Source: Desulfobacteraceae bacterium Eth-SRB1
GTDB taxonomy: Bacteria > Desulfobacterota > Desulfobacteria > Desulfobacterales > ETH-SRB1
Assembly (NCBI GenBank): GCA_004193555.1
Contig: RPGP01000001.1
Location: 856,790-920,789 of the forward strand
Length of the DNA: 64,000 nt
Direction of reading: 5' to 3'
Both the position numbers and the translations under genes were made by a program. Position 1 is the first letter of the stretch; each line of letters begins with the position of its first letter. Below, piece after piece: positions 1-64,000 of the stretch. The notes beneath the pieces were generated by a model, which saw only the letters and a program-made list of their open reading frames with translations, was not told where the DNA came from and did no database searches.

Positions 1-1
1 T

Positions 2-3000
2 TTCTTTATTGATGCAGTAATAGACTTGGGCTTTCAAACGCCGATGATAGAAGGTATTGGAAACGACTGGCAAATAAAAGTCAACAGCGCCCATATTCAA
101 AATATCAGAGTGTGGATTGAGCTTATAGAGCTTAACCCCAAATGGTCTGTCAGACTTCTTTCGTTCCTGATAATCCATCTTTCTCTTTGTGGTGTTTTTA
201 TCAGGGATACCGACCTGTTCCCCCGTGATATTACCAGGTTCTTAAACAGCGACATAGGGCCTGTGTATAATCTTGCCAAACAGCTCGCAATGCTTTTTCC
301 TGTCTATTTTAATGATATAGGAGCTGAAGGAAAATTAAGGGATATCTCGACAGATCTTGATGAAATCACACACAGAAAGGATGTATTAATACATTTTTTA
401 AGAAAACAAGGGCATGTTGAAAGCAGCAGTCTGATAATCGGTTTCACTGAAGCGATCTTTCGTTTCTGGCAAACCAGGGAAAAGGATCTCCTTAAGCCCT
501 TTGTTCCGCCTGACATCTATGATCAGATCGACGACAGAGGAGTATATGTAGATGGTATGCACAGGGTAATGTTACATCTTCATGGAAAAGGGCTGGAATT
601 GCCTGATGCTTTTATAGCCATTGAAGAAAAAAAACTGGAGAGTCTCCTTGCCGATATTTCAGAAGTGTCTGATCAAGACCTGAAAAGGCTAAAATCAGCC
701 GTATCGTTCTACAAACTATTATACCAGAAGTACAACCTGACCTTTGGCTTAAAATCAGGCGTTGAAATAGACAACTATTTTGCCAGGCTGAAAATCGAAG
801 CTTTTCCGGATATTGAAAAGCTGAAAAAAGCTCTAATTGAGCCTGATTTAGAGAAAAAGCTTGCTTTGCTGCTTGATTCCCTCGAGCTGTTAAAAACTAC
901 AATTTTGTCTCATAAGACATTTGAAATCAGAGAAGATATTTATAAAAAAAGACATTTTACCGTAGATATACCATCCACGTACGGATGTTACCACGAGAGG
1001 AAATTTGATTCACTCGGGCTTACTTTTCGAATAGAATCGGTTGTAAATATTCTTTTTGAGCAGCTAATTGAAAAAATTGATCTCAGTATAATAACAAGAG
1101 CCACCTTTTATCAAATTGACGATCTGCTGAAACTTTTTAACAGAGCATTGAATCTGGACGGAATAGTATCACTTGAAGTTGAACGACAATTTGATCTTTT
1201 AACGCACCTGCTTGAGGTAAGAGGTTTTACCTTTTCACAATATGTTGATATTTTTAAAGGATTTGCTCAGGCTGTAAAAAATATAGTTAACGACTATTTT
1301 AACAATATTCACGAACAGAATCTGACCGGAGTTTTATCCGGGATATCTGTTGATCGCCTTTTGACAAAATATCTTCCCCCGGAGAATGCGCCGGAGAATG
1401 CGCCGATGAATGTAATTGATCATGAAAAATTGACCCACAGGGCATCAGAGATCTTTTTGCGGGATAAAATCGCCCTTTCATTAGGGCTTCAGCAGTTAGA
1501 CCTGTTTGTCAGCCGGATACTTAATACCCTTTTTCGCCAGTCGGACAAACTGCCCAAAGAAAAGCTTCATCTGCTCCTTAATTATGATCCAAAGCGGGCT
1601 ATGACGTCTATATGTCAGCCGGTCAAAATGATTGGCGGAATAATGCATCTCGGCAACAAAGGGTTTAACATAATTAATTTGAATAAACAGGGTTTGCCTG
1701 TACCACGCGGGTTTATCATTACTACAGAAGCATTCCGTTTTCGAGAGGTAATTGACAGCTATGCTCCGGCAAAAGAAAAATTCAGGCAGCAGGTCGGCAT
1801 CCATATATCTAACCTGGAAAAGGCTACTGGAAAGGTGTTTGGAGATGCAGGAAATCCCATGCTTCTTTCTGTAAGAAGCGGCTCTGCCATCTCGCAACCA
1901 GGGATGATGAACACCTTGCTTAATGTCGGAATAAATGAGGAAATAACAGCCGGTGTTGCCGCACAAACCGGTAATTCCTGGTTTGCCTGGGATAATTATC
2001 GCAGGTTTCTCCAGTGTTACGGCATGTCTTTTGGTATTGAAAGAGATGATTTTGATGCGGTTATAAGTGATTTCAAACAAAGAACAGGCGTCTCGTATAA
2101 AAGAAAGTTTTCCGAAGAGCAGATGAAACAGGTGGCGCTGACTTACAAAAAGCTAATCAAGGATGCAGGGATCGATATTATTGACGATCCTTTCGAGCAG
2201 TTGCTTATGGCAATAAAAATTGTATTTAATTCCTGGGAATCATCCAAGGCCGGAATATATCGAAAAATAATGGGTATATCGGATGACTGGGGGACAGCCG
2301 TTACTGTTCAGAAAATGGTTTTTGGTAATATTTCCGGGCATTCAGGCTCCGGTGTGTTTTTTACCCACAATCCCAGATGGTCAGGGGATATTCTAAGGTT
2401 GTGGGGTGACTTTACACTTGGTAATCAGGGTGAAGATGTAGTCTCCGGGCTTGTAAACACTATGCCTATTTCCAACGTTCAGCAGGATATTGAAAAGAGG
2501 GAGACCGATGTAACCCTGGAAAGCCATTTTCCTGATATTTACACCGCCCTGAAAAAATGGGCAAATGAACTGATCTATAAGAAAGGCTGGAGCCCACAGG
2601 AGATAGAGTTTACCTTTGAAGGCCCTTTAATGAAAAATCTATATTTATTACAGACCAGGGATATGGTGATGAGAGAGAGGAAGAAGGTATTGGTTTTTGA
2701 TCCTGGTTCGGTAAAGGATGATAAATATTTAGGGCATGGGATCGGTGTCAGCGGCGGGGCCATGAGCGGACGTGTGGTTTTTGATCTAAATGAGATTGAT
2801 AAATGGAGAAATCTTGAACCGGATACATCTTTAATTCTTATACGAGCCGATACTGTTCCTGATGACATCCGCGAAATTTATGCCGCTGACGGATTGCTTG
2901 CAGCGAGGGGAGGATTAACTTCCCATGCAGCTGTTGTGGCTCACCGGCTTGGAAAAACATGTGTTGTCGGCTGTGCGGATCTTGCATGTAACGAAAAGAA

Positions 3001-3109
3001 AAAAAGATGCCTTTTTAATGAAATTTCATTGACACCCGGAAACCAAATAAGCATCGATGGCAGGGAAGGATCTGTTTATCATGGTTATATTAAAGTGAAA
3101 GAGAATTGA
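2..3109 (+). CDS. Pyruvate phosphate dikinase-like PEP/pyruvate-binding protein (5' partial)
   Basis: The frame is open to the left edge, so the N-terminus lies outside the window; the TTG at 26 is not a convincing start. The first ~500 residues are helical and unrecognised. From about residue 535 (counted from base 26) comes a PPDK-type ATP-grasp region with MIGGIMHLGNKG, GLPVPRGF and SVRSGSAISQPGMMNTLLN. The swivelling phosphohistidine domain follows, with GGLTSHAAVVAH and the phospho-accepting His near residue 967. The protein stops about 60 residues later, so the C-terminal PEP/pyruvate TIM barrel of true PPDK or PEP synthase is absent. Family knowledge suggests phosphoryl transfer from ATP to the His; the final acceptor cannot be read from the sequence. 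The next gene on the same strand encodes GAPDH, which would fit a role in lower glycolysis or gluconeogenesis, but a 557-bp repeat-filled spacer separates them. Confidence 0.8.
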   Translation, partial: FFIDAVIDLGFQTPMIEGIGNDWQIKVNSAHIQNIRVWIELIELNPKWSVRLLSFLIIHLSLCGVFIRDTDLFPRDITRFLNSDIGPVYNLAKQLAMLFPVYFNDIGAEGKLRDISTDLDEITHRKDVLIHFLRKQGHVESSSLIIGFTEAIFRFWQTREKDLLKPFVPPDIYDQIDDRGVYVDGMHRVMLHLHGKGLELPDAFIAIEEKKLESLLADISEVSDQDLKRLKSAVSFYKLLYQKYNLTFGLKSGVEIDNYFARLKIEAFPDIEKLKKALIEPDLEKKLALLLDSLELLKTTILSHKTFEIREDIYKKRHFTVDIPSTYGCYHERKFDSLGLTFRIESVVNILFEQLIEKIDLSIITRATFYQIDDLLKLFNRALNLDGIVSLEVERQFDLLTHLLEVRGFTFSQYVDIFKGFAQAVKNIVNDYFNNIHEQNLTGVLSGISVDRLLTKYLPPENAPENAPMNVIDHEKLTHRASEIFLRDKIALSLGLQQLDLFVSRILNTLFRQSDKLPKEKLHLLLNYDPKRAMTSICQPVKMIGGIMHLGNKGFNIINLNKQGLPVPRGFIITTEAFRFREVIDSYAPAKEKFRQQVGIHISNLEKATGKVFGDAGNPMLLSVRSGSAISQPGMMNTLLNVGINEEITAGVAAQTGNSWFAWDNYRRFLQCYGMSFGIERDDFDAVISDFKQRTGVSYKRKFSEEQMKQVALTYKKLIKDAGIDIIDDPFEQLLMAIKIVFNSWESSKAGIYRKIMGISDDWGTAVTVQKMVFGNISGHSGSGVFFTHNPRWSGDILRLWGDFTLGNQGEDVVSGLVNTMPISNVQQDIEKRETDVTLESHFPDIYTALKKWANELIYKKGWSPQEIEFTFEGPLMKNLYLLQTRDMVMRERKKVLVFDPGSVKDDKYLGHGIGVSGGAMSGRVVFDLNEIDKWRNLEPDTSLILIRADTVPDDIREIYAADGLLAARGGLTSHAAVVAHRLGKTCVVGCADLACNEKKKRCLFNEISLTPGNQISIDGREGSVYHGYIKVKEN

Positions 3110-3122
3110 TGGATTGTGAATC

Positions 3123-3216
3123 GTGTTAGGTGTTAAGATAAAATATTTTATGAGGCAGAGCCCGTGAATGAGTGGAACCAGTCAAGATATTAAAGGATTT
3201 TCTTAACACCTAACAC
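3123..3216. repeat. Inverted-repeat element, TAACACC family
   Basis: Perfect 16-bp arms, GTGTTAGGTGTTAAGA at 3123-3138 and its complement at 3201-3216, enclose 62 bp of AT-rich DNA without an ORF. It starts 13 bp after the stop codon of the dikinase-like gene. Related arms occur at about 22425-22440 and 23154-23168. The rest of the 3110-3666 spacer is mostly the 319-bp repeat. Confidence 0.7.
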
Positions 3217-3290
3217 TTCAACATTAGAATTAATGCTTTTATAATTTCTTTGTGTTCTTCGTGGTGAAAAATAAACATAATAAAAAACTC

Positions 3291-3609
3291 AAGTTTCGCA
3301 CCCTTTAATTTAGCCAAAGCGTTAGACGGTAAGGGCTAAAAATAAATTTTAAAGCGAAATATACTGCCTGTGGTTTTTACAACGGCGCCAATCAATAACT
3401 ATAAGATTGATGCCTGACACTTTATTAAATTCAATAAGTTATATCTCCTTTGCGCCGGTCTGCGTGCGGTTACGCACAGGCAGGCCTGATCATAATCTAT
3501 GTTGCACTTAGATGTTGTTTACAAAATATAAGCAAATGATTTCGCTGTAAAAATGTTATTTTCAACCCTTACCGTCTTGATATTGATAGAAATCAAGGGT
3601 GCGAAACTT
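3291..3609. repeat. 319-bp palindrome-ended repeat, copy 1
   Basis: Bounded by perfect 15-bp inverted ends, AAGTTTCGCACCCTT and its complement. A second, nested inverted pair (GACGGTAAGGG and CCCTTACCGTC) lies inside. A second copy of exactly the same length is at 57865-58183, with about ten substitutions by eye and no visible indel. No ORF of useful length is present. The structure is that of a miniature inverted-repeat element or a structured RNA locus. No target duplication is obvious. Confidence 0.85.
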
Positions 3610-3666
3610 GAATAAAAAAGCTCTAATTATGACCGTTTACAGTATAATCCGGAAAGGAGGAGAAAA

Positions 3667-4929
3667 ATGGATAAGGCTGCCGTAAGCAATAAAGGATTAA
3701 AGCTTGGAATAAATGGACTTGGGCGGATAGGAAAACTTACATTATGGCACCATGTCGGGCGTAAATATTTTGATGAAATTGTGGTGAATATCGGGCGCAA
3801 GGTCGGCACATCACTTGAGGATATAGCACATTATGTGGAAAGGGATTCAACTTACGGGTTGTTTCATGGATATCTGTATGGCCATAAGTCTGAGCCTGTT
3901 ATTCATGACCTGGATGAAAAAAACGGCTCTATGATAATTGACGGAATAAAGGTAACCTTCTTAAGAGCTTTTAGAAATCCGTCTGAGATAAACTGGAGAG
4001 ATTACAATATAAAAATAGTCGTTGATACTACAGGCCGGTTTCTCGACCCGACACTTCCTCCGGATCAACCCAAAGGAGCTGTGCGCGGGCATTTTGAGTC
4101 AGGAATTGAAAAGGTGATAGTTTCAGCCCCTTTTAAGATCAAGGATAAAGGGCTTGCCATACCGGATGATGCCGTGACAACTGTAATGGGCATAAATGAT
4201 AACGACTATGATCCCAGGCGCCACAGAATTATATCAAACGCATCCTGCACAACCACATGCCTTGCCCATATGATGAAGCCTCTTATCAATTTTTTCGGGC
4301 ACAAGAGAATACTGTCAGCTTCAATGGCTACTGTTCATGCTGTTACAGGGTCACAGCAGGTTCTGGACAGGATGCCTAAAACAGGGGCAACAGATCTGAG
4401 AAAAAACAGGAGTATACTGAACAACATTATCCTTACTTCAACCGGCGCAGCCAATACTCTCAGACTTGTTATCCCGGAAATGGAACAGATCGGATTCATC
4501 GCAGAGTCGGTTAGAATTCCCACCACCACAGGCTCTCTGATTATTCTTGTACTGAACCTCCAGGATGAATTGTCCGGGGAATCGATCAGAAGGGAAGTAA
4601 TAAACAATATATATAAGCAGGCAGCAGCCGACGCGCCTAATAAGTATCTTATGTATACGGACAAACAAAATGTTTCGGAAGATATTATTGGTATGCCCCT
4701 TGTTGCAACTGTTATCGAGGGACATGAGACTCATACCCGTACGGCAAACGTAACCATAGATCTAAAAAAGGTAGCCGGATTAGGGAAAGACATCCTGTCA
4801 CTTGCAGATGAGACAATTATCAGGATACCGGTAACCCAGGCCGTCATATACGGCTGGTACGACAATGAGATGGGAAGCTATGTGAATATGCTTGGTGACA
4901 GGATTGTTACAATAGCTGAAAATATGTGA
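3667..4929 (+). CDS. gap: Glyceraldehyde-3-phosphate dehydrogenase
   Basis: Interconverts glyceraldehyde-3-phosphate and 1,3-bisphosphoglycerate in cytosolic glycolysis/gluconeogenesis. The 420-residue protein has the N-terminal nucleotide-binding segment GINGLGRIGK, the catalytic Cys194 in NASCTTTC, the general-base His224 in HAVTGSQ, and the C-terminal YDNEMGSYVNM signature. It is longer than the ~335 residues usual for GapA, with an N-terminal extension and an insertion before the catalytic domain. At the place where NAD enzymes carry Asn-Asp after the second beta strand, this protein reads V-N-I-G-R-K (residues 40-45), so the acidic NAD-selective residue appears to be missing. A strong ribosome-binding site (AAAGGAGG) fixes the start. 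The gene stands alone, with repeats on both sides. Confidence 0.93.
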   Translation: MDKAAVSNKGLKLGINGLGRIGKLTLWHHVGRKYFDEIVVNIGRKVGTSLEDIAHYVERDSTYGLFHGYLYGHKSEPVIHDLDEKNGSMIIDGIKVTFLRAFRNPSEINWRDYNIKIVVDTTGRFLDPTLPPDQPKGAVRGHFESGIEKVIVSAPFKIKDKGLAIPDDAVTTVMGINDNDYDPRRHRIISNASCTTTCLAHMMKPLINFFGHKRILSASMATVHAVTGSQQVLDRMPKTGATDLRKNRSILNNIILTSTGAANTLRLVIPEMEQIGFIAESVRIPTTTGSLIILVLNLQDELSGESIRREVINNIYKQAAADAPNKYLMYTDKQNVSEDIIGMPLVATVIEGHETHTRTANVTIDLKKVAGLGKDILSLADETIIRIPVTQAVIYGWYDNEMGSYVNMLGDRIVTIAENM

Positions 4930-4937
4930 CTTTTTTC

Positions 4938-5020
4938 GTAACCGTTTATGGTTCAACAGGTTCAGACTTGGTCGCCTTGCGCTACTCATTTCAACACGCT
5001 CTCTAACCGTGAACGGTTAC
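4938..5020. repeat. Inverted-repeat element, GTAACCGTT family (83 bp)
   Basis: Ends are GTAACCGTT and AACGGTTAC. The inner 65 bp carry no ORF. The same ends bound the elements at 12097-12375 and 48758-48854. It begins 8 bp after the stop codon of gap, in the convergent gap/recD2 spacer, and could also work as a bidirectional transcription end. Confidence 0.7.
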
Positions 5021-5076
5021 CTTTATCCACGCAAATGCTATCAACAGGGGTAAAACCGGATTCGGATAAAGTCTCA

Positions 5077-7242
5077 TCAGCAATGCAGCCTGTTTGCAAG
5101 GCTTGAAAAACGTTTCCTGGGGCTGTCGTTTTTCAATGCAATATCAAGAGCTTTTCTTGAACCTAAAAGAATTACCAGTTTTTTGCCTCTTGTTATTGCT
5201 GTATAAAGCAGATTCCTCTGGAGCAAAGCAAAATGCTGGGTCATTATCGGAACAATAACAGCAGGATATTCTGACCCCTGAGACTTGTGAACCGTTATGG
5301 CATATGCTAATGAAAGCTCTTCCAGTTCTGCAAAGTCGTATTTTACGATTCTGCCATAATAGTCAACCGAAAGGCGCCTTTTTGAAGCGTCAATGGAACT
5401 TATCGTTCCTATGTCACCGTTAAAAACCTCTTTTTGATAGTTGTTTTTCAGGTGCATAACTTTGTCTCCAGGCCTGAAACCGCTTCCTCCTTTTTCAGCA
5501 ACAGCTGACTGCGCATTTAAAACCCTTTGCAGCGCCTGGTTCAGATTACCCGTTCCTATCACGCCTTTATGCATGGGGGTCAACACTTGGATATCCTGCA
5601 CGGGACCAAAGCCAAAAGTTTCTGGTATCCTCTTTCTGCATAATTCAACTATTGTTTCAACGACCCTGTCGGGATTGTTTATTTCAATAAAATAAAATTC
5701 AGAGAGTTTGTCCGGTTCTTCGGTTTTTTGAAAATCGGGCGCAGTGCCCTTGCGAATCCTGTGGGCATTTATAACAATGGGACTTTCCTGAGCCTGTCTG
5801 AAAATTTTTTTCAGCTCAAAAGTTTTTATTATTTTTGAATTTATCATGTCAGCGAGAACATTACCCGGTCCCACGGACGGAAGCTGGAAAACATCTCCAA
5901 CAAGGATTAATACAGAATTCATGGAAACCGCATTGAGCAGATGAAACATTATTAATGTATCCACCATGGAGGCTTCATCGACAATTACTACATCTGCATC
6001 AAGGGGATTATCCTGGTTTTTATCAAAAAAGTCTTCTTCAAGGCTGCATCCCAGGAGTTTATGAATAGTAGTTGCCTCCCTGCGGGTAACCTCTGAAAGA
6101 CGCCTCGCTGCCCGTCCTGTCGGCGCTGCAAGGATGATCTGCTTTCCAAGAAATTCAAAAACAGCATTAATAGACCTTATAAGTGTTGTTTTGCCTGTTC
6201 CCGGGCCGCCGGTAATGATTATGACTTTATGGAAAAGAGCTTCATGGAGCACTTTTAATTGTTCCGGAGAAGGGTTAATTGCGAGTTTTTTTACAACTTC
6301 CGCAGTTATTTGCTTTGAATCGATTCCAGGGAGTGTGACCGGAACAGAGAGAAAGGCTTTTATCCTGTTTGCGATACCGTTTTCCGCTTCATGCAGGTTT
6401 TTGGGATACACGGCATTTACTTCAGGATTGTCAAATGATTTTTCAATGACGATTTCCCCCTCATCGGCAAGGACGGTTAAGGCATCCATGGCCTTTTCCT
6501 GTGTTATCGCAAAAAGATTGCCGCATCGTTTCAGGATTTCTTCTTCACAGGAAAAAATGTGCCCATCGGCTGCGAATTGCCCAATAAGATAGATAATGCA
6601 TGCCTTGATTCTTTTCGGGTCTTCTTTTGCAATATTCAGATTCTGCGCAATTGCGTCGACAGCGTGGAAACCGATTCCAGGAATGTCGTTTGATAGCCGG
6701 TAAGGATCGTTGCGGATAATATTAACAGCATCCTCACCATATTCTCTAAATATTTTTGCCGTGTAAGAAGTTGTAATGCCGTTTTCTTGAAGAAACAGCA
6801 TCAGACTTCTAATTGCATGATGCTCTTTCCAGGAAGCGCTGATTTGAGCTGCTTTTGCTTTTCCAATCCCTTTAACTGCGATTAGTTTTTCAGGCTCTTT
6901 TTCAATAACTTCGAGAGTCCTGTTTTTAAACCGATCGATCAGGGCGTCAACAATTTTTGGGCCTATCCCCTTGACAAATCCGGATTCAAGGTATTTTTTT
7001 ATAGTATCGATCGTTGCAGGAAGAATAACTTCAAATGAATTGATTCTTAATTGCTGGCCGTATTTGGGATGCGTTTCCCATGTGCCTTTAATTTTAAGGG
7101 CTTCTCCTGGTTTAACAGCAGGCATAAAACCTATCACTGTCACAGGATTATTGGTTTTGATGGCTTTTAATCTTGCGATAGTAAAATGATTTTCTCTGTT
7201 GTAATAGGTGATTCTTTCGAGATGTCCTTCGATAGTTATCAT
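5077..7242 (-). CDS. recD2: RecD2-type superfamily 1B DNA helicase
   Basis: A RecD-like 5'-3' helicase of the type found outside RecBCD. The start is placed at the ATG giving MITIEGHLERITYYN, the usual RecD2 beginning; an in-frame TTG at 7263 would add seven residues. The order is an OB-like N-terminal domain, tandem helix-hairpin-helix motifs (SGFVKGIGPKIVDAL, AVKGIGKAKAAQI), Walker A GGPGTGKTT, Walker B DEASMVD, and the late motif ITVHKSQGSEYPAVI. The length, 721 residues, is normal for the family. It is transcribed divergently from etfB with a short shared upstream region. No recB or recC is nearby. Confidence 0.93.
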   Translation of the reverse strand: MITIEGHLERITYYNRENHFTIARLKAIKTNNPVTVIGFMPAVKPGEALKIKGTWETHPKYGQQLRINSFEVILPATIDTIKKYLESGFVKGIGPKIVDALIDRFKNRTLEVIEKEPEKLIAVKGIGKAKAAQISASWKEHHAIRSLMLFLQENGITTSYTAKIFREYGEDAVNIIRNDPYRLSNDIPGIGFHAVDAIAQNLNIAKEDPKRIKACIIYLIGQFAADGHIFSCEEEILKRCGNLFAITQEKAMDALTVLADEGEIVIEKSFDNPEVNAVYPKNLHEAENGIANRIKAFLSVPVTLPGIDSKQITAEVVKKLAINPSPEQLKVLHEALFHKVIIITGGPGTGKTTLIRSINAVFEFLGKQIILAAPTGRAARRLSEVTRREATTIHKLLGCSLEEDFFDKNQDNPLDADVVIVDEASMVDTLIMFHLLNAVSMNSVLILVGDVFQLPSVGPGNVLADMINSKIIKTFELKKIFRQAQESPIVINAHRIRKGTAPDFQKTEEPDKLSEFYFIEINNPDRVVETIVELCRKRIPETFGFGPVQDIQVLTPMHKGVIGTGNLNQALQRVLNAQSAVAEKGGSGFRPGDKVMHLKNNYQKEVFNGDIGTISSIDASKRRLSVDYYGRIVKYDFAELEELSLAYAITVHKSQGSEYPAVIVPIMTQHFALLQRNLLYTAITRGKKLVILLGSRKALDIALKNDSPRKRFSSLANRLHC

Positions 7243-7268
7243 ATGTTGGTTGTGTGGATACAATTATA

Positions 7269-7297
7269 TTGACAATATAAGTTTATAATTTTAGAAT
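7269..7297 (+). promoter_or_regulatory. Sigma-70 promoter of etfBA with overlapping palindrome
   Basis: TTGACA at 7269-7274, a 17-bp spacer and TAGAAT at 7292-7297 lie about 60 bp upstream of etfB. A perfect 15-bp palindrome, TATATTG-A-CAATATA at 7265-7279, covers the -35 box and may be a repressor site. It also lies just upstream of the divergent recD2. Confidence 0.65.
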
Positions 7298-7358
7298 TTT
7301 AGGTTATTAGAACGATAAAATCAAATAAATAAATTGAATTCTTAAAGGAGTGTCAATA

Positions 7359-8141
7359 GTGGAAATAATTGTATTATTAAAGCAGGTTCCTTCTACAGAA
7401 TCGTTTATTGAGATCGCTGAAGATGAGATGTCGATAAAAAAAGATGACATTAAATTTGTCATTAATCCTTATGACGAATTTGCAGTGGAAGAGGCTATCC
7501 GGCTAAAGGAAACTCATGGCGGCTCTGTTACTATCCTTTCCGCAGGAACCGATAAAACAGTGGAGGCCATAAGAACCGCTCTGGCAATGGGAGCGGATAA
7601 AGGCATACTGATAAATGATCCGGCAATAGAAGGATGCGACGCTTTGGGTACGGCACGGATTCTTGCGGCTGTTTTAAAGGATACTCCATTTGATTTGATA
7701 ATAGCTGGTCAGCGGGCTGTTGATGATGATAATTTTCAGGTAGGATTGGCTGTTGCGGAATTTTTAAGCATTCCGCACATCTCCATGGTTATAAAACAGG
7801 AGATTACAGATGGGAAGATCAGATGCCAACGGACAGTCGAAGGGGGTTCTGTAACACTTGAAGCCCGGCTGCCTGTTCTTTTTACTACACAGCGTGGACT
7901 GAATGAACCGCGCTATGCATCTCTTCCGGGTATCATGAAAGCAAAAAAGAAGCCCCTTGATATAAAAACCCTTGAAGATATCGGCCTGGATTCCGAAAAG
8001 GCCGGAAAGCCTATGACAAAAATAACGGCCATGAAGTTTCCTCCGGAGAGAAAGGAAGGAAAAATTATAGAGGGTGAATCTGCCCGCGAAAAGGCTGCCG
8101 CGCTTGTAATGGCTTTGAGGGAAGAGGCAAGGGTGATATAG
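7359..8141 (+). CDS. etfB: Electron transfer flavoprotein, beta subunit
   Basis: Small subunit of the ETF heterodimer that takes electrons from acyl-CoA and related dehydrogenases. The start is the GTG at 7359, because AAAGGAG (7344-7350) lies 8 bp before it; the earlier GTG at 7350 overlaps that ribosome-binding site. The protein then begins MEIIVLLKQVPSTES, as ETF beta chains do. The family segments INPYDEFAVEEAIRLKE, SAGTDKTVEAIRTALAMGA and AGQRAVDDDNFQVG are present. The length (260 residues) is normal. etfA follows after 189 bp, so the two are presumably co-transcribed although a repeat-rich spacer separates them. Confidence 0.95.
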   Translation: MEIIVLLKQVPSTESFIEIAEDEMSIKKDDIKFVINPYDEFAVEEAIRLKETHGGSVTILSAGTDKTVEAIRTALAMGADKGILINDPAIEGCDALGTARILAAVLKDTPFDLIIAGQRAVDDDNFQVGLAVAEFLSIPHISMVIKQEITDGKIRCQRTVEGGSVTLEARLPVLFTTQRGLNEPRYASLPGIMKAKKKPLDIKTLEDIGLDSEKAGKPMTKITAMKFPPERKEGKIIEGESAREKAAALVMALREEARVI

Positions 8142-8165
8142 GATTGAGGGATTAGAGGGTGAAAG

Positions 8166-8310
8166 AGATGAACATCGAACATCGAACGTCTAACATCGAA
8201 TGTTGAATAATGATGTCGCTTCGCTCCTCAATTTATTATAAAATTGAATGAGAAAAAAACAGAAGACAGAGGTCGGAACCAACAACCGTGAACTGTAAAC
8301 TGTAAACCGT
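8166..8310. repeat. Spacer repeats between etfB and etfA
   Basis: One arm of the CGAACATCG family (8166-8205, followed by a TGTCGCTTCGCTC tail) and one degenerate arm of the CCGTGAACTGTAAAC type (8286-8310) fill the etfB-etfA spacer. No gene is seen. The insertion has separated two genes that are usually adjacent. Confidence 0.55.
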
Positions 8311-8330
8311 TTTTTTAACAGGAGATATTT

Positions 8331-9296
8331 ATGTCGCAGGGAGATGTGCTTGCTATTACGGAACAGTCGGACAATGTTTTTCGAAAAGTTACTTATGAGG
8401 CATTGAGTGAGGGAAGGCGTATTGCCGATAGTATGGGCTGCGGGTTAACGGCAGTTGTTTTAGGGGCCGGTGAAAATGTTGCAAAGGAACTTGGGCAATA
8501 TGGAGCCGACAGAATACTTGTTGCTGATAACCATGTCCTTAATGAATATATGGCCGATGCACATACAAATGTGGTTGCCGATATCGTTAGCAGGGAAAAG
8601 CCGGCAACAATAATAGTAGGGGCGTCCACCCAGGGAAAGGACATGTCAGCACGCCTTGCAGCGCGCATTAATGCGCCTCTCGCTATTGATTGTGTGGATG
8701 TTCGTATTGATAATGGTGATTTGTTAGTAACCAGGCCCATGTATGGAGGAAAGATATTAGCGGATATTGTTTTTGATGGAAAGCCGCAGATATTGGCTAT
8801 TCGACCCAATTCAATGAGCATTGCCGAACATGCCGCAGCAGGCGCGATTGAAATTCTTGACGTAGATGTCGGTGAAACCAACCTGAAGTTTATTGAAAAG
8901 AAACTGGATACAGGCAAAATCGAACTTACTGAAGCCGATGTGGTTGTAGCGGGCGGCAGAGGAATGGGCGGCAGCGATTTTTCAGTAATAGAAGAGTTGG
9001 CAGACTTGTTAGGCGGCGCTCTTGGAGCATCACGATCGGCAGTTGACGAAGATTGGCGCCCACTCGCAGATCAGGTTGGTCAGACCGGAAAGGTTGTTTC
9101 TCCTAATCTGTACATAGCCTGCGGTATATCAGGCGCTATCCAGCATCTTGCCGGCATGTCGTCATCCAAGGTTGTTGTGGCTGTGAACAAGGACCCTGAA
9201 GCCTCAATATTTTCAAAGGCGGATTACGGTATTGTCGGCGATCTTTTTGAAGTAGTTCCTTTAATTACAGAAGAAATCAGGAAATTAGTCAAATAG
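8331..9296 (+). CDS. etfA: Electron transfer flavoprotein, alpha subunit
   Basis: FAD-binding large subunit of ETF, partner of the upstream etfB product. The C-terminal FAD domain is clear: VVAGGRGMGGSDF, GASRSAVDEDW, GQTGKVVSPNLYIACGISG, and the closing VAVNKDPEASIFSKADYGIVGD. The 321-residue length is typical, and there is no N-terminal ferredoxin insert, so it is not one of the long forms with an iron-sulfur domain. A GGAGA ribosome-binding site precedes the ATG. No dehydrogenase or ETF:quinone oxidoreductase gene adjoins the pair, so its electron donor and acceptor are not shown here. Confidence 0.95.
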   Translation: MSQGDVLAITEQSDNVFRKVTYEALSEGRRIADSMGCGLTAVVLGAGENVAKELGQYGADRILVADNHVLNEYMADAHTNVVADIVSREKPATIIVGASTQGKDMSARLAARINAPLAIDCVDVRIDNGDLLVTRPMYGGKILADIVFDGKPQILAIRPNSMSIAEHAAAGAIEILDVDVGETNLKFIEKKLDTGKIELTEADVVVAGGRGMGGSDFSVIEELADLLGGALGASRSAVDEDWRPLADQVGQTGKVVSPNLYIACGISGAIQHLAGMSSSKVVVAVNKDPEASIFSKADYGIVGDLFEVVPLITEEIRKLVK

Positions 9297-9320
9297 CAGC
9301 AGAATCCCCAGATGAAAGAA

Positions 9321-9545
9321 AAGATGAACGTCGAACATCGAACGTCCAACATCGAATTTTGAATGCAAAAAAAGAAATAGAAATCGGAGGCTTTTGCTGA
9401 TTGTGAGTTTTAAGTTTCAATCTGATCCCCTGAACCTTTGTTTTTCATTTGGTGTTTGTTTTTTCCTTCGATTTTAAAATAATTTGAGAAGCGACATCAT
9501 TATTCGACGTTCGACGTTCAATGTTCGATGTTGGACGTTCATCTT
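9321..9545. repeat. Inverted-repeat element, CGAACATCG family (225 bp)
   Basis: Left arm 9321-9357 (AAGATGAACGTCGAACATCG and onward) and right arm 9502-9545 are imperfect reverse complements built from near-repeats of an 8- to 10-base phrase. About 145 AT-rich bp lie between them. It begins 25 bp after the etfA stop and ends 45 bp before the rimO start. Confidence 0.75.
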
Positions 9546-9590
9546 TCAAAACAACTTAGCGCTTATGGGATAAACCCGCCCCTACTTATT

Positions 9591-10907
9591 ATGAAAGTTC
9601 ATCTCGTTAATCTGGGCTGTGTTAGAAATCTTGTTGACAGCGAGATAATGCTGGGACGTCTTGTGCAGTCAGGCTGGACAGTCACGCAGGATCCTGGAAA
9701 AGCAGATATAATAGTCATAAATACATGCAGTTTTATAGAGCCTGCGGTTAATGAATCGATCGATACTATTTTTGAACTGGCAAAGTTTAAAAAAACAGGG
9801 GTCTGCAGGAATATTATTGTTACAGGCTGTCTCCCCGAGCGCTTTAGAGAGGAAATTGTCCATTTACTTCCGGAGGTTGATTTTTTTCTGGGCACAGGCG
9901 CATTTGATAGAATTGTTCAGGCAGCAGATGGCTCTAAAAATTCGCCGGTCTGTTTTTTGCCGAACCCGAACTTTAGCGCTATTCAGGAGAAGGACGCCAC
10001 GCGTGTAAACAGCTTTACACACATGGCCTATGTTAGAATCGCAGAAGGATGTGATAAGGGCTGCACATATTGTATCATTCCCAGACTTCGAGGGAAACAC
10101 AGAAGCCGTCCTCTTGAGGATATTGTTGGCGAGGCGCGCAGGTTTATCTCATCAGGCATAAAAGAGCTGATACTTGTTGCCGAGGATACAACATATTATG
10201 GAAGAGATTTAAGCCACCCTGTCGGTTTGAGCCTGTTAATCGATAAGATATCAACCATTTCCGGGAATGTATGGCTTAGAGTTTTGTATGGTCATCCGGA
10301 AAGTATAGATGAATCCATTATAAAGACCATTGCAACTCGCAGTAATATATGTTCATATTTTGATATTCCGGTTCAGCATGCAAGCGGATCGATTTTAAAA
10401 AGGATGGGTCGAAGATATACACGTGACTATCTGTACAGGCTGATTGATAAAATCAGATCACTCGCTCCTGATGCGACGTTGCGCACAACAGCCATTGTGG
10501 GCTTTCCAGGAGAAACGGAGAAAGACTTTCGTCAGCTTTTAGACTTTGTAGAAGATATTTGTTTTGATCATCTTGGAGCCTTTATTTATTCTGATTTTGA
10601 AGATCTTCCCTCTCACAGGCTTTCCGGCCATATCCCTGAAAAGGTGGCAACGCAGCGTTATGATTTGCTTATGTCTAACCAGGCAAAAATATCTTTAAAA
10701 AATAACCGTAAACAGATCGGCAGAACCGTCAAGGTTTTGGTGGAAGAAAAGCAGGAAGATAACATTTTTTGTGGTCGCACCGCTTTTCAGGCGCCCGAGG
10801 TGGATGGAGTCGTTTATATTAATTCCAAGCAGATGAAAACAGGCTGTTTTGCCGATGTAAAAATAACAGATGCTTATGAGTACGACCTTGTTGGAAACCC
10901 TGTATAA
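9591..10907 (+). CDS. rimO: Ribosomal protein S12 methylthiotransferase RimO
   Basis: Radical-SAM enzyme that methylthiolates an aspartate of ribosomal protein S12. The ATG at 9591 gives MKVHLVNLGCVRNLVDSE, the standard RimO start. The frame is open further upstream to 9528, but those codons lie in the repeat and are rejected. The N-terminal UPF0004 domain holds three cluster cysteines (LGC, NTC, GCL). The radical-SAM motif is C154-D-K-G-C158-T-Y-C161, followed by a C-terminal TRAM region. The length of 438 residues fits. A second methylthiotransferase, MtaB, is encoded at 54.7 kb; the S12-type N-terminus separates the two. Confidence 0.95.
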   Translation: MKVHLVNLGCVRNLVDSEIMLGRLVQSGWTVTQDPGKADIIVINTCSFIEPAVNESIDTIFELAKFKKTGVCRNIIVTGCLPERFREEIVHLLPEVDFFLGTGAFDRIVQAADGSKNSPVCFLPNPNFSAIQEKDATRVNSFTHMAYVRIAEGCDKGCTYCIIPRLRGKHRSRPLEDIVGEARRFISSGIKELILVAEDTTYYGRDLSHPVGLSLLIDKISTISGNVWLRVLYGHPESIDESIIKTIATRSNICSYFDIPVQHASGSILKRMGRRYTRDYLYRLIDKIRSLAPDATLRTTAIVGFPGETEKDFRQLLDFVEDICFDHLGAFIYSDFEDLPSHRLSGHIPEKVATQRYDLLMSNQAKISLKNNRKQIGRTVKVLVEEKQEDNIFCGRTAFQAPEVDGVVYINSKQMKTGCFADVKITDAYEYDLVGNPV

Positions 10908-10935
10908 ACTTAGGAGCCTTCGGGTTGGCTTAAAA

Positions 10936-11056
10936 GATGAACGTCGAACATCGAACGTTCAATATCGAATTTTGAATAAGGAATTCCGCCAATTTATAAA
11001 CCGGCAGAGCGAAGCGATTTCATCATTCGATGTTCAACGTTCGATGTTGGACGTTC
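10936..11056. repeat. Inverted-repeat element, CGAACATCG family (121 bp)
   Basis: A left arm from about 10936 and a right arm ending at 11056 are imperfect reverse complements of the same phrase as the element at 9321-9545. The centre includes GCGAAGCGATTTCATC, the counterpart of tails seen at 8.2 and 9.5 kb. It fills the rimO-ispB spacer. Confidence 0.75.
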
Positions 11057-11115
11057 AAAAAAATTCACCTATATCATATCGAATTTATTAGGCATAAAAT
11101 GGAAATTCCCATACT

Positions 11116-12093
11116 ATGAACTTAAAGCATAAGATCCTTGCTATGGTAAATGACGATCTCGAGGATATTGAAACCGCGCTTAAGCAAAATTTAAATCCGT
11201 ATCTTGACATAGTCTCACAGACAGCCGGCCATATATTGTTTTCCGGCGGCAAAAGGTTAAGGCCGCTGATCATGGTTCTTTCTGCAAGGATTTGCGGTTA
11301 TAGAGGGAACTATGATAAAACATTTTCAACTATGTTTGAATATCTTCATGCAGCCACTTTATTGCATGACGATCTTGTGGATGAAGCAAAATTGCGCAGG
11401 GGAAAGCCTGTGGCGCATTCTGTTTGGGGTAATTCCATAGCGGTTCTTGTAGGCGATTTTCTTCTTGCCCGCGCGCTTTCCATCGCAGTTGAAACAGGCA
11501 GGAAAAATGTTATCGGTATTATAGCAGAAGTTACCGAACACATGTCCCAGGGGGAGATACACCAGCTTATAAGAAAGGGGCGGTTAGACCTTGCAGAAGA
11601 AGAGTATATGATGATAATACAAAATAAAACAGCCTTGCTTTTCCAGGGAGCCTGTCGTGTAAGCGCTATTATCTCCGATGCGGCTGAAAAGGAGGAAAAA
11701 GCAATTTCAGATTACGGTTATAATTTAGGGATTGCTTTTCAGATGGCGGATGATCTTCTTGATTACACATCAGACACCGGCTCTCTTGGCAAAGAGGTTG
11801 GGGCCGACCTTAAAGAGGGTAAGCTTACACTGCCGGTTATATATTCTTTAAAAAAGGCCGGCTTAGAAGATCGGGCCAGGATGAAAATGATCATAAAGAA
11901 TAAAGAATTTTCTATTCATGATTTTGAAATATTGATAGCATTGTTAAAAAAGTATGAAGGGCTTAAATATACTGAAAAGCAGGCAGAAAAATATATTGCA
12001 GAGGCAAAGAAAGCCCTTATGGTATTTGAGCCTTCAGAGACAAGAGAAACTCTTTTAAACATTGCAGATTATGTGCTGGCAAGGAAAGTTTAA
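11116..12093 (+). CDS. ispB: Polyprenyl diphosphate synthase (octaprenyl/heptaprenyl type)
   Basis: Trans-isoprenyl diphosphate synthase that builds the polyprenyl side chain of menaquinone or ubiquinone. The two aspartate-rich motifs are present: DDLVDEAKLRRGKP (first) and FQMADDLLDYTSD (second). GGKRLRPLI near the N-terminus is the substrate-binding segment. The length is 325 residues. Chain length cannot be set from the sequence alone; in an anaerobe of this type the product would serve menaquinone, the quinone used by the succinate/fumarate enzyme encoded at 16-20 kb. No strong ribosome-binding site is visible. Confidence 0.9.
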   Translation: MNLKHKILAMVNDDLEDIETALKQNLNPYLDIVSQTAGHILFSGGKRLRPLIMVLSARICGYRGNYDKTFSTMFEYLHAATLLHDDLVDEAKLRRGKPVAHSVWGNSIAVLVGDFLLARALSIAVETGRKNVIGIIAEVTEHMSQGEIHQLIRKGRLDLAEEEYMMIIQNKTALLFQGACRVSAIISDAAEKEEKAISDYGYNLGIAFQMADDLLDYTSDTGSLGKEVGADLKEGKLTLPVIYSLKKAGLEDRARMKMIIKNKEFSIHDFEILIALLKKYEGLKYTEKQAEKYIAEAKKALMVFEPSETRETLLNIADYVLARKV

Positions 12094-12096
12094 ATT

Positions 12097-12375
12097 GTAA
12101 CCGTTAACGGTTTACAGTTATCGGTTTACGGTTGAAAAAAACAACATGTAGAGAAAAAATATGGGATCCTCTTTTAAAGATTTAGACGTTTGGAAAAAAT
12201 CTTGCAGGTTATCAGTACGTCTTTATACATTATTAAGAGATTGCCGTGATTATGGAATGAAAGATCAAATGCTGCGCTCATCTATATCTATTCCGTCAAA
12301 ATCCAAAATGCTTCAATCGTTGCATAGTTCATTGAAAAAACTGTGAACTGTGAACCGACAACCGTAAACGATTAC
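12097..12375 (+). mobile_element. GTAACCGTT-family element carrying a four-helix-bundle gene remnant (279 bp)
   Basis: Left end GTAACCGTTAACGG (12097 on) and right end CCGTAAACGATTAC (to 12375) are inverted phrase arms. Between them lies the gutted four-helix-bundle gene described in the next entry. The miniature at 48758-48854, read on its minus strand, matches this element's left ~43 bp joined directly to its right ~68 bp, including the last 12 codons of the gene. The element starts 3 bp after the ispB stop and ends 8 bp before the ATG of the next gene, leaving no room for a normal ribosome-binding site there. Confidence 0.7.
12161..12346 (+). pseudogene. Internally deleted four-helix-bundle (23S rRNA IVP/S23-type) protein
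   Basis: The first 46 residues (FKDLDVWKKSC, then GMKDQMLRSSISIPS) are the N-terminal half of the four-helix-bundle family first described from intervening sequences of spirochaete 23S rRNA. Family members run to about 115-125 residues and continue with N-I-A-E-G after SIPS. Here SIPS is followed at once by KSKMLQSLHSSLKKL and a stop, which resembles the family's last helix. About half the protein is therefore missing, and a short AAA-rich direct match at the junction suggests slippage. It is in frame and may be translated, but half a bundle is unlikely to fold. Confidence 0.7.
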
Positions 12376-12383
12376 ATATTATT

Positions 12384-13574
12384 ATGAAACAGAGAATACT
12401 AATTTTAATGCTTTTATTAACGGTCTTTTTCTCAGGCGACGTGCTTGCCGAAGAACAACCCTTAACAAAGACTGTTGAGGCCATAGGAACAGGCAGGCTC
12501 TATGCACAGAATATTGCGGGAGCAAAAAACCGGGCTATTTCAGATGGCCTTGTCGCTGCTATGGAAAAGGTTCTCTCGGATTTTTTGCCGGTTGAGTCTT
12601 TAGTGCAGAATTTTCAGCTATTAAACGAAACCTTTTATGAACATACAGATCAATTTGTTCAGAATTACAGGGTGCTGACAGAAGCGATGTCCGGCAATGC
12701 TTACAGGGTCATTGTCCAGGCAACTATTTCTGTTGATCAGGTTCAAACGCAGCTTGCTGCTGCCGGCATTGTGTTGGGGAAAAAGGCTATGCCAAGAATT
12801 ATGTTTTTTATCGCAGAGCAAAACCCCGCCGGCAGTTTAACAAAGTGCTGGTGGAAAGAAGACGCGGATATTGATAAAAACGCTTCAGAAATCGCGATGG
12901 CCAGGGCGATGAGAGATGCCGGACTTTTAATAGTAGATCCCGGCGATATAATTCAGTATATTAAATATGAGGATATAAGGCTTAAGGTCGATCCGGACCA
13001 ACTGGAAGCTATAGATCTGGGGGCACGTTTTCACGCTGATATAGTAATAGTCGGCAAGGCGACAGTAGATATGGCTTCAAATATTATGGGGGCGCAAATA
13101 AAGTCTTTCAAAGGGACTGTGGCTGTTAGTGCATACAGGACAGACACAGGCGAAGAGATTGCCTCAACTACTCAAACAGCCATTGCTGTAAATGCTGATG
13201 CGATTACAGGTGGCAGGGATGCGCTTTCAAGCGCAGGCGCTCTGGCCGGCGACAAGCTTTCCAGTCAAATTATTAATGCATGGCGACCAGAGATTAAAAA
13301 GCTGATTATGGTGGAAATTATAGTCGAGGGAACAGATCATCTTGCAAATTTTGTAGTATTTCGTAATGTATTAACAGATATTCCCGGCGTAAATAATATT
13401 CAGCTCAGGGAGATGAAGGCGGATGAAGCGATAATTGGTGTAAATTTCAGGGGTGGTACAAAAGAGCTTGCAGATGAGCTGATGTTGAAAAATTATGAAT
13501 CTTTTGGCATAAATATATACGAAATATCGCAAAACAGTTTGCATATTGCGCTTGTACCGGATCGAGACCTTTGA
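12384..13574 (+). CDS. Exported protein with FlgT-like N-terminal domain
   Basis: A signal peptide (charged start, hydrophobic ILMLLLTVFFSGDVLA, then AEE) marks export. Residues ~25-130 resemble the FlgT N-terminal domain: EAIGTGRLYAQNIAGAKNRA, then YRVIVQATISVD. The middle segment (MPRIMFFIAEQN onward) resembles families that sense or scaffold at the cell envelope. No flagellar gene is in the window, so a flagellar role is not supported. The gene follows directly on the four-helix-bundle element and overlaps pgsA by 4 bp (TTGA), so the two are probably translated in a coupled way. The last codons include GAGACC and then TTTGA, identical to the end sequence of the GAGACC repeat family. Confidence 0.65.
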   Translation: MKQRILILMLLLTVFFSGDVLAEEQPLTKTVEAIGTGRLYAQNIAGAKNRAISDGLVAAMEKVLSDFLPVESLVQNFQLLNETFYEHTDQFVQNYRVLTEAMSGNAYRVIVQATISVDQVQTQLAAAGIVLGKKAMPRIMFFIAEQNPAGSLTKCWWKEDADIDKNASEIAMARAMRDAGLLIVDPGDIIQYIKYEDIRLKVDPDQLEAIDLGARFHADIVIVGKATVDMASNIMGAQIKSFKGTVAVSAYRTDTGEEIASTTQTAIAVNADAITGGRDALSSAGALAGDKLSSQIINAWRPEIKKLIMVEIIVEGTDHLANFVVFRNVLTDIPGVNNIQLREMKADEAIIGVNFRGGTKELADELMLKNYESFGINIYEISQNSLHIALVPDRDL

Positions 13575-14164
13575 AAAATACTGCATCAAATAAATCTGGC
13601 AAATCTGGTATACCCATAAATATTCCAAATGTTTTGTCTCTTATCAGGATATTGCTCGTCCCTCTTTTTGTTATTTTCCTGTTTAAAAATTTTTATAATC
13701 TTGCTCTTTTAATCTTTGCCATTGCGGCAATCAGCGACATTCTGGATGGTCTTTTAGCAAGATGTTTGGACCAGAGAACAAAGTTAGGTTCATATCTTGA
13801 TCCTGTTGCCGACAAACTGCTTTTGACTTCCGCCTTTATAATTCTGGCTGTTGTAAAAATGGTTCCCGGGTGGCTTGCGGTTATTGTAATTAGCCGTGAT
13901 GTATTGATAACACTTGGAGTTGTAATTTTTTCCATTGAAAATATAAGCATTGCGATAAAACCGAGCACTGTCAGCAAGTGTACTACCGTAGCTCAGATTT
14001 CGACCATTTTGTTTGTTCTTCTTAATCCGGATATTCCAAGGGCTTATATTGTGAGATGGTCGCTTTACTGGCTTACGGCAGGGTTGACTATAACGTCAGG
14101 TCTTCACTATCTCTATATAGGTATGAATATCGTCCAGAAGGGGGCCGGGAATAACCGTGTATAG
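13571..14164 (+). CDS. pgsA: CDP-diacylglycerol-glycerol-3-phosphate 3-phosphatidyltransferase
   Basis: Integral membrane enzyme that makes phosphatidylglycerophosphate from CDP-diacylglycerol. The CDP-alcohol phosphotransferase signature D-G-x2-A-R-x8-G-x3-D-x3-D is complete in DGLLARCLDQRTKLGSYLDP and the following VAD. Several hydrophobic segments follow. The TTG start overlaps the stop of the upstream gene. The N-terminus (MKNTASNKSGKSGIPINIPN) is about ten residues longer than usual and polar, so initiation could also be a little downstream. The length is 197 residues. Confidence 0.9.
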   Translation: MKNTASNKSGKSGIPINIPNVLSLIRILLVPLFVIFLFKNFYNLALLIFAIAAISDILDGLLARCLDQRTKLGSYLDPVADKLLLTSAFIILAVVKMVPGWLAVIVISRDVLITLGVVIFSIENISIAIKPSTVSKCTTVAQISTILFVLLNPDIPRAYIVRWSLYWLTAGLTITSGLHYLYIGMNIVQKGAGNNRV

Positions 14165-14351
14165 AAATTATGTAACCGTTTCCGGTTTGCAGTTCACGGT
14201 TGGTTGAAACATATCAGCCAGAGGCTTAAACCTAAGTTGAGCGATTTTTGGGGAAGAAATTTAAGAATTAAGATTAATATCAAACATGGCTTTTTAATGC
14301 GCTTTTCCCTAACAGCCTTCAGCCTGTCCATGTAGTTACAATCCGTTTTTC

Positions 14352-14380
14352 TTGACAGATATATCAATGAATGTTATTTG
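14352..14380 (+). promoter_or_regulatory. Promoter of tRNA-Val
   Basis: TTGACA at 14352-14357, a 17-bp spacer and TATTTG at 14375-14380; the tRNA begins 27 bp further on. The -35 is perfect and the -10 weak. Confidence 0.5.
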
Positions 14381-14406
14381 CTTTTTAAAATTAAAAGATC
14401 CCTTAC

Positions 14407-14481
14407 AGGCACGTAGCTCAGGGGGAGAGCGCTACCCTGACACGGTAGAAGTCGTTGGTTCAAATCCAATCGTGCCTACCA
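14407..14481 (+). tRNA. tRNA-Val (GAC)
   Basis: The acceptor stem AGGCACG pairs with CGTGCCT. The anticodon loop is CTGACAC within the stem CTACC/GGTAG, so the anticodon GAC is at 14439-14441. The T loop is TTCAAAT, and CCA is encoded at 14479-14481. All arms fold. Confidence 0.97.
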
Positions 14482-14524
14482 TTTTTTATATCCATTTTAC
14501 ACCTTTTATTAGAAACTTTTGCAA

Positions 14525-14577
14525 AACATCGAACACGTGACTTGGCATAGCATTTGCCAAGTCACGTGTTCGATGTT
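14525..14577. terminator. 23-bp perfect hairpin followed by a T-tract
   Basis: Arms 14525-14547 and 14555-14577 are perfectly complementary around a 7-base loop, and a run of T residues follows from about 14582. It can act as a strong intrinsic terminator for tRNA-Val and insulate tauE. The outer ends CATCGAAC/GTTCGATG match the CGAACATCG repeat family, so it may be a minimal member. AACTTTTGCAAAAC just before it resembles a GAGACC-family end. Confidence 0.7.
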
Positions 14578-14714
14578 CATCTTTTTTTTTTCTCTGACTC
14601 TCCGGCTTCCGGCTTCTGACCTCTGTTTTTTTCAGTCCCTCAGGCGCAAGTTTTACCTGTTTCAGTTGTTTAACAAATTAAAGAACAAGAACCGTAACAC
14701 AGGAGGGATAAGCT

Positions 14715-15668
14715 ATGTATTTTGAAGTTTCAGGAGTCCATGTATTCCCGCTAATACCTTTTATTGTCGCATTTGTTGTTTCCGGTTTTACCTCTATGGG
14801 CGGTGTGTCCGGCGCCTTTCTTCTTTTGCCCTTTCAGGTCAGCGTTCTTGGTTTTACCAGCCCTGCGGTAAGCCCCACAAATCTTGTTTACAATATTGTC
14901 GCAATTCCCAGCGGTGTGTACAGATACATCAAGGAAGGAAGGATGGCGTGGCCCCTTGCGTGGGTAATTATTGCGGGCACGCTTCCTGGCGTTTTTATCG
15001 GCGCTATTATTAGGATAAAATATCTTCCTGACCCGAAAAATTTTAAATTTTTCGTCGGGTGTGTTCTGCTTTATATCGGGCTAAGGCTCTTTTATACTCT
15101 AATACAAAAAGGTGGCAAAACACAAAAAAGCAAAGAGCTTGAAGAAAGATTCAAACAAAGGTTCGATAAAATCAGAAAAGGTGGTAAATCCGGCGATGAT
15201 CATGAGGTCAGGATTAAAACCGTCAAATTTTCATTAACACATTACACCTATAGCTTCTATGGCGAAACCTTTACCTTTAACACTATTGCATTATTCAGTC
15301 TTACATTTATTGTTGGAATAATCGGAGGAACTTATGGAATAGGGGGAGGCGCAATTATTGCCCCGTTTCTTATGGCTGTTTTCGGCCTTCCAGTATATAC
15401 GATAGCAGGAGCGGCGCTTCTTGGCACATTGTTGACCTCTGTTGCAGGGGTAATTTTTTACACAATAATAGCGCCGTATTACGCGCACACAGGCCTGGCA
15501 ATCAGTCCTGACTGGACGCTGGGCGCGCTGTTCGGTGCAGGCGGTTTCGCAGGCATGTACTGCGGTGCAAGATTGCAGAAGTTTATGCCGGCAAAGATAA
15601 TTAAAATCATTCTCGCAATTATAATAGTGCTGCTTGCCGCAAAATATATTATCAATTTCTTGTTGTAG
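14715..15668 (+). CDS. TauE/SafE-family sulfite/organosulfur exporter
   Basis: Membrane permease of the TauE/SafE (DUF81) family, members of which export sulfite, sulfoacetate or related anions. Two homologous membrane halves are visible: SGFTSMGGVSGAFLLLPFQ and NLVYNIVAIPSGVYRY in the first, and GIIGGTYGIGGGAIIAPFL plus AGAALLGTLLTS in the second. A charged cytosolic loop of about 60 residues (KGGKTQKSKELEERFKQRF) lies between them, longer than in most members. The 317-residue gene has an excellent ribosome-binding site (AGGAGG). The substrate is unknown; sulfite or a sulfonate would suit a sulfur-metabolising organism. Confidence 0.88.
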   Translation: MYFEVSGVHVFPLIPFIVAFVVSGFTSMGGVSGAFLLLPFQVSVLGFTSPAVSPTNLVYNIVAIPSGVYRYIKEGRMAWPLAWVIIAGTLPGVFIGAIIRIKYLPDPKNFKFFVGCVLLYIGLRLFYTLIQKGGKTQKSKELEERFKQRFDKIRKGGKSGDDHEVRIKTVKFSLTHYTYSFYGETFTFNTIALFSLTFIVGIIGGTYGIGGGAIIAPFLMAVFGLPVYTIAGAALLGTLLTSVAGVIFYTIIAPYYAHTGLAISPDWTLGALFGAGGFAGMYCGARLQKFMPAKIIKIILAIIIVLLAAKYIINFLL

Positions 15669-15844
15669 TATTGATGGTCTCGACGCCCCTACTCCCCGCA
15701 CACAGATAATTGTTGTTTCCTGTGTTGGAGCTGTTTTATCCAGAATTCTTGTAAAGATATTCAAATCCAAACGTGAAAAGGCGTTGCAGGAGGAGTTTAA
15801 GGAAAAAATCTCGTCCCTGAAGCACACCCGCTCCCTTGGGGATG

Positions 15845-16140
15845 TTAATCGATGTAAAGTTTTAGCGCATCGCCCGAATGATCTTTGTACTCTGCGTCTG
15901 TGGCAAAAACGATTGTTTTGCCTTTATGGGGGATTCGATAACCATAAGCCCCGCCAGGGTAGTAGAGCGGAATCGTTTCGATTTTTACGTCACCTATTTG
16001 AACCTTTTCCTTTTCAAGCTGTTTCTGCCTGTTGAGTTGCACAAATCTGAATGCCGGCGCCAATTCAACCGGAAAGTATGCAAATTCCTGCTGATGCCTG
16101 ATACGCTCTTCCAAGTCAACAGCAAATAAAGTATCGCAGG
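15845..16140 (-). pseudogene. C-terminal fragment of an MBL-fold metallo-hydrolase
   Basis: The minus-strand frame reads FAVDLEERIRHQQEFAYFPV and later GYRIPHKGKTIVFATDAEYK, a segment typical of metallo-beta-lactamase-fold hydrolases. It stops at GDALKLYID, just where the next metal-site strand should follow. There is no start and no N-terminal HxHxDH motif. On the plus strand, about 15690-15830, a short frame with one hydrophobic stretch and KREKALQEEFKEKI may be another gene remnant; it is not recognised. Together with the repeat at 16185, this is what the 15669-16320 spacer contains. Confidence 0.6.
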
Positions 16141-16184
16141 AAACATTAACCCTTGACGATACTATCTTTATATAATTAATATTA

Positions 16185-16285
16185 ATGGCTTCGTAAAAAG
16201 CTAAATTATACCGCTTTGCGGCACTGTAACGAAAAATAACTTGTCAATCATATCAAGAGGTTATGATTTAGTTATTTGAAAATCT
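16185..16285 (+). repeat. TTCGTAAAAAG-family repeat, copy 1
   Basis: Runs from ATGGCTTCGTAAAAAGC to GTTATTTGAAAATCT. An inverted, almost identical copy is at 22440-22554, at the 3' end of cbiM. It ends about 25 bp before the ribosome-binding site of the sdh/frd operon, so it occupies the operon's promoter region. Confidence 0.8.
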
Positions 16286-16320
16286 AAAAAGCACTTTTTA
16301 TGAAAGATTAGGAGGAAAAA

Positions 16321-16962
16321 ATGAACTGGCTTGCAGGCACCCTTGGATCTTCCATCGGGAAAAAGCTGATGATGGCTTTAACAGGTCTTGGATTCTGTGG
16401 TTTCCTTGCCGGACATCTTGCCGGCAATCTTACTATTTACTGGGGAAAAAACGCTTTTAATTCATATGCTGAGCATCTGCACTCCTTAGGACCGCTTATT
16501 ACACTGGCTGAACTGGGACTTTTGTTTTTTGCGCTAATCCATATTTTGACAGGAACGACCCTTTTTTATCAGAACCTTAAAGCAAGGCCGTTCAGGTATT
16601 CAGTTAACAAAAACGCCGGTGGCCGCACCATTGGTTCACGCACAATGCCCTATACCGGTTTTATCCTTCTTAGTTTTATTGTTTTACACCTTATTAATTT
16701 TCACTTTGTGGATAAAACCGGTACAACTATTTATCAAATCGTGCATGGCGCATTCGCAAATCCCGGATACGTGGCAATTTATGTTTTTGCAATGATTGTT
16801 GCAGCGATTCACATAAGCCACGGTTTCTGGAGCGTATTCCAGACTCTGGGCGCCAACCATGTGAAATACATGCCTTTTATCAAGGGAGTAAGTATTGTTT
16901 TCAGCCTGATTGTTGCGCTTGGTTTTGGTTTCCTTCCGGTTTATCTTGCGTATATGGTGTGA
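16321..16962 (+). CDS. sdhC: Succinate dehydrogenase/fumarate reductase, cytochrome b subunit
   Basis: Membrane anchor of the succinate:quinone oxidoreductase. Five hydrophobic segments are visible in 213 residues. Several histidines lie in or near them (AGHLAGNL, HSLGPLITLAE, LHLINFHF, HGAFANPG, IHISHGF), as in type B enzymes with one polypeptide and two hemes (Wolinella type). A GGAGG ribosome-binding site precedes the ATG. The flavoprotein and iron-sulfur genes follow in the order C-A-B. Direction of catalysis cannot be decided from the sequence; type B enzymes occur with both. Confidence 0.92.
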   Translation: MNWLAGTLGSSIGKKLMMALTGLGFCGFLAGHLAGNLTIYWGKNAFNSYAEHLHSLGPLITLAELGLLFFALIHILTGTTLFYQNLKARPFRYSVNKNAGGRTIGSRTMPYTGFILLSFIVLHLINFHFVDKTGTTIYQIVHGAFANPGYVAIYVFAMIVAAIHISHGFWSVFQTLGANHVKYMPFIKGVSIVFSLIVALGFGFLPVYLAYMV

Positions 16963-17232
16963 TGCGCTTAAACACGAAAAAGAAAAAAAGATTAACACGA
17001 AAGCACGAAAAAAGCATGCAAAAAAAGTTTTATGAACTCGTAAAAAGCTATGTTATGCCGCCCGCCAAATCAATTCGGGCGTGATATACTATTTCCTGAG
17101 AGAACCAGCCAATGACGATTGGTTTTCACCGGAGTGACAATTTTTTTACCCTTTAAACTTTTTGTGTTTTCGTACTTTCGTGTTTTCGTGATCGTTTTTA
17201 GCGTTTTTAAATTAAAAATAAGGAGTTTATAT

Positions 17233-19146
17233 ATGCAGCTTGATGCAAAAATCCCTGGTGGTCCGCTTGCAGGGAAGTGGGACAGATACCGGTTTGAGCT
17301 AAAACTGGTTAGCCCTGCAAACAAAAGAAAATTTAAAATAATAGTTGTGGGAACAGGGCTTGCCGGTGGAAGCGCGTCCGCTTCCCTTGCCGAGCTTGGC
17401 TACAACGTAAAGACATTTTGCATACAGGACAGTCCCCGGCGTGCCCACAGCATTGCGGCACAGGGGGGAATCAATGCGGCAAAAAATTATACAAATGAAG
17501 GCGACAGCATATGGCGCCTTTTTTACGATACTGTAAAGGGCGGTGATTTCAGGGCACGGGAGGCAAATGTCTATCGACTTGCACAGGTAAGTAATAATAT
17601 TATCGATCAATGCGTTGCGCAGGGTATTCCCTTTGCACGGGATTATGGCGGGCTGCTCGCAAACAGAAGCTTTGGCGGCTCACAGGTTCAAAGAACCTTC
17701 TATGCAAGGGGCCAGACAGGGCAGCAACTTCTTCTTGGAGCATACAGCGCCCTTATGCGCCAGGTTGGCGCCGGCAAGGTTGAAATGTTTCCCCGCAGGG
17801 AAATGCTCGATATCGTAGTTATAAACGGGCAGGCCAGGGGAATTGTTGTTCGTAATCTTATCACCGGAAAAATCGAAACCCACGCCTCAGATGCTGTTGT
17901 GCTGTGTACGGGCGGCTACGGCAATGTATTCTTCCTTTCCACAAATGCCATGTCATCCAATGTTACCGCTGCCTTCAGGGCATATAAAAAAGGTGCCTGT
18001 TTTGCAAACCCGTGTTTTACACAGATTCACCCCACCTGCATTCCTGTTCACGGAAGTTACCAGTCCAAGTTGACCCTGATGAGTGAAAGCCTGAGAAACG
18101 ACGGTCGTGTGTGGGTTCCTAAAAATCCCGGAGACAAACGTTTTCCGCGCCAGATTCCTGAATCCGAAAGGGATTATTATCTGGAAAATAAATATCCGAG
18201 TTTCGGAAACCTGGTTCCGAGGGATGTGGCATCCCGCAATTCCAAGGAGCAGTGTGATATGGGCAAAGGGGTTGGTGAAACCGGTCTTGCTGTTTATCTT
18301 GATTTTGAAGATGCGATAAAAAGACACGGCAGGGACGTGATTGAAAAAAAGTACGGCAACCTTTTTCAGATGTACGAAAAGATCACAGCCCAAAACCCAT
18401 ATGAAACACCCATGATGATTTATCCTGCTGTTCACTACGCCATGGGCGGGCTGTGGGTCGATTACAACCTGATGAGCAGTATAGACGGTCTTTTTGTTCT
18501 TGGAGAGGCCAACTTTTCTGATCATGGGGCAAATCGTCTTGGGGCAAGCGCCCTGATGCAGGGTCTTGCGGACGGATATTTTGTCTTGCCGTACACTATC
18601 GGCGGATATCTTGCCGGGACATCTCTGGAAAAGATAACAGCCGGCCATCCGGCCTTCAGGGAATCTGTCGAAATCGTTAACAACAGCATTGAAAAGCTGC
18701 TTTCTATAAACGGAAAAAGAACGGTCGATGATTTCCACAGGCAGTTAGGCCATATCATGTGGGATTACTGCGGCATGTCCAGAAACGATGAGGGGCTGAA
18801 AAAAGGCAGAAAACTTATACAACAGTTAGGGGAAGAATTCTGGGAGAATGTTCTTGTTCCAGGGTCGGATAAGGATTTCAACCAGAGTCTGGAGCGCGCC
18901 GGTCGTGTGGCTGATTTTCTTGAGTTTGCAGAATTGCTGATAATCGATGCTCTTGCCCGCAAGGAATCGTGCGGAGCTCATTTTAACGAGGCATACCAGA
19001 CCAAAGAAAACGAGGCTATGCGGGATGATAAAAATTTCTGCCACGTCAGCGCATGGGAATTTGCAGGCAAAAATAAAGAGCCGGTATTTCACAAAGAAGA
19101 GCTCAAGTTCGAAAATGTCGAATTATCACAGAGGAGTTACAAGTGA
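17233..19146 (+). CDS. sdhA: Succinate dehydrogenase/fumarate reductase, flavoprotein subunit
   Basis: Catalytic FAD subunit. The start at 17233 has an AGGAG ribosome-binding site; the frame runs back to 17119, but that stretch lies in an intergenic CACGAAA-type repeat and would add a false hydrophobic leader. [20 protein letters not shown] is the dinucleotide fold. [12 protein letters not shown] contains the histidine that normally binds FAD covalently. [20 protein letters not shown] is the conserved C-terminal FAD segment. The length is 637 residues. The stop overlaps the start of sdhB (GTGA), indicating translational coupling. Confidence 0.95.
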
Positions 19147-19907
19147 CAAAGACCATAAATTTAACCCTTAAAATCTGGCGTCAAAAAGGGCCTGAGGCAA
19201 AGGGAAAATTGGAAACATATAAGGCAAACGATATTCCCACGGACATGTCTTTTCTGGAAATGATCGATGTCGTAAATGAAAAGCTTACCCTTGAAGGCAA
19301 GGAGCCTGTTGCTTTCGACCATGATTGCAGAGAAGGTATTTGCGGCATGTGCGGAACTGTTGTAAATGGCCGTCCTCACGGTTCCGAGAAGGGCACAACC
19401 CTTTGCCAGCTTCACATGAGACATTTTTCAGACAACGATACCATTGTAATCGAACCATGGCGCTCAAGGGCTTTTCCGATCATAAAAGACCTGGTAGTTG
19501 ATAGAAGCGCCCTGGATAAAATAATCCAGGCAGGAGGTTTTATTTCGGTGAATACCGGCAACGCGCAGGATGCCAACGCAATTCCCATACCGCAGGAAAC
19601 AGCGGAACTGGCCATGGATGCCGCTGCCTGCATCGGATGCGGCGCATGTGTTGCAGCCTGCCCCAATGCATCGGCCATGCTCTTTTTAAGCGCCAAGGTT
19701 TCTCAATTAGCGCTTCTTCCCCAGGGAAAACCAGAGGCCGCAAGACGGGCGGTCTCCATGGTCAGGGAAATGGACAGGCTCGGTTTTGGAAACTGCAGTA
19801 ATGAAACCGAATGTGAGGCGGAATGCCCCAAGGAAATTTCCATCACCAATATTGCCCGCTTAAACCGTGAATTTTATAAGGCAGGATTTTTTTCATCTGA
19901 AAAATAA
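19143..19907 (+). CDS. sdhB: Succinate dehydrogenase/fumarate reductase, iron-sulfur subunit
   Basis: Passes electrons from FAD to the membrane subunit. The N-terminal ferredoxin domain has [10 protein letters not shown] for the [2Fe-2S] cluster. The C-terminal domain has [12 protein letters not shown] and [12 protein letters not shown], which supply the [4Fe-4S] and [3Fe-4S] clusters. The GTG start overlaps the sdhA stop by 4 bp. The 254-residue length is usual. It is the last gene of sdhCAB, and the CTAAAGTG inverted repeat begins 20 bp after its stop. Confidence 0.95.
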
Positions 19908-19926
19908 AGAAGTACAAGTTAAAAAT

Positions 19927-20101
19927 GCCTAAAGTGAGCTAAAGTGCCTAAAGTTAATGAGTCGCTTCGCTCCGTCTTTTTTATTACAACACATTTTCCT
20001 TTTTCGTGCTTTCGTGTTAATCTTTTTTATATAAAATTGGCTGCGCCAAAGGCGCATTCCTTAACTTTAGGCACTTTAATATACTTTAGCTCACTTTAGA
20101 C
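19927..20101. repeat. Inverted-repeat element, CTAAAGTG family (175 bp)
   Basis: The left arm (19927-19957, GCCTAAAGTGAGCTAAAGTG and onward) and right arm (20061-20101) are inverted. The centre holds a GAGTCGCTTCGCTC tail, a CACGAAA-type phrase and GGCTGCGCCAAAGGCGCA. The right arm overlaps the end of cbiO and supplies its last two sense codons and its TGA stop. It separates the convergent sdhB and cbiO and may terminate both. Confidence 0.8.
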
Positions 20102-20837
20102 GCTTATGTTCTTTATGCACATGGGAATATTTTCCCTGGGGGTGTGCATGGAGATGCCTGTGGATGTAGGCCTCTTTGTCAGAAATGATTTTTCCATCTT
20201 GCATTGTATAAATGGAATCTGTTATCTCGAAAAGAAAGTCGATTTCATGAGATATCAATATAAAGGAAAGGTTCAGATCAGATAGAATATGTAGAAGCTT
20301 CTCCTTTGTATTATCATCGAGGCCGGATGTCGGTTCATCCAGGAGAAGCGCTTCAGGCTCCATGGCAAGAACTGTTGCCAGAGAAACAAGCTTTTTTTCT
20401 CCTCCGGACAATTTATAGGTTATCCTGTCTTCAAATCCCGCCAGGCCCAGCGACTTTAACGTCATGCTCGCAATATCCATTGCTTCATCCTTGGATTTGC
20501 CCAGGTTCAGAGGGCCGAACGCGACATCTTCTATTACTGTTGGGGAGAAAAGCTGGTCGTCGGCATCCTGAAAAAGGAGGCCTATTTTCCGGCGGACATA
20601 TCTGAACTCTTTATCCTCTTTAACAGGCCTGCCGAATATTTCTATTTTGCCTGAAGAAGGCTTTAACAACCCCATAATAATGTGAAACATGGTGGTTTTG
20701 CCGCTTCCGTTCGGCCCTGTCAATCCGATCCGGTTGTATTGGTAAAACTTTAAGTTGAGCCTGTCCAGAACACTGGATTCGCCGGGATAGCAAAAGGATA
20801 TATCTTTTAGATTAATAATCAGGTTATTTGTGTCCAT
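20091..20837 (-). CDS. cbiO: Nickel/cobalt ECF transporter, ATP-binding subunit
   Basis: ABC ATPase of the energy-coupling-factor metal transporter; it works with the CbiQ and CbiM products encoded just upstream. It contains Walker A GPNGSGKTT, Q-loop FQDADDQLFSPTV (the DDQLF form typical of CbiO), signature LSGGEKK and Walker B LLLDEPTSGLD. The start is the ATG at 20837, which overlaps cbiQ by 19 bp; a longer frame to 20951 only shadows cbiQ. The C-terminus is rich in histidine (HRHLHAHPQG, HVHKEHK), which may bind the metal. The last codons lie in the neighbouring repeat. Confidence 0.93.
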   Translation of the reverse strand: MDTNNLIINLKDISFCYPGESSVLDRLNLKFYQYNRIGLTGPNGSGKTTMFHIIMGLLKPSSGKIEIFGRPVKEDKEFRYVRRKIGLLFQDADDQLFSPTVIEDVAFGPLNLGKSKDEAMDIASMTLKSLGLAGFEDRITYKLSGGEKKLVSLATVLAMEPEALLLDEPTSGLDDNTKEKLLHILSDLNLSFILISHEIDFLFEITDSIYTMQDGKIISDKEAYIHRHLHAHPQGKYSHVHKEHKRLK

Positions 20838-21580
20838 TCCAGTATACCTAATATCAGGATAATTGTCGCCATAAAAGCAAAGGCTAATATGTCTGCGCCT
20901 TTGATGGAGAACTCGCTGAGGCTGTAAAGCTTCCCACTGAAACCGCGGCACATCATGGCGTTATGAACCCGCTGCGACCGGTCGAAACCCTTTACGAGAA
21001 GCATTCCAACCAGATAAGCATAGCTTTTATAAGTATGCAAATCGGTTTTTGGTTTAAAACCTCTAATTTTCATGGAATTGATCAGGCGGGCATATTCTCC
21101 ATATATTACATGGAGATACCTGTATGTAAAGAGGAAAAGCTGTATAAGTTTTTTTGGCATACCCAGTTGATGCATGGCATGTCCTATAGTAAATATCGGG
21201 GTTGATGCGGTCAGCGAGATCAGCATCAGCATGATGGCATTTGATTTAATGGTTATTCTAAAAGCAAACAGCACGCCTTCACGGGTGCCTGTCAGAAAGC
21301 CGATTGAAAAAAAGAGATGCTCACCGGCAAATGTAAAGGGCAGAAAAAGCCACAGGAAAATAAGGAGGGTGTTTACAGGAATCAGCCGTTTGAACACCTC
21401 TTTTATTTGTATCCTGGCGGAAAACAGGATAATAATGCTCACGGCAAGGGCTGCGATTAAAACCACAAACCGGTTTGACACAGCCACTATGACCGAAAAA
21501 AGAAAAGCTATGATGATCTTGACGCGAGGATCAAGATGATAAATAAAGGAATCGTTGCCTGATATTTCTTCGATTATCAT
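20819..21580 (-). CDS. cbiQ: Nickel/cobalt ECF transporter, transmembrane coupling subunit
   Basis: T-component linking the ATPase to the substrate-binding CbiM. The ATG giving MIIEEISGNDSFIYHLDPR is preferred over a GTG three codons earlier. About six hydrophobic segments are visible. The coupling motifs A-R-G are present in altered form as SMKIRGFKP and MMCRGFSGK. The length is 253 residues. It lies between nikL and cbiO on the minus strand and overlaps cbiO, so the two are co-translated. Confidence 0.92.
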   Translation of the reverse strand: MIIEEISGNDSFIYHLDPRVKIIIAFLFSVIVAVSNRFVVLIAALAVSIIILFSARIQIKEVFKRLIPVNTLLIFLWLFLPFTFAGEHLFFSIGFLTGTREGVLFAFRITIKSNAIMLMLISLTASTPIFTIGHAMHQLGMPKKLIQLFLFTYRYLHVIYGEYARLINSMKIRGFKPKTDLHTYKSYAYLVGMLLVKGFDRSQRVHNAMMCRGFSGKLYSLSEFSIKGADILAFAFMATIILILGILEWTQIT

Positions 21581-21599
21581 TTTTACCACGAATATAGAG

Positions 21600-21765
21600 T
21601 AAATTAATCACGAAAACACGAAATAAGGCACGTAAATCAGGTTACTACAGAGATCGTCAAATAGTTGACTTGTCGAGTGGGATAATAATTGCGGACGACG
21701 AAGTCTATACTAAGATTCTTTTTCGTGTTTTCATAGTTTCGTGCTTTCGTGATAGTTCTTTTGTT
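21600..21765. repeat. Inverted-repeat element, CACGAAA family
   Basis: AATCACGAAAACACGAAAT at the left is matched by an inverted GTGCTTTCGTGATAG arm at the right. About 110 bp of non-coding DNA lie between. The same phrase recurs at about 16970-17210, 20000, 24345-24450, 24690, 27175, 29160-29200 and 56075. Confidence 0.65.
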
Positions 21766-21778
21766 TATTTCTTAAAAT

Positions 21779-22411
21779 TTATAATTTTTTGCGGCGGTTT
21801 GTAAAATATAGAGCCACGCCGACAAGGCCGAATATATAACCTATGCCGCCCATTACTTCGCTTATCCCAGGATCTTGATCTTGTAACTTCGCCAGCATAC
21901 TTATAATCGGGCTGAGCTTTTTATCCAGAGACTCGTCAATCAGGCGCCTGATTTCTTCTCTTTGCAAGCTGGTGGAGTCGGAAATTGGAGCAAGGTTTGA
22001 TGGCGAGGCGGTATTGCTTATTACTCCGGCTTCGGGCGTTTTATTTTGTGATGCTTGTACCGCAACGATTTCCTCTACAGGTATTTTCCATTCAGCCATA
22101 TGGCCCATAGACGCCTTTAAGACAATCTTCAGACCGGTTTTCTTTGGTATTTTAAATGAGTACTCCCCCTTCTCGTCGGTTTTCCCTCCGAGAAGCCTGT
22201 TTCCTTCCGTGTCAAAAACCGTGACAAGCGATCCCTTAGCTTTTTTACCCCCACTGAATTTGCTTTGAGTGTATATTGTATCTCCTTCAACCCAGGCAAA
22301 GATAGTAACCTTGTGCGCAAAAGCAGGCGTAACGGAAAATGTTGTCAGTAGAATAAACAGGAATAGATACAAAAGAGGAAAGATTTTGCGGTTATGTTTT
22401 TTTTTAAACAT
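21779..22411 (-). CDS. nikL: NikL-type accessory protein of the nickel/cobalt transporter
   Basis: Exported, membrane-anchored partner of CbiMQO/NikMQO transporters. A signal peptide ends at TPAFA, so the mature protein would begin A-H-K or H-K; an exposed N-terminal histidine fits metal handling. A carboxypeptidase-regulatory-like beta domain follows (VTIFAWVEGDTIYTQSKF, GEYSFKIPKKTG). A charged helical stretch leads to one C-terminal membrane helix (GYIFGLVGVALYFTNRRKKL). It lies between cbiM and cbiQ, the position expected for NikL. The name rests on family resemblance and location; metal specificity is not shown. Confidence 0.75.
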   Translation of the reverse strand: MFKKKHNRKIFPLLYLFLFILLTTFSVTPAFAHKVTIFAWVEGDTIYTQSKFSGGKKAKGSLVTVFDTEGNRLLGGKTDEKGEYSFKIPKKTGLKIVLKASMGHMAEWKIPVEEIVAVQASQNKTPEAGVISNTASPSNLAPISDSTSLQREEIRRLIDESLDKKLSPIISMLAKLQDQDPGISEVMGGIGYIFGLVGVALYFTNRRKKL

Positions 22412-22439
22412 AATTTTCCTTTATCTTAACACCTAACAC

Positions 22440-22554
22440 TTGATGAATGCGACTTTCAAATAACTAAATCATAACCTCTTGATATGATTGACAAGTTATT
22501 CTTCGGTTACAGTGCCGCAAAGCGGTATAATATAGCTTTTTACGAATTCATCAA
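22440..22554 (-). repeat. TTCGTAAAAAG-family repeat, copy 2 (inverted)
   Basis: Reverse complement of the repeat at 16185-16285. Ends TTGATGAATGCG (22440-22451) and CGAATTCATCAA (22543-22554) are inverted with one mismatch. The distal end supplies the last codons (M-N-S) and the TAA stop of cbiM. It fills the cbiM-nikL spacer. Confidence 0.85.
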
Positions 22555-23145
22555 AATTTCCGGCCTTACTTTTTTGAGAAACAGGATACAGGCGGCTGTA
22601 ACGATTCCTTCAATTATCATTACAGGCAGATGCGCCGCAACTATAAGTTTTGCCGCCGGCAAAAAGGCCTCTCCGGTAAGATACAGGGAAAACCCTACAA
22701 GTATGCTGGAAACAAGGACCGCGCAAAATCCGGCACAAAAAGCAGCAGTTATGAATACAGTCTGTTTTATGCTGCTTTTTGTGCTCCATCCAAATAGACA
22801 ATAGCATATTACGGCAGGAAGGGCCATGTTCATGGTATTTATCCCAAGTGTCGTAATGCCGCCAAACTGAAAAAGCAGCGCCTGGAGCCCCAGGGCAACC
22901 AGTATTGCGGGAAATGCCTTCCATCCTAAGATAAGACCAAGCAGACCGTTTAATATCAGGTGAACCGATGCAGGCCCTGCAGGCACGTGGACAAGGGAGG
23001 CTACGAAAAAGGCGGCTGAAAGTATCCCCATCTTCGGGATATTTTTATTATCGACCCCCTTTAGTCCGATAGCCACCCCTGCCATTGTGACAACCGCGCC
23101 GCCTATGAGAATGGCCGGCGATAATACTCCTTCAGAAATATGCAT
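22540..23145 (-). CDS. cbiM: Nickel/cobalt ECF transporter, substrate-binding subunit CbiM
   Basis: Membrane S-component that captures the metal ion. It begins MHISEGVLSPAIL; the histidine right after Met is the metal ligand in this family, so the annotated start must be right. The family segment HVPAGPASVHLILNGLLGL and about six hydrophobic segments follow, in 201 residues. Stand-alone CbiM with separate NikL/NikK proteins is usual for nickel systems, while CbiN accompanies cobalt ones; no cbiN is seen, which leans towards nickel. The last three codons and the stop belong to a repeat, so the natural C-terminus may have been altered. Confidence 0.93.
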   Translation of the reverse strand: MHISEGVLSPAILIGGAVVTMAGVAIGLKGVDNKNIPKMGILSAAFFVASLVHVPAGPASVHLILNGLLGLILGWKAFPAILVALGLQALLFQFGGITTLGINTMNMALPAVICYCLFGWSTKSSIKQTVFITAAFCAGFCAVLVSSILVGFSLYLTGEAFLPAAKLIVAAHLPVMIIEGIVTAACILFLKKVRPEILMNS

Positions 23146-23183
23146 ATTCGAAAATTAGGTGTTAAGTGTCAGGTTAATGAAAG

Positions 23184-23313
23184 AAGTTATAAGTGCCTAA
23201 AGTGAGCTAAAGTGCCTAAAGTTAAGGTGTGCGCCTTTGGCGCTGCCAATTTTATATAAAAAATGGAGCAAAACGACTCATTAACTTTAGGCGCTTTAGC
23301 GCACTTATAACTT
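23184..23313. repeat. Inverted-repeat element, CTAAAGTG family (130 bp)
   Basis: The left arm 23184-23225 and right arm 23281-23313 are inverted. The centre contains GTGCGCCTTTGGCGCTGCC and a GAGTCG-like tail, the counterpart of the element at 19927-20101. It fills the nikK-cbiM spacer. Confidence 0.8.
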
Positions 23314-23328
23314 GTAACTTTTTTTGTT

Positions 23329-24099
23329 CTATTTCATATCATGAAATTCAACCCATATAACCGCTCCGATTTCAATATCCTTGTCTTCGCCGTTATGTTT
23401 TATTTTTTTATCCGAGGTGTTCAGCGCTGCAAAACCCCACCAGCCGGCTTTTGGCGCTGCATACGTAAAGACGCCGTTTTGATCCGCCTTTATGGTCTGG
23501 GTTACCATGTAATCTGTGGGAGCTTTAAGCTTCCCGTCCTTATTGTAATATTCGACTTCAACTTCAGCGTATGGAACAGCTTTGCCGTCCAATTTGACAA
23601 TTCCCTGGAAAACATTTCCGGCATAAAGCCCGAATGGTTTTGAAAGCGGCACTATTTCTGTTTTCAGGCCTATTTCACCATCCCAGCCTTCATCATCACC
23701 AAAAGCGGTGACAACGGTTTTTGTGTAATGAACTATGAAGCAGTCTTCAGCAGGTTCCCAGTAAGGTTTGGGTTCCATGTAAAACATGTAAATACCGGGT
23801 CTTTTTATCCTGTAGTCGGCTTTCCATGCAGCATGACCCATGATCTGGACTTTTGTGAGATTGCCTAAGAGGTTATTTTTCTTGCCGTTGGCTATGACTA
23901 CGAAAGCTTCGGGTTTTACAAGCTCCATTCCTTCCCCTTCAAAAGGATGGGAAAAGGAGAGTGTTACAGCTACGGTTTTGTTGTCTTCCTGCATTACCAT
24001 GGAATCTGATGGGATCAGCATTCCGAAATGGGCTGATGCCGGCCCTGCCAAAATGCAGGACAATGTGAATAACAGCGCTAAAAGAATTCCTTTTTTCAT
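23329..24099 (-). CDS. nikK: DUF4198 exported protein, NikK-type nickel-uptake partner
   Basis: Periplasmic protein with a DUF4198 beta-sandwich fold, found next to NikMQO transporters. GGAGG lies 5 bp before the ATG at 24099, so [19 protein letters not shown] is the signal peptide and a start four codons earlier is less likely. The mature protein would begin near A-S-A-H-F-G, again exposing a histidine. The DUF4198 features [27 protein letters not shown] and AKADYRI-like strands are seen, with a second beta domain from about residue 160 ([18 protein letters not shown]). It is the first gene of the minus-strand transporter cluster. Confidence 0.78.
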
Positions 24100-24140
24100 A
24101 ATTGCCTCCATAATTGCAAAAAAAAACCACGAGCTAAAGA

Positions 24141-24159
24141 TAGTATCTTCTTGATACTA
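24141..24159. promoter_or_regulatory. Possible operator upstream of nikK
   Basis: TAGTATC-N5-GATACTA, a perfect 7-bp inverted repeat centred 51 bp upstream of the nikK start. It could be a metal-regulator site for the transporter cluster. It does not match the long-spaced NikR half-sites, and no cobalamin riboswitch was recognised. Confidence 0.35.
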
Positions 24160-24762
24160 ATTACCTTCGTGGCTTAAATTGCTGAATTTTATAATTTTTT
24201 TTAATACGCACAGGCTTCAGCCTATGATTATTGCAAATCACATAAATTAGGCAGGCAAATAAGTCAATGTTAAATTGAGCTTCAGGCAAAGCTTCTTGAC
24301 TTGGGAATGAAAAATCTTTATGAATCAAAAGATATTGTCTGAAAGAAAGGTTAACACGAAAGTTCGAAAAGAAATGTGTGTTGCACCACGAAAAATACGA
24401 AGGACACGAAGAAATAAAAAATAAAAGAACTATCACGAAAGCACGAAAAAGAAATTTGTATTTACCAAAACACGGAGACCAACATACTCCTTAATCGTCA
24501 TTCCGGCCTGTCTGCATGCGGGCTACGCACAGGCAGGCGAAAGCCGGGCACGTAGTGACACGAAGTGCATTTTTTCAAGCCGTAAGGCGCAACCGTCAGC
24601 ACTATCCAGTAATTACAAATGGTTGTCTCTGTGTTCTCTGTGAGTTCTGTGGTAAATTGTACTTTTTACGAGTTTATCAAACCTTTTTCATGCTTTTTTT
24701 CGTGTTTTCGTGATTATTTTTTAAGCAGGTTTTTACCTGCATAGATTGGAATTTCTAACAAA
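24160..24762. repeat. Repeat-filled spacer between nikK and argS
   Basis: Contains CACGAAA-type phrases (24345-24450 and 24690-24725), a CGCACAGGCAGGC phrase also found inside the 319-bp repeats (24510-24540), an ATTTGTCTCTGTG/TCTGTGG phrase (24625-24655) and a TTTTTACGAGTTTATCAA end of the TTCGTAAAAAG family (24662-24680). No gene is recognised. Confidence 0.5.
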
Positions 24763-26427
24763 ATGAAGCAGAAAATAAAAAATTTGATATATAAAGCCGC
24801 ATTAAATGCGCATGAAAAAGGCGTGTTGCTGTCGTCTGAATTTCCGGATATCGAGGTTGAAGTTCCCAGGATAGAGTCTCACGGTGATTTTTCAACAAAT
24901 ATCGCAATGGTTATGGCCTCGGTTCAGAAGATGCCTCCGGCAAAGATTGCAGAGTCTGTTATTAAACATATGGATGATCCTGACGGGATTATTGCAAAAG
25001 CAGAGATAGCAGGTCCGGGTTTTATAAATATTTTCGTAAACAACTTAGCCTGGCATACTGTTTTGCGCAGGATCCATGAAGAGGATGCCGGGTACGGCGC
25101 TTCGGATATAGGACGCGGCAGGAAAATCCAGGTGGAATTTGTCAGCTCCAACCCCACCGGGCCTCTTCATGTCGGGCATGGCCGCGGCGCTGCTGTTGGA
25201 GATGCTGTGGCAAATATCCTTTTGTTTTGCGGATACGATGTTCAAAAGGAATACTATATAAATGACTCGGGCAGGCAGATAAGGACACTTGGACTTTCGG
25301 TTTTTCTTCGATACAGGGAAATCTCTGGAAAAGATATCCGGTTTCCTGATGAGTGTTATCAGGGGGATTATATCCGTGATCTGGCCATACAGATTAAGGA
25401 ACATAAAGGAACTGATCTTCTTGAGCAGGATGAAGAGGAGGCGATACTTTATTGCGCGCGTTTTGCGGCGAAAAATATTATTGCAGGCATACGGGAGGAC
25501 CTTCAATCCTTTGGCGTAAAGTTTGACAACTGGTACAGCGAGCAAAGCCTTTATGACTCCGGCAAGGTGGATAATGTTTTAAATGAATTCCGCAGCCAGA
25601 ATATTATATATGAAAAGGACGGGGCGCACTGGTTTAAGACAACCGACTTTGGAGATGAAAAGGATCGCGTGGTTGTCCGCAATAACGGCCAGACCACATA
25701 TTTTGCGTCTGATATTGCGTATCATCTCGACAAGTTTGAGCGCGGGTTTGAGCGGGTAATAGATGTCTGGGGGGCCGATCACCACGGATATATTCCTCGC
25801 ATAAAAGCCTCAATAGAGGCTGCCGGATACAGCAAAGACAGGTTTAGCGTAATTCTGGTTCAGCTTGTCAATCTTTTGCGAGGCGGAGAGCCTGTAGCCA
25901 TGTCAACAAGGGCAGGTGAATTTGTTACCTTAAAAAATGTAATAGATGAGGTCGGAGCCGATGCGGCAAGGTTTATTTTTCTGACACGTCATCATGAAAG
26001 CCCCCTTGATTTTGATCTTGAGACAGCGAAAAAAAAGACAAACGACAATCCGGTTTTTTATGTTCAATATGTTCACGCCAGGATATCGAGCATAATTAGA
26101 AAGGGGCGTGAAAGAGGGATAGAGAAAGCAGCATGGGATGACATGGCAATGGCCATGCTTAAAGAACCTGAAGAGATCAATCTGATTAAAACCATGACCG
26201 CTTATCCCGAGACGATAAAAGGCAGCGCAGAGTTTATGGAGCCCCATCGTATAACATTTTATCTGATGAACCTTGCATCATCTTTTCATGCCTATTATAA
26301 TAAACACAGGGTCTTGACGGATGATCCCGTATTAACAGCCGGCCGCCTTTATCTAATCATTGCCGTTAAAAAGGTCATAAGAAACGGGCTTGCGCTTTTG
26401 GGTGTGTCTGCGCCTGAAAAGATGTGA
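24763..26427 (+). CDS. argS: Arginine-tRNA ligase
   Basis: Class I synthetase charging tRNA-Arg. The N-terminal additional domain includes [18 protein letters not shown]. The HIGH-type motif is [12 protein letters not shown] after SSNPTGPL. The catalytic core has [11 protein letters not shown], and [20 protein letters not shown] stands where other enzymes have KMSKS. The C-terminal anticodon-binding helices contain [15 protein letters not shown] and ASSFHAYYN. The length of 554 residues is normal. A SPOR-domain gene and gatC follow on the same strand. Confidence 0.96.
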
Positions 26428-26508
26428 GGTAACTGCAAGTGAGCTAAAGTGCCTAAAGTCAAGGTATTCTGCTTATTTGAAAATCCAGCAACCAGTAACG
26501 AGTAACCA

Positions 26509-27138
26509 ATGACAAATAAAGCGAAAGAAAAGAAAAAAAGATTTTTGGGGTTGATGGATAAAGGAACAACAACCTGGATCTGTTTGATAGTCTTTGTTTC
26601 CGCATGGATGTTTGTGTTAGGCATCTTTGTTGGAAGGGGGACGGCTCCTGTAAAGTTTGATATTGAAAAGCTTCAAAAAGAGCTGGTTGCTTTAAAAGAG
26701 GCTGTTATAAAGGAGGAAAAAAAGCGGTTTAAGATCGATTCAGATACCGGAACAGGCAGAGTTGATCTGGATTTTTACGAGGCACTGAAAGATACAAAGC
26801 CCAAAAAAGAATCACGACCTGAAAAAAAAGTTGTTGATGTGCGGCCATCGCCGCAGCCGGTAAAAACCGCTTCAACCGGTCAGGCTGGAACCGCGGGCGG
26901 TTTTACGATTCAGGTGGCTTCATTAAAAGATTCTAAAGTTGCCGGCGAGATGGCTAAGCGGCTTAAGGCAAAAGGATATCCTGCATATACTACCATAGTT
27001 AAAATTCCTGAAAAAGGGATATGGTTCAGGGTAAGGATAGGCAAATTTAAAGACAGAGCCGAAGCCGGGAACATGTTAAACAGGTTAAAAAAAAATAAGT
27101 TTAAGCCTATAGTTGTTCCAATGCAAATAAAACAATAA
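26509..27138 (+). CDS. Membrane-anchored SPOR-domain protein
   Basis: A single N-terminal membrane helix (TTTWICLIVFVSAWMFVLGI) follows a basic cytosolic start, then a Lys/Glu/Pro-rich linker. A SPOR domain follows at residues ~130-205 (FTIQVASLKDSKVAGEMAKR, then WFRVRIGKFKDRAEA). SPOR domains bind glycan strands stripped of stem peptides at division septa, so a role at the septum or in cell-wall turnover is likely. The frequent location of such genes behind argS is known in Desulfobacterota and other bacteria. The length is 209 residues. Confidence 0.85.
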   Translation: MTNKAKEKKKRFLGLMDKGTTTWICLIVFVSAWMFVLGIFVGRGTAPVKFDIEKLQKELVALKEAVIKEEKKRFKIDSDTGTGRVDLDFYEALKDTKPKKESRPEKKVVDVRPSPQPVKTASTGQAGTAGGFTIQVASLKDSKVAGEMAKRLKAKGYPAYTTIVKIPEKGIWFRVRIGKFKDRAEAGNMLNRLKKNKFKPIVVPMQIKQ

Positions 27139-27199
27139 TTTACCACGGAGACCACAGAGGAGTGAAAAATAAAAAAAATTAACACGAAAAGGAAATATC

Positions 27200-27490
27200 A
27201 TGAAAATTACCAAAGATGAAGTTATACATGTGGCAAATCTTGCCAGGCTCGATCTGGATGAAGATTCTATAGACCTGCTTGCCGGTCAGATAGGGAAAAT
27301 ACTGGAATATGTTGACACGCTTAATCGTGTTGACACAGAAGGAGTGCCCTCGACATCCTATGCCATTTTTTTAAACAATGCTTTTCGGGAAGACAGTGTG
27401 AAAGAATCTCTTGACAGAGACAAGGCGCTTGCAAATGCTCCTGAAAAAGAAGACGGGAATTTTGTAGTTCCAAAGGTGATAAACTCGTAA
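27200..27490 (+). CDS. gatC: Aspartyl/glutamyl-tRNA amidotransferase subunit C
   Basis: Small subunit holding GatA and GatB together in the transamidosome. It starts MKITKDEVIHVANLARLDLD and contains the helix LAGQIGKILEYVDTLNRVDT. The C-terminus is R-E-D then APEKEDGNFVVPKVI, as usual. The length is 96 residues and AAAGGAAA precedes the ATG. Because glnS is also encoded in this window, GatCAB here probably serves mainly Asp-tRNA-Asn conversion. Confidence 0.94.
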   Translation: MKITKDEVIHVANLARLDLDEDSIDLLAGQIGKILEYVDTLNRVDTEGVPSTSYAIFLNNAFREDSVKESLDRDKALANAPEKEDGNFVVPKVINS

Positions 27491-27565
27491 AGTGTCAGGG
27501 TTAATTTTCAATTCAAAATTTAGCATTCAACATTTAAAATTGGAGCGTAGCGACTTAGGACAAAT

Positions 27566-29026
27566 ATGAATTTATATGAATTGACAATAAATGAGGCATC
27601 CGGTTTTTTAAGGAAAGGGGAAATATCTTCAAAGGAGCTTACCGGTTCTGTCCTTGATCGCATAGATTCTGTTGAGGGAAAGGTAGGCGCATATATTACG
27701 GTCGCCGCAGAATCGGCAATGAAGCAGGCCGGTTATGCTGACAGCGAAATATCAAAGGGGAATATTACCCCCCTTACAGGGGTTCCTCTATCTATAAAGG
27801 ATCTTATCTGCACAAAGGGGCTTCGTACAACCTGCGCATCCAGAATTTTAGATAATTTTGTGCCGCCTTACGATGCTTCTGTCATAAAAAAGCTGAAAAA
27901 GGCAGGGGCTGTGATTGTCGGAAAGACCAACATGGATGAATTTGCCATGGGTTCATCCACGGAAAACTCGGGCATAAAGGTTACGCATAATCCCTGGGAT
28001 TTAAGTTGCATTCCCGGGGGATCCAGCGGGGGATCAGCGGCAGCGGTTGCCGCAAACATGTGTTTGGGCTCCCTTGGTTCGGATACAGGTGGATCCATAC
28101 GCCAGCCTGCTTCCCACTGCGGCGTTGTGGGCATGAAGCCAACATATGGAAGGGTTTCCCGGTTCGGCCTTGTGGCGTTTGCTTCATCCCTTGACCAGAT
28201 AGGACCGGTAACAAAGGATGTTATAGATTGCGGCATATTGATGAATGCTGTTTCAGGTTATGACCCTGGAGATTCCACATCGGTGCCTGAAGATGTTCCG
28301 GATTATACCTCCTTTTGTAAAGAGGGCCTGAGCGGTGTTACCGTGGGCATACCTGTGGAATATCATAAAGCGGAAGGGCTTGATAAAAATGTTTTTGCGG
28401 CTGTGAAAAACGGGATAAGTGTGCTTGAAGATCTGGGAGCTGTTTGTGTTGAAGTATCGCTTCCTCACACAAAATATGCTGTTGCAGCTTATTATGTAAT
28501 CGCTCCTTCCGAGGCCAGCTCCAATCTTGCCAGGTATGACGGCGTGAAATACGGTTTTAGGGACAGAGAAAAAAGCAGACTCATGGATATGTACCAGAGT
28601 ACAAGGTCAAAAGGGTTCGGACCGGAAGTGCAAAGGCGCATCATTTTGGGCACATACTCACTCTCAGCAGGCTATTATGATGCATACTACAAAAAGGCGA
28701 CACAGGTGCGTACACTGATTATGGAAGATTTCAAGAATGCGTTTAAAGCCTGCGATGTGATTCTTTCGCCGGTTGCCCCAACCCCTGCCTTTAAGACGGG
28801 TGAAAAGACTCAGGATCCTCTTACCATGTATTTATCGGATATATTTACAATTTCGGCGAACCTGGCAGGTATGCCCGGCATGTCGATTCCATGCGGATTT
28901 TCAGCAGCCGGTCTTCCAATAGGGATGCAGTTAATGGGAAAACATTTTAACGAAGGAATTCTTTTGAAAACAGCTTATAATTTTGAACAGGCTACAGATT
29001 TTCATAAGAAAAAACCTAAAATATAA
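27566..29026 (+). CDS. gatA: Aspartyl/glutamyl-tRNA amidotransferase subunit A
   Basis: Amidase-signature subunit that releases ammonia from glutamine. The Ser-cisSer-Lys catalytic set is visible: Lys in PLSIKDLI, and serines in [16 protein letters not shown] and [16 protein letters not shown]. The length is 486 residues. A short spacer with an ATTTAAAATTGGAGCG phrase separates it from gatC. gatB does not follow here and must lie elsewhere. Confidence 0.96.
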
Positions 29027-29257
29027 ATGAGGATTAACCACAAACTTTCGTGACCTTCGTGGTAAAGAATTTTTTATAAATAATCCTCTGAGTTCTCTGT
29101 GCACTCTGTGGTAAATTGTACTTTTTACGAATTCATCAATTTTAGTTGTTTTAAACTTTTTTTTCTTTTCGTGTTTTCGTACCTTCGTGTTTTCGTGATT
29201 AAAATCAGATTTACTCTGAGTTTTCAGTGGTTAAATCCATAACAAAAGGAATATACT

Positions 29258-29431
29258 ATGACTGTTCAGCCAAAAGGGGAAGATTTAAGGAAGGCGGTAA
29301 AGTGGGTTTCAGACAAGCGTAAGTATGAGCAGGTGAAAAATGTAAAGAAGCTTATAGATGAAGCGTGTTTGAAATTCAACTTGTCGCCAAAGGATGCGGA
29401 GTTTTTAGCCCGCAAACTATTTACCACATAG
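29258..29431 (+). CDS. Small conserved-looking protein of 57 residues, unknown function
   Basis: ATG at 29258 with AAAAGGA 8 bp upstream, a stop at 29431, and normal codon use. The product is MTVQPKGEDLRKAVKWVSDK followed by a basic helix with KNVKKLIDEACLKFNLSP and K-D-A-E-F-L-A-R-K-L. It looks like a single compact helical unit with mixed charge and no membrane segment. I do not recognise a named family. The good ribosome-binding site and amphipathic pattern argue for a real gene. Confidence 0.6.
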   Translation: MTVQPKGEDLRKAVKWVSDKRKYEQVKNVKKLIDEACLKFNLSPKDAEFLARKLFTT

Positions 29432-29631
29432 AAGTAAAGAAATGATAAGGAAATAACGCGTGACAAGAAATCGTTTTTCCGTAGTGGTTTTATCCATTGC
29501 AAAAACTTTTTCTTTCCTAATCTTCGGTTTATCTGATATCTGTCTGTTTGAATTTTCTCCTATCTCCCAATGGAGCATATGAGAATTAGAATACAGGGAA
29601 AGCCTTTTCGGCTGAATCGAACGACATGTAA

Positions 29632-32600
29632 TCAAAACAACCTGAGCTGAATCTGGTTTTTCTTTTTTTCAAAACCGCCGGCCTTATGTTTTATTAAATC
29701 ATTCTCAATATCTTCCACAAAAGTGGAAAGCGATTTTGAAACGGTTTTTCCGTATATCCTCCGTTTTTTTGCCCGGGTTAGATACAGTCTTTCCTTTGCC
29801 CTGGTCATGGCCACGTAAAAAAGCCTTCTTTCTTCATCAAGATCTACCGGTTTTTCCTTTGACCGTTGAAGCGGAATGAAATTATTTTCGCAACCGGCAA
29901 TAAAAACCACAGGGAATTCTAAGCCCTTTGCTGCATGCATGGTCATCAACGCAACTTTTTCAACATGAGAATTAAATATATCGGTATCGGTCTGGAGCGC
30001 TGTCATCGCTAAAAAATCAGCAGTGTTTTTGCCAAATTTTTCTGACATATCGATCAGGTTATCAACCGCATCCTTTATTCCGGCGTTTTCCTTTATAATC
30101 GACGAAATCTTTGTTTTGTCCAACAGAAGGCAAAGCTTTTTATCTGTGTTTATTCCTCTTATCTCTTCTTTTAAATCAAACAGCCTTCCCAAAAAATCAT
30201 GAAACCGCTTTTGTCGTGTCAAACTCATGCCGGGCAGCGGAAAACGCCTGACATTAAGCAATGCATCTAACAGGGAAAAATTGTTTTTATAACACCATGA
30301 CTTAAAAATTTCCGATGTCTCATGGCTGATGCCCGGCCTTATTAAATGTATAATTTTTTCAAGATCGGCAAATGAACCGGAGCCATCAATTGTTTTAAGC
30401 ATCGCAATAAGCTCCGAAACCCCTTTCCGACAAAACAAACTGTCTCTGCTGGCAATTTGATAAGGAATGCCTGCTCTATCAAAAACATCTGCTATGACTT
30501 TGCTCTGATGGCCGGTCCTGTATAACACGGCAAAATCGGAAAAACCCATCTCGTTTACAATATGCGTATCCTCAATCTTGCTCGAATTGATTGCATGGAG
30601 TGACAGACCTCCGGAAAGCTCTTCAATTGTCTTGCCAATTGCCACTGCTTCGCCTTTTTCCGTGGCAAGTTCAAGTATGCTGATTGTTGCAACTCCGTCT
30701 ATCTTAGAATAAACACGCCGGCTTAAAACTTCGTCTGAACCGGTGTTAATGCTATGATTTTTTATTACCTGGTACGAGGCTTCAAGAATGGTTTCCGTGG
30801 AACGATAATTATGTGAAAGATATATCTTTTTCATTTGAGGATAGTCATCTTGAAACCTGGTGAAAAATCGAACATCCGAGCCTCTGAAACCATAGATGGA
30901 TTGATCAGGATCGCCGACAACACAAATGCCCTTATCAGGTGGGGCCAGGGCCTTTACTATCCTGTACTGGCCCTGGTTTAAATCCTGGTACTCATCCACA
31001 AAAATATATTTAAAACGGTCCTGGTATGTTCTTCTCAATCCCTTGCTTGCTTCAAGACGTTTGACCACCCTGAAAATAAGATCTTCATAATCATAAAGAG
31101 ACTGCGCGGATAATATGTTTTGATATGCCTGATATACTTCTTTCAATATCTTTATTTTAAGCTTATCTATAGCAGTTTCAAGATTGTCATCCGGTTCCAA
31201 TATCTGCTGCTTTGCGGATATAATTGCGTCTCTGACATATTGTCTTGCAATAGATACTGGATGTCCGGGATTAGCGACCTGCTTTATCGCCTCTGAGATC
31301 AGGAACTTTCGATCTTCATCATCTATAACAGTATAATTTTGATGGTCTTTCTGTTCCTGTAATATTCTCAGACATAATGAATGAAATGTGCAGGCCAGAG
31401 GAATTGTCCTGCCAGCGCCAATGAGCCGCTTGAGACGATCTTTCATTTCCAGGGCAGCCTTGTTGGTAAAAGTTAAAGCTAAAATACTTTCCGGCAAAAC
31501 ATTTCTATCTTTTATCAGATAAGCTATCCTGTGAGTAATCGTATGAGTCTTGCCTGTGCCTGGCCCCGCAACAATTAATAACGGCCCTCCTTTGTGCTCT
31601 ACAACCATGCGTTGTTCCCGGTTCAAGCCCTCAAGCAGATTCTTATTTTTTTTGCCTGCTTGCCTTTTGTTTTTGCCGGCCTCAACCTTTAATATTTTTT
31701 TACTGGAAACAGATGCGGGCTGTTTTAGCCTTGGTGTTTTTGCGCCTTGCATGACAAAAAGCTGTTTCTGGCCTGTCAGGCTGTCCCGCTCATCCTCATT
31801 AAATATTTTTACCCGCCCGAATTCGCCGTCATATCCCGGAGAAATTTCGATTTTTTTATTGCGCATTCTTCTAATCGCTTCTCCCAGCAGAGGAATCCCG
31901 GCCCAGTCAACACCTTCCGGTTCAAGGTAATGAAGTATGGCAAATTCCGATCCCAGTTCATTTAGCGCGGCATTGTAATTTCGCTGGACTTTCTTTGACC
32001 CCGGGCCTACCTGCAATATTTCGGACAAAACATCTTTCAAAGGAACAATGCTGTAATATGGATGCGTTTTTTTAGGTTTTTCCTTATCAGGCCTGTCGGC
32101 AAGTTCTTCAACGCGGTATAAAACACCTATTGTTAAAGGCTTGCCGCAGACAGGGCATATTCCTTTATTTTTTATTGTATCTTCAGGCCGGAGGCACACA
32201 TTGCACTTCCTGTGTCCGTCGAGATGATATTTGCCCTCCTCAGGATAAAATTCAAATGTGCCAAGAAATTGCTCTGGATCACCTGTCTTTATAGCCTCCT
32301 TTATTGCGGGATAAGAAAGGGCTGTGTCCAAAATATTTGCTTCCCGGCCGAGCTTTTGAGGCGAGTGAGCATCTGAATTTGATACAAGGGTAAGGTTGTC
32401 AAGGCTTGTTATGCGCCAGTTCATCGGCGGGTCGGAAGAAAGACCGGTTTCTGCGGCAAATATATGTGGAGTAAGATCCTCAAAACACTCCTCAATAGAG
32501 TCAAAGCCTGATTTTGAGCCAAGCACGGAGAACCAGGGCGTCCATATATGGGCTGGTATTAAAAAAGAATCATCAGATGTATCGAGCAGTATTTCAAGAA

Positions 32601-33039
32601 GATTTCTTGCATCAAGTCCAAGTATAGGCCTTCCATCAGATTTAATATTTCCGATTTTATCTAATTTTGAATTAAACTTATCGGCAATATTTAGATCAGG
32701 CACAAATACAAGATTGTGATTTTTTCTTGTTTTATCATTTTTCTTATAAATGTTGCTGATTTCAGAAACCAGAATAAAACGAATCTTGCTGCGGCAGGAT
32801 ATCGGAACATTTTTGTCACATTCTCTGGCGATTTCTTTTTTTAATTTAAAAAGCCCTTCCTCTGCCGGCTCTAATTTTTCCTTTATTTCCGCAAACCATC
32901 CGGGATGTGTAAAGTCGCCTGTTGCGACAACAGTAATGCCTTTTAATTGAGCTGCAATATAGAGATTTTCAAGATCAAGATTTTTGGCTGTAGCTCTTGA
33001 AAATTTAGAATGGACATGAAGATCGGCAATAAATTTCAT
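29632..33039 (-). CDS. EndoQ-type PHP nuclease fused to a UvrD/Rep helicase
   Basis: Residues 1 to about 400 match the endonuclease Q family: DLHVHSKFSRAT, ATGDFTHPGWFAEIKEKLE, PAHIWTPWFSVLGSKSGFDS, ETGLSSDPPMNWR and SNSDAHSPQKLGREAN. A zinc finger follows (CNVC and CPVCGKPL, about residues 278-300). EndoQ enzymes nick 5' of deaminated bases and abasic sites. From about residue 470 comes a full superfamily 1A helicase: AGPGTGKTHTITHR, VDEYQDLNQGQY, VGDPDQSIYGFRGSD, MTMHAAKGLEFPVVFIAG and FYVAMTRAKERLYLTRA. A single 1135-residue chain thus joins a lesion nicker to a 3'-5' translocase, presumably for strand removal after incision. The fused activities are inferred from family knowledge. The start MKFIADLHVHS is natural. 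Confidence 0.9.
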   Translation of the reverse strand: MKFIADLHVHSKFSRATAKNLDLENLYIAAQLKGITVVATGDFTHPGWFAEIKEKLEPAEEGLFKLKKEIARECDKNVPISCRSKIRFILVSEISNIYKKNDKTRKNHNLVFVPDLNIADKFNSKLDKIGNIKSDGRPILGLDARNLLEILLDTSDDSFLIPAHIWTPWFSVLGSKSGFDSIEECFEDLTPHIFAAETGLSSDPPMNWRITSLDNLTLVSNSDAHSPQKLGREANILDTALSYPAIKEAIKTGDPEQFLGTFEFYPEEGKYHLDGHRKCNVCLRPEDTIKNKGICPVCGKPLTIGVLYRVEELADRPDKEKPKKTHPYYSIVPLKDVLSEILQVGPGSKKVQRNYNAALNELGSEFAILHYLEPEGVDWAGIPLLGEAIRRMRNKKIEISPGYDGEFGRVKIFNEDERDSLTGQKQLFVMQGAKTPRLKQPASVSSKKILKVEAGKNKRQAGKKNKNLLEGLNREQRMVVEHKGGPLLIVAGPGTGKTHTITHRIAYLIKDRNVLPESILALTFTNKAALEMKDRLKRLIGAGRTIPLACTFHSLCLRILQEQKDHQNYTVIDDEDRKFLISEAIKQVANPGHPVSIARQYVRDAIISAKQQILEPDDNLETAIDKLKIKILKEVYQAYQNILSAQSLYDYEDLIFRVVKRLEASKGLRRTYQDRFKYIFVDEYQDLNQGQYRIVKALAPPDKGICVVGDPDQSIYGFRGSDVRFFTRFQDDYPQMKKIYLSHNYRSTETILEASYQVIKNHSINTGSDEVLSRRVYSKIDGVATISILELATEKGEAVAIGKTIEELSGGLSLHAINSSKIEDTHIVNEMGFSDFAVLYRTGHQSKVIADVFDRAGIPYQIASRDSLFCRKGVSELIAMLKTIDGSGSFADLEKIIHLIRPGISHETSEIFKSWCYKNNFSLLDALLNVRRFPLPGMSLTRQKRFHDFLGRLFDLKEEIRGINTDKKLCLLLDKTKISSIIKENAGIKDAVDNLIDMSEKFGKNTADFLAMTALQTDTDIFNSHVEKVALMTMHAAKGLEFPVVFIAGCENNFIPLQRSKEKPVDLDEERRLFYVAMTRAKERLYLTRAKKRRIYGKTVSKSLSTFVEDIENDLIKHKAGGFEKKKNQIQLRLF

Positions 33040-33070
33040 GCTGATAGCTTTGCAAAAATTTCAAATTAAA

Positions 33071-33378
33071 CGGTTGAATTGGAAACTGGTATCCATACAG
33101 CAGTTGTGATATGGATATAGGCATACTCATTAGGTTCAAACTGGCGCATCATTCCACCTCCCGAAGCTTTCTCTATTACGCCGGCAATAGTGAATATTGC
33201 GCCGCCGAGTTTTATCTTTTCGCCTATAATATTTGATACTCCCGTTTCTTTTATTTTTTGATAAATAGAGTTGCCAATAACACAAAAATGATTATCGTCG
33301 GTTTCCCAATAAGCGCTCTGGCAATGGCAACCCTCTGCTGCTGTCCGCCTCTTAGACGATTGGACCGTTTGGACAATT
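33071..33378 (-). pseudogene. Chimeric remnant of a MacB-type ABC transporter
   Basis: On the minus strand, LRGGQQQRVAIARALIGKPT (33300-33365) is the signature region of a MacB/LolD-type ATPase. It runs directly, with a frame change, into DDNHFCVIGNSIYQKI and then KLGGAIFTIAGVIEK, the periplasmic domain of a MacB-type permease (to 33071). Everything between (Walker B, the permease start, the first membrane helix) is gone, as are both outer ends. A deletion has joined two adjacent transporter genes. Confidence 0.75.
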
Positions 33379-33403
33379 AATAAGGAACCGTCGGGATTTA
33401 ATT

Positions 33404-34336
33404 TTATTTTTCTGAAGAACTTTTAACGAGACCCTTTCCGGCATTCTTTGCCTCGTATAATAATTTATCTGCCTCTCCAATAAAATCTTTCATGCCTTTG
33501 CTATAACTTGCCACCCCACAACTTATAGTGGTTTTTCTAAATGGAATTTTTTCATTATCAGCAAAGAAGGGGTAGTTTGAAACAGCTTCAACCAGCTTAT
33601 TGGCTACAGCTTCAGCTCCTTTGATATCACATTCCGCAAGCAAGACAGCAAATTCATCACCACCGTAGCGAAAGGGTATATCAGTGCCCCGGATATTGTT
33701 TTTGGTGATAGAACCTATTTTTTTTAACAATTCATCACCGGCCTGATGGCCGAGTATATCGTTGCATTGCTTAAAATCATCGATATCGAACATTATTAGA
33801 GACAGGTTATGACCATACCTTTTCGCACGGCTTATTTCTTCACGTAATCTTGACTCGAAATGACGTCGATTATACAGGGCTGTCAGACTATCCGTGACAG
33901 AATATTCCGAAAGTTCGATATTGGAATCAATCAATTTTCTCGAATATTCGTTGAGTTTATTCATCTTCTCCTGAAGTTCATTATGCAAGCCGTTAACTAT
34001 GTGGCGAATGGTCTCTATCTCATTTTCTTCCTTTAAATCTTCTCCGCCTTCAACCATATCAACCGACTTCGCTTTGATCTCTTCTGTCAGACTCTCCAAT
34101 GAAATCATCCGCTGAAACAACAACAAGAAGCTGAGAGAAGGAAATAAAAACATGACCAAAAGAGCGTAAATAAAGACCTGCCATAAATTTTCTGCCTGTT
34201 CAGGATGTAGAATAGGGAAAACATAATTAATAGCGATAAATATCACAATTAATATGGGAAGGAGGCTAGACAACAGAAAAAATGCAAAGATAAATTTTCT
34301 GAACTTTTCATTATTCAGGGGGCTGAAGAATTTCAT
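33404..34336 (-). CDS. Membrane-bound diguanylate cyclase
   Basis: Makes cyclic di-GMP from two GTP. Two N-terminal membrane helices (about residues 14-37 and 49-75) flank a periplasmic segment of only a dozen residues, so it is not a classical ligand sensor. A HAMP-like or coiled stretch follows (about 80-150), then a GGDEF domain with DSLTALYNRRHFE, MFDIDDFKQCNDILGHQAGD and the active-site RYGGDEF. The inhibitory site RGTD lies five residues before GGDEF, so product inhibition is likely. The 310-residue protein appears intact although its neighbours on both sides are pseudogenes. Confidence 0.92.
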   Translation of the reverse strand: MKFFSPLNNEKFRKFIFAFFLLSSLLPILIVIFIAINYVFPILHPEQAENLWQVFIYALLVMFLFPSLSFLLLFQRMISLESLTEEIKAKSVDMVEGGEDLKEENEIETIRHIVNGLHNELQEKMNKLNEYSRKLIDSNIELSEYSVTDSLTALYNRRHFESRLREEISRAKRYGHNLSLIMFDIDDFKQCNDILGHQAGDELLKKIGSITKNNIRGTDIPFRYGGDEFAVLLAECDIKGAEAVANKLVEAVSNYPFFADNEKIPFRKTTISCGVASYSKGMKDFIGEADKLLYEAKNAGKGLVKSSSEK

Positions 34337-34366
34337 GATAGACTCTTTTTAACTAATGTTTAACGC

Positions 34367-34535
34367 GATCTTTGCAAAACGCCCCCTTTTGCCCGATTAC
34401 TGCGTCAGGCTCACCCGTTCTTAATAAAATGGGTCAATCCTCGAAATACTCAATGTATTCCTGTGGTTGAACCTGATTTAAAATTTGGTCGCCTTCCTTG
34501 TACTCGAACAAAATTGAACATTTTTCAAAGGTCTC
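34367..34535. mobile_element. GAGACC-family miniature element, copy A (169 bp)
   Basis: Ends GATCTTTGCAAAAC and TTTTTCAAAGGTCTC; the flanks are the 5-bp direct repeat AACGC (34362-34366 and 34536-34540). The interior shares CCCCTTTTGCCCGATTACTG and CGCCTTCCTTGTACTCG with copies B and C. No ORF is present, so it needs a transposase in trans. Confidence 0.85.
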
Positions 34536-34689
34536 AACGCATCCATAATTTCGAATTAGCCTAAATTCGTTGACACCTTGAATAACTAATTTATAGTATC
34601 AGGTGTCCAAAAACGGATTTGACAAGTTGGTTTCTTGAAAAAATGCTTCTAAGCATTGTTTAGATGTTGCAATATCATCACAAATATTT

Positions 34690-34857
34690 GCATTATACAA
34701 CATATTTCCGCGGAATTGGTGTTCCTTTCTCCAGGATACTGAAGGCCGGGACATAGAGCTTCGATATTTCAGGGACGTAGACAGACGAGAGGTGGATTTT
34801 GCGATTAACGATGGCAAGATTTATCTAAGGATGAACTGCAACACGCCGGGTGGATAA
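34690..34857 (+). pseudogene. C-terminal fragment of a DUF4143/AAA ATPase
   Basis: The plus-strand frame reads LQDTEGRDIELRYFRDVDRR followed by E-V-D-F, the nuclease-like strand region typical of DUF4143 ATPases, then stops after about 20 more unrelated residues. No start and no P-loop are present. An intact member of the same broad family is encoded at 44999-46318. The 34337-34925 spacer otherwise holds only element copy A and DNA with no recognisable gene. Confidence 0.65.
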
Positions 34858-34925
34858 AAGGACTTTATAAAGCCGAGAAAAAAGATCTGATAGCTTTCAG
34901 TGAGGGTAAAGTTAAAACCTCTACT

Positions 34926-35171
34926 ATGAACATTTTTATTGAAAACCTGGAAAAAATAATCCAGCGAGCTGAAAATGGAGAACTAAATTTGAAAATGGCC
35001 GTCTCATATACCCTGGACTTTGAAAGATCACTGATCGAGAAAAACGTTTTTTCACATTTTGAGATTATTGATAAAAATTTAGCCGGGATTATGACAAGAC
35101 TTGAAAGTGAAACAAGAAGACATGTCAAGAAAGCCGAGGACATGATGGCCTATTTCAGCACAAACGGGTAA
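34926..35171 (+). CDS. Hypothetical helical protein, possibly a gene fragment
   Basis: An 81-residue frame starting MNIFIENLEKIIQRAENGEL and ending with E-D-M-M-A-Y-F-S-T-N-G. It is helical and charged and not recognised. The same frame is open upstream to about 34803 without an ATG (RWQDLSKDELQHAGWIKGLY), which suggests it may be the tail of a larger decayed gene. There is no clear ribosome-binding site. It stops 3 bp before the cyclase remnant. Confidence 0.35.
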   Translation: MNIFIENLEKIIQRAENGELNLKMAVSYTLDFERSLIEKNVFSHFEIIDKNLAGIMTRLESETRRHVKKAEDMMAYFSTNG

Positions 35172-35174
35172 ACC

Positions 35175-35835
35175 ATGGAGACAACAAAAAACAGCGCCGA
35201 TCGTTTTCAATTATTGATTAAGGCCTATGAACGATTTGTGCCAAGGCAATTTCTCAATTTGCTTGGAAAAGATGAGATCATTGAGAGATCAGCTTGAAAA
35301 ATATAATATTGGTCGAAAACACGCCGGGTATGAGCCTATAAAAATAGGGATAGGACTTAACTCCGGGCTTGTGATGCTTGGCACCATTGGAGGTAGTGAA
35401 AGGATGGAGGGCACAGTCATCGGTGATGCTGTAAATCTTGCATCCCGAATTGAGGGGTTAAGCAAAAAATATGGAGTCCCGCTACTAATAAGTGAACATA
35501 CCTTCTACGCTCTTAAGTACCCTGAGAAAATCTCCATTCGATTTCTTGATAGAGTCATCGTCAAAGGCAAAGCACAACCTCAATCGGTGTATGAAGTTTT
35601 TGAAAAAGATCCAATTCAAATTAAGGAGGGGAAAGCGGCAACCAAAAGGATATTCGAGGAGGCTCTGGCCAACTATCATTTAAAGAATATTGATGCTTCC
35701 CAAAAAATGTTACAGAAATGCCTAAAGCTTAACCCCTTGGATAGGCCTGCTCAAGTTTATTTGGACCGGTGTAAGGAGTTCATCCGGACTGGTGTGCATG
35801 AAAGAGAAACGGTTACATTCACTTTTTTAATCTGA
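35175..35835 (+). pseudogene. Class III adenylate/guanylate cyclase, internally deleted
   Basis: The first frame, 35175-35297, reads KAYERFVPRQFLNLLGKDEI, the conserved lead-in to bacterial class III cyclase domains. After about base 35278 the homology jumps to the second half of the catalytic domain in another frame: SLRDQLEKYNIGRKHAGYEP, IGIGLNSGLVMLGTIGG, GTVIGDAVNLASRIEGL. That is followed by a TPR-like C-terminus ending at 35835. The stretch with both metal-binding aspartates is missing. The 3' end runs convergently into hisD by 17 bp. Confidence 0.8.
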
Positions 35836-37120
35836 TCTTTACTGAATTTGCATGTGCGTCAAGGCCTTCGATTTCAGCCAGCCGGATAATATCCCTTGCC
35901 TCATTTATAAAGGCATTTTTAGAATAATGTATAAGGCTGGTTTTTTTTATAAAGTGATCGACTGAAAGGGCTGAAGCAAATCTGGCTGTGCCGGCGGTTG
36001 GAAGCACATGGTTAGGCCCGGCGATGTAGTCACCAACAGGTTCCGGCGTGTAATCCCCAAGAAATACAGCGCCTGCATTTCTAATACTGCCGACATACTC
36101 AAATGGTTCTTTGACATGCAGTTCAAGGTGTTCCGGAGCGATCTGGTTTGCAAGTTCTATGGCAGCGGCGATATCGGAAGTAACCATAATTGCGCCATAC
36201 CTGGAAATAGATTCAACGGCAATCTCTTCCCTTGACAGGTTTTTCAACTGTTTTTCCACAGCATCGGCGACAGCTTTTGCCATTTCATTAGAGCTTGTAA
36301 CAAGCACGGACGAAGCTAAAGCATCATGCTCTGCCTGTGAAAGAAGGTCGGCAGCAATAAATTCCGGGTTTGCACTGCTGTCCGCAACTATCAGTATCTC
36401 ACTGGGCCCGGCTATCATATCTATCCCGACTGTCCCGGCTACAATCTTCTTGGCAAGTGTAACATAAATATTCCCCGGCCCGACTATTACATCGGTTTTT
36501 TTGACAGTCTTGGTCCCGTAAGCCAGCGCTGCAATTGCCCAGGCGCTTCCGATTTTGTATATTGTATCAATTCCAACCTTTTGCGCGGCAACGAGAAGGT
36601 GTGGATTTACACTTCCATCCTTTGTAGGCGGGGTTGCCATTGAAATATGCTGTACACCGGCAATTTTTGCTGGAATAGCTCCCATCAGAACAGAAGAAAT
36701 TAGAGGGGTGTTTCCACTTTTTCCGCCAGGCACATAAACTCCTGCCGCATCGACAGGGTTTATAATCTGGCCAAGAAATACGCCATGTCTATCTGTATTA
36801 ATCCATGATTTGCTTAACTGCTGCTTATGAAAAGCCTTTATCTGAGAAATTGCGCGGTTTAGAGATCTGACAAAGGTTCTATCAACCTTTTTTGTTGCAG
36901 CATCAATCTCTTCGCGTGTTGCCTTAATTGAATCTATTGACAGATCAGGAGAATCAAAACGGTTGACATACTTGATAAGCGCTTTGTCACCGTTCTTCCT
37001 TACATCCTCAAGGATACGTTTAACTGACTGATAATCCTTTTTCTTAAAGCCAAGCCCGCGGTTTATAATGGATGCAATCTTTTTTTCAGCCGATTTAGAG
37101 GGATAATTATATATTTTCAT
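35819..37120 (-). CDS. hisD: Histidinol dehydrogenase
   Basis: Zinc enzyme for the last two steps of histidine synthesis, histidinol to histidine. It contains YVPGGKSGNTPLISSVLMGA, GPGNIYVTLAKKIVAGTVGI, AGPSEILIVAD (Rossmann region), the zinc and catalytic segment AEHDALASS, APEHLELHV, and near the end GPNHVLPTAGTARF. The start MKIYNYPSKSAEK (37120) is preferred; an in-frame ATG at 37135 adds five residues. No other his gene is adjacent. Confidence 0.95.
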   Translation of the reverse strand: MKIYNYPSKSAEKKIASIINRGLGFKKKDYQSVKRILEDVRKNGDKALIKYVNRFDSPDLSIDSIKATREEIDAATKKVDRTFVRSLNRAISQIKAFHKQQLSKSWINTDRHGVFLGQIINPVDAAGVYVPGGKSGNTPLISSVLMGAIPAKIAGVQHISMATPPTKDGSVNPHLLVAAQKVGIDTIYKIGSAWAIAALAYGTKTVKKTDVIVGPGNIYVTLAKKIVAGTVGIDMIAGPSEILIVADSSANPEFIAADLLSQAEHDALASSVLVTSSNEMAKAVADAVEKQLKNLSREEIAVESISRYGAIMVTSDIAAAIELANQIAPEHLELHVKEPFEYVGSIRNAGAVFLGDYTPEPVGDYIAGPNHVLPTAGTARFASALSVDHFIKKTSLIHYSKNAFINEARDIIRLAEIEGLDAHANSVKIRLKK

Positions 37121-37352
37121 AGTGGTTTCTTTCATAAAATATAAAGAGACTGTTTGTCAATACTTCACAAGCGGTTATGAGGTGAGCAAAAAATACTGAT
37201 TGACATATTTTGTTCTATCTGTGCAGATTACAGCAGAAAACTGCAAAAAAACTTTTACCACAGAATCCACAGATCATACTGAGATTTTCTATAAAAAAAC
37301 GTTTTTTCTGTGATTTCTGTGTACTCCGTGGTGAAAACAGGAGGAAGAAGAT

Positions 37353-38441
37353 ATGAAGGCAAACAGAATTTATAACTTTAACGCGGGGCCTGCTGCCCTT
37401 CCCTTGAGTGTTCTTGAAGAAATCAGAGATTCATTTATAAACTTCAAAGGGTCCGGAATGTCCATTGTCGAAGTAAGTCACAGATCAAAATGGTTTGATG
37501 ATGTAATTAACGATGCGCTAATTAGAACAAAACGGCTTTTAAATTTGGATGAAAAATTCCATGTACTTTTTATTCAAGGCGGCGCAAGCATGCAGTTTTG
37601 CATGATTCCGATGAATTTTTTACAGGATGAAAAATCGGCGGATTATGTCAATACAGGCACATGGTCAACAAAAGCGATCAAGGAAGCCGAAATACAGGGC
37701 AAAAAAATTCAGGTTGTAGCGTCATCCGAGGATAAAAATTTTTCCTATATCCCTAAGAATATACAATTCAACAAAGATGCTGTTTATGCCCACATAACAT
37801 CAAACAACACCATTAAAGGAACGCAGTGGGCATCCGTTCCAGATACCAATGGCGTGCCGCTTGTGGCAGACATGTCATCCGACATAATGAGCAAACCTGT
37901 AGATATGAATAAATTCGGCCTCATATATGCCGGAGCACAAAAAAACATAGGCCCTGCCGGCGTGTGCATGGCTATTATCCGGGATGATATGTTAAGTCTG
38001 GTTCCGGATTTTCTGCCATCCATGTTGAAATATTCTACCTTTGCTTCTAAAAACTCAATGTATAATACTCCTCCCTGTTTTGCGATTTATACTATTCAAC
38101 TCGTTATGAAGTGGCTGGAAGAAACTATTGGAGGACTCGCAAAGATGGAAGAGATAAACCGGGGAAAGGCGAAGATTCTTTATGATCTCTTAGATACAAG
38201 CGGATTCTACAAAGGAACTGCGAAGCAGGATAGCCGTTCAATGATGAATATAACTTTTCGTTTGCCCAATGAAGATCTGGAGAAAAAATTTATTCAAGAA
38301 GCTCTGGAAAACGGGTTTGGAGGTCTTAAGGGACACCGCAGCGTCGGAGGCTGCAGGGCATCCATCTATAATCCAACAACCATAGAGGCATTAGAAGCTT
38401 TAACAAATTTTATGAAAAATTTTGAACAAAAAAACGGATAA
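37353..38441 (+). CDS. serC: Phosphoserine aminotransferase
   Basis: PLP-dependent enzyme converting 3-phosphohydroxypyruvate and glutamate to phosphoserine. The N-terminus is YNFNAGPAALPLSVLEEI; the PLP lysine is in YAGAQKNIGPAGVCMA; HRSVGGCRASIYNP closes the active site. The length is 362 residues, as usual. An AGGAGG ribosome-binding site lies 10 bp before the ATG. Upstream lies an inverted CCACAGA-type phrase pair (37255-37340). No serA follows here. Confidence 0.96.
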   Translation: MKANRIYNFNAGPAALPLSVLEEIRDSFINFKGSGMSIVEVSHRSKWFDDVINDALIRTKRLLNLDEKFHVLFIQGGASMQFCMIPMNFLQDEKSADYVNTGTWSTKAIKEAEIQGKKIQVVASSEDKNFSYIPKNIQFNKDAVYAHITSNNTIKGTQWASVPDTNGVPLVADMSSDIMSKPVDMNKFGLIYAGAQKNIGPAGVCMAIIRDDMLSLVPDFLPSMLKYSTFASKNSMYNTPPCFAIYTIQLVMKWLEETIGGLAKMEEINRGKAKILYDLLDTSGFYKGTAKQDSRSMMNITFRLPNEDLEKKFIQEALENGFGGLKGHRSVGGCRASIYNPTTIEALEALTNFMKNFEQKNG

Positions 38442-38452
38442 AAAACAAACCG

Positions 38453-39607
38453 CTAATCCCTTGAATGCAGTCTAATGATTTCAAGCAAAAGCTCTGTTGT
38501 TTTTACCATATCATCAAGCCGTATTGATTCGCGTATAGTATGCACATCACGCATTCCTGTGCCTAATACTCCGGCAATAATCCCTTTCTCAAAAAATATG
38601 TTTGCATCTGAACCGCCGCCGGTTGTTTTGGTTTCCATTTTCATTCCAAGATTTGCGGCAGCTTTCATGGCAAGGGCTACAACAGGATGATTATCAGGAA
38701 CATTGGTTAACGGGAATTCGTTTTCAATATGGATATCCAGGTATGGAAGCCGGTTGTCAGAAGAATACTTTCTGCAGTTTTCGACCACCTCCTTAAAAGA
38801 TGACACAATTCTATTTGTGATTTGGTTTAGCTTTTCTTTATTATGGCTTCTGGCCTCACCCTTGACCGTTACCAGGTTTGGCACTATGTTAGTGGCTATT
38901 CCCCCTTCGACGATGCCGATATTACAGGTCGTCTCATGATCGATTCGACCTGTATCAAGCCCGGCAATAGCCTTTCCGGCAAGTATGATAGCGTTAATTC
39001 CCTTTTCAGGCTCGGCTCCGGCATGGGCGTCTTTGCCGTGGATCTTAAATTCAATTCGATTGGCGGCAGGGGCTCGTGTAACAATTCCTTCAATATCAAA
39101 CGTGTCCAGTGTATAACCGTACCTTGTATTAATAAGGCTGTAATCAAGGTGTTTGGCGCCTAAAAGACCGATTTCTTCACAGACTGTTAAGACAATTTCC
39201 AAGGGGCCATGCCGGAGGTCATTTTCATTGATAACCCTTATGGTTTCTAAGATGACAGCTATAGAGCTTTTATCGTCCGCACCTAATATGGTTGAACCGC
39301 TGCTTGTAAAATTTCCGTCTTTTAATATAGCTTTTACACCTCTGCCCGGTTCTACTGTATCCATGTGGGCATTAAGAAGAAGAGGCGGTGCTTGCGTATT
39401 TTCTGCCGATCTATTGCCGGCGAACCTGGCAATAAGATTTCCCGTATTGCTTCCTATCCTGTCTCCAGCCCCATCAATCATCGTTTCAGCGCCCATGGAG
39501 ACAAGTATTTTTCTAATTTCACCGCAAACAGCGCCTTCCTCTTTTGAGACACTGTCAATCCCGACAAGAAGTTTAAAAGTTTGTGCGAGTCTATCTTTGT
39601 TTATCAT
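38453..39607 (-). CDS. M20-family metallopeptidase, PepT-like
   Basis: Zinc di- or tripeptidase/aminoacylase of the M20/M25/M40 superfamily. Metal and catalytic residues are in LLNAHMDTVEPG, GADDKSSIAV, CEEIGLLGA, TLDTFD and GGGSDANIF. The dimerisation lid sits between (GKDAHAGAEPEKGINAI). The start is the ATG at 39607, which has AGGA directly upstream; the TTG at 39619 overlaps that site. The length is 384 residues. It is convergent with serC, 11 bp apart. The substrate is not assigned. Confidence 0.87.
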   Translation of the reverse strand: MINKDRLAQTFKLLVGIDSVSKEEGAVCGEIRKILVSMGAETMIDGAGDRIGSNTGNLIARFAGNRSAENTQAPPLLLNAHMDTVEPGRGVKAILKDGNFTSSGSTILGADDKSSIAVILETIRVINENDLRHGPLEIVLTVCEEIGLLGAKHLDYSLINTRYGYTLDTFDIEGIVTRAPAANRIEFKIHGKDAHAGAEPEKGINAIILAGKAIAGLDTGRIDHETTCNIGIVEGGIATNIVPNLVTVKGEARSHNKEKLNQITNRIVSSFKEVVENCRKYSSDNRLPYLDIHIENEFPLTNVPDNHPVVALAMKAAANLGMKMETKTTGGGSDANIFFEKGIIAGVLGTGMRDVHTIRESIRLDDMVKTTELLLEIIRLHSRD

Positions 39608-39741
39608 TTTTTCCTGCAATCTCTTCCACAGAGTTTACTGAGATTTTTCTATAAAAAAGAGAGTTTTCTCTGAGATCTCTGTGTGGTAAAAAGAATTTTT
39701 TGTTTAATCACTATTTAACGATTTCTGTATTTACATATTTA

Positions 39742-39769
39742 TTGACAAAAAATATTATGCTAATATGAT
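39742..39769 (+). promoter_or_regulatory. Promoter of tRNA-Sec
   Basis: TTGACA at 39742-39747, a 16-bp spacer and TATGAT at 39764-39769; the tRNA starts 37 bp later. Between promoter and tRNA, TGAGACCTTTGACAAC at about 39779 matches the end of the GAGACC repeat family. Confidence 0.6.
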
Positions 39770-39806
39770 ACAAAATTTTGAGACCTTTGACAACCTCTGC
39801 CAAAAT

Positions 39807-39904
39807 GGAAGTGCGCAGCTCACTGGTGGGGCTCCCGGACTTCAAATCCGGTGTGGGGCGCTAAAACCGTCCCGGGTGGGTTCGATTCCCATGCACTTCC
39901 GCCA
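39807..39904 (+). tRNA. selC: tRNA-Sec (TCA)
   Basis: An 8-bp acceptor stem GGAAGTGC/GCACTTCC, discriminator G and encoded GCCA end. The anticodon loop CTTCAAA gives TCA at 39842-39844. A long variable arm (about 39852-39875) and a GTTCGATTCC T arm are present. The features match bacterial selenocysteine tRNA, so the organism reads some UGA codons as Sec. selA, selB and selD are not in the window. Confidence 0.97.
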
Positions 39905-40206
39905 CAATTTGTTGATATCACTCATTTTACATCTTTTCTTTTTTGGCTCTTTGACGGAATATAATTTCCTGTGCAAGTCCCCCGTCTTCAGTTTTTAACC
40001 AGGAACTGTCTGCTGCTATTGTTCATTCGTCATTTGCCAGCCATTTTATCGTCGTTCTCGATGGCAACAAACTTCCTGTATTCTTTTACCCACTCATTTC
40101 TGTTTAGGGATATATAATGTTTGCCTTACCACTTTGCCCGTGTTATAATTTTTTGTTTTATTTTATTTATAAATGCCTGAAATTATTAAAAAGACTGAGG
40201 AAAAAC
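39905..40206. other. Spacer with no recognised gene
   Basis: About 300 bp between tRNA-Sec and the helicase. The minus strand has a short readable peptide, NRNEWVKEYRKFVAIENDDK then M-A-G-K and a stop (around 40040-40110), which may be the tail of a lost gene. No repeat element or promoter stands out. Confidence 0.3.
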
Positions 40207-41886
40207 ATGAGTTTCAAAAATTTGGATTTAATTGACGAGTTGTTACAGGCGGTTAATGAATTAGGGTTTGTTGAACCCACGCCCATCCAGACAGATGCAA
40301 TTCCTGAAATTATTGGAGGGGAGAGAGATCTTGTAGGGCTTGCCCAGACCGGAACAGGTAAAACAGCAGCTTTTGGGTTACCTATGATCCAGCTGATTGA
40401 TTTTGATCAGACACATACTCAAGGGCTGGTGATTTGCCCCACGAGGGAACTCTGTTTGCAGATTTCAAATGACATTAAAAAATTATGCAGATATGTAAAA
40501 GGCGCTAAGGTTGTTGCCGTTTATGGCGGCGCCAGCATTGAAAATCAGAGAAAGCAGATTAAAAAAGGCGCTCAGATTATTGTGGCAACACCAGGGAGAT
40601 TGCTTGATTTTATTAATAGAAAAACAGCAAAACTTTCCAGAGTGTCATATGTGGTTCTTGATGAAGCGGATGAAATGCTCAATATGGGATTTCAGGAAGA
40701 TATAGATGCCATTTTAAAAAATACGCCGGCTCAGAAAAGAACCTGGCTGTTTTCCGCAACAATGCCCAAAGAGGTTGCAAGAATTGCAAAAAGATATATG
40801 AAAAATCCGGTTGAGATAACCATAGGGAAGAAAAATGCCGGCGCGGAAAATATTTTGCATGTGAATTATATCGTTAAAGAAAAAGACAGGTATCACGCGT
40901 TAAAACGGATTATTGATTATTACCCGGATATTTATGGCCTTGTGTTTTGCCGCACGCGAAAAGATACACAGGAAATAGCAGAGAAACTGATCAAAGACAG
41001 CTATAATGCTGATGCCCTTCATGGAGACCTTTCTCAGGCGCAGCGAGATAAAGTCATGCGCAGCTTTAAAACCAAAGCCATTCAGATTCTTATTGCAACA
41101 GATGTTGCTGCCCGCGGGATAGATGTTTCCGATATCACCCATGTCATTAACTATAAACTCCCAGATGAGGCGGGAAACTATACTCACAGGAGCGGCAGAA
41201 CGGCAAGAGCGGGGAAATCAGGAACATCCATAGCCATCATCAATTCCCGGGAAAAAAGCAAACTTCAGTTAATAGAAAGAAAAGCAGGGGTTAAATTTAA
41301 TTATGCAAAAGTCCCGGAAGGATATGCAATTTGTGAGAAACAGATCTATTCCATGATTAGCAAAATGGTAGAAGTTAAAGTGGATCAGAAAGAAATCGAG
41401 CGTTTCCTGCCGCTGGTCTATGATACATTAGATGGTCTTACAAAAGAAGAGCTCATTTGCAAGTTTGTTTCAATTGAATTTAACCGCTTTCTTAATTATT
41501 ATAAAGATTCCAAAGATATAAATGTATCCTTGAAAAACAAGGAAGATGCTCATCGTCCTGTAAAAAAAGATCGACAACAAAGAAATTTAGAATCTGGGAA
41601 ATCGAAAAGGTTTTTCTTAAATACAGGATCTATGGACAATCTAAAAAAAGGCGCTTTGATAAGAACCCTATGCAGCAGAGCCGGCATTAGCTCCGAAAAG
41701 ATTGGTCCAATAGAAATCATGCGGGAATTTTCTTTTTTTGAAGTTGAAACAAGTGTTGCGGCTAAAGTGTTAAAATCAATGAAAGGCGCTAAAATTGATG
41801 GTCGAAATGTTCGGGTTCAGTATGCCGAAAATAAGAAAGCGCAAATCAAACGATCTAAAAAAAGTAAAAAGAGAAAGAAAAGTTAA
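40207..41886 (+). CDS. DEAD-box RNA helicase with DbpA-type RNA-binding domain
   Basis: ATP-dependent RNA helicase for ribosome assembly or mRNA remodelling. The ATG at 40207 has GAGG upstream; the longer frame from 40117 is rejected. Motifs: PTPIQTDA (Q), AQTGTGKTA (I), PTREL (Ia), DEADEMLNMGF (II), SAT (III), HRSGRTARAGKSG (VI). Residues about 475-545 form the DbpA/CsdA-type RRM (NLKKGALIRTLCSRAGISSE, then GPIEIMREFSFFEVE). The tail is very lysine-rich (KKAQIKRSKKSKKRKKS). It lies between DeaD and DbpA types, so no symbol is given. The length is 559 residues. Confidence 0.93.
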   Translation: MSFKNLDLIDELLQAVNELGFVEPTPIQTDAIPEIIGGERDLVGLAQTGTGKTAAFGLPMIQLIDFDQTHTQGLVICPTRELCLQISNDIKKLCRYVKGAKVVAVYGGASIENQRKQIKKGAQIIVATPGRLLDFINRKTAKLSRVSYVVLDEADEMLNMGFQEDIDAILKNTPAQKRTWLFSATMPKEVARIAKRYMKNPVEITIGKKNAGAENILHVNYIVKEKDRYHALKRIIDYYPDIYGLVFCRTRKDTQEIAEKLIKDSYNADALHGDLSQAQRDKVMRSFKTKAIQILIATDVAARGIDVSDITHVINYKLPDEAGNYTHRSGRTARAGKSGTSIAIINSREKSKLQLIERKAGVKFNYAKVPEGYAICEKQIYSMISKMVEVKVDQKEIERFLPLVYDTLDGLTKEELICKFVSIEFNRFLNYYKDSKDINVSLKNKEDAHRPVKKDRQQRNLESGKSKRFFLNTGSMDNLKKGALIRTLCSRAGISSEKIGPIEIMREFSFFEVETSVAAKVLKSMKGAKIDGRNVRVQYAENKKAQIKRSKKSKKRKKS

Positions 41887-42031
41887 AATACAAGACAATC
41901 GATTTAAATAGCGCTGTCTCTACCCTGCCTGTCTCCAGATCTTTTTTCTGGGCGCCTTTCATCCTGATTGGCGAATGGGAGTAAAAATACTTCGGTATTA
42001 AATCTTGTAGTGTTTGAATAACAGATTAAGC

Positions 42032-43738
42032 TCAGCAGCTCTGTTTTTTTTCAATCCTTGCCCATGAATCCCGCAAAGTTGCTGTCCGGTTAAATACGAG
42101 CGCCCCTTCATGAGAATCGACAGAATCCACGCAGAAATAGCCAAGCCTTTCAAACTGATACCGGCTTCCCTGTTTTGCGCCTGCAAGACCTGGTTCAACA
42201 CGGCAGGATGTTAAAATTTCCATGGAGTTTGGATTCAAATAATCCATAAAATCAACGGTGTCTTTTCCCTCTGCCGGGTTTTCTTTTATAAACTGACGAT
42301 CATACAGACGGACTTCTGCCTTAATTGAATGAGACGCTGAAACCCAGTGCAGAGTTCCTCTGACCTTACGGCCATCCGAAGACCATCCTCCTTTTGTTTC
42401 AGGATCATACGTGCAGCGCAGCTCAATAATTTTACCGGTTTTTTCATCCTTTATCACTTGCTCACACCTGATATAATAAGCGTATCTCAACCTTACTTCA
42501 CGGCCTGGAGTCAGTCGGAAAAACTTTTTGGGCGGATCTTCACGAAAATCCTCCTGTTCAATATACAGCACCCGTGAAAAAGGAACCTTCCGAGTCCCCA
42601 TGTCGGGATTTGTCGGGTGATTCTGAGCCTCCAGTTCTTCTGTCAGGTCTTTTGGATAGTTATCAATGACAACTCGAAGAGGATGCAGGACACCCATAAC
42701 ACGTGGAGATCGTTCGTTTAGATCCTCCCTGATGCAATACTCAAGCAGCGCCATGTCAACAATGCTATCTCTCTTTGCCACTCCAATACGTTCGCTGAAA
42801 TTTCGTATTGCTTCAGAAGTGTATCCCCGTCTTTGCATGCCTGATATTGTAGGCATACGCGGGTCATCCCATCCGCTTACATGCCCCTGTTCAACCAGCT
42901 TCAAAAGTTTCCGCTTACTCATCACTGTATAGGTCAGGTTGAGCCGGGCAAACTCGATCTGCTGAGGATGACAATCAACATTCAGCTCGTCAAGTATCCA
43001 GTCATAAAGAGGCCGGTGATCTTCAAATTCCAGGGTGCAGAGAGAATGTGTAATGCCTTCGATAGAGTCTGAAAGGCAATGAGCATAATCATACATCGGA
43101 TAAATGCACCACTTGTTGCCGGTTCTGTGATGCGCCATGTGTTTAATGCGATAAATAACAGGATCACGCATATTTAAATTCGGGGCCTGCATATCAATTT
43201 TTGCTCGAAGCACATGGGCCCCGTCTTCAAATTCTCCTGCCCGCATACGCCCAAACATGTCCAGGTTTTCTTCAATCGAACGGTTGCGCCAGGGGCTGTC
43301 TTTTCCATGCTCAGTCAAGGTTCCGCGATGCTTTCTTATTTCTTCCGCACTCAGGCTGCATACATAGGCCTTGCCTTTCTTTATCAACTGAACAGCATAC
43401 TCATATAGTTGATCAAAATAGTCTGATGTATAATAGAGCCGACTGCCCCAGTCAAATCCAAGCCACCTGACGTCTGCTTTTATTGATTCTACATATTCGA
43501 TATCTTCCTTGACCGGATCTGTATCATCAAATCGCAGGTTGCAGACACCTCCATCATGTTCGGCAGCAATCCCAAAATTAAGACAGATCGACTTGGCATG
43601 TCCGATATGCAGATATCCGTTTGGTTCGGGAGGGAAGCGGGTTACAATGCGACCATTGTTTTTGTTTGCTTTCAAATCTTCAGCAATAATATTGCGAATA
43701 AAGTCAGCCGGTAGAGAATGCTTTGCAGTATTATTCAT
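42032..43738 (-). CDS. glnS: Glutamine-tRNA ligase
   Basis: Class I synthetase charging tRNA-Gln directly. [20 protein letters not shown] has the HIGH motif. [19 protein letters not shown] and [11 protein letters not shown] (the KMSKS counterpart) follow. The C-terminal anticodon-binding beta barrels contain [17 protein letters not shown] and [20 protein letters not shown]. The length of 568 residues fits. A true GlnS next to GatCA in one genome implies that Gln-tRNA is not made only by amidation. Confidence 0.96.
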
Positions 43739-43828
43739 TAAATATTTCCTGTTCTTTTTATGGTGTTTCCAATAATCATGCGGTTCGAGTATTTGCAGGC
43801 TCCAGATAGTTCACAAAACGGAAGGTTT

Positions 43829-44119
43829 TTAACGATTAAGATATTTTTTTAGTTCCCGATAGAAATTTTGGTGAGAACCAAAAGTATAAAGAAAAAGAGA
43901 GTTTTTTCTAATCTCATATGCCAAAAGGATTAACGAGTTCATGGATTTAAATTTATACACCTGGATTCCACTCAGATCACCGACCTTCAGGGTTCCTATT
44001 TCCGGGTCTCGAGCTATTTTACGAACTGCCTTATCTAAATCTTTGACTTGGTTCTTATGCAGCCTTTTTTTCTGTTTGGCAAACAAAGGGGACTGAATGA
44101 TTTTATTTGTTTCATTCAT
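43829..44119 (-). CDS. RelE/ParE-superfamily toxin
   Basis: A 96-residue basic protein with the RelE fold pattern: LFAKQKKRLHKNQVKDLDKA (helices), then DPEIGTLKVGDLSGIQVYKF and LILLAYEIRKNSLFLYTFGS (strands) and a YRELKKYL tail. Members act as ribosome-dependent mRNA interferases or gyrase poisons. The start overlaps the stop of the upstream antitoxin by 4 bp (ATGA), the usual toxin-antitoxin arrangement. The target cannot be read from the sequence. Confidence 0.8.
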   Translation of the reverse strand: MNETNKIIQSPLFAKQKKRLHKNQVKDLDKAVRKIARDPEIGTLKVGDLSGIQVYKFKSMNSLILLAYEIRKNSLFLYTFGSHQNFYRELKKYLNR

Positions 44120-44343
44120 TCGCCTTCTCCGAAAACATACGGGGTTCCAAGCCCAGCTTTAATTTGCTCTTTTGCAATGAGAATTTCTTGAATAAATGGC
44201 AATGGCAGATCTGGATTTTCTTCAATTATTTGGCCGATGCTTGCCCAATATTCAATTTGACCGGCAATAGATCGTTTAAATACTTTTGATTTAATTTTGG
44301 CTTTTGTTGTAAGGTCATCTGATATTTTAACGGCTGTTGGCAT
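44116..44343 (-). CDS. ParD-like antitoxin
   Basis: A 75-residue protein starting MPTAVKISDDLTTKAKIKSK, a ribbon-helix-helix DNA-binding region as in TA_antitoxin/ParD-like families, with SIAGQIEYWASIGQIIEENP as the following helices. The C-terminal part would wrap the toxin. It probably represses its own promoter. First gene of the pair; the region upstream is AT-rich. Confidence 0.75.
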   Translation of the reverse strand: MPTAVKISDDLTTKAKIKSKVFKRSIAGQIEYWASIGQIIEENPDLPLPFIQEILIAKEQIKAGLGTPYVFGEGE

Positions 44344-44523
44344 AATTATACTCCATTTTTATGGTTTTTATTAATAATAATATGAATCATAATACAATAA
44401 TTTGCAACCATAAATTGTAAATTGTTTTATATTGCCATCAGTCAGCATTCATCCGAGTGTCGGGCCTTTAGTTCCTCCCAAAACGTTCGTGTCAAGAAAA
44501 ATCTTTACGATACCTTATAACGA

Positions 44524-44543
44524 ATTTTCCGTATACGGAAAAT
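44524..44543. promoter_or_regulatory. 20-bp perfect palindrome
   Basis: ATTTTCCGTATACGGAAAAT is a perfect palindrome in the 44344-44998 spacer, 180 bp upstream of the antitoxin. It could be a dimeric regulator site. Apart from this and element copy B the spacer holds only unrecognised sequence, perhaps remnants of a lost gene. Confidence 0.4.
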
Positions 44544-44711
44544 GTTAAACAAGGGACTACAGCGCACATGATTTTATTCGTTCCTCATTTTATTTTTGGT
44601 CTTTTGAGTGGTCTTGGGGACGCCCTCGACTAATTAGACTTATGACTATTTAACCGATAAAGCGTTTTAGCAATTGCAGAAGGCGGCACCCCCCAAATGA
44701 CGGCCGGCTTC

Positions 44712-44853
44712 GAGACCTTTGCAAAACACCCCCTTTTGCCCGATTACTGCGTCAAGCTCAAATTTCAATCCTCGAAATATTCAATATATTCCTCCGGTTG
44801 AAATTTTCGCCTTCCTTGTACTCGAACAAAATTGAACATTTTTCAAAGGTCTC
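44712..44853. mobile_element. GAGACC-family miniature element, copy B (142 bp)
   Basis: Ends GAGACCTTTGCAAAA and TTTTTCAAAGGTCTC. The flanking 5-bp direct repeat GCTTC is at 44707-44711 and 44854-44858. The interior matches copy A with deletions. Non-coding. Confidence 0.9.
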
Positions 44854-44998
44854 GCTTCAGTCAGCAAAACGCCCATGCAATCAGGCGGTTGTTGGGGCGG
44901 GACTTGCCGCTTACTGGCTTAGATGCAATCTCTTTCCTACCTTAGTTCCTGAAATACCCAATTCCCTGACAGACCAATAAGCCAAAACACTGTGTGCT

Positions 44999-46318
44999 TT
45001 AATACAGATTCGGATGTTTGCCTGGCAACAGCGATATGGCGTAAAGCGGTAGATTGTATATTTTCCCATCCTTTTTGAAATTAAGCAGATTTGTCCGCGC
45101 GAGCAAGGGCGGTTTGAATTGCAAATCATATGAGCGTAACCTTTTGCTCTTTGGATTAATGCCTGCCTTAACCTCCAGCGGACAGATCCGGTCTGCGAAT
45201 TCACAGAGAAAGTCAAGCTCGGCTTTTCCGCCTTTACTTCGCCAGTAATAGAGCTGTTGTTGAAAATGTGAAACCAGTTGCTGGGCGACATAATTTTCTA
45301 CAAACGCCCCCTCATACTCATTGAAAAGTCGTTTCCCCTGCACCAGCAGCTCAACAGGTGTACCGGCCATGGCTCCCAGCAATCCAACATCCAGGGCATA
45401 TACCTTAAAACAACTTACGTCCGCATAATGTATAAGGGGATGTTTAGCGGTTTCAACCGCTCTTGCCCGATAGATCAGGCCGGTATCTTCGAGCCAGACC
45501 AGTGCATTTTCATAGTCACGAGCCCGGGCGCTTTTTTTAATGGCAGAAAAAACAAACTTTTTGTTTTCTCTTGCGAGATGTTTGGTTATAGAATCCCAAA
45601 TCAGTGTAAGCTTGGGAATGTCGGATGCAGGCGCATGTTTGGCAAAATCCAAAACATAGGATTTGATGATTCCTTCCTGAATCACCCTGGTCTCCAGTCC
45701 ATTGCCTGTATCGGCAAAACAATTGACAGCTTCCGGCATACCTCCAATAAAATAATAACAACGGAGCATATCGATCAGATGTAAATGAAACGCTTCAGTA
45801 ATCGGAACAGACGCATCGATATTTTCAAGCAGCTTCCTGTATCTCGATTCTCCCATAGCATCGAGAAATTCCAAAAATGTCATTGGATAAAGATAAAGAA
45901 AATTTACCTTCCCTACTGGAAATGATCCTGGAACAGACAGTTTCACGCCAAGAAGAGAGCCTGCCGCTGCTATGTGAACATTGTTTTTTTGTTCAGCGAA
46001 ATACTTCAGTGAATTTAAAGCACGATTTGAAGCCTGGATTTCATCGAAGATAATCAGATCTGCGCCCGGCTTAATCTCAAGATTCATATAAATGGAAAGC
46101 TCTGCCAGTATCCTTTCCGGATTCAGATCGCGTTGAAAAAACTGGCCGAGGCCGGGATTTTCTTCAAAGTTGCAGTATATAACGTTTCTGTATTCATTGT
46201 GCCCGAATTCTTTCAATATAAACGTTTTTCCTGTTTGCCTGGCGCCTTGCAAGAGGAGCGGCTTTTTCTTGGGGGATGATTTCCATGCTAACAATTTTGC
46301 GTATATATCTCTTTTCAT
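44999..46318 (-). CDS. AAA ATPase with DUF4143 domain
   Basis: A 439-residue P-loop ATPase of the AAA_14/DUF4143 group. Walker A is QGARQTGKTF (about residue 25), Walker B LIIFDEIQ, sensor HIAAAGSLLG. The DUF4143 part follows (FKVYALDVGLLGAM, EGAFVENYVAQQL) and ends in a nuclease-like core, YYWRSKGGKAELDFLCEFAD with PLEVKAG, resembling the archaeal Holliday-junction nuclease fold. These genes spread as accessory singletons; their function is unproven. It looks complete. Confidence 0.85.
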   Translation of the reverse strand: MKRDIYAKLLAWKSSPKKKPLLLQGARQTGKTFILKEFGHNEYRNVIYCNFEENPGLGQFFQRDLNPERILAELSIYMNLEIKPGADLIIFDEIQASNRALNSLKYFAEQKNNVHIAAAGSLLGVKLSVPGSFPVGKVNFLYLYPMTFLEFLDAMGESRYRKLLENIDASVPITEAFHLHLIDMLRCYYFIGGMPEAVNCFADTGNGLETRVIQEGIIKSYVLDFAKHAPASDIPKLTLIWDSITKHLARENKKFVFSAIKKSARARDYENALVWLEDTGLIYRARAVETAKHPLIHYADVSCFKVYALDVGLLGAMAGTPVELLVQGKRLFNEYEGAFVENYVAQQLVSHFQQQLYYWRSKGGKAELDFLCEFADRICPLEVKAGINPKSKRLRSYDLQFKPPLLARTNLLNFKKDGKIYNLPLYAISLLPGKHPNLY

Positions 46319-46528
46319 GATGCGGAATAATGCTACGAATGAAATTCGCTGTCAAGGATTTTCGGCTAAAATATGTGATAATTGTCACTTTATTCAGACA
46401 TAAAATGTGCTTTATTGCACAAAACGTTCCCGTTCACAAGGTGGCATGCTTTTTTTCACGAAATCGTCATAATAGATATGTCCTCTTTTTTTTGTTATAG
46501 CATACAGCGGGACATCCTCGAATAGATA

Positions 46529-46653
46529 GGGGTCAGGGGTTAGTATTCAGGGGCCAGCAAGGTATGTAGGTCTAAGAAAGTATATCTCATCTGTTGAGCT
46601 ATTATCAAAAACTGCGCGATTCGGTTTGCTGATCCCCGACCCCTGATCCCTGG
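46529..46653. repeat. Inverted-repeat element, GGGGTCAGGGG family (125 bp)
   Basis: GGGGTCAGGGGTTAGTATTC at the left faces an inverted arm (GATCCCCGACCCCTGATCCC) at the right. The element directly abuts the TraB-gene stop codon at 46654. The rest of the 46319-46653 spacer shows no gene. Confidence 0.75.
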
Positions 46654-47838
46654 CTACAATACTTTTAACATAAGCGGGATGGCAACAAATGTGCCTATTG
46701 CGCTGCCTAAATTTGTCAATACAACTATCAGAAGAATTTTGGTTACCTTGTTTTGCCGGAAACCCCTTATGGAAAGGATGTCTTCTGGCAGGTTTTCAAA
46801 ATCCCTGACCTTTGGTTTTCTTGAAAAAGCCTCCACCAGCCCTGAAACCCATCCCGCGGCTATCATTGGATTTAAGGATGTTAAAGGAGCTGCCACGATC
46901 GAAGATAGAATCGTCAATGGGTGGGCAAAAGCGATCAGCGCTCCAAGCCCTGCCAGCAGTCCGTTTGCAATTATCCACCAGGTTATCATCTGAGCGCCTG
47001 CCGTAGAGCCTCCGTAGAAAAAACCGAAAGTAAAGAGAGTTAGTATAGATAAAGGCAAAATCCATTTAAAAATGCGCATAAACATGCCTTTGGGGGGAAT
47101 CTTTTCAAGGGCCTTAATATCTGTATCTGCTTCCCAGTATTTTTTTATACCCGGCACATGACCTGCGCCGACAACCGCCACTATTCTTTTGCCAGGCGCT
47201 GTTCTGATCTTGTGAGCAAGATATCCGTCTCTTTCATCAATCAGGATATTCTTTAAAACAGGAAGCGATTTTTCAACATCTGCGAGAAGAGTTTCCAGCA
47301 TGTCTTTCTGTTTCATTTTTTCAATATCTTTTTCGGAAATTTCATCAATTTCTCCTGCAGATGAAATAAGTTGAAACAGTATTTTCAGCTTGTCCCACAG
47401 AGACATAACGCGCCAGGTTCTTGACAGTGTAATGCGGATATCTCTGTCCGCAAGATATATCTTTGCTCCGACCTTTTCCGCTGTTTCAATGGCCGATATC
47501 ATTTCCGCCCCTGGTTTGACATTGAGTTTTTGAGCTATCCTTTTTTGAAATGATGCCAGAAGCAGGTTGGAAAGAAGGAGAAAAGCTTTTTTCTCCTTAA
47601 TAACCTTGATAATATCCATATTTTGCCATCTGTTCTTTTGCCGAATGGATTGATATCTTGACTGGCAAAGTTCGATGCAGACCGTATCAGGTTTTTCCTC
47701 CTCGATGACAGAGGCTACAAGCTCTGCGCTCTCTTTAGATACGTGCGCCGTGCCTAAAAGTACGACCTCTTTGTCTCTAAAGGAAAGTAGATGTATATCG
47801 CTGTTACTTACATGGGTTTTCAAAAGCTTTTCCTTCAA
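46654..47838 (-). CDS. TraB/PrgY-family membrane protein
   Basis: The N-terminal 230 residues are the TraB/PrgY/Tiki domain: VVLLGTAHVSKESAELVASV, IELCQSRYQSI, IYLADRDIRIT, IVAVVGAGHVPGI. The conserved Glu/His set suggests a metal-dependent peptidase-like fold. The last 150 residues hold several membrane helices. Family members limit pheromone signals in enterococci (PrgY); the role here is unknown. The start is a TTG; 47838 is given, but AAGGA lies 7 bp before another TTG at 47823. It overlaps the end of the TPR lipoprotein gene, so translation is coupled. Confidence 0.82.
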   Translation of the reverse strand: MKEKLLKTHVSNSDIHLLSFRDKEVVLLGTAHVSKESAELVASVIEEEKPDTVCIELCQSRYQSIRQKNRWQNMDIIKVIKEKKAFLLLSNLLLASFQKRIAQKLNVKPGAEMISAIETAEKVGAKIYLADRDIRITLSRTWRVMSLWDKLKILFQLISSAGEIDEISEKDIEKMKQKDMLETLLADVEKSLPVLKNILIDERDGYLAHKIRTAPGKRIVAVVGAGHVPGIKKYWEADTDIKALEKIPPKGMFMRIFKWILPLSILTLFTFGFFYGGSTAGAQMITWWIIANGLLAGLGALIAFAHPLTILSSIVAAPLTSLNPMIAAGWVSGLVEAFSRKPKVRDFENLPEDILSIRGFRQNKVTKILLIVVLTNLGSAIGTFVAIPLMLKVL

Positions 47839-48736
47839 GCCAGTTTTTTACAAAATGTTTTGTAATGCTGATATCCAGACCGGCCTTTTCAGAAGCCTTT
47901 ACAAGCCGGTCCATGATTTCAGATACTTTGTTTCTGTTTTCGATAAGAGCATAAATCTTTATACTCCGCTTAAAATAATTTACCGCTAATTCGTATTTGC
48001 CCTGGCTGAAATTGATATCCCCAATAGCGCTGAGATCGTCGGAAATGCCTTTGTGAAATCCTGATAAGCGGTCAGCATCCAGCGCTGCCTTAAAGAAGTG
48101 AATAGCTTTTTCATACCTCCCTGTTTCACGCATCAGGTTGCCGAGAGCAAAATTTACTGTCGCATATTCTGAATAGTTGGCAGGATCAGTATTGGTCATG
48201 GCTGAGTTTAATATTTCCTCTGCGCGGCTGTATTGCTTTTGCCTGATAAAGAGGATGCCCCACTTGTTTAATATGTGATTTGCCGGAATAGAATTTTTTT
48301 GTGCAATATCTTCAGCCAACCTTAACACGCCGGCAGCCTCTTCGAGCCTGTCGCCATCTATCAGCGCTGCGGCTTTGTTCGAAAGCGCCTGTATTAGCCC
48401 GCTGTGATCGCTGATATCCTGGTATATACTGATGGATTCTTCAAAAAAGAGCAGAGAGCTGTCAATATCTTCCATGATTCTGTAAATATTCCCGATATTG
48501 TTCATGCTCATGGCAACTCCGTCTAACTGGTCGGATGCGGCAAAAAGTTCATGCGCTCTGAAAAAGTGTTCCAGAGAACGATTATAACATCCTTTTTGAT
48601 ACCATGTGGTTCCTTTCTTTATTTCTTTCATGCCTGAGATAATATGATCGGGTTTCTTCTTAACAGCATTGCCGCCGGCGCATCCAAAGAAAAAAAGAAC
48701 CGCAATTAAAATCACAAAAGTATTTAGTCGTTTCAT
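47804..48736 (-). CDS. TPR lipoprotein
   Basis: The start at 48736 has AAAGGA upstream and gives MKRLNTFVILIAVLFFFGCA, a lipoprotein signal with cysteine at 19. The frame runs further back only into a repeat. The remaining ~290 residues are a run of tetratricopeptide repeats (AMSMNNIGNIYRIMEDIDSS, ALGNLMRETGRYEKAIHFFK, GDINFSQGKYELAVNYFKRS). It is likely a periplasmic scaffold. It follows rsmB on the minus strand and overlaps the TraB gene. Confidence 0.85.
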   Translation of the reverse strand: MKRLNTFVILIAVLFFFGCAGGNAVKKKPDHIISGMKEIKKGTTWYQKGCYNRSLEHFFRAHELFAASDQLDGVAMSMNNIGNIYRIMEDIDSSLLFFEESISIYQDISDHSGLIQALSNKAAALIDGDRLEEAAGVLRLAEDIAQKNSIPANHILNKWGILFIRQKQYSRAEEILNSAMTNTDPANYSEYATVNFALGNLMRETGRYEKAIHFFKAALDADRLSGFHKGISDDLSAIGDINFSQGKYELAVNYFKRSIKIYALIENRNKVSEIMDRLVKASEKAGLDISITKHFVKNWLEGKAFENPCK

Positions 48737-48757
48737 GATAATGATCCTTTGTAATAG

Positions 48758-48854
48758 GTAACCGTTCACGGTTCACAATTTTTTCAATGAATTATGCAAC
48801 AATTGAAGCATTTTTTCAACCGTGAACCGATAACTGTAAACCGTAAACGGTTAC
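48758..48854 (-). mobile_element. Miniature GTAACCGTT-family element (97 bp)
   Basis: Perfect ends GTAACCGTT and AACGGTTAC. On the minus strand it equals the left end of the 12097-12375 element joined to its right end. It retains ATG plus codons for M-L-Q-L-L-H-N-S-L-K-K-L and a TGA, the counterpart of the C-terminus of the four-helix-bundle gene there. It lies between rsmB and the TPR gene. Confidence 0.8.
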
Positions 48855-48861
48855 GATTTAC

Positions 48862-50232
48862 TTATGTTACCCGTTTAAAACAAACCGCAAAAAAACCATC
48901 CATATTATTTATATGCGGATAAGTTTTTAAATATTGGTTTTGATTTATAAGAGAATATACATTTTTTGGCAGACCTTCAAGTTTATTATTTATAGCAAAC
49001 TCTGAATGCTTATTCAAAAAGCCTTTAACGACCTCTTCATTTTCTTCCGGTTCTGTGCTGCATACGGCATAAACCAGGGTGCCTGACGGTTTAACAAGCT
49101 GCGCTAAATTGTCTAAAAAGTTTATCTGTCTTGCTTTGTAACTATTGAATTTATTAGGTGATGTTAACCATTTTGCATCAGGGTTTCTCCTGAGAACACC
49201 CAGCCCGGAACATGGCGCATCTAAAAGAATACGGTCAAAACCGGAAAAGCCCTTATATGAGAATTGCCCGTCAAACGGGATGGCAAGATCGTAATTGCAG
49301 GTTGTTACAATTGAGATTTCAAGCCTTTTCATTTCAGATTCAAGCCGTTGCAGTTTATCAGCCTGATTATCCAGGGCTAACAGTCTGCCTGTATTTTTCA
49401 TCATCTGCGCAATATGTCCGGTTTTGCCGCCCAGACCTGCACATGCGTCTAAAACAGTATCTCCCGGCCGGGGATTTAACAGACAGGTAACGAGCTGCGC
49501 CGCCTCATCCTGAACTTGGAACCAGCCGTCTTTAAAGGCTTTTATTTCAGGAATTGCTCTGCCTGGCTTTATAAAACGTATGCCGTCAGGAGAGTAGGTT
49601 GTATTTTCAATTTGCTGTACATCACATGCAAGCTTTTTAGTTAGATCATCACGTGTTATCCTGAGACTGTTTGTACGGACAGTAATGGGGGGGATTATAT
49701 TTATTGCATCACATAGCACTTCGGTCTCTTTTAGCCCAAATCGATTAAGCCAGCGTTTAATCATCCACTCCGGAAACGACTTTTTTACGGCAAGACTGTA
49801 TGCGGGGTTTTTATCAGGGTAAGGGAAAGGTATTTTTTTATATTCTCCGGCGGCTTTGCGCAAGAGAGCATTCACAAACCCGGCGGCACGGGAAGATGCA
49901 AACGACTTTGCGATTTCAACAGATGTGTTAACAGCGGCAGAAACAGGCACCCTGTTTAAATAAATAATTTGAAAAAGACCAAGCCGTAAAATATTCATAA
50001 TTACGGGCTCTATCTTATCGATGCGTATCTTCGAGAAGTGACTAATTATCCAGTCAAGCCGGCCCAGCCACCTTAAAACCCCGTAAACCAGCGCATAAAA
50101 CAAAGCCTGATCTCTTTTTGAAAGAGCCATGTCTTTGCCTTGAATATCTTCCAGTATTCTATCAAGAGTATGGCGTCGCTTATTTAGAGAATTCAAGACA
50201 AACAATGCTGTCTTGCGAGGATCATGTTTCAT
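48862..50232 (-). CDS. rsmB: 16S rRNA (cytosine-967-C5)-methyltransferase
   Basis: Sun/Fmu-type methyltransferase. The N-terminal NusB-like RNA-binding domain (KTALFVLNSLNKRRHTLDRI, VPVSAAVNTSVEIAKSF) is followed by a Rossmann domain with LDACAGLGGKTGHIAQMM, LLDAPCSGLGVLRRNPD (first Cys) and YAVCSTEPEENEEVV (catalytic Cys). The length is 456 residues from the second ATG (50232), which gives MKHDPRKTAL; an ATG two codons earlier is equally possible. fmt and def lie upstream, the classical def-fmt-rsmB order. Confidence 0.94.
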   Translation of the reverse strand: MKHDPRKTALFVLNSLNKRRHTLDRILEDIQGKDMALSKRDQALFYALVYGVLRWLGRLDWIISHFSKIRIDKIEPVIMNILRLGLFQIIYLNRVPVSAAVNTSVEIAKSFASSRAAGFVNALLRKAAGEYKKIPFPYPDKNPAYSLAVKKSFPEWMIKRWLNRFGLKETEVLCDAINIIPPITVRTNSLRITRDDLTKKLACDVQQIENTTYSPDGIRFIKPGRAIPEIKAFKDGWFQVQDEAAQLVTCLLNPRPGDTVLDACAGLGGKTGHIAQMMKNTGRLLALDNQADKLQRLESEMKRLEISIVTTCNYDLAIPFDGQFSYKGFSGFDRILLDAPCSGLGVLRRNPDAKWLTSPNKFNSYKARQINFLDNLAQLVKPSGTLVYAVCSTEPEENEEVVKGFLNKHSEFAINNKLEGLPKNVYSLINQNQYLKTYPHINNMDGFFAVCFKRVT

Positions 50233-50295
50233 AATCATTAAGTTGGGCGCTTACAAAAAAACTCCGTGATGAAAATGGGTTAAGATACCTAACTC

Positions 50296-50438
50296 GTGTC
50301 CATCCACAAGTGGTAGATTTTGGTTTCTGGCAAGGCTCGAGCGTTTTTGCAACCGCAGGCATAGTGCGCCTATTCCGAGGATTGCAAAAAAGCGAGAACG
50401 CCGCCAGAAGCCGAAAGATGCCATTTGTGGATGGACAC
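50296..50438. repeat. 143-bp palindromic element with TAACTC duplication
   Basis: Ends GTGTCCATCCACAAGTGG and CCATTTGTGGATGGACAC. The inner arms (TTGGTTTCTGGC, CGTTTTTGCAA) also pair, so almost the whole element can fold. TAACTC occurs directly on both sides (50290-50295 and 50439-50444). The last base of the element is also the third base of the fmt stop codon. Confidence 0.85.
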
Positions 50439-51394
50439 TAACTCAGGACAGTGCCGACAACCAGCTTGAATCCGCGCAGAAAATCTTTAATCAAAAGACG
50501 CTTTCCGGATTCCCCCTGTATTTCCAGGATGGACAGAGCCCCTTTTCCTGCGGCAACACGCAGTTCATCAGGGAACCCTTTCAATACAGTGCCTGGGGCT
50601 TTATCAACAGGTATCATGATGGGTGTTGAGCTGAATATTTTGAGACGTGTGTTCTTGCAAAAAGTAAATGCTCCCGGCCATGGCGTCATTCCGCGTATAA
50701 AAGCCTCAAGTTTATCTGCGGCCATTTCCCAGTTTATATGGCCGTCCTTTTTTTTAAGCATCGGCGCATATGTAGCGCGGGTGTGGTCTTGAGGAATGGG
50801 ATTTATATTGCCGGTTTCTATAGCTTTTAGAGTTTTTATAAGAAGATCTGCGCCAAGATCGGCCAGACGGTTGTGAAGGGTGGCTGATGTGTCGTCAGGA
50901 GAAATTTCAGTTTTTGACTTAAAGAGGATGTCTCCTGTATCCATACCCTCATCCATAAGCATGATGGTAACTCCTGTCTCCTTTTCGTTGTTTATGATAG
51001 CCCACTGGATCGGCGCGGCCCCCCGATATTTTGGAAGGAGTGAAGCATGTATATTTAATGCGCCGATTTTTGGCAGATCTAAAATCCGTTTTGGAAGAAT
51101 ATGACCAAAGGCCGACACAACAAATATGTCCGGTTTTAATCTTATTGCATGATTTGCAAACTCGTCTGTTTTGATCGATATCGGCTGAATTACATCATAT
51201 CCCAGATGCACGGCTGTCTTCTTAACAGGAGGAAAGACCGGCTTGCGGCCCCTTCCCTTTGGCCGGTCAGGCTGGGTTACCACTAAAACCACGTCATAGT
51301 TGTTTTTGTGAAGGGCCATTAATGCCGGCACGGCAAAATCCGGCGTGCCCATAAATATGATTTTATTTTTTTTTTCTATCTCTGGATTTGTCAC
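50438..51394 (-). CDS. fmt: Methionyl-tRNA formyltransferase
   Basis: Formylates initiator Met-tRNA. It contains IIFMGTPDFAVPALMAL, the catalytic region HASLLPKYRGAAPIQWAI, and the DTGDILFKSKTEI strand. The C-terminal OB-like domain follows. The length is 318 residues. The GTG start lies in one copy of a 14-bp duplication shared with the end of def, and its stop touches the palindromic element at 50296. It is co-directional with def and rsmB. Confidence 0.95.
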   Translation of the reverse strand: MTNPEIEKKNKIIFMGTPDFAVPALMALHKNNYDVVLVVTQPDRPKGRGRKPVFPPVKKTAVHLGYDVIQPISIKTDEFANHAIRLKPDIFVVSAFGHILPKRILDLPKIGALNIHASLLPKYRGAAPIQWAIINNEKETGVTIMLMDEGMDTGDILFKSKTEISPDDTSATLHNRLADLGADLLIKTLKAIETGNINPIPQDHTRATYAPMLKKKDGHINWEMAADKLEAFIRGMTPWPGAFTFCKNTRLKIFSSTPIMIPVDKAPGTVLKGFPDELRVAAGKGALSILEIQGESGKRLLIKDFLRGFKLVVGTVLS

Positions 51395-51472
51395 TTTTGT
51401 CTTACCTGTGTTAAGCGATTAGCAGTTAGCGGTTAGCTCTTAGCTAATGGCTGATCGCTCACTTTTGTCTTA
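51391..51472. repeat. 54-bp repeat insertion flanked by a 14-bp duplication at the def-fmt junction
   Basis: TCACTTTTGTCTTA is present at 51391-51404 and again at 51459-51472. Between the copies lie 54 bp built of TTAGC phrases (GCGATTAGCAGTTAGCGG and onward). One copy contains the start of fmt, the other the stop of def. Removing one copy plus the 54 bp restores a GTGA overlap between def stop and fmt start. Confidence 0.85.
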
Positions 51473-51968
51473 ATTGCTTTTTAATGCGTCTTTTATAAAG
51501 ACTTTTTTTTAAACTGCTTATCCGGTCTATAAACAAGATGCCGTTTAAATGATCAATTTCATGCTGCAAAACAACGGCAAGAAATCCATTGGCCTCTATT
51601 CTCAATGGTTTTTCTTTCCTGTCAAACCCTTCAACGAGGATAGAGGCTGAGCGTTTTACATCAGCCCTGTAATCAGGAACGCTCAGGCATCCTTCGTTTT
51701 CGGAAATAGTGGTTCCTTCACTGGATATAATTTTTGGGTTGATAAGAACATGGAGCGATCGTTTTTCATCCCTTGGCAAAATATCGTAAATGATAATGCT
51801 TTGGTCAAACCCTACCTGTATGGCTGCCAGTCCCACGCCTGGAGCTTTATACATAGTGGAGGACATGTCTTCAATCATATTCTGGACTGTGCCATCGATA
51901 TTTTCTACAGGTTTTGCAGGTTGACTGAGAAATTCGTCCGGATATGTTAGTACAGTAAGTATTGCCAT
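51459..51968 (-). CDS. def: Peptide deformylase
   Basis: Metalloenzyme that removes the formyl group from nascent proteins. The three motifs are GVGLAAIQVG, EGCLSVPDYRA (metal-binding Cys) and QHEIDHLNG (two metal-binding His and the catalytic Glu). The length is 169 residues, bacterial class I. It is followed directly by fmt, the enzyme of the opposite reaction, with a repeat inserted between. Confidence 0.96.
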   Translation of the reverse strand: MAILTVLTYPDEFLSQPAKPVENIDGTVQNMIEDMSSTMYKAPGVGLAAIQVGFDQSIIIYDILPRDEKRSLHVLINPKIISSEGTTISENEGCLSVPDYRADVKRSASILVEGFDRKEKPLRIEANGFLAVVLQHEIDHLNGILFIDRISSLKKSLYKRRIKKQLRQK

Positions 51969-51998
51969 GATAAGTCCGTTAATTATGTTTATAAGTAT

Positions 51999-52184
51999 TC
52001 AGCCACAGATCTACGCTGATCATCACTGATATTTTTTTTATTGTAATAGTTCAGGCACAAAGTTAGCAAGATTATAATATAATTCTTAATGTTCTGTGTT
52101 TTCTTTGTATTTAAAGCTATCTGCGTTCACCTGCCCGCTCGTGCCTCGCAGTGGCAGGCGGGTCTGTGTGAATTTGTGGCTGAA
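51999..52184. repeat. Inverted-repeat spacer, CAGCCACAGA family
   Basis: ATTCAGCCACAGAT at the left is matched by TTTGTGGCTGAAT at the right. The interior includes CACCTGCCCGCTCGTGCC and GGCAGGCGGG. It ends a few bases before the stop of the flippase-like gene. Confidence 0.6.
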
Positions 52185-52187
52185 TAG

Positions 52188-53279
52188 TTACTTATGTTTT
52201 TCATATTCATTATAAGAAGATATCTGCCAGACATTAACTCCCATTATCATAGCAGATACCAGGCCGGCAATTATTACAGGGACTATTTGAATTACATGGT
52301 TTGTAAGTGTAAAACCGAGGCCTTCCTTTGCAGGAATCCCGAAAAGAGAAAGCGCAAAGATACCACCTGCCTCCCATAGCCCCCAGTAACCGGGTACTGA
52401 CGGAAGAGCAATAAATAGACAGATAATTATCATGACCGCCGTGATCTCAAAATATGAAAGCTGTACGCCTGGACAGCCAAGGGCCATTACATAATATGAT
52501 AAAGCTGCAAGGCTCCAGATAATAGTTGACAGCACAATGCAAATACCCACCTTTTTGGGATTCTTAATAAGAGCAAAACCTGAGACAAAATTTTCTAAAA
52601 AACCTGTAAGGGGTGTGCAAATTCCTTTTTGCATCCGGTTTTTAAAATCGCTGCCCGCAAAAAAAAACATTGCCGGCAATGCCATGATCAATCTTTTTAC
52701 AACCCTTCGGCTAACTGGAAAGCTGATTATTATTACTCCGGCAATTAAGGCTGCGCCCAGCTTGAACAGACCTGTTCCAATAGTTAGTAGTGTTTCTCTG
52801 TTTAGATGATACTTGCCAAAGGAAATATCAAGCGCCGGATCTATATGAACAAATGTAAACACAGCTATTGAAAGCATTATCAGAAGAATTATGTCAAACA
52901 ACCGTTCAGCGGCAACCGTTGCAAGACCGGTAGAAAATGGAATATTGTCTTTTCTTTGCAGAATTGCCGGTCTTGCCAGCTCGCCGATTCTGCAGGGCAG
53001 GATGCAGTTTAACATAAAGCCAATCATCAGGGGATGAAATGCCTGCCAAAAGCTTACGGTGTGTGCCGTCCCAAGGATGAACCGCCATCTAAGAGTTCTT
53101 ATCACAAAACTCATTAAAGCGATAAACACAGCCAGTAATATCCAGAAGTAATTTATTGTTGTCAGATAAGTTGCAAGATCGGTAAACGGAACTTTTCTAA
53201 AGGACAGATAAAGGGCTGCGGTGGATAACAACATTCCCAGAGTCAGAGAAATGGTTATGTTCTTTTTTATGCGAGACAA
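52188..53279 (-). CDS. Flippase-like membrane protein (LPG synthase TM region/UPF0104)
   Basis: A 363-residue integral membrane protein with about eight helices, of the family that includes the flippase domain of MprF and AglD-type proteins. Signature segments are FVIRTLRWRFIL, LNCILPCRIGELARP, TVAAERLFDIILLI and LPSVPGYWGLWEAGGIFALS. It probably moves a lipid-linked molecule across the inner membrane; the substrate is unknown. It lies between ribF and def on the minus strand, 50 bp from ribF. Confidence 0.85.
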   Translation of the reverse strand: MSRIKKNITISLTLGMLLSTAALYLSFRKVPFTDLATYLTTINYFWILLAVFIALMSFVIRTLRWRFILGTAHTVSFWQAFHPLMIGFMLNCILPCRIGELARPAILQRKDNIPFSTGLATVAAERLFDIILLIMLSIAVFTFVHIDPALDISFGKYHLNRETLLTIGTGLFKLGAALIAGVIIISFPVSRRVVKRLIMALPAMFFFAGSDFKNRMQKGICTPLTGFLENFVSGFALIKNPKKVGICIVLSTIIWSLAALSYYVMALGCPGVQLSYFEITAVMIIICLFIALPSVPGYWGLWEAGGIFALSLFGIPAKEGLGFTLTNHVIQIVPVIIAGLVSAMIMGVNVWQISSYNEYEKHK

Positions 53280-53329
53280 TACATAACCCCCAGGGTTATA
53301 CCTCGAAAGGCCACAACTTGCGAGGTATA

Positions 53330-54262
53330 TCAGGAAAGGATGTTGCGAGCCTTGTTGATGTCTTTTTTGATCTGATCTGATAATTCTGAAATATTTAAAA
53401 ACTTTTTTTCATCTCTGAGCCTTTTTATAAAGTTTACGCGGATTTTCTGCCCATATATATCATCATTAAAGTCTAAGATGTGTGCCTCAACCGTAAAAAT
53501 ACTGTCATCAAAAGTCGGGCTGTATCCGATATTGGCAACTCCGTTATATTTACTTCCTTTACATTCAATGGCAACAGCATAGACACCGGTTTTAGGGCTG
53601 AGTTCATCATAAAGATTTATATTGGCGGTAGGAAAGCCGAGTAGCCTGCCCCCCCTGTCTCGTCCTCTCATAACTGTGCCCCTTATCTGGTAGTGTCTGC
53701 CCAAAAGTTTCCGGGCTTCAGCGACTCTTCCCTCTGATATAAGCTCACGTATCCCGGTGCTGCTTATTTTACCTTCCGAATTGTTTGATGTCTGAATTTT
53801 TTTTACAACAATTACTTCAAAACCGATCCGTTTTCCATATGTTTTAAGTAAATCGAGGTTTCCTTCACGGTTTTTGCCAAAAGTATAATCTTCTCCGACG
53901 ATAACGGCTTTCATGCCGATACGCTTCACAAGGATTTCCTCTACAAATTCCTTTGCCGGTATTGAGGCGAATTCCCGTGTAAAGGGTATGCAAATAAGAA
54001 TATCAATGCCCGCCTTTGCGATGAGTTCTGCTTTTTGTTCATACAGGGTTATAAGAGGTGGATGGTTGTTTTGTTTTAACACTCTGATGGGATGAGGCTC
54101 AAAGGTCATGACAACAGATGTTCCCTGAAGCGCTCTTGCCTTTTCTATTACCTGATAAAAAAGGGCCTGATGCCCAATATGCACACCATCGAAGTTACCG
54201 ATGGTAATAACCGCATTTTTATATGGATGATCAATTTTTGCAATATCTTCAATAATGTCCAT
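53330..54262 (-). CDS. ribF: Bifunctional riboflavin kinase/FMN adenylyltransferase
   Basis: Makes FMN and FAD, the cofactors of the ETF and SdhA encoded in this window. The N-terminal nucleotidyltransferase part has ITIGNFDGVHIGHQALF and VGEDYTFGKNREGN plus STGIRELISEGRV. The C-terminal kinase has GRDRGGRLLGFPTANI and YGQKIRVNFIKRLRDEKKF. The length of 310 residues is normal. It begins a minus-strand run with the flippase gene, def and fmt. Confidence 0.95.
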   Translation of the reverse strand: MDIIEDIAKIDHPYKNAVITIGNFDGVHIGHQALFYQVIEKARALQGTSVVMTFEPHPIRVLKQNNHPPLITLYEQKAELIAKAGIDILICIPFTREFASIPAKEFVEEILVKRIGMKAVIVGEDYTFGKNREGNLDLLKTYGKRIGFEVIVVKKIQTSNNSEGKISSTGIRELISEGRVAEARKLLGRHYQIRGTVMRGRDRGGRLLGFPTANINLYDELSPKTGVYAVAIECKGSKYNGVANIGYSPTFDDSIFTVEAHILDFNDDIYGQKIRVNFIKRLRDEKKFLNISELSDQIKKDINKARNILS

Positions 54263-54284
54263 TTTATATTATCCAATTATTCAT

Positions 54285-54336
54285 GATGGCTTCGTAAAAA
54301 GGTAAGTCGTGAACGGCTACGTTATTTGAAAGTCTG
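54285..54336. repeat. TTCGTAAAAAG-family repeat, short copy
   Basis: Begins ATGGCTTCGTAAAAAGG and ends GTTATTTGAAAGTCTG, the two ends of the family at 16185-16285 with the interior replaced by about 20 bp. It lies 23 bp upstream of the ribF start. Confidence 0.6.
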
Positions 54337-54389
54337 ATTTTATTTTTTGCGCATTTTGTGTCTTTCTGCAGTGATACATTCAAATGAAC

Positions 54390-54418
54390 TTGACAATAAT
54401 GAGAAAAAAATATATTTA
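54390..54418 (+). promoter_or_regulatory. Promoter of tRNA-Leu
   Basis: TTGACA at 54390-54395 followed by TATATT (15-bp spacing) or TATTTA (17-bp spacing, 54413-54418). The tRNA starts 78 bp after that; the short GAGACC element lies in between and would be part of the 5' leader. Confidence 0.5.
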
Positions 54419-54453
54419 CATTATTTCTGTAACTAAATCAATCATTTTAATTT

Positions 54454-54489
54454 AAGATCTTTGCAAAACATTCAATTTTCAAAGGTCTC
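54454..54489. mobile_element. Minimal GAGACC-family element in the tRNA-Leu leader (36 bp)
   Basis: AAGATCTTTGCAAAAC and TTTTCAAAGGTCTC ends joined almost directly. It ends 7 bp before tRNA-Leu. A 5-bp duplication is not exact (AATTT against AAATT). Confidence 0.6.
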
Positions 54490-54496
54490 AAATTGT

Positions 54497-54583
54497 GCCG
54501 AAGTGGCGGAACTGGTAGACGCGCTAGGTTCAGGGTCTAGTGGGTGTATTCCTGTGGGAGTTCGAGTCTCCCCTTCGGCACCA
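54497..54583 (+). tRNA. tRNA-Leu (CAG)
   Basis: Acceptor stem GCCGAAG/CTTCGGC, long variable arm, T arm GGGAGTTCGAGTCTCCC, discriminator A and encoded CCA at 54581-54583. The anticodon loop TTCAGGG places CAG at 54531-54533. All class II features are present. Confidence 0.97.
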
Positions 54584-54593
54584 CGCTTTAATT

Positions 54594-54714
54594 GAGACAT
54601 TTGCAAAACTATCGTTATTTGTCATTTCGACCGAAAGGAGAAATCTTAACGGACTTGAATCATTAAGATTTCTCGTTGTTGATACTCCTCGAAAAGACAA
54701 AATTCAAAGGTCTC
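54594..54714. mobile_element. GAGACC-family element copy D (121 bp)
   Basis: Ends GAGACATTTGCAAAA and TTCAAAGGTCTC. AATT lies directly on both sides. The interior is different from copies A-C and is itself an inverted pair (GTCATTTCGACCGAAAGGAG against CTCCTCGAAAAGAC). The right end provides two bases of the mtaB stop codon. Confidence 0.75.
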
Positions 54715-56044
54715 AATTATGTATTTTGCCAAAGACAGCACTTTTGCCGCATAATTTATCAATTCTTGCCTGAACAATACAATTTTTCATATTGTCTTTA
54801 CCACGCACAAAAACAGGAACATAGTTTGAAGTCATCCCTTTCAAATGGCCTGTAGTTTTTGATCGTGCGCCTTCTATTAAGACTTCCACCTTTCCCCCGA
54901 TTAATTTTTTGTAAAACTCCATTTTCTTATTAGTTCCAAGCTCTCGCATTTTCCGGCATCTTATTTTGATAGTATCCGGAGAGATCTGGTTGGGATAATT
55001 GTTTGCGGGTGTTCCCTTGCGGGCGGAAAAAGGAAAAACATGCAGATAGGTTACAGGCAGTTTTTTTATTAATGAATATGTATTCTCAAAAGCCTTCTCG
55101 GTTTCGCCGGGAAATCCTATCAGAACATCAACACCTATTGCAGCATCCGGAATCATTTCATGAATTCTAATCACCATGTCTCTGAAAAAAGATCGTGAAT
55201 AATGCCTGTGCATTCTTTTTAAAATAAGATCATCTCCGCTTTGCAACGGGGTATGAAAATGATGACAAAATATGTTTGAATCAGCCACTGTTTTTATTAT
55301 ATCGTCATTAAGCTCATTCGGCTCTATTGAACTCAGGCGCACACGCTTGATAGTTTTTGTCTCATGAATACATTTTAAAAGCTCTGTAAAACTGGTTTCA
55401 GGCAAAAGATCCATTCCGTAACAGCCTAAGTGTATGCCTGACAGGACAACTTCATGGTAGCCTGATTTGGAAAGCCGGCTGATATTTTCTAATACAATTT
55501 TCAGCGGCATGCTCCGGCTTCGTCCACGGGCATAAGGCACAATGCAATATGTGCAGAAATTATCACATCCATCCTGAATCTTTAGAACCGGCCTTGTCCT
55601 GTTTCCGAATGCGGCTATTACAGGCGCCTGCCGGAACTCATGTTCCAGGGTAATATCGTGCCGGATAGTTAACGGATGGAATTCGGGGATCGGAGAATCC
55701 TTTTCTTTCCTTGAAATAATTATTTCAGGGATCTTATGCTTATCAGTATGACCTATAATATAATGCACACCTTTAATCTTTTTTATTTCATCAGGTTCGA
55801 TCTGGGCATAACAGCCGGTTACAATTATACATGCTTTTGGATTGGACCGTATTGCCTGGCGGACAGCCTGTCTTGACTGCATGGATGCTTTTTGGGTTAC
55901 AGTGCAGGTGTTGATAATAAACAGATCGGTTTTTTCTCCTTTGAGCGCGGAAACCCATCCAGCTTCCAGCAAGGATTGAGCAATGGCATCTGATTCATAT
56001 TTATTTACTTTGCAGCCCAAAGTTATGATGTTGAAAAAAGACAT
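54713..56044 (-). CDS. mtaB: tRNA t6A37 methylthiotransferase MtaB
   Basis: Radical-SAM enzyme adding a methylthio group to t6A37 of ANN-decoding tRNAs. It starts MSFFNIITLGCKVNKYES; the asparagine after K-V marks the MtaB rather than MiaB or RimO subgroup. N-terminal cluster cysteines are in LGCKVN, NTCTV and GCYAQ. The radical-SAM motif is CDNFCTYCIVPYARGRSRS. A C-terminal TRAM region follows. The stop codon is completed by the end of a GAGACC element, so the last residues (K-I-H-N) may not be original. mnmA is upstream. Confidence 0.93.
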   Translation of the reverse strand: MSFFNIITLGCKVNKYESDAIAQSLLEAGWVSALKGEKTDLFIINTCTVTQKASMQSRQAVRQAIRSNPKACIIVTGCYAQIEPDEIKKIKGVHYIIGHTDKHKIPEIIISRKEKDSPIPEFHPLTIRHDITLEHEFRQAPVIAAFGNRTRPVLKIQDGCDNFCTYCIVPYARGRSRSMPLKIVLENISRLSKSGYHEVVLSGIHLGCYGMDLLPETSFTELLKCIHETKTIKRVRLSSIEPNELNDDIIKTVADSNIFCHHFHTPLQSGDDLILKRMHRHYSRSFFRDMVIRIHEMIPDAAIGVDVLIGFPGETEKAFENTYSLIKKLPVTYLHVFPFSARKGTPANNYPNQISPDTIKIRCRKMRELGTNKKMEFYKKLIGGKVEVLIEGARSKTTGHLKGMTSNYVPVFVRGKDNMKNCIVQARIDKLCGKSAVFGKIHN

Positions 56045-56181
56045 GAATTATCACTAAAAGTTTTAAACAAATTAATCACGAAAGTACGAAAACACGAAAT
56101 AATGCCCGGAATGACATAGGTACGATGGCGTGTATTTTTATGGTAAATCAGTTTAACATTGAACCTCTGAACCGTGAACGG

Positions 56182-57300
56182 TTAGTTGCATTTAAACCTA
56201 TCTGCGATCCATCCGCCGCCAAGGATTTCGTCTCCTTGATAAAATACAGCGCCCTGGCCGGGAGTTATTGCCTCTTGAGGGTTTTCGAATTTTACAACCG
56301 CAGTATTATTGTCACCCGGGGCAAGAGTGGATAAAGCGGCTTTGTGACGGTATCTTACACGTGTATATACTGTGATGGGAGATGCCGGGGTATCAGCGAT
56401 CCAGTTTATATTAACAACTCTGCATTCTGATGAGATTAAATCATTTTTACAGCCAACTACAAGCTGATTTTGTTTTTGGTTTATTCTTACAACATAATAT
56501 GGCTCGGAACCGGGGCAATTGATTCCGCGCCTTTGACCTATGGTAAAGAGATGCAGCCCTTTGTGCTCGCCTAATATATTGCCGTTAACATCTTCTATCA
56601 ATCCCGGCTTTGGTTTAAAACCCTGTTGCAATGCAAGAAACTCGCCGTAGGTTTTATCTTTGATAAAGCATATGTCCTGGCTTTCCCTATTTATAAGGTG
56701 GTTAAACCCTTTTTTTAGCGCCAGTTTTTCAACATCTGCTTTTGTCATGTTGCCTAAGGGGAAACACGCGCAGGCAAGCTGTTTCTGAGACAGGAATGCG
56801 AGAAAATAAGACTGGTCCTTGCCATAGTCTATGCCTCTTAAAAGGCGGAATTTACCCTTATCGTTCTTTGATATTCTCGCATAATGTCCAGTGGCGAGGC
56901 AGGATGCTCCAAGTTTGCCGGCAAAGGCAAGAACCGCTCCGAATTTAATTGACGGGTTGCATACAAGGCATGGATTGGGAGTTCGGCCAATCTGATATGA
57001 CCGTGTAAAATAATCGACGACTTTATTCTTAAATTCAAGAGAACAATCAATAATTTTGACGTTTATTCCAAGCCGGTTTGCAATAGATATGATTTTGTGC
57101 GGAACCTTTTCACCTGCGGTTGATAGTTGTTTTCTCTTTGAGCTCGAAAATGTGGTCGTTATATTTTGAAGGGATTTGTCTGTTTCATATCCGGTAATAA
57201 AGTGAATCCCGATAAGATTACGACCCTGTTTTTTTAGCAAATATGCGGCTGCAAGTGAATCTATGCCCCCACTGATGGCAATGGCAATTAATGGCTTCAT
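56182..57300 (-). CDS. mnmA: tRNA-specific 2-thiouridylase MnmA
   Basis: Activates and thiolates U34 of Lys, Glu and Gln tRNAs. The PP-loop is ISGGIDSLAAAYLL. RTPNPCLVCNPSIKFG holds the first catalytic Cys region and RESQDICFIKDK the second. TIGQRRGINCPGSEPYYVV and the C-terminal beta barrel follow. The length is 372 residues. The ATG follows the stop of the NIL-ferredoxin gene with no gap (TGAATG), a strong sign of coupled expression. Confidence 0.94.
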   Translation of the reverse strand: MKPLIAIAISGGIDSLAAAYLLKKQGRNLIGIHFITGYETDKSLQNITTTFSSSKRKQLSTAGEKVPHKIISIANRLGINVKIIDCSLEFKNKVVDYFTRSYQIGRTPNPCLVCNPSIKFGAVLAFAGKLGASCLATGHYARISKNDKGKFRLLRGIDYGKDQSYFLAFLSQKQLACACFPLGNMTKADVEKLALKKGFNHLINRESQDICFIKDKTYGEFLALQQGFKPKPGLIEDVNGNILGEHKGLHLFTIGQRRGINCPGSEPYYVVRINQKQNQLVVGCKNDLISSECRVVNINWIADTPASPITVYTRVRYRHKAALSTLAPGDNNTAVVKFENPQEAITPGQGAVFYQGDEILGGGWIADRFKCN

Positions 57301-57726
57301 TCAAAAAAAGGTTTTGTTCGTCGGGCGAACCTCCATCGCCCTTGGGAGACAGGCGGGTATGCAAAGTTCGCATACACTGCATTTTTTTTGATCAAACTCA
57401 ACATACATTTCAGGCCGTTTAATCGAAAGAGCGCCTGTCGGACAAACCGCGGTACAGGCTCCGCAATGTATGCATTTATTGTTGTTACGTTTTATTTCCC
57501 GGGCAGCGCTTTGAACATGGACCCCCTGGTTTTTGAGATATTTCACCCCTTCCATGAAATTTTTTCTGGCGCCTGACAACTCAAGCACCATAATTCCTTC
57601 TTTCCTGGGCAGTATTGTAGCATTAAGTATGTTAAAAGTAAGGCTATAATCCTTAACAAGGTGGCAAACTAACGGTTTGTGAACTTCGGTTTTTGGAAAC
57701 CGAAGAATAAGTATTTTTGAATACAT
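57301..57726 (-). CDS. NIL-domain ferredoxin with two [4Fe-4S] motifs
   Basis: 141 residues from the ATG at 57726, which has GGAGG 9 bp upstream; the frame upstream of that is not used. Residues 1-75 form an ACT-like NIL domain (MYSKILILRFPKTEVHKPLV, KEGIMVLELSGARKNFMEGV). A ferredoxin part follows with CIHCGACTAVCP and CSVCELCIPACLPRAMEV, enough for two [4Fe-4S] clusters. NIL-ferredoxins take part in sulfur insertion into homocysteine in some anaerobes. Here the gene is fused in operon with mnmA, which suggests electron or sulfur supply for tRNA thiolation; that is an inference from position. Confidence 0.85.
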   Translation of the reverse strand: MYSKILILRFPKTEVHKPLVCHLVKDYSLTFNILNATILPRKEGIMVLELSGARKNFMEGVKYLKNQGVHVQSAAREIKRNNNKCIHCGACTAVCPTGALSIKRPEMYVEFDQKKCSVCELCIPACLPRAMEVRPTNKTFF

Positions 57727-57757
57727 TATGAACCCTCCGAATAATGCATTGCCATAA

Positions 57758-57846
57758 TTGATGGCGTCGTAAAAAGTCAAAAAATACGTAATTGAGAGCG
57801 AAGCGAAGCAATTTTATGAATCATGGCTTTTTTACGAATACATTGC
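57758..57846. repeat. TTCGTAAAAAG-family inverted repeat
   Basis: AATTGATGGCGTCGTAAAAA at the left and an inverted TTTTTTACGAATACATTGCA at the right. The centre has GAGCGAAGCGAAGCAATTTT. It lies upstream of the NIL-ferredoxin gene. Confidence 0.7.
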
Positions 57847-57864
57847 AATTAAAATAATTAACTT

Positions 57865-58183
57865 AAGTTTCGCACCCTTTAATTTAGCCAAAGCGTTAGA
57901 CGGTAAGGGCTAAAAATAAATTTTAAAACGAAATATACTGCCTGTGTTTTTTACAACGGCGCCAATCAATAAATATAAGATTGATGCCTGGCGCTTTATT
58001 AAATTCAATAAGTTATATCTCCTTTGCGCCTCTCTGCGTGCGGTTACGCACAGGCAGGCCTGATCATAATCTATGTTGCGCTTAGATGTTGTTTACAAAA
58101 TATAAGCAAATGATTTCGCTGTAAAAATGTTATTTTCAACCCTTACCGTCTTGATATTGATAGAAATCAAGGGCGCGAAACTT
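57865..58183. repeat. 319-bp palindrome-ended repeat, copy 2
   Basis: Same length and orientation as 3291-3609. The inverted ends have one mismatch here (AAGTTTCGCACCCTT against AAGGGCGCGAAACTT). Nested inner arms GACGGTAAGGG/CCCTTACCGTC are kept. It makes up much of the 57727-58609 spacer. Confidence 0.85.
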
Positions 58184-58389
58184 AAAAAATTAATCTAATT
58201 ATAATAAAAAGACATGTCAACAGCAAGTTGGAGACTAAATTTGAGCATACAAGATATACAGATGGAACATATCCCTAAAAATTTTTAGCCATTCAACTGA
58301 TTGTTTTGTAACAGTCTGATTTTATTCACCAACAAAAAGCGAGAAACAGAATGGGCATAATAACTATTCAATATCGCTTTAGATTACCT

Positions 58390-58432
58390 GAAACCTTTGC
58401 AAAACGTCCTCTTTTGCCCGATTGCTGCGCCT
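58390..58432 (+). repeat. Solo left end of the GAGACC family
   Basis: GAAACCTTTGCAAAACG followed by CTCTTTTGCCCGATTGCTGC matches the left ~43 bp of copies A and B. No right end is found, so it is a truncated copy. Confidence 0.7.
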
Positions 58433-58609
58433 TAATTTATTTGTTCCCTATTTAACACCTCAGGATTTACGGTGTCGTAAATTCTGCTCTTTATTTGAAA
58501 TAATAGTTGTTTTTTAATAGTTTGTTTGATAACAAAAATAATTTGTGCAATCTTCTTACATTTTATTGATTGCGGTATTAAAAAAATTGGCTTAGGGGGT
58601 ATTTTGTTA

Positions 58610-60466
58610 ATGGAAAATTTTGTAACAGACGATTCAACCAAAAAGAATGACAGCAGCGATTTATCTGGCCGGACAGATGCCGAGCAGCCGGATGAAAAAG
58701 TTGTGCGGCAAAGCGAGGAGCTGAAATCTGACACATCCTCCGATACATCTACGGACAGCGAATTGTCAGAAGATGTTCAGGACTCTGATACCAGCATGGA
58801 AGATGCCATGGATATTTATGAGGAAAGCTTTAAACGCTTTGCGGAAGGGGAAGTTGTCACCGGTAAGATCATCGCGCTTGATAAAGATTATGTGCTGGTT
58901 GATGTGGGATACAAATCAGAAGGCCAGATACGGGCCCAGGAATTTATGGATGAAAAAGGCAATATAAATGCCGTTCTGGGTGATAGTGTTGAGGTAATGG
59001 TCGAATACTGGGACGAAGAAGAAGAGCGTGTTATTCTTTCAAAGGAAAAAGCGGCAAAAATTAAGGTATGGGAAGCAATCAAACAAACTTACGATAACGA
59101 AGAAATTATCGAAGGAGTGATATTATCACGTGTAAAAGGTGGTTTTTCTGTAGATATCGGAGTCCATGCCTTCTTGCCGGGTTCACAGGCTGATTTGCGC
59201 CCTATACGTAATCTCGACGAGCTTGTAGGGAAGACATTTTCCTTTAAGATTTTAAAATATAATAGAAAACGCAGCAATATTGTTTTGTCCAGAAGGGTAA
59301 TCCTTGAGCATGAGCGCGAATCTAAAAGATCTGCGACTCTCGAAGCAATCCACGAGGGTAAAGTCGTTGAAGGAATAGTAAAAAATATTACTGAGTACGG
59401 TGTGTTTGTCGATCTTGGCGGTGTGGACGGTCTGCTCCATATTACTGATATTTCATGGGGGCGCGTTAAACATCCGTCGGAACTTTTTTCTGTCGGCGAC
59501 AGTATAAAGGTAAAGATTCTTAGTTTTGATGTTGAGAGGGAACGGGTTTCATTAGGCATGAAACAGCTTACCCAGGACCCCTGGGCGATCGCCACAGAAA
59601 AATATCCGCTGGGTTCCCGTATAACTGGCAAGGTTGTCAGTCTGACAGATTATGGCGCATTTATAGAACTGGAAGACGGTATCGAAGGTTTGATCCATGT
59701 TTCTGAGATGTCATGGACACGGAAGATACGCCATCCTTCCAAAGTCGTTTCCATAGGAGATATGGTCGAGGCGGTTGTGCTTGACATTAAGCCTGAAAAT
59801 AGACGTATTTCTCTTGGTATAAAGCAGATTGCTCCGAATCCGTGGGATGTAATCAGTGAAAAGTATCCTGTGGGTACAACCATAGAGGGGAAAATCAAGA
59901 ATATTACCGACTTTGGTCTTTTTGTCGGCATAGATGAAGGCATTGACGGCCTTGTGCATATTTCAGATATTTCCTGGACAAAGCGTATAAAACATCCATC
60001 TGAATTATATAAGAAAGGGGATATTATACAGGCCATAGTTCTTGATATTGAAAAGAGCAACGAAAGATTTTCTCTTGGTATTAAACAATTACAGACAGAT
60101 CCATGGACTACTGTAGGCGAGCGATATGAGGTTGGCAAAGAAATATCAGGGACGATTACAAATATTACCGATTTCGGCGTTTTTATAGAACTGGAAGAAG
60201 GGATAGAGGGGCTTGTTCATGTCTCTGAAATAAGCAAGGAAAAAATAAAAACACCTGTGGGGAAGTTTAATATTAATGATATTATCACCGCAAGGGTTAT
60301 GAACATAAACAGTGATGAAAGAAGAATCGGGCTTTCTATTAAGAGGCTTGAAGTTGATGATGAAAAAAGCCTTCTCAGCGATTATGTAAATAATACAAGC
60401 ACGTTGCCCTCAACTTTTGGTGAAATTCTGCGTGAAAATTTGCAGGATAGTGCGGACAAGGAGTAA
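58610..60466 (+). CDS. rpsA: 30S ribosomal protein S1
   Basis: mRNA-binding ribosomal protein. The start at ATG 58610 (MENFVTDDSTKK) follows a GGGGG ribosome-binding site; the frame upstream to 58526 is not used. A long acidic, Ser/Asp-rich N-terminal extension (~65 residues) precedes six S1 domains, starting near VVTGKIIALDKDYVLVDVG, IIEGVILSRVKGGFSVDIG, VVEGIVKNITEYGVFVDLG, ITGKVVSLTDYGAFIELE, IEGKIKNITDFGLFVGID and ISGTITNITDFGVFIELE. The total is 618 residues. It is followed 18 bp later by sppA. Confidence 0.95.
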   Translation: MENFVTDDSTKKNDSSDLSGRTDAEQPDEKVVRQSEELKSDTSSDTSTDSELSEDVQDSDTSMEDAMDIYEESFKRFAEGEVVTGKIIALDKDYVLVDVGYKSEGQIRAQEFMDEKGNINAVLGDSVEVMVEYWDEEEERVILSKEKAAKIKVWEAIKQTYDNEEIIEGVILSRVKGGFSVDIGVHAFLPGSQADLRPIRNLDELVGKTFSFKILKYNRKRSNIVLSRRVILEHERESKRSATLEAIHEGKVVEGIVKNITEYGVFVDLGGVDGLLHITDISWGRVKHPSELFSVGDSIKVKILSFDVERERVSLGMKQLTQDPWAIATEKYPLGSRITGKVVSLTDYGAFIELEDGIEGLIHVSEMSWTRKIRHPSKVVSIGDMVEAVVLDIKPENRRISLGIKQIAPNPWDVISEKYPVGTTIEGKIKNITDFGLFVGIDEGIDGLVHISDISWTKRIKHPSELYKKGDIIQAIVLDIEKSNERFSLGIKQLQTDPWTTVGERYEVGKEISGTITNITDFGVFIELEEGIEGLVHVSEISKEKIKTPVGKFNINDIITARVMNINSDERRIGLSIKRLEVDDEKSLLSDYVNNTSTLPSTFGEILRENLQDSADKE

Positions 60467-60484
60467 TTCACAGGTTTAATCTGT

Positions 60485-61393
60485 ATGTTTTCCAGACGTC
60501 ATCCATATCTTTTCTTTATGCTTGTTTTTACATCTGTTATGGCTGTAACCATAATAGGAATATCGCTGATATTTGTTCTTGGCACAAGAGACATCGGTTT
60601 TGATGATGTTATAAAATCAGGCGGAGAAAAGGTCGGAATAATAGAATTGACCGGCGCTATTACAGGATCGAAGGATATAATTCATAACCTGAAATGCTTC
60701 CGCGAGAATAGTTTTATCAAGGCCATAGTGATACGGATCGATTCTCCGGGAGGATCTGTAGGGCCCTCGCAGGAAATTTTCAGAGAAATAAGAAAGACGG
60801 TAAAATCAAAAAAAGTCATTGCTTCCATGGGCACTGTTGCTGCTTCGGGCGGTTATTATGTTGCTGCCGGGACAAACGGCATTATGGCGAATCCCGGCAC
60901 TATAACAGGCAGCATCGGAGTTATCATGGCATATGCAAATTTCCAGGAACTTCTCCATAAGATCGGCCTGTTTCCCGTTGTCATAAAAAGTGGCAAATAT
61001 AAGGATATAGGCTCTCCGGTGCGAAAGATGGAAAAAGAGGAAAGAAAGATTCTACAGGATTTTTCAAACCGGATTCACAGGCAATTTATCGTGGATATTG
61101 CCGAAGGAAGAGGGATGGATCAGGCCAGAGTGGAAGCGCTTGCCGATGGACGAATATTTACCGGTGAAGAGGCCAAACACCTTGAGCTTGTTGATCGTCT
61201 CGGGAATCTTGAAGATGCTGTAGAATGGGCGGGGCGTATGGGGGGAATAAAAGGAAAAATTTCTACTGTGTATCCTCCCGAGAAAAAATTTCCCCTCATG
61301 AAATACCTTACCGGTTCATCAATGAAAGAGGCAATAAGCCAGCTTGTCAATCAATCTTTATACGCCGGGTATCTTTACACACCTTCAAATTAA
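60485..61393 (+). CDS. sppA: Signal peptide peptidase SppA (short form)
   Basis: Membrane serine protease that degrades cleaved signal peptides. One N-terminal membrane helix (LFFMLVFTSVMAVTIIGISL) is followed by a single protease domain with IDSPGGSVGPSQEI, the nucleophile Ser in GTVAASGGYYVAAG and the general-base Lys in IKSGKYKDIGSP. The length of 302 residues corresponds to the half-size Bacillus/archaeal type. It is tightly linked to rpsA. Confidence 0.93.
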   Translation: MFSRRHPYLFFMLVFTSVMAVTIIGISLIFVLGTRDIGFDDVIKSGGEKVGIIELTGAITGSKDIIHNLKCFRENSFIKAIVIRIDSPGGSVGPSQEIFREIRKTVKSKKVIASMGTVAASGGYYVAAGTNGIMANPGTITGSIGVIMAYANFQELLHKIGLFPVVIKSGKYKDIGSPVRKMEKEERKILQDFSNRIHRQFIVDIAEGRGMDQARVEALADGRIFTGEEAKHLELVDRLGNLEDAVEWAGRMGGIKGKISTVYPPEKKFPLMKYLTGSSMKEAISQLVNQSLYAGYLYTPSN

Positions 61394-61433
61394 TTCTTAG
61401 CCACAGATCCACACAGACAAGCACAGACAAAAC

Positions 61434-61478
61434 GAGACCTTTGCAAAACGCCCCCTTTTGCCCGATTACTGCGCCTGA
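61434..61478 (+). repeat. Solo left end of the GAGACC family
   Basis: GAGACCTTTGCAAAACG and then CCCCTTTTGCCCGATTACTG match the left end of copy A; the right end is missing. It lies between sppA and the hypD remnant. Confidence 0.75.
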
Positions 61479-61545
61479 GGCATATAGTATGTTGAGAGTC
61501 TGAAAAATCACTCCAACGCAGTAGATGGGACTTTTTACTACGCCA

Positions 61546-62157
61546 TCAGCTATTGTGATATCTATAATATGCCGCGCAGGTCCCTTCGCTGGAGACCATA
61601 CACGGGCCAACCGGATCCATGGGTGTGCAGACCTTTTTATATAGAGGGCACTCGGGAGGTATCTTCAAGCCTGTAAGAATCTCGCCGCAGGCACATCCCC
61701 TGGGGTCTTTTGATTCAGGCGCTGAAAATTCAATCATTTTTTCCGCATCAAAGGCGGAAAACTTTTTCCTGATTCTTAAACCACTTTTGGGTATTACCCC
61801 TAAACCGCGCCAGGCAACGTCAACTGTCTCAAAAACATCCTCCATGATTTTTTGAGCCTTTTTGTTTCCATCAAATGTCACGGCCCTTGGATATCCATTA
61901 ATAAGTTCCGGGGCGCTTGATTCTATCTGTTCAACAAGTATTGATATCGGCTGCAATATATCCGACGGTTCAAAACCGGCAACCACGCATGGTATTTTAT
62001 ACTTTTCAAACAGTGGAAGATAAGCCTTTGTGCCGATAATTACGGAAACATGTCCTGGCAGAATAAAGCCGTCTATTTTCACATCTTTTGTTTGCATCAG
62101 GGCATCAAGGGCAGGAGGAACTGTTTTGTGGGCTGAAAAAACAAAGAAATTTTTGAC
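61546..62157 (-). pseudogene. hypD: HypD, N-terminally truncated [NiFe]-hydrogenase maturation protein
   Basis: Reads as the C-terminal ~200 residues of HypD: FVFSAHKTVPPALDAL, DGFILPGHVSVIIGTKAY, CVVAGFEPSDILQPISIL, and the iron-sulfur end CACGEILTGLKIPPECPLYK with GPCMVSSEGTCAAYYRY. Intact HypD has about 150 further N-terminal residues with the CGxHE-type and GPGCPVC motifs that bind the Fe(CN)2CO unit; none are present. The frame upstream (about 62158-62238) is unrelated. No other hyp gene is in the window. It cannot act as HypD. Confidence 0.8.
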
Positions 62158-62395
62158 CTTTGACCTTTGCCAGCATGCGGGCAGCAAGATCGGGATACTC
62201 TTCGGGATCAAGCCCGCATTCGGAAAACTCTTCTTCAAATCTCATTTTCCGGGAATCATCTAACAAATCTAAAATATATTCGTTTACCCTTGCCATTTCA
62301 TCTCTCAATGTATAGCAGAGTATGTTCATGGTTCCCTCATCCAAGGTAAAATAGCGGTCTAAGTGCCGCCGCAGATATAAAGTACACTTTTTCAA
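62105..62395 (-). other. Unrecognised frame joined to the HypD remnant
   Basis: A 96-residue minus-strand frame, of which the first ~80 residues look protein-like and acidic (ARVNEYILDLLDDSRKMRFE, then LDPEEYPDLAARMLAKVKG). The last 15 are HypD codons read out of frame. It may be the start of another gene joined to hypD by the deletion. I do not recognise it. Confidence 0.3.
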
Positions 62396-62650
62396 GGCAG
62401 AGGTGGAATTCAGCGGCTGGTCAGCCAGACATGTGGCTGAGAGAATATGGAGTCCTGATCAGAAAATCGTTAAAAAAGCTGATGGAAAAATAAGACTTAT
62501 CTTCAGTTCTTCATCCGAGTACGAGCTAACAGGATGGGTGCTTTCCTTTGCGGATGAGGCAAGAGTGGTTAAGCCAAAGTGGCTGGTGGAGGAGATAAAG
62601 AAAACATTAGGGAGGATGCAAGAAGTTTATACGAGAAGCAGGAGTTGTCC
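62380..62650 (+). pseudogene. C-terminal fragment of a WYL-domain transcriptional regulator
   Basis: The plus-strand frame without a start reads FFKAEVEFSGWSARHVAERI, then YELTGWVLSFADEARVVKP and KKTLGRMQEVY, the WYL C-terminal extension of YafY/PafC-type regulators. The helix-turn-helix and WYL core are gone. A following short frame to 62806 (ELLLVTRDTDKELDRIRFVP) is also a remnant and not assigned. Confidence 0.7.
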
Positions 62651-62841
62651 AAAAATGTCTGTTACGAAGATGTTATCCCGGGAAGAGAAAGAGAAGGTCT
62701 GAAGGGCTCTGGCTTTAGATTGAATGAGCTGTTGCTGGTGACGAGAGATACTGATAAAGAACTGGACAGGATAAGATTCGTCCCCATGGCATTTACGGTT
62801 CATTAAATAATCGTTGATTTAACGGTTAAATAGAACTATTC

Positions 62842-62955
62842 ATTACCGAACGGGAATAACTTATTGTTTTTCTGTGTGAAATATCAAAATATTCCCGTTC
62901 GGTAATTTATCTTGAATTAAAAGTGTGCGAAGCATAAATATTCCCGTTCGGTAAT
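62842..62955. promoter_or_regulatory. Three 17-bp operators upstream of hipBA
   Basis: ATTACCGAACGGGAATA at 62842-62858, and its reverse complement TATTCCCGTTCGGTAAT at 62890-62906 and 62939-62955. The centre-to-centre distances are 48 and 49 bp. Spaced repeats of this kind bind HipB dimers for autorepression in known hipBA modules. Their assignment to this HipB is by position. Confidence 0.7.
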
Positions 62956-62960
62956 ATTCT

Positions 62961-63125
62961 GAGACCTTTGAAAAATGATCAATTTTGTCCAAGTTCAAGG
63001 AAGGCGAAAATTTTAACCACAGGAATATATTGAATATTTCGAGAATTAAAATTTGAGCTTGACGCCGACACGAAGTGAAGCATCAGCGCTCAATCGGGCA
63101 AAAGGGGGCGTTTTGCAAAGGTCTC
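62961..63125. mobile_element. GAGACC-family miniature element, copy C (165 bp)
   Basis: Ends GAGACCTTTGAAAAATG and GTTTTGCAAAGGTCTC; the orientation is reversed relative to copies A and B. The 5-bp direct repeat ATTCT is at 62956-62960 and 63126-63130. It lies between the third operator and hipB. Confidence 0.9.
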
Positions 63126-63183
63126 ATTCTATAGTAAACGGAAGGATTCACCGGTTATTTTTTTGGCAGCAGGGAGATAGATT

Positions 63184-63444
63184 GTGGACACAAAAACATT
63201 AATATTGGGTCAAAAAAATAAGAAAACCTGGATTGAAATTCATAACCTGAAGGCCATTGGTCAGATGGTTCGTAAAAAGCGTAAGAAAATGGGAATGACA
63301 CAGGCTGAAGCTGCCGGGCTTTGTAATGTTGGCGCCCGTTTTATGTCCGAACTGGAAAACGGAAAAGCTACCATGCACTTTGATAAAATCATGAAAGTTT
63401 TAAGAAGTTTTGGTTTTATTATCGGTATTAGTGAAAGGTTGTGA
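63184..63444 (+). CDS. hipB: HipB-type antitoxin
   Basis: An 86-residue Cro/CI-type helix-turn-helix protein (GQMVRKKRKKMGMTQAEAAG, LCNVGARFMSELENGKATMH) ending FGFIIGISERL, a usual HipB end. It starts with GTG; AGGGAGA lies 9 bp upstream. It neutralises HipA and represses the operon. hipA follows 5 bp after its stop. The element at 62961 separates it from its presumed operators. Confidence 0.85.
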   Translation: MDTKTLILGQKNKKTWIEIHNLKAIGQMVRKKRKKMGMTQAEAAGLCNVGARFMSELENGKATMHFDKIMKVLRSFGFIIGISERL

Positions 63445-63449
63445 TAGCC

Positions 63450-64000
63450 ATGGCAAGGTTAGCTATATATTTGCATGATGAGTTTGTTGGATACCTTTGG
63501 CTGGATGAAAAAAGGCGTTTTATTTTCCAGTATGACAAGAATTATATGAATTATCCTGATGCCATGCCTCTATCTCTCTGTTTGCCATTGCGGGAAGAGC
63601 CTTACATTGATGATATCGCAAAGCCATTTTTCAGCAATTTGCTGCCGGAGGGTGAGATCAGAGCCCGAATTTCGAAAATTAAACATATTTCAAAGCAAAA
63701 CGATTTCAAACTGCTGGAAGCAATTGGCGGTGAGTGTGCCGGAGCTGTCTCTATTCTTCCCCAAGTTGCTGCTCCGGGCGGTGAAGAAGAATATTTATTG
63801 CTGCCTGATCAGGAAGTTGAGCAGCTCATGGAAGAAAATGCCGTAAAGCCTATTTTGATTATAAAAGATGAGTTGCGTCTTTCTTTGGCAGGCGCTCAAA
63901 ATAAAATTCCAGTTTTTATAAATAACAACAATTTTTATTTGCCGGTTGGAATTGCGCCGAGTTCCCATATTCTTAAGCCCCAAAATCTATATTTTGAGGA
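63450..64000 (+). CDS. hipA: HipA-type serine/threonine kinase toxin (3' partial)
   Basis: The frame is open from ATG 63450 to the window edge (183 codons seen). The N-terminal subdomain ARLAIYLHDEFVGYLWLDEK and the conserved MPLSLCLPLREEPY, FFSNLLPEGEIRARI and IGGECAGAVSILP are present. The kinase core starts with LRLSLAGAQNKIPV and SSHILKPQNL. HipA kinases phosphorylate glutamyl-tRNA synthetase or related targets and cause growth arrest. The catalytic loop lies outside the window. Confidence 0.88.
   Translation, partial: MARLAIYLHDEFVGYLWLDEKRRFIFQYDKNYMNYPDAMPLSLCLPLREEPYIDDIAKPFFSNLLPEGEIRARISKIKHISKQNDFKLLEAIGGECAGAVSILPQVAAPGGEEEYLLLPDQEVEQLMEENAVKPILIIKDELRLSLAGAQNKIPVFINNNNFYLPVGIAPSSHILKPQNLYFE

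Follow-up and report, generated by a model that had tools for sequence, protein, structure and literature searches.

Copies of a small heptamer-armed element in the window

The window analysed in the present study, a 64,000-nucleotide stretch of contig C1 in the 3.34-Mb draft genome of Desulfobacteraceae bacterium Eth-SRB1, contains several copies of a small repeat element (GTAACC family), all located between protein genes and not in a 23S rRNA gene (Table 1). The copy at 12097–12375 (279 bp) has a right end reading AACGATTAC and a 61-residue ORF, in which helices 1 and 2 of a four-helix-bundle (4HB) protein are fused to the C-terminal end. This copy aligns over its whole length with an intact 444-bp element of another genus (locus L040, genome G004), from which it differs by the loss of bases 205–369 (165 bp, in frame). 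The original prediction, made from the letters of the window alone, had proposed inverted ends and an internally deleted 4HB gene here, and both the alignment and the PF05635/TIGR02436 matches confirm that reading; since the arms match only imperfectly, an automated repeat search of 12050–12420 gave no inverted repeat of at least 12 nt.

The 97-bp copy at 48758–48854 had been taken for a deeper deletion of the full element that keeps the last 12 residues and the stop of the 4HB protein. The alignment with L040 bears this out; bases 41–373 and 14 bp of the right arm are missing, the remainder still encodes MLQLLHNSLKKL followed by the stop, and the same C-terminal codons are present in the intact L040 gene. 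Hairpin stems were predicted by RNA folding for three miniatures, the fold of 48758–48854 having an energy of −39.4 kcal/mol (z −7.2). The proposed third copy, at 4938–5020, can be retained as far as its ends are concerned, its middle part being unrelated. With at most one mismatch allowed, the window has 17 occurrences of GTAACCGTT, compared with an expectation of 8.4, and none of 100 shuffles reached 17.

Table 1. Coordinates of the repeat elements and their parts in the window
Positions	Strand	Feature	Evidence
4938–5020		83-bp miniature	terminal 16 bp common at each end, middle unrelated
8169–8205	+	heptamer array, GAACATC family	array match C1:864958
9320–9546		gene-less element, second heptamer family GAACATC/GAACGTC	same arms flank 4HB genes L006, L008
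10938–11057		gene-less element, GAACATC family	sequence reading
12097–12375	+	deleted copy of the 444-bp 4HB element, GTAACC family	93.5% identity to L040, single 165-bp deletion
12097–12133	+	left arm, five GTT-type heptamer units	direct reading; arm test score 28
12161–12346	+	remnant 4HB ORF, 61 aa and stop	PF05635 1.8e-9; TIGR02436 3.7e-8
12339–12375	+	right arm, heptamer units inverted	direct reading; arm test
14172–14210	+	solo left end, GTAACC family	exact GTAACCGTT; own-genome end-pattern match C1:870961
19929–20089		gene-less inverted element, GTGCCTAAA family	arms as in 4HB genes L004, L005
23180–23324		gene-less inverted element, GTGCCTAAA family	sequence reading
48758–48854	−	97-bp gene-less miniature, last 12 codons and stop kept	93.8% identity to L040 over 97 aligned bp

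The GAACATC family yields 306 array matches in the genome (control 0), and ends of this type are found on only two of the genome's 16 4HB genes, L006 and L008. Other repeats are present as well. A further, palindromic family (TTTCGCACCCTTTAATTTAGCC...) occupies 3289–3611 and 57847–58200 of the window and occurs once inside GTAACC ends (L158); a third palindromic family, CCTAAGTTGAGCGATTTTTGG-like, lies at L184 and L246 in the same spacers that are occupied by 4HB elements elsewhere, in other genomes; and at L147 and L152 other sequences are nested in GTAACC-family copies, beside or within 4HB remnants.

The intact element and its distribution

In L040, an element of 444 bp, GTAACCGTT-type ends enclose an intact 116-aa 4HB gene; at L037 (genome G003), the 4HB gene is intact and the left end is rearranged. 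The original prediction had anticipated an intact gene of about 120 residues between the same ends in a full-length copy, and intact genes so placed were found at these two loci, in two other genera. The 4HB gene (PF05635/TIGR02436) is the sole gene of the 444-bp element, and no recognised transposase, reverse transcriptase or Y1 domain lies inside it. The flank of L037 was found only in its own genome among the genomes searched, and the phage records searched contained no match.

TIGR02436 matches number 16 in the Eth-SRB1 genome, and at least one is present in 48 of 58 genomes (this genome and 57 relatives). The GTAACC end pattern, counted as single end matches and not as elements, has 45 matches in the genome (reversed control 0), 5–62 in nine relatives of the same family, one in G017 and none in five genomes that belong to the order but to different families. 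With the reversed control pattern, a single match in G007 was the only one in any genome searched. The end pattern was used to fetch 57 loci, some of them representing the two ends of one element. A partner end was located within 1480 bp in 44 of these, the nearest partner never being more than 444 bp away, and 4HB coding DNA was retained in 14 of the 44 paired-end loci and absent in 30. A 79-bp form, present at six loci, looks like a deletion between the TTGAAAAAAC repeats bracketing the gene. The search for a transposase covered 1.5 kb beside each end. At the 13 loci with an unpaired end, Pfam searches with the longest neighbouring frame of at least 90 aa (12 loci had one) revealed no transposase, the frames being assigned to S5, ATP sulfurylase, CobW, EF-G, ClpX-like AAA and other host families, or remaining unmatched.

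Target-site duplication and empty sites

Eight bases before the left end were compared with eight after the right end in 34 paired GTAACC copies with distinct flanks (L176 was counted twice, with two possible right ends). The mean number of matches was 4.94, against 2.89 for shuffled pairs (sd 0.24, z 8.7), and the signal appeared at a length of eight alone, with z of at most 2.4 at lengths 2–7 and 9–12. The 8-bp target-site duplication (TSD) is perfect in 7 of the 34 copies and matches at seven or eight positions in 14, perfect duplications being found both where 4HB coding DNA is retained and where it has been lost. The intact L040 element (L139 in this set) matches at 7/8, short gene-less copies of 79–183 bp (e.g., L126, L131, L144) at seven or eight, and the window copies at 4938, 12097 and 48758 at 6/8, 4/8 and 1/8, respectively. 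The second family, GAACATC (22 and 18 copies), gave no TSD signal, and a generic scan of 99 diverse elements found no 8-bp signal (1 vs. 0.8 expected); judging from these alignments, the 8-bp TSD is established for one family only, GTAACC.

Comparison of orthologous spacers, which the original prediction had recommended, revealed element-free sites. The element of the 12.1-kb spacer is absent in all 15 relatives with an orthologue, and in 11 of these an ATG comes within about 5 nt after the stop; the congener G015 (L250) lacks the L040 element in the corresponding spacer, the flanks being 87–90% alike. The 48.8-kb locus has three different internal deletions of the GTAACC-family element in G000, G007 and G010. 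G003 and G005 had been considered as empty sites at this locus; both keep a CGGTTAC end, a deletion scar, and were therefore regarded as losses and not counted as empty.

Cyanobacterial plasmids offer occupied and empty sites at a resolution close to one base. Plasmid L259 (Trichormus), with an intact 4HB element, is about 98% identical to the empty L265 and L266; GTAATAAA stands on the left of the insertion and the target GTAATTAA on the right, and the empty site reads GTAATTAA. L260 is occupied in comparison with L273, L274, L275 and L279, with TTCTAAAT and TTCTAGTT flanking the insertion. At L259 and L260, the first five duplication bases alone are identical, so that a 5-bp duplication also fits there and is not distinguishable from one of 8 bp. 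A further occupied/empty pair is L258 and L267, and no clean TSD was seen in the occupied/empty pairs for L251, L253, L258, L263 and L264. Two Nostoc plasmids, L270 and L251, with flanks 96–97% alike, differ at the same site, where a 4HB gene in one corresponds to a heptamer-rich stretch without the gene in the other.

Inverted arms around 4HB genes in general

To detect arms, the upstream 300 bases of each 4HB gene were aligned with the reverse complement of its downstream 300 bases, with a threshold score of 27 or more. Arms were found at 36 of the 44 loci tested in Eth-SRB1 and relatives (L031, at a contig end, was left out of the 45), at 68 of 80 named loci, which are the best of at least 582 confirmed and hence not a random sample, and at 9 of 14 plasmid loci. 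The controls passed in 3/43 window ORFs, 3/62 other ORFs of the named loci and 5/880 dinucleotide shuffles, and the difference between 4HB loci and control ORFs is highly significant (Fisher 3e-13 and 1e-23); two of the three passing window ORFs sit between gene-less GAACATC arrays. An earlier control with mismatched pairs, in which about 5% of 1980 pairs scored at least 27 and about 1% at least 42, was contaminated because related loci share repeat families, and it was replaced by shuffles, window ORFs and matched ORFs.

Four of the eight failures among the 44 loci are halves of two 4HB genes split by a GIY-YIG element; retested on their outer flanks, one gene passes (75) and the other fails (21). 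Most of the 12 failing named loci have short arms, judged by eye and not counted. The failing plasmid loci are L256, L259, L260, L261 and L264, with L259, L260 and L264 falling below the threshold because their arms are short.

The repeat period is seven in 25 of the 36 loci with arms from the genome and relatives and in 61 of the 68 named ones; the median arm length is 4.6 units (87 period-7 elements), and the left arm is G-rich on the sense strand in 97/104. In-register pairing of the arms is moderate (19 of 97 elements at 0.05 or below), and the boundaries of most families are approximate, not to the base. According to the record titles, from which the taxonomic groups were taken, arms are present in Firmicutes (12/14), Bacteroidota (13/17), Acidobacteriota (9/9), Planctomycetota (5/6), alpha- (5/5), beta- (5/5), gamma- (4/4) and other Proteobacteria (2/3), at one of two archaeal loci and in further groups; the cyanobacterial plasmid heptamers include AGGGAAC and TAGGGTG. 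Sequence comparison thus shows a common build, with repeats particular to each family, for most of the TIGR02436/PF05635 genes examined, in many phyla.

The identity of the 4HB proteins and the similarity of the heptamers co-vary (99 elements, Mantel r 0.21, reached in 0/500 permutations), and the covariation persists at saturated dS and across phyla; like proteins accompany like heptamers in L090 (Nitrospirae) and L019 and L022 (the window's order), and in L125 (a betaproteobacterium) and L104 (a Chitinophaga record). Covariation by itself is no proof of binding, because the arms and the gene are carried on one stretch of DNA. The six closest 4HB pairs, with dN/dS of 0.03–0.23, are under purifying selection. 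The upstream gene is co-directional at 89/101 4HB loci compared with 62/85 control pairs (one-sided p 0.007), and the downstream gene at 83/105, which is not significant; selection, or a need for read-through transcription, may account for the preferred upstream co-orientation.

The 4HB protein and its genomic settings

Relatives of the 4HB protein form a pentamer, according to the available text of PMC4990558, and the solved relatives 2GSC and 2RLD contain five chains each. Residues Q27, S34, N38, E41 and E64 are invariant in 33 diverse 4HB sequences, which fits a functional site, either catalytic or binding; no catalytic motif was recognised in the protein. A comparison of the 4HB model with Avd of diversity-generating retroelements (DGRs; PDB code 4DWL) gave a TM score of 0.82 by query length, an E-value of 0.057 and 12% identity, and Avd, on this comparison, is a probable homologue with the same fold.

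Two different 4HB genes are interrupted by a small element at approximately the same conserved codons, S-N of SNIAEG (L015 1216–1653 with L010, G000:C40:202967–203570; L011/L012, G000:C37:8762–9427). The interrupting element has CCCTGTTAAAT/ATTTAACAGGG-type ends, its ORF in L015 matches GIY-YIG (PF01541, 4e-15), and it looks like a homing element targeting 4HB genes.

Genes annotated as 23S_rRNA_IVP have been reported in cas loci, as stated in the portion consulted of PMC3936711. 4HB genes with repeat arms lie inside CRISPR-Cas loci at L258 (PCC 7003 plasmid), L255 and L257; the cas10-4HB-cmr3 arrangement of PCC 7003 (L258) has an arm score of 29, and the insertion is missing from PCC 7002. 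Its absence there suggests that at least some of the 23S_rRNA_IVP genes in cas loci are insertions, and such genes may be of transposon origin rather than cas genes.

Discussion

As far as alignments can show, the GTAACC element has entered new intergenic sites, generated 8-bp duplications and decayed by internal deletion to gene-less miniatures. It is probably a small DNA transposable element with heptamer arms, whose 4HB protein would bind the arrays and unite the ends. The complete form of 444 bp consists of about five degenerate heptamers on the left, the 116-aa 4HB gene and the same heptamers inverted on the right. A pentameric 4HB ring would bind the arrays of the family to which it belongs, with each subunit contacting a single heptamer; such one-to-one reading is suggested by the number of about five heptamers per arm, the fixed strand and the way heptamers and proteins co-vary. 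By bringing the ends together, the protein would promote the transposition of its own copy and of gene-less copies, and the DNA would be cut by the 4HB protein itself or by a recruited nuclease.

The idea that the copies are MITEs mobilised by a conventional cut-and-paste transposase, which is encoded at another locus and leaves 8-bp duplications, with the 4HB protein as a passenger or regulator, draws on the fact that 8-bp TSDs suit classical staggered-cut transposases, that the 4HB protein has no known nuclease motif and that 30 of the 44 paired-end loci are without 4HB coding DNA. MITEs are likewise short and gene-less, with inverted ends and a TSD; unlike in MITEs, the full-length parent found here encodes only a 4HB protein, and a term search of the text of a MITE review (PMC10969869) found no mention of 'four-helix', 's23' or 'heptamer'. 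This origin seems unlikely, as no transposase was found within 1.5 kb beside each end, partner ends lie at most 444 bp away in 44 of 57 loci and the frames beside unpaired ends are host genes or unmatched; moreover, elements of this build are found in many phyla, with different ends that are each tied to their own 4HB subfamily, and neither such tracking of the ends nor continued purifying selection would be expected for a passenger.

Movement through RNA, with the 4HB protein working together with a reverse transcriptase in the manner of Avd, would agree with the resemblance of the model to 4DWL and with the co-directional upstream genes. It is nevertheless improbable, since the 444-bp element, with its 4HB gene alone, contains no reverse transcriptase, and no RVT_1 match was found in the relatives G001, G005 and G014, with 11, 9 and 13 4HB matches, respectively. 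DGRs, whose Avd has the same fold (PMC10053308, available part), differ from the element in their reverse transcriptase and template repeat, neither of which was seen in it. A still smaller probability is assigned to a REPIN-like nature of the elements, with a Y1 (RAYT) transposase mobilising them via a single-stranded DNA intermediate, despite Y1_Tnp matches in 54 of the 58 genomes searched (14 in Eth-SRB1). Y1 chemistry would not be expected to leave the 8-bp duplication that marks the present element, REPs do not consist of heptamer arrays, and G024, G027 and G038 have 4HB matches and no Y1 match; the relatives are draft genomes, so that absence of RVT_1 or Y1 from them is not final. REPINs do resemble the elements described here in being dispersed hairpin-forming miniatures whose ends track one protein family (PMC3116915, in the part available), the difference being that the RAYT protein is a Y1 transposase. 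Slippage, which together with regulation is weighed for heptamers in the accessible text of PMC4679880 and PMC4692102, could have produced the repeats, with the 4HB genes as useful host genes lying beside them by chance, as the location of some of these genes in cas loci might imply. This, too, is very improbable; it is already contradicted for the GTAACC family by TSDs and empty sites, inverted arms of fixed strand polarity flank most 4HB genes and few control ORFs, and PCC 7002 lacks the copy that PCC 7003 has in its cas locus.

Intervening sequences (IVSs) in rRNA genes have been known since about 1990, and those of the 23S rRNA in Leptospira and Coxiella contain an ORF of the same protein family (S23p/IVP) between inverted repeats forming a stem. 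They differ from the elements considered here, which are intergenic and accompanied by gene-less miniatures and, in the window's family, make 8-bp TSDs; none of the 80 named 4HB loci had an rRNA match (Rfam). In the Coxiella IVS, first described as 444 nt, the ends form a 28-bp stem and the S23p start codon is preceded by tandem heptamers GACAGAT; the idea of IVSs as mobile is taken up in the same source (PMC4990558, consulted in part). Given these similar heptamers, the IVS looks, by analogy, like one member of a class of 4HB transposable elements, and a 23S rRNA IVS would be such an element that landed in an rRNA gene.

Cyanobacterial STRR sequences are degenerate tandem heptamers in spacers. 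Likewise, degenerate tandem heptamers occur in spacers of Xanthomonas (GGGAATC), Nostoc (GGGGA(C/T)T) and Beggiatoaceae (TAACTGA), and those of Xanthomonas are often found as inverted pairs, 70 and 75 cases being given in the part consulted of PMC4692102. The accessible text of the heptamer papers states no link to 4HB proteins ('four helix' does not occur in that of PMC4692102, nor 's23' in that of PMC4679880), and among the literature matches listed, with subscription journals and preprints outside their scope, the available text links heptamers or inverted repeats to the 4HB family for the Coxiella IVS alone. Perhaps the STRR, Xanthomonas and Beggiatoaceae heptamers also belong to 4HB elements.

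A bolder version of the proposed mechanism is possible, though doubtful: the 4HB protein itself may be the transposase, a pentamer ring counting about five heptamers per end, and represent a new catalytic class with a site formed by Q27-(R30)-S34-N38-E41 in helix 2 and E64. Bacterial heptamer repeats would then stem from such elements, and rRNA intervening sequences as well as DGR Avd would descend from them. If the 4HB protein suffices for movement, the element class would be new outright, and if it is the transposase, these elements would rank with the smallest known autonomous transposons. The class would also offer a route by which the Avd protein reached retroelements, and elements with seven-letter end repeats may explain the scattered heptamer repeats that have been puzzling for decades. 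If the proposed explanation is true, the PF05635 family, orphan heptamer repeats and rRNA intervening sequences would be parts of one widespread class of very small transposable element.
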